From Bryobacterales bacterium (lineage in GTDB: Bacteria; Acidobacteriota; Terriglobia; Bryobacterales; Bryobacteraceae), in assembly GCA_003164075.1 (NCBI GenBank), contig PLRZ01000166.1, forward strand, positions 26,316 through 33,421: DNA of 7,106 nucleotides. Direction: 5' to 3'. Each line of letters starts with the position of its first letter. Position 1 is the stretch's first letter. This document shows, one piece after another, positions 1 to 7,106 of this stretch. The notes under the pieces were generated by a model that saw only the letters and a list, made by a program, of their open reading frames with translations, made no database searches and was not told the origin of the DNA. Made by a program: the position numbers and the translations under genes.

Positions 1-419
1 GCCGCGGCGGCGAGAGTGGTGGTGGTGTTGGGATTTTCGGGATTGAGCTGAGGCGCTTGCTCGTGCACCACGATGCTCTCGCTCGCGGATGCAATGTTGA
101 GCTTCAAATCGACCGTTTGGGTCAGCCCGAGACCGGCCGTTACCGCTCGATTCTCACGTGCTTCAAAGCGGTTTGCCTCCGCTCTGACGGAATAGATTCC
201 CGGCTTCAGTTGGGGAAAGCCATAGCGCCCTGCGTCGTCCGTTTTGACGGAGCGTTTCATGCCATTGTCGCTGCTGGTAATGGTCACGGTGGCCGCGGGG
301 ATCGCGGCGCCGGCGGGGTCGGTGACCGAGCCGGCGATGGCGCTGGTGGTCTCGCCCTGCGCCATGGCGCGAAGGCAGAAGAGCAGCATGGCCAAAACTC
401 CATACCCGATTTTAGGCAT
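1..419 (-). CDS. TonB-type outer-membrane receptor, N-terminal part (runs off the left edge)
   Basis: The reading frame is open from an ATG at 419 to the window edge (139 codons seen) with no stop. It begins MPKIGYGVLAMLLFCLRAMA, a Sec signal peptide with Lys3, a hydrophobic core and an AMA/Q cleavage site near residue 20. Residues about 26-110 form a carboxypeptidase-regulatory-like beta-sandwich domain: the pattern AGSVTDPAGAAIPAATVTI, then DDAGRYGFPQLKPGIYSV, then VDLKLNI is diagnostic. The SESIVVHEQAP stretch after it is the usual link to a TonB plug domain. In Acidobacteriota such proteins are very large outer-membrane receptors for uptake of bulky or chelated substrates; the substrate cannot be read here. 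An alternative start, Met11 at 389, has a better GGAG ribosome site 8 bases upstream but would destroy the signal peptide, so 419 is preferred. It is divergent from a DtxR-type repressor, which suggests metal-dependent control. Family call fairly sure; plug and barrel are not in view. Confidence 0.85.
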   Translation of the reverse strand, partial: MPKIGYGVLAMLLFCLRAMAQGETTSAIAGSVTDPAGAAIPAATVTITSSDNGMKRSVKTDDAGRYGFPQLKPGIYSVRAEANRFEARENRAVTAGLGLTQTVDLKLNIASASESIVVHEQAPQLNPENPNTTTTLAAA

Positions 420-426
420 GCCTAAA
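411..426. promoter_or_regulatory. Putative DtxR/MntR-type operator (perfect palindrome)
   Basis: TTTAGGCATGCCTAAA is a perfect 16-bp palindrome. Its half-sites TTAGG and CCTAA match those of the DtxR/IdeR operator family (established knowledge). It lies over the receptor start codon and the downstream edge of its -10 box, in the divergent region shared with the DtxR-family gene at 491. Inference: metal-loaded repressor binds here and shuts the receptor off. Confidence 0.7.
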
Positions 427-453
427 TATATCTGTGATGCCGCTTCGTGTCAA
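425..453 (-). promoter_or_regulatory. Sigma-70-type promoter of the outer-membrane receptor gene
   Basis: On the minus strand a perfect -35 TTGACA (453-448) is followed by a 17-base spacer and a -10 TATATT (430-425). The expected RNA start is about 418-419, that is, at the receptor's own ATG. The message would therefore be leaderless, or translation would begin at the inner ATG at 389. The -10 box overlaps the palindromic operator at 411-426 by two bases and abuts the rest of it, so a bound repressor would block the promoter. Confidence 0.75.
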
Positions 454-477
454 GTTGCTCCAGTCGAGGAAGCAGGG

Positions 478-502
478 TAGGCTAATATTAGTGCATCCTA
501 AA
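478..502. promoter_or_regulatory. Second, degenerate DtxR-type operator over the repressor start codon
   Basis: ATTAGTGCATCCTAAA (487-502) keeps TTAG and CTAA half-sites separated by 6 bases, exactly the spacing of the perfect palindrome at 411-426. It is preceded by TAGGCTAA (478-485), and the two overlap a 10-bp palindrome CTAATATTAG (482-491). The GTG start of the DtxR-family gene (491) falls inside it. This suggests autoregulation. A weak plus-strand promoter, TTGCTC (455-460), 17 bases, TAGGCT (478-483), would place the RNA start near 490, also under this site. Confidence 0.5.
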
Positions 503-1315
503 TCAGCGGGGCCTCATAATACTGAATCGGTCGACGACTACCTGAAAGCCATCCTGGAACTGGGCGGGGCGGAAGAGGAACTGGTAGCCGGCACCGCTCT
601 CGCCCGGCATCTTGGCATCCGTGCCGCTTCGGTGACCGGGATGCTGCAAAAGTTGGCCGCACAAAAGCCACCTTTTGTGAAGTATGAAAAGCACCGTGGC
701 GCGCGTTTGACGACTGCCGGGAAGATGCGCGCTCTGGAGGTGCTTCGCCATCATCGGTTGCTGGAGCGCTTCCTCCACGATATCTTGGATTACCCGTGGG
801 ACGAAGTCCACGATGAGGCCGAACGGCTGGAGCATTTCATCTCCGAACGTCTGGAAGATCGCATCGCGGCAAAATTAGGGGACCCTGAAACGGATCCTCA
901 CGGTCACCCGATTCCGGAGCGTAACGGCGCGCTGCCGGCCCGCAAAGAGGTGTTGTTGTCCAACTGGGCCTGTGGCATGCCGGCGGTGATCAGCAGCGTG
1001 TCGGACCGCGACCCAGCGGCTCTACGTGAGATGAAACGGCTGGGATTGAAGCCCGGCGTGGCCCTCATGGTAGAAGCGGGAACGCGCGATCGCTCGCTGC
1101 GGATTCGAACGGGCAACTGCGCGGAGCCGGTGCGTTTGAGTCAGGCACTCGCTGCCGGAATCTCGGTAATCGCGGGTGGTTCGGGGCTCACCACAAATTC
1201 CACGACATCGGGAGTTCGGAGTGTCAACGCCGGGGACACGAATGTTCGCGCCAACGAAGGTGGGGCAGGCGGTGCTCGCCTTCGCTCGCTCCGGAGCTCT
1301 CACCTGGGGCGGTGA
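491..1315 (+). CDS. DtxR/MntR-family metal-dependent transcriptional repressor with FeoA-like C-terminal domain and an unusual tail
   Basis: A cytoplasmic repressor expected to bind DNA when loaded with Mn(II) or Fe(II). Numbered from GTG 491 (274 aa): winged helix about 14-76, with SVDDYLKAILEL and the recognition segment ASVTGMLQKL; dimerisation/metal domain about 77-135; SH3/FeoA-like domain about 160-228. The visible metal ligands match the family: Asp16, His88, Glu92, His107, Glu111, Glu114, His115. Position 111 is Glu where DtxR/IdeR have Cys102, and Asp16 replaces Met10; both are MntR-like choices, so manganese (or mixed) sensing is inferred. The frame is open back to GTG 434/ATG 437, but those extra 19 residues are not family-like and cover the divergent promoter. 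AGGGTAGG, ending 9 bases before 491, can serve as ribosome site. The last ~46 residues (Gly229 onward, rich in Gly, Thr, Arg) are not part of the family fold and come from repeat-like DNA. Confidence 0.88.
   Translation: MHPKSAGPHNTESVDDYLKAILELGGAEEELVAGTALARHLGIRAASVTGMLQKLAAQKPPFVKYEKHRGARLTTAGKMRALEVLRHHRLLERFLHDILDYPWDEVHDEAERLEHFISERLEDRIAAKLGDPETDPHGHPIPERNGALPARKEVLLSNWACGMPAVISSVSDRDPAALREMKRLGLKPGVALMVEAGTRDRSLRIRTGNCAEPVRLSQALAAGISVIAGGSGLTTNSTTSGVRSVNAGDTNVRANEGGAGGARLRSLRSSHLGR
1208..1312. repeat. Candidate dispersed repeat that forms the 3' end of the repressor gene
   Basis: From about 1208 the sequence loses the codon character of the repressor and becomes dense in short inverted motifs: GCTCCGGAGC (1288-1297, perfect palindrome), TCACC/GGTGA arms around 1299-1315, and GCAGGCGGTGC (1265-1275), which recurs inverted at 1375-1385. 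It reads in the repressor frame to a TGA at 1313-1315. It resembles interspersed intergenic repeats of large Acidobacteriota genomes, but that is recollection and not a search result. Confidence 0.35.
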
Positions 1316-1385
1316 ATGGGCGAAAGTGTTGCCGTCCTTGCATGCCGCTGAGGGGCCAGGTTCCAGAACAGGCGGCACCGCCTGC
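1265..1385. repeat. Inverted repeat pair with internal hairpin in the repressor-rpsA gap
   Basis: GCAGGCGGTGC at 1265-1275 and GCACCGCCTGC at 1375-1385 are perfect 11-bp inverted repeats about 100 bases apart. The right copy is part of its own hairpin, CAGGCGGCACCGCCTG (1369-1384, 7-bp arms, 2-base centre). No run of T follows, so it is not a classical terminator. It could be the two ends of a small non-autonomous element or a REP-like sequence. Confidence 0.4.
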
Positions 1386-1419
1386 GCCACCTAAACAAGT
1401 CCCGTGTTTGCGCCGGCAG

Positions 1420-1532
1420 TTCTCTGTGCTCTCCGCCCTCTCTGTGTCTACCCGGAGAAGACCGTCCACTACGACACTCTGAGTCAGCCCTTACTGAGCT
1501 TTTTCTCTGCGTCTCTGTGCCTCTGTGGTGAA
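1420..1532. repeat. CACAGAG-type intergenic repeat abutting the rpsA stop codon
   Basis: Read on the minus strand, 1532-1505 begins TTCACCACAGAGGCACAGAG and continues with ACGCAGAG; 1449-1420 gives a second run of CACAGAG-like units (AGACACAGAGAGG ... GAGCACAGAGAA). The two tracts are separated by 55 bases that include the short inverted motif CTCAG/CTGA near 1480-1500. TTCACCACAGAG-type repeats are known as interspersed intergenic sequences in several soil and aquatic bacterial phyla. The repeat begins at the base directly after the rpsA stop (1533-1535). Bases 1316-1419 otherwise hold no gene that I can support. Confidence 0.6.
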
Positions 1533-3242
1533 CTAAACCAATTCCAGGTCGATGCGTTTTCCCGCGGCGTCCAGTTTCACGATGCGGAAGCTGCGAATCT
1601 GGCCGGAACGAGGGGCCTCGCGGCGGGCGGCTCCGCTTCCCTGGCCGCCTTTCCACTTGGTTTGCAGCATGGAAGTAAGCGACGAAAGATCCACCTTCGG
1701 ATCGGCGGCCTTCTCGGCTTTTTCCGGTGCTTCGCCGCTCAACCGGCAGAAAGCCGAAATGCCTTCGCCCAGCTCCACGCGAGCGCGTCCGCCGGAAACA
1801 TCCGTCATGCGGCCCGTCACTATGTTGCCTTCCTTGTGCTCGGCGATGTATTCGTCCAGGCTGGTGGGCACCAGTTGCTTCATGCCCAAACGCAGACGCC
1901 GCTTCTCGGAATCGATTTCCAGAACCTGCGCCTTCACAATCTGGCCCTGCTTGAGGGCATCCTGCGGATGGTTGAGGCGCTTTTCGGCGCTGATGTCGCC
2001 CACGTGGATCATGCCTTCCACGCCCTCGGCAAGCTGCACAAAGGCGCCGAAATTAGTCATGCTGACCACCGGACCTTCCACTACCGATCCGGGGGGGAAT
2101 TTCTCCTGGATCCCGGCCCAGGGATCGCCCAGCGCCTGCTTGAGCCCCAGCGAAATGCGGCGGTCCCCCTGGTTTACGCCCAGGATGACCACGTCCACCT
2201 GCTCGCCCGGTTTGACGATCTCGGAAGCCTTCTTCATCTTCTTCGACCAGGACATTTCGGACACGTGGATCAGCCCTTCCACACCCTTGTCGAGTTCCAC
2301 GAAAGCGCCGAATTCGGCGACCCGCGTGACCGTACCCTGCACGCGATCGCCCACCTTGTACTTCTCGTTCACCAGTTCCCAGGGGTGGGGCAGCAGTTGC
2401 TTCATGCCCACCGAAATGCGCCGCTTGGCAGCATCCACCTTGAGGACTTTGACCTGCACTTGTTGCCCGGCGGTGAGCGCATCTGCCGGCTTGTTGATCC
2501 GGCTCCAGGAAATGTCGGCCACATGTAACAGCGCGTCCACCCCGCCGATATCGACGAAAGCGCCGAAATCGGTGAGACTGCGCACCGTCGCCTGCATGAT
2601 TTCGCCTTCTTTGATTTCGGTATAGCGGCGCTCTTTGGTGGCGCGTTCGTCGTCTTCCAACACCGCGCGGCGGTCCACCACCACGTCTTCATCCGCCACG
2701 TCGAGCTTGATGATGCGGCAGCGGATTTCCTGGCCGATGAGCTTCTCCATCTCGGCCGCGTCTTTCGCGCCGCTGCGGGACGCGGGCATGAAAGCGCGCA
2801 CCCCGATATCCACGGAAACGCCGCCCTTCACGACGGCCGATATCGTTCCGGCGATGGCGGCTTTATCGGCGAAAGCCTTCTCCAGCGACGACCAGTCCTT
2901 GGGACGTTCCACCTTGATCCGCGACAGCTCGTAATAGCCCTCGGGGTCGCGGCCTTTGATGGATACGGGCATCTTGTCGCCGGGTTTCACCGGTTCTCCG
3001 GCGGCCTGGAATTCGGCAACCGGAATAATGCCCTCGATCTTGTAGCCGATATCCAGGAAAACGGATTCTCCGGAGATCGCGATCACAGTGCCTTCCAGTC
3101 CCTTCCCGCCTTCGTCGGGTTTGTGCTTATGGGACTGTTCGTACTGGGAGAGAATATCGCCGAATGACTCGGCGGAGTCGTTGGTGGTCTGGGATCCGGG
3201 GCGCGCAGCCGGGTCCTGATCCAGAATGCTTGGGTTGGCCAT
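1533..3242 (-). CDS. rpsA: 30S ribosomal protein S1
   Basis: Binds mRNA on the small ribosomal subunit and helps load it at initiation. The 569-aa protein has six S1 (OB-fold) domains at about 47-112, 129-195, 212-282, 297-369, 384-456 and 471-568. Domains 3-5 carry the strong repeat pattern FGAFV.L..GVEG(L/M)IHV.(E/D)(M/I)S and end in RRISVGMKQL-type strands, as expected. Domains 1-2 are diverged ribosome-docking domains. The sixth is odd: after AFCRLSGEAPE there are about 40 low-complexity, charged residues (503-546) before the closing strand RIVKLDAAGKRIDLEL. The frame opens at an ATG at 3266, but the ATG at 3242 is chosen because a GGAG site lies just before it and the eight extra residues are unlike S1 starts. 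It follows the toxin-antitoxin pair on the same strand with a 64-base gap. No rho-independent terminator is seen after the stop. Length is close to the usual 550-580. Confidence 0.97.
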   Translation of the reverse strand: MANPSILDQDPAARPGSQTTNDSAESFGDILSQYEQSHKHKPDEGGKGLEGTVIAISGESVFLDIGYKIEGIIPVAEFQAAGEPVKPGDKMPVSIKGRDPEGYYELSRIKVERPKDWSSLEKAFADKAAIAGTISAVVKGGVSVDIGVRAFMPASRSGAKDAAEMEKLIGQEIRCRIIKLDVADEDVVVDRRAVLEDDERATKERRYTEIKEGEIMQATVRSLTDFGAFVDIGGVDALLHVADISWSRINKPADALTAGQQVQVKVLKVDAAKRRISVGMKQLLPHPWELVNEKYKVGDRVQGTVTRVAEFGAFVELDKGVEGLIHVSEMSWSKKMKKASEIVKPGEQVDVVILGVNQGDRRISLGLKQALGDPWAGIQEKFPPGSVVEGPVVSMTNFGAFVQLAEGVEGMIHVGDISAEKRLNHPQDALKQGQIVKAQVLEIDSEKRRLRLGMKQLVPTSLDEYIAEHKEGNIVTGRMTDVSGGRARVELGEGISAFCRLSGEAPEKAEKAADPKVDLSSLTSMLQTKWKGGQGSGAARREAPRSGQIRSFRIVKLDAAGKRIDLELV

Positions 3243-3252
3243 GAGACGGTAT

Positions 3253-3256
3253 CTCC
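3253..3256 (-). promoter_or_regulatory. Ribosome binding site that decides the rpsA start
   Basis: GGAG (3256-3253 on the minus strand) lies 10 bases before the ATG at 3242 and falls inside the eight codons that would be added by the upstream ATG at 3266. This supports 3242 as the start. No convincing -10/-35 pair was found in the 64 bases upstream, so rpsA may partly depend on the toxin-antitoxin promoter. Confidence 0.55.
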
Positions 3257-3258
3257 AT

Positions 3259-3270
3259 TGTGGCATAATC
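3259..3270 (+). repeat. 12-bp direct repeat, left copy (rpsA leader)
   Basis: TGTGGCATAATC occurs here and again, in the same orientation, at 4030-4041. The two copies bracket the toxin-antitoxin module. Flanking bases match only partly. Confidence 0.5.
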
Positions 3271-3306
3271 GCGGCGGCTGTAGAGGACCGGTGAGAACCC
3301 TGGTGT

Positions 3307-3639
3307 TCAGCCCGCCTTTCGTTCTTCGCGTTCGGTGAGCGTCTCGTGCAGCAGTGACTTGATGTACGTCTGGTATGGCAGCCCTTTCCGCTCGGCCTGC
3401 TTTCGAGCTAGAGCCAGGTCCGCGGCCGGAATTCGCAAAGCCACTACCGGCGCCGGCTTCTTCTTCGACGCTTCAATCCGCGCCAGCAGTTTCTCCTTCG
3501 TAAGAATCCGGGCTTCGCCGCTCTTGACGGCCGCGGTGAAGATCCGGTCGTGAGCCTTGCGGTTCTTGAACCACCATTCGGCTTCTTCGGCTTCTGTTGC
3601 GAACTTCGGTACGGTGATGCGATTCGTTTCCTTCTTCAT
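3307..3639 (-). CDS. CopG/BrnA-type antitoxin of a type II toxin-antitoxin system
   Basis: A 110-aa protein expected to bind and neutralise the BrnT-type toxin encoded just upstream and to repress their shared promoter. Residues 10-40 (VPKFATEAEEAEWWFKNR) match the N-terminal region of the CopG-antitoxin family (PF12441 type), which wraps the toxin. Residues about 66-101 form a ribbon-helix-helix DNA-binding domain: the strand VVALRIPAADLALARKQAER, then GLPYQTYIKSLLHETL. A Lys-rich linker (59-62) joins the two. Its ATG (3639) overlaps the toxin's TGA in the classic ATGA arrangement, so translation is probably coupled. Gene order (toxin first) is that of brnTA loci. Called antitoxin from both sequence and position; membership in the CopG branch rather than strict BrnA is the less certain part. 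Confidence 0.85.
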   Translation of the reverse strand: MKKETNRITVPKFATEAEEAEWWFKNRKAHDRIFTAAVKSGEARILTKEKLLARIEASKKKPAPVVALRIPAADLALARKQAERKGLPYQTYIKSLLHETLTEREERKAG

Positions 3640-3917
3640 CTGCGTCTCTCCAGAAAATCCTTCTTGTTTGAAGCGCTGGCCGGAAACGCGGTAACGGCGC
3701 GGATCTTGCCGGACCGAATGGTGTAGACCGCCAGCAGCAATCGGCCTCCATCCGTCAGGCCAACGGCGCGGTACCGTTCTTCGTTGTCAACCACTTCGCA
3801 GTCCAGGTCCAACGGATCATTGTCGATCGCCTCCTCGAATTGGGACCGCTTTACCTTGTGGGCGGCCAGGTGCTTCGTGTTCTCGTCGTCCCAATCGAAT
3901 TCGATTGCGTTGGCCAC
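3636..3917 (-). CDS. brnT: BrnT-family toxin (RelE-like ribonuclease)
   Basis: BrnT toxins are small RelE-fold proteins that stop growth by cleaving mRNA. From GTG 3917 the product is 93 aa, the family's normal size. Family landmarks: the FDWDDENTKHLAAHKV opening (usual form F.WD..K...N...HGV), FEEA at 27-30, DPL at 34-36, EERYRAVGL at 46-54, the strand GRLLLAVYT at 58-66, and the closing IRAVTAFPAS (72-81). The last motif usually reads RIISAR.A; here the Arg is replaced by Phe78, and the Gly of HGV is Lys21, so activity may be altered. The frame is open much farther upstream (to about 4199), but that part crosses the promoter and the divergent kinase gene and is rejected. There is no clear ribosome site; the promoter at 3928-3956 would give a leader of only a few bases. 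Confidence 0.82.
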   Translation of the reverse strand: MANAIEFDWDDENTKHLAAHKVKRSQFEEAIDNDPLDLDCEVVDNEERYRAVGLTDGGRLLLAVYTIRSGKIRAVTAFPASASNKKDFLERRR

Positions 3918-3927
3918 TGTTGGTACG

Positions 3928-3956
3928 GGTGTATCACAGCGTATATACGTTGTCAA
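3928..3956 (-). promoter_or_regulatory. Promoter of the toxin-antitoxin operon
   Basis: On the minus strand: a perfect TTGACA (3956-3951), a 17-base spacer, and TACACC (3933-3928) preceded by TGA, an extended -10. The predicted RNA start near 3921 is about 4 bases from the GTG at 3917, so the mRNA should be essentially leaderless. Confidence 0.65.
3940..3949. promoter_or_regulatory. Putative antitoxin operator in the promoter spacer
   Basis: CGTATATACG is a perfect 10-bp palindrome placed between the -35 and -10 boxes of the toxin-antitoxin promoter. Ribbon-helix-helix antitoxins typically bind short palindromes over their own promoter, so this is the natural operator candidate. The role is inferred from position. 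Confidence 0.5.
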
Positions 3957-4029
3957 TGGCCGCCGCGGCAGGGAACGCCAAAGACAGGGGATCGTCCGCG
4001 ATCCGCGCTGGCCGGGACTTGCCCCTGAA

Positions 4030-4041
4030 TGTGGCATAATC
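4030..4041 (+). repeat. 12-bp direct repeat, right copy (kinase promoter)
   Basis: TGTGGCATAATC, identical to 3259-3270 and in the same orientation. This copy contains the extended -10 of the histidine kinase gene. Confidence 0.5.
4032..4040 (+). promoter_or_regulatory. Extended -10 promoter of the two-component operon
   Basis: TGGCATAAT is a TGn extended -10 with hexamer CATAAT (4035-4040). No good -35 lies 16-18 bases upstream, which is usual for extended -10 promoters. The RNA start would be about 4047, giving a leader of ~13 bases with a weak GGGA (4048-4051) before the GTG at 4060. Confidence 0.45.
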
Positions 4042-4059
4042 CCGACTGGGATATCAGAC

Positions 4060-5313
4060 GTGCCTGTCGACCTTTTTCGCCGTTGGATCCAGCTCATCCG
4101 CCCCCAGGATCTGGTGTGGCTGGTGGTTTTTGCCCTCGCGCTGGTCAGTTGCGAATACGGCGACGCATTCGAAATCGCACCGCTGGTGGCGCTTGGCATC
4201 GCTCAGATTCTGGAGCCTAAGGTGCCTGCCACCCCGACAACCGGGAGCCGGCTCTTCTGGATCGTGCTGAAGCTGGCTTTGAGTTTCGTGTTGATTGGCT
4301 ATGGTGGCGGCATCAACAGCCGGTATTGGCCGGCATTGCTGCTGCCGGTGGTGTCGGCAGCCACCACGTTCGGTTTCCTGGGCGCCATGGTTTTCACTCT
4401 GCTGACCTGCGCGGCGTACCTGGTATTTCTCAGCTTTGTGACGGCGGCCAAACCCGTCACTGTCGACCTGGAACTGCGCCTGGTATGTCTGATTGTCACC
4501 GGCAACCTGGCCAACACTCTGGCGCAGGACCTGCGCGTGCAGTCGGAAAAGCACCGCCGCGCGGCGGAGCAACTCGTGGACGCCAACCTGCACCTTCGGC
4601 AGGCCGAGGAGGCCGTGCGCCGTTCCGAGCGGCTGGCGGCGCTGGGCCAACTCACCGCCGGACTGGCTCACGAGCTGCGCAATCCGCTGGGCACCATCAA
4701 AGCGTCGGCGGAACTGCTGCAGCGCAACGTCAGCGCCGAAAATGAAGTCAGCCGGGAAATGGCCGGCTTCATCGCCTCCGAAGTGGACCGCACCAACTCG
4801 CTGGTCACGCGCTTCCTGCAATTCGCCCGCCCGCTGGAGTTGCGCCGCGACAATGCCGACCTGGGCCGGACGCTCGACCGCGCCATCGCCCAGGTGGAAC
4901 GCGAAGCCAAAGGAGCGGCCATCTACAAGAACTACGCGCCCGAGATTGCGCCCTTCCCCTTCGACGCCGAACTCATGGAACGCGTCTTCTACAACCTGAT
5001 TCTCAATGCCGTACAGGCATCGCCCGCGGGCGGAGCGGTCAGCGTGAAAACGCGTCCGGCCGCGGGAGCCGTGGAAATCGCGGTGATCGACCGCGGCGTG
5101 GGCATCGAGCCCCAACAGCGCGACTCCATCTTCAATCCCTTCTTCACCACCAAGCCGGAGGGCGTGGGCTTGGGGCTGGCCATCGTTTCCAAGATCGTCG
5201 ACGAACACGGCGGTAAGATAACAGTGGAGAGCGATCCGGGGAAGGGCAGCGTGTTCCACGTGCGGTTGCCGAACTCGGGCGAACTCCCCTCCGCACCGGC
5301 GGGTTCCACATGA
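4060..5313 (+). CDS. Membrane-bound NtrB-type sensor histidine kinase
   Basis: Autophosphorylates on His and passes phosphate to the NtrC-type regulator encoded next. 417 aa from GTG 4060. Residues about 18-155 hold roughly six hydrophobic segments (near 18-34, 38-52, 66-84, 89-107, 109-128, 138-155) with almost no loops, so the input domain is the membrane itself and not a periplasmic sensor. A charged coiled coil follows (about 156-192). HisKA domain: LGQLTAGLAHELRNPLG with phosphoacceptor His204. HATPase: N box NLILNAVQA (Asn316), G1 box DRGVGIEP (344-351), F box FNPFFTTKPEG (358-368), G2 box VGLGLAIV (369-376), all intact. The frame is open upstream to 3784, but that stretch is antisense to the toxin gene and has no kinase features; GTG 4060 is the only reasonable start after the promoter. 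The stop overlaps the regulator's ATG (ATGA). The signal sensed is unknown. Confidence 0.93.
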   Translation: MPVDLFRRWIQLIRPQDLVWLVVFALALVSCEYGDAFEIAPLVALGIAQILEPKVPATPTTGSRLFWIVLKLALSFVLIGYGGGINSRYWPALLLPVVSAATTFGFLGAMVFTLLTCAAYLVFLSFVTAAKPVTVDLELRLVCLIVTGNLANTLAQDLRVQSEKHRRAAEQLVDANLHLRQAEEAVRRSERLAALGQLTAGLAHELRNPLGTIKASAELLQRNVSAENEVSREMAGFIASEVDRTNSLVTRFLQFARPLELRRDNADLGRTLDRAIAQVEREAKGAAIYKNYAPEIAPFPFDAELMERVFYNLILNAVQASPAGGAVSVKTRPAAGAVEIAVIDRGVGIEPQQRDSIFNPFFTTKPEGVGLGLAIVSKIVDEHGGKITVESDPGKGSVFHVRLPNSGELPSAPAGST

Positions 5314-6659
5314 AAAAGCGCATCCTGGTAGTGGAAGACGAAGAAAAACTGCGCCGCGTGATCGAGCTGCAACTGGTCTCGGCCGGCTTCGACGTGGACA
5401 AAGCGGCCACCGCCGAGGACGGGCTCAAGATCGTGGACCGGGCCGACATGGTGCTCACCGATCTGAAGCTGCCCAACATGGACGGTTTGCAGTTCCTGGG
5501 CTTGATCCGCCGGCAGAACTCGCAGGTGCCGGTGGTGATGATGACGGCCTATGGCACGGTGGAGACCGCGGTGGAATCCATGAAGGCGGGGGCCACCGAT
5601 TTTCTGCTCAAGCCGTTCTCGCTCGATCACCTGATGCAGGTGGTCCACAAAGCGCTCGAAATGCGCGCCCTGCGCGATGAGAATCGCCAGCTCAAGGCGG
5701 AACTGGGACGGCGCTACGAGTTCGACAATATCATTGGCCGCAGCCCCGCGATGCAGGAAATCTTCGACACCATCGAGCGGGTGGCGCCTACCCGTGCTAC
5801 CGTACTGCTGGCCGGCGAGAGCGGGGTGGGCAAAGACCTGGTGGCCCGCGCCATCCACTTCCATTCGCCGCGCCGCGACCGGCCGCTGGTAAAGATCAAC
5901 TGCACCGCCATCCCCGAAAACCTGATGGAGAGCGAATTATTCGGCTACGAGAAAGGCGCGTTCACGGGCGCCAACACCACCAAGCCGGGCAAATTCGAAC
6001 AGGCCGACACCGGCACGGTCTTTCTCGACGAGATTGGCGACGTTCCGGGCCCTATCCAGGTGAAGCTGCTGCGCGTGCTGCAGGAGCGCGAATTCGAACG
6101 CCTCGGCAGCAACGTGACGCGCCACATCGACGTGCGCGTGATCGCGGCCACCAACCAGGACCTGCGCGCGGCGCTGGAACAGGGAACCTTCCGCCAGGAT
6201 CTGTATTACCGCCTGAACGTGGTGCCGCTGAACATTCCGTCGCTGCGCGAGCGCAAGCAGGACATTCCTTTCTTGGCCAACCATTTCGTGAAGAAGCTCG
6301 CGCCCGATGCGGGATGCCGCGTGGAATCCATCACCGACGCCGCCATGGAGAAGCTGACGGCCTACCATTGGCCCGGCAACGTGCGCGAACTGGAGAACGT
6401 GATCGAGCGCAGCCTGGTGATGGCCAAAGGCACGGCGCTGGACGCCGCGGACATCAAACTGGAGAGTGCGCCGCGGGTGAAACCGCAGAACGAGACGCAT
6501 TTTCTGCCCGAAGGAATGAGCCTGGATGCCTATGAGCAGGAGATTATTCGCGAGGCGCTGCGCAGGGCCGACGGCAATAAGAGCCAGGCCGCGCGCATGT
6601 TAGGGCTCACGCGAAATGCGCTGCGCTACCGGCTGACGCAGATGGGCCTGGAATCGTAG
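5310..6659 (+). CDS. NtrC-family sigma-54-dependent response regulator
   Basis: An enhancer-binding activator that opens sigma-54 promoters when phosphorylated. 449 aa in three domains. Receiver about 3-120: acidic pocket Glu9/Asp10/Glu11, phosphoacceptor Asp51 (VLTDLKLPNMDG), switch Thr79 and Lys101 in LLKPF. AAA+ domain about 140-370: Walker A GESGVGKD (169-176), sigma-54 loop GAFTGA (216-221), Walker B VFLDE with Asp240/Glu241, then sensor motifs including AATNQDLR and WPGNVRELENVIERS. Fis-type helix-turn-helix at 422-449, NKSQAARMLGLTRNALRYRL. All catalytic residues are present, so it should be a true ATPase activator. Length is typical. Its ATG overlaps the kinase stop by 4 bases and no strong ribosome site precedes it, so translation is probably coupled. 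No sigma-54 promoter was found in this window; targets are elsewhere. AtoC/ZraR/NtrC subgroups cannot be separated from sequence alone. Confidence 0.96.
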   Translation: MKKRILVVEDEEKLRRVIELQLVSAGFDVDKAATAEDGLKIVDRADMVLTDLKLPNMDGLQFLGLIRRQNSQVPVVMMTAYGTVETAVESMKAGATDFLLKPFSLDHLMQVVHKALEMRALRDENRQLKAELGRRYEFDNIIGRSPAMQEIFDTIERVAPTRATVLLAGESGVGKDLVARAIHFHSPRRDRPLVKINCTAIPENLMESELFGYEKGAFTGANTTKPGKFEQADTGTVFLDEIGDVPGPIQVKLLRVLQEREFERLGSNVTRHIDVRVIAATNQDLRAALEQGTFRQDLYYRLNVVPLNIPSLRERKQDIPFLANHFVKKLAPDAGCRVESITDAAMEKLTAYHWPGNVRELENVIERSLVMAKGTALDAADIKLESAPRVKPQNETHFLPEGMSLDAYEQEIIREALRRADGNKSQAARMLGLTRNALRYRLTQMGLES

Positions 6660-6664
6660 GCTCG

Positions 6665-7015
6665 CTAGCAGAGGCAGACGCGCTGGTTCGAGAGACTGAG
6701 GCTGCCGGCGAGAAATCGATTGACGGCCTCGTCGATGGAGTGGGGGGCCTCCAGCACCAGCGGCTCGATGCCATTGGCGGCGAGGACATCGGCCGCGCCC
6801 TGGCCGATGCCGCCGCAAATCACGGCGTTAGCCCCGGTCAGCATTTCCACGAAGCCGGCGTGGTTCCCGCAGGTGTCCGTGGGACGGCTGCGAAAGGTGC
6901 CGGAAGTGATGGCGCCGTCCTGAACTTCCAGGATCAGAAAGGCGGTGCTGCGGGCCAGGTGGTCGCAAACGGAGATGCCATCAATGGTGGCGATGGCGAT
7001 TCGGGTAGGAGTCAT
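6665..7015 (-). CDS. Stand-alone NifX/NafY-like protein (dinitrogenase iron-molybdenum cofactor family)
   Basis: 116 aa with the single-domain fold of PF02579: RIAIATIDGISVCDHLARS at 5-23 (usual form IA(V/I)A..DG..V..HFGR), strand AFLILEVQDG at 25-34, VICGGIGQGAADVLAANGIE at 65-84 (hallmark GGIG.GA), and the closing helix SIDEAVNRFLAG. In nitrogen fixers this family carries iron-molybdenum cofactor precursors; free-standing homologues in non-fixers have no settled role. It has Cys17, Cys49, His52, Cys67 and a C-terminal Cys-Leu-Cys end (114-116) that could bind a metal or cluster. The glycine of the usual HFGR is Ala21. No nif genes are nearby. It converges on the activator gene, stop to stop, 5 bases apart. 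No clear ribosome site precedes the ATG at 7015. Confidence 0.85.
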   Translation of the reverse strand: MTPTRIAIATIDGISVCDHLARSTAFLILEVQDGAITSGTFRSRPTDTCGNHAGFVEMLTGANAVICGGIGQGAADVLAANGIEPLVLEAPHSIDEAVNRFLAGSLSLSNQRVCLC

Positions 7016-7023
7016 GAAACTTT

Positions 7024-7052
7024 AAGGTAACTCATGGCGCGCCCGGGCGCAA
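7024..7052 (-). promoter_or_regulatory. Weak candidate promoter of the NifX-like gene
   Basis: On the minus strand TTGCGC (7052-7047), a 17-base spacer, and TACCTT (7029-7024). The RNA start would be about 7017, one or two bases from the ATG, again implying a leaderless message. The spacer contains the perfect palindrome GCGCCCGGGCGC (7039-7050, overlapping the -35). The remaining bases to 7106 show nothing else that I can support. Confidence 0.3.
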
Positions 7053-7106
7053 AAGGGTGCTTACACGGTATCGGGAGGCACGTCTCTGAACGACCGCTCC
7101 CTCGCG

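Follow-up and report, generated by a model that had tools for sequence, protein, structure and literature searches.

A predicted metal-responsive switch with start-codon-embedded operators at a divergent receptor and DtxR-family gene pair of Acidobacteriota

The window (the whole 7,106-bp stretch of acidobacterial DNA analyzed here) begins with two divergently oriented genes, one for an outer-membrane receptor and one for a DtxR-family repressor, whose start codons are separated by a 71-bp gap with one palindrome at each end. The features of this region are as follows.

3-419, minus strand: first 139 codons (5′ part) of a gene for a probable Oar-like TonB-dependent receptor, which runs off the window
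411-426: predicted operator 1, TTTAGGCATGCCTAAA, a perfect 16-bp palindrome that covers codons 1-3 of the receptor and its predicted transcription start and reaches into the end of its -10 box
425-430, minus strand: predicted receptor -10 box TATATT (promoter scan), its first T 11 nt before the ATG
448-453, minus strand: predicted receptor -35 box TTGACA (promoter scan)
455-460, plus strand: proposed weak dtxR -35 box TTGCTC, read by eye and absent from the promoter scan listing
478-483, plus strand: proposed dtxR -10 box TAGGCT, read by eye, 13 nt before the GTG
487-502: predicted operator 2, ATTAGTGCATCCTAAA, a degenerate copy lying over the GTG start codon of dtxR
491-1315, plus strand: dtxR, encoding a DtxR/MntR-family protein, a predicted metal-dependent repressor (GTG start, 274 aa) with HTH, metal-binding/dimerisation and FeoA domains

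The initial annotation had described a perfect palindrome over the -10 edge and start codon of the receptor gene and a degenerate copy over the start of the divergent dtxR, and both descriptions are accurate. Operator 1 is exact at 411-426 and encloses the receptor start codon (419-417, minus strand), from which it encodes ATG CCT AAA (M-P-K); operator 2, at 487-502, contains the GTG at 491-493. When up to three mismatches are allowed, TTTAGGCATGCCTAAA has a single match in the 7,106-bp window, where a mean of 0.01 is expected (200 shuffles, two of which held one match). The pattern TTAG-N6-CTAA fits both operators, at 412-425 and 488-501, and these are its only two matches in the window, against 0.01 expected and none of 200 shuffles with two. 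The longest dtxR reading frame begins further upstream, at 434; the start is placed at 491 because the alignment of relatives begins there. On the receptor side, the promoter scan finds TTGACA-17-TATATT at 453-425 of the minus strand, which agrees with the consensus at 11 of 12 bases, and a poorer match at 438-409; operator 1 shares the last two bases of the stronger match's -10 box.

The receptor is represented in the window by its N-terminal part only, with a CarboxypepD_reg domain (PF13620, 74 bits) and a signal peptide recognized by inspection; a full-length homolog at locus L002 carries the PF25183 outer-membrane barrel. Downstream of dtxR and convergent with it lies a gene for a protein with six S1 RNA-binding domains (1533-3248, minus strand), from which it follows that dtxR is probably transcribed alone. 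The remainder of the window holds a CopG-type antitoxin and a BrnT-type ribonuclease toxin gene (3307-3639 and 3636-3920, minus strand) that resemble a toxin-antitoxin pair, a histidine kinase followed by an NtrC-type sigma-54 response regulator (4060-6659, plus strand) and a small protein of the dinitrogenase iron-molybdenum cofactor family (PF02579; 6665-7015, minus strand). A search for plasmid relatives of positions 300-620 of the window gave no match at E 1e-5.

A profile search of a species-level genome collection, with a 20-protein alignment as query, returned 80 loci, and 48 loci that were acidobacterial by record title together with the window make up a sample of 49 with a gene of this DtxR family (L059, titled ‘bacterium’, was counted as acidobacterial, its dtxR grouping with Acidobacteriaceae in the tree). 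The initial annotation had made its reading depend on conservation of the palindrome upstream of orthologous pairs; when this was examined, 44 of the 49 loci were found to keep a site with at most one mismatch upstream of dtxR (upstream window about 320-336 bp), a figure to be read as a footprint and not as 44 independent events since the loci are kin, so that binomial figures overstate independence. The exact sequence TTTAGG-N4-CCTAAA is present upstream at 20 of 49 loci and a site with at most two mismatches at 47, and elsewhere in the same loci no site with one mismatch or fewer occurs among 502,539 positions. The five loci lacking a site at the one-mismatch level are L005, L015, L030, L031, and L061, of which L005 and L031 have none at all. 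In the tree the window dtxR clusters with loci of Bryobacterales and Solibacteraceae, and P0080, a close match among database proteins, bears the name Bryobacteraceae. Seven Acidobacteriaceae-type loci (L046, L048, L053, L057, L059, L061, and L071) have two gap sites 21-23 bp apart, with up to three mismatches allowed; their repressor frame is shorter (163-173 aa in the four genomes checked), and GGAGG precedes dtxR in L061 and L071. Cultured species with the related two-site layout include Edaphobacter modestus and Bryocella elongata.

The genome-wide search for the site that the initial annotation had proposed was run on relatives. Across 22 genomes the exact TTTAGG-N4-CCTAAA occurs 10 times, nine of them at the dtxR locus, compared with 15 occurrences of the reversed control pattern; the relaxed TTTAG-N6-CTAAA occurs at 36 sites in 19 genomes, compared with 206 for its reversed control, a scarcity that may arise because stop codons, or CTA/TAG, are avoided. 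By contig and position, these 36 sites comprise 19 at dtxR loci, one at a lone receptor, two at the L081 and L157 places described below and 14 elsewhere. An argument from motif enrichment by genome-wide count was therefore rejected, exact sites being no commoner and relaxed sites rarer than the control, and it is location and not number that constitutes the evidence.

When 257 genomes of the order were scanned for WTTAGSNATGCCTAAW, 47 places of the start-codon type emerged in 44 genomes (60 matches by strand vs 8 for the control), many of these genomes being common to this set and to the 49-locus sample. A dtxR start is no more than 450 bp away at 34 of the 47 places, of which 22 have an Oar-type receptor, three another receptor type, one a porin and eight neither. 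The other 13 comprise five beside a receptor alone (two at one receptor), one beside Nramp and seven elsewhere (L081, L157, L159, L170, L174, L179, and L188). A wide regulon was thus not found, only these seven of the 47 places lying away from dtxR, receptor and Nramp genes. In the ORF listing for L159, L170, L174, L179, and L188 no metal gene is evident. The palindrome is exact at L081:1501-1516, 18 bp upstream of a prephenate dehydratase gene, and a gene for a CarboxypepD_reg receptor follows at a short distance; L157, with one change at 1501-1516, is apparently the same neighborhood, and both genomes belong to the dtxR-Nramp lineage.

In relatives of the window, sites of this kind also stand at metal transporter genes. 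Seven loci (L020, L022, L023, and L026-L029) consist of dtxR and then an Nramp-type transporter gene with the operator in front of dtxR, and they form one clade within the receptor-type tree (99/98). The two loci with no site are explained by the presence of such operators elsewhere in their genomes, on Nramp or on a displaced receptor. In the L005 genome (G004), whose dtxR is sister to that of the window among the tree rows (97/85), dtxR has no site and the sequence TTTAGCC ATG CCT AAT instead takes in the start codon of an Nramp-Usp gene, the product of which passes the MntH cut-off (578 vs 430 bits); in the L031 genome (G051) dtxR again has no site and the receptor gene, located away from dtxR, bears two. 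A search of six genomes detected the receptor at 75-86% identity in G003, G001, and G051 and gave no receptor match at 1e-100 in G004, G014, or G015, the last two being dtxR-Nramp genomes (121 of 126 candidates were scored in G004 and 121 of 141 in G014). At L032 a Porin_O_P protein takes the place of the receptor (21.2 bits vs a cut-off of 20.9). Sites with at most two mismatches were found near three of 30 Nramp loci examined, from 68 Nramp matches. As a general target in receptor-type genomes Nramp is unsupported: the best Nramp gene in 15 such genomes has no nearby site, and so this repressor does not seem to control Nramp there.

Outside the acidobacterial sample, 32 loci come from Chloroflexota, Trueperaceae and a single unplaced bacterium; upstream of dtxR, 13 of them show a site with no more than one mismatch, and 11 of the 32 hold 12 further such sites. 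Three loci (L045, L072, and L077) have theirs before genes for ZnuA-family proteins of the ZnuA-type metal-binding kind. Some of the outlying Chloroflexota sites are not before metal importers; a one-mismatch site at L055:2962-2977, in Chloroflexota, precedes a multicopper oxidase gene, and some multicopper oxidases are manganese oxidases. Two further sites precede a DUF6796 gene (L066), two precede ORFs that look ABC ATPase-like by eye (L044 and L052), and four (L042, L043, L074, and L076) have no importer ORF listed.

To our knowledge, the Oar-like TonB receptors of Acidobacteriota are mostly without a known substrate, and a conserved metal operator would give one subfamily of them a testable substrate assignment. 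The pattern of sites suggests that the receptor of the window is metal-regulated and helps to bring in metal, most likely manganese; its probable cargo, imported across the outer membrane, is manganese or a chelate of it. From regulation by metal we infer transport of the metal, and a receptor that is metal-regulated could instead carry some other cargo, inward or outward, that is useful when metal is scarce. Consistent with such a role, the Oar-like receptor of L002 has no sequence relative among solved structures at E 0.01, and Oar of Myxococcus is needed for secretion of the PopC protease (PMC6434023, in part). However, the receptor slot in relatives is filled by different outer-membrane proteins, a porin included, and the same kind of site fronts Nramp or ZnuA-type genes, a combination that metal entry fits best; a different cargo is therefore possible but doubtful. 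The assignment of the receptor to metal transport made in the initial annotation thus gains indirect support, from the Nramp and ZnuA-type genes under the same kind of site.

Which metal is sensed is a related question. The window repressor has the domains of the DtxR/MntR family (PF01325, 43.2 bits, cut-off 26; PF02742, 105.2 bits, cut-off 27). Its best NCBIfam model is MntR NF047407 (Thermus type) at 189.3 bits, which is below the curated equivalog cut-off of 350 bits and for this reason the protein is called MntR-like only; the iron DtxR model scores 89 bits, also below its cut-off. Residue E111, which we take to occupy the position of DtxR C102, a key metal position, aligns with Cys in 7b24 (an actinobacterial iron sensor) and in 7b25, whereas 8pvt, 5zr4, and SloR also have Glu there. 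The Cys at the primary metal site that characterizes IdeR/DtxR iron sensors is thus absent, and the Glu trait of MntR-like sensors is present. At 274 aa the protein compares with 227-266 aa in 119 other listed homologs, its near-copy P0001 apart, and its C-terminal tail (about 1190-1315, plus strand) is mostly unmatched in alignment A1. Two DtxR-family matches are seen in 12 of 22 genomes, and a paralog could share the predicted sites.

On these features and the genes that the sites front, the repressor is most likely an MntR-like manganese sensor, with manganese a likelier metal than iron. The same switch could nevertheless have iron as its physiological metal, with an IdeR/DtxR-like sensor controlling a receptor for siderophores or iron chelates. 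The repressor belongs to the DtxR family and the TTAGG/CCTAA half-sites of operator 1 resemble what we take to be the half-sites of DtxR and IdeR; Nramp proteins can carry Fe(II). In addition, DR2539 of Deinococcus, a regulator of the same type, answers to both Mn(II) and Fe(II) (PMC3327659, in part), and the window repressor may possibly respond to Fe(II) too. Against iron stand the Glu where the iron sensor has Cys, the higher score of the MntR model (189 vs 89 bits, both below cut-off), the operator-bearing Nramp of the L005 genome, which passes the MntH cut-off, and, in other phyla, the three loci where a site stands before a gene for a ZnuA-type protein. Iron as the physiological metal is accordingly regarded as unlikely.

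The palindrome encloses the divergent outer-membrane gene's start codon at 22 loci, so that part of the site is also coding sequence. The start triplets are ATG CCT AAA (13), ATG GCT AAA (5), ATG CCT AAT (3), and TTG CCT AAA (1), giving CCT (17) or GCT (5) at codon 2 and AAA (19) or AAT (3) at codon 3. In the rest of the same genes the shares are 0.117 for CCT among proline codons, 0.113 for GCT among alanine codons, 0.297 for AAA among lysine codons and 0.419 for AAT among asparagine codons, and these minority choices indicate that the DNA, and not the peptide alone, is under constraint. The palindromes of L009, L014, L018, and L041 stop 2-3 nt before the longest-ORF start and are non-coding by that start, hence retained as DNA. 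On the dtxR side, codon 3 ends in CT at 19 of 24 in-frame GTG-type starts, encoding P, T or S (background for T after C, 0.158), and AGA, which is codon 4 in six of the 24, accounts for 1.9% of Lys plus Arg codons in these genes. L019 and L035 do have the second site, but out of frame with dtxR; L019 was left out of the dtxR codon test (GTG out of frame), and minus-strand ‘embedded’ ORFs in L026 (247 aa) and L029 (271 aa), probably spurious overlaps, were left out of the counts.

The promoter positions bear on how an operator and a start codon might coexist. A published survey took TANNNT about 12 bp before the start codon as a sign of leaderless genes and placed the leaderless share in three Acidobacteria genomes at 13.3% of genes (PMC3160421, in part). 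The receptor gene of the window has this sign, with its first T at 11 nt, and TANNNT begins 10-12 nt before the receptor start at 17 of 22 loci, though not independently of the operator in full, since the element partly overlaps the operator's first Ts (its TA falls outside). TTGAC is found 33-38 nt before the receptor start at 11 of 22 loci. In random 45-mers of the same loci TANNNT is so placed in 1.2% and TTGAC in 0.4%, and TANNNT has leaderless spacing in 12 of 147 other long ORFs. Five loci (L012, L016, L032, L033, and L034) do not fit this spacing. On the dtxR side, TANNNT starts 14 nt before the start codon in 16 of 31 rows of the promoter listing. A Shine-Dalgarno-like word lies 7-15 nt before the receptor start at one of 22 loci; such words are also few in random stretches (7.7%) and in other long ORFs (23 of 147), so that their absence at the receptor adds little to the case. 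From promoter spacing, the receptor and dtxR mRNAs are predicted to be leaderless, probably both; for this reason an operator would be able to occupy the start codon and encode M-P-K at the receptor.

That the palindromes arose by chance or as a mere by-product of a conserved M-P-K peptide, a reading to which half of operator 1 being coding and the kinship of the loci lend some color, is rejected by the matched background and codon tests and can be given next to no credence, because the non-coding upstream half TTTAGG is conserved nonetheless, the codons are synonymous outliers at both receptor and dtxR starts, the palindrome is present but non-coding by the longest-ORF start in L009, L014, L018, and L041, and sites are also found at unrelated genes.

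The interpretation that we consider likely is an autoregulated, metal-responsive uptake switch, a reading that the initial annotation had anticipated and that has come through the comparative tests of conservation and codon bias. In this model the metal-loaded DtxR-family protein, presumably dimeric, would bind the two palindromes flanking the 71-bp gap, in which two proposed promoters stand back to back, each with its -10/+1/start-codon region under one predicted operator. Bound repressor would block RNA polymerase at receptor and dtxR alike; scarcity of metal would release it, allowing the receptor and more repressor to be made, and this autoregulation may keep the response proportionate. 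One short sequence would thereby serve repressor binding (the operator being predicted), transcription start and translation start, and the operator may act as a predictor of regulon members in genomes that are mostly uncultured.

A broader reading, for which we judge the chances evenly balanced, is that the manganese operator of this repressor clade serves as a start-codon cassette shifting from one leaderless gene to another, that the order has repeatedly switched which manganese-entry step is regulated, and that a subfamily of the unassigned Oar-like receptors of Acidobacteriota gains its first substrate class, manganese or its chelates. If this were true, the same 16 bp would be -10 edge, transcription start, start codon and codons 2-3 at once, carried in turn by a TonB receptor, a porin, an Nramp importer and the repressor itself.

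Among the closest known systems is DtxR of Corynebacterium diphtheriae (PMC5784534, in part). A study of trace metals in Granulicella reports mntH and mntR-like genes (PMC7315648, in part), and the word TonB has no occurrence in its main text. Titles and the beginnings of abstracts in the open-access literature, subscription journals being outside the scope, yielded no recognized instance of the same arrangement. Another relative is DR2539 of Deinococcus radiodurans. We take K19 of the window repressor to lie at the position of the DR2539 Lys and of MntR Glu11. DR2539, a Mn/Fe-dependent DtxR-family repressor of mntH, has this Lys where MntR has Glu11, and shares with the window protein the SH3-like C-terminal domain and action, predicted for the latter, through an inverted repeat (PMC3327659, in part). 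The likeness extends to the Nramp link, found here in relatives of the window locus; unlike DR2539, the window repressor has an outer-membrane receptor for a neighbor, and its predicted operators contain start codons.

In the TBDR-pTFP module of Stenotrophomonas maltophilia, too, a TonB-dependent receptor operon is preceded by a predicted site for a manganese repressor; the module differs in its CQNC-type receptor family and periplasmic thioredoxin-fold partner, and no start-codon-embedded operator was found in the part of the text examined (PMC13217887). MnoT of Burkholderia thailandensis, named in the same source and likened here by description, also mediates TonB-dependent uptake of manganese across the outer membrane and differs in pairing with a type VI secreted Mn-binding protein (PMC13217887, in part). 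MntR-controlled TonB receptors are thus already known in Proteobacteria (PMC13217887, in part); what sets the acidobacterial locus apart is the embedding of the predicted operators in the start codons of an MntR-like receptor switch.
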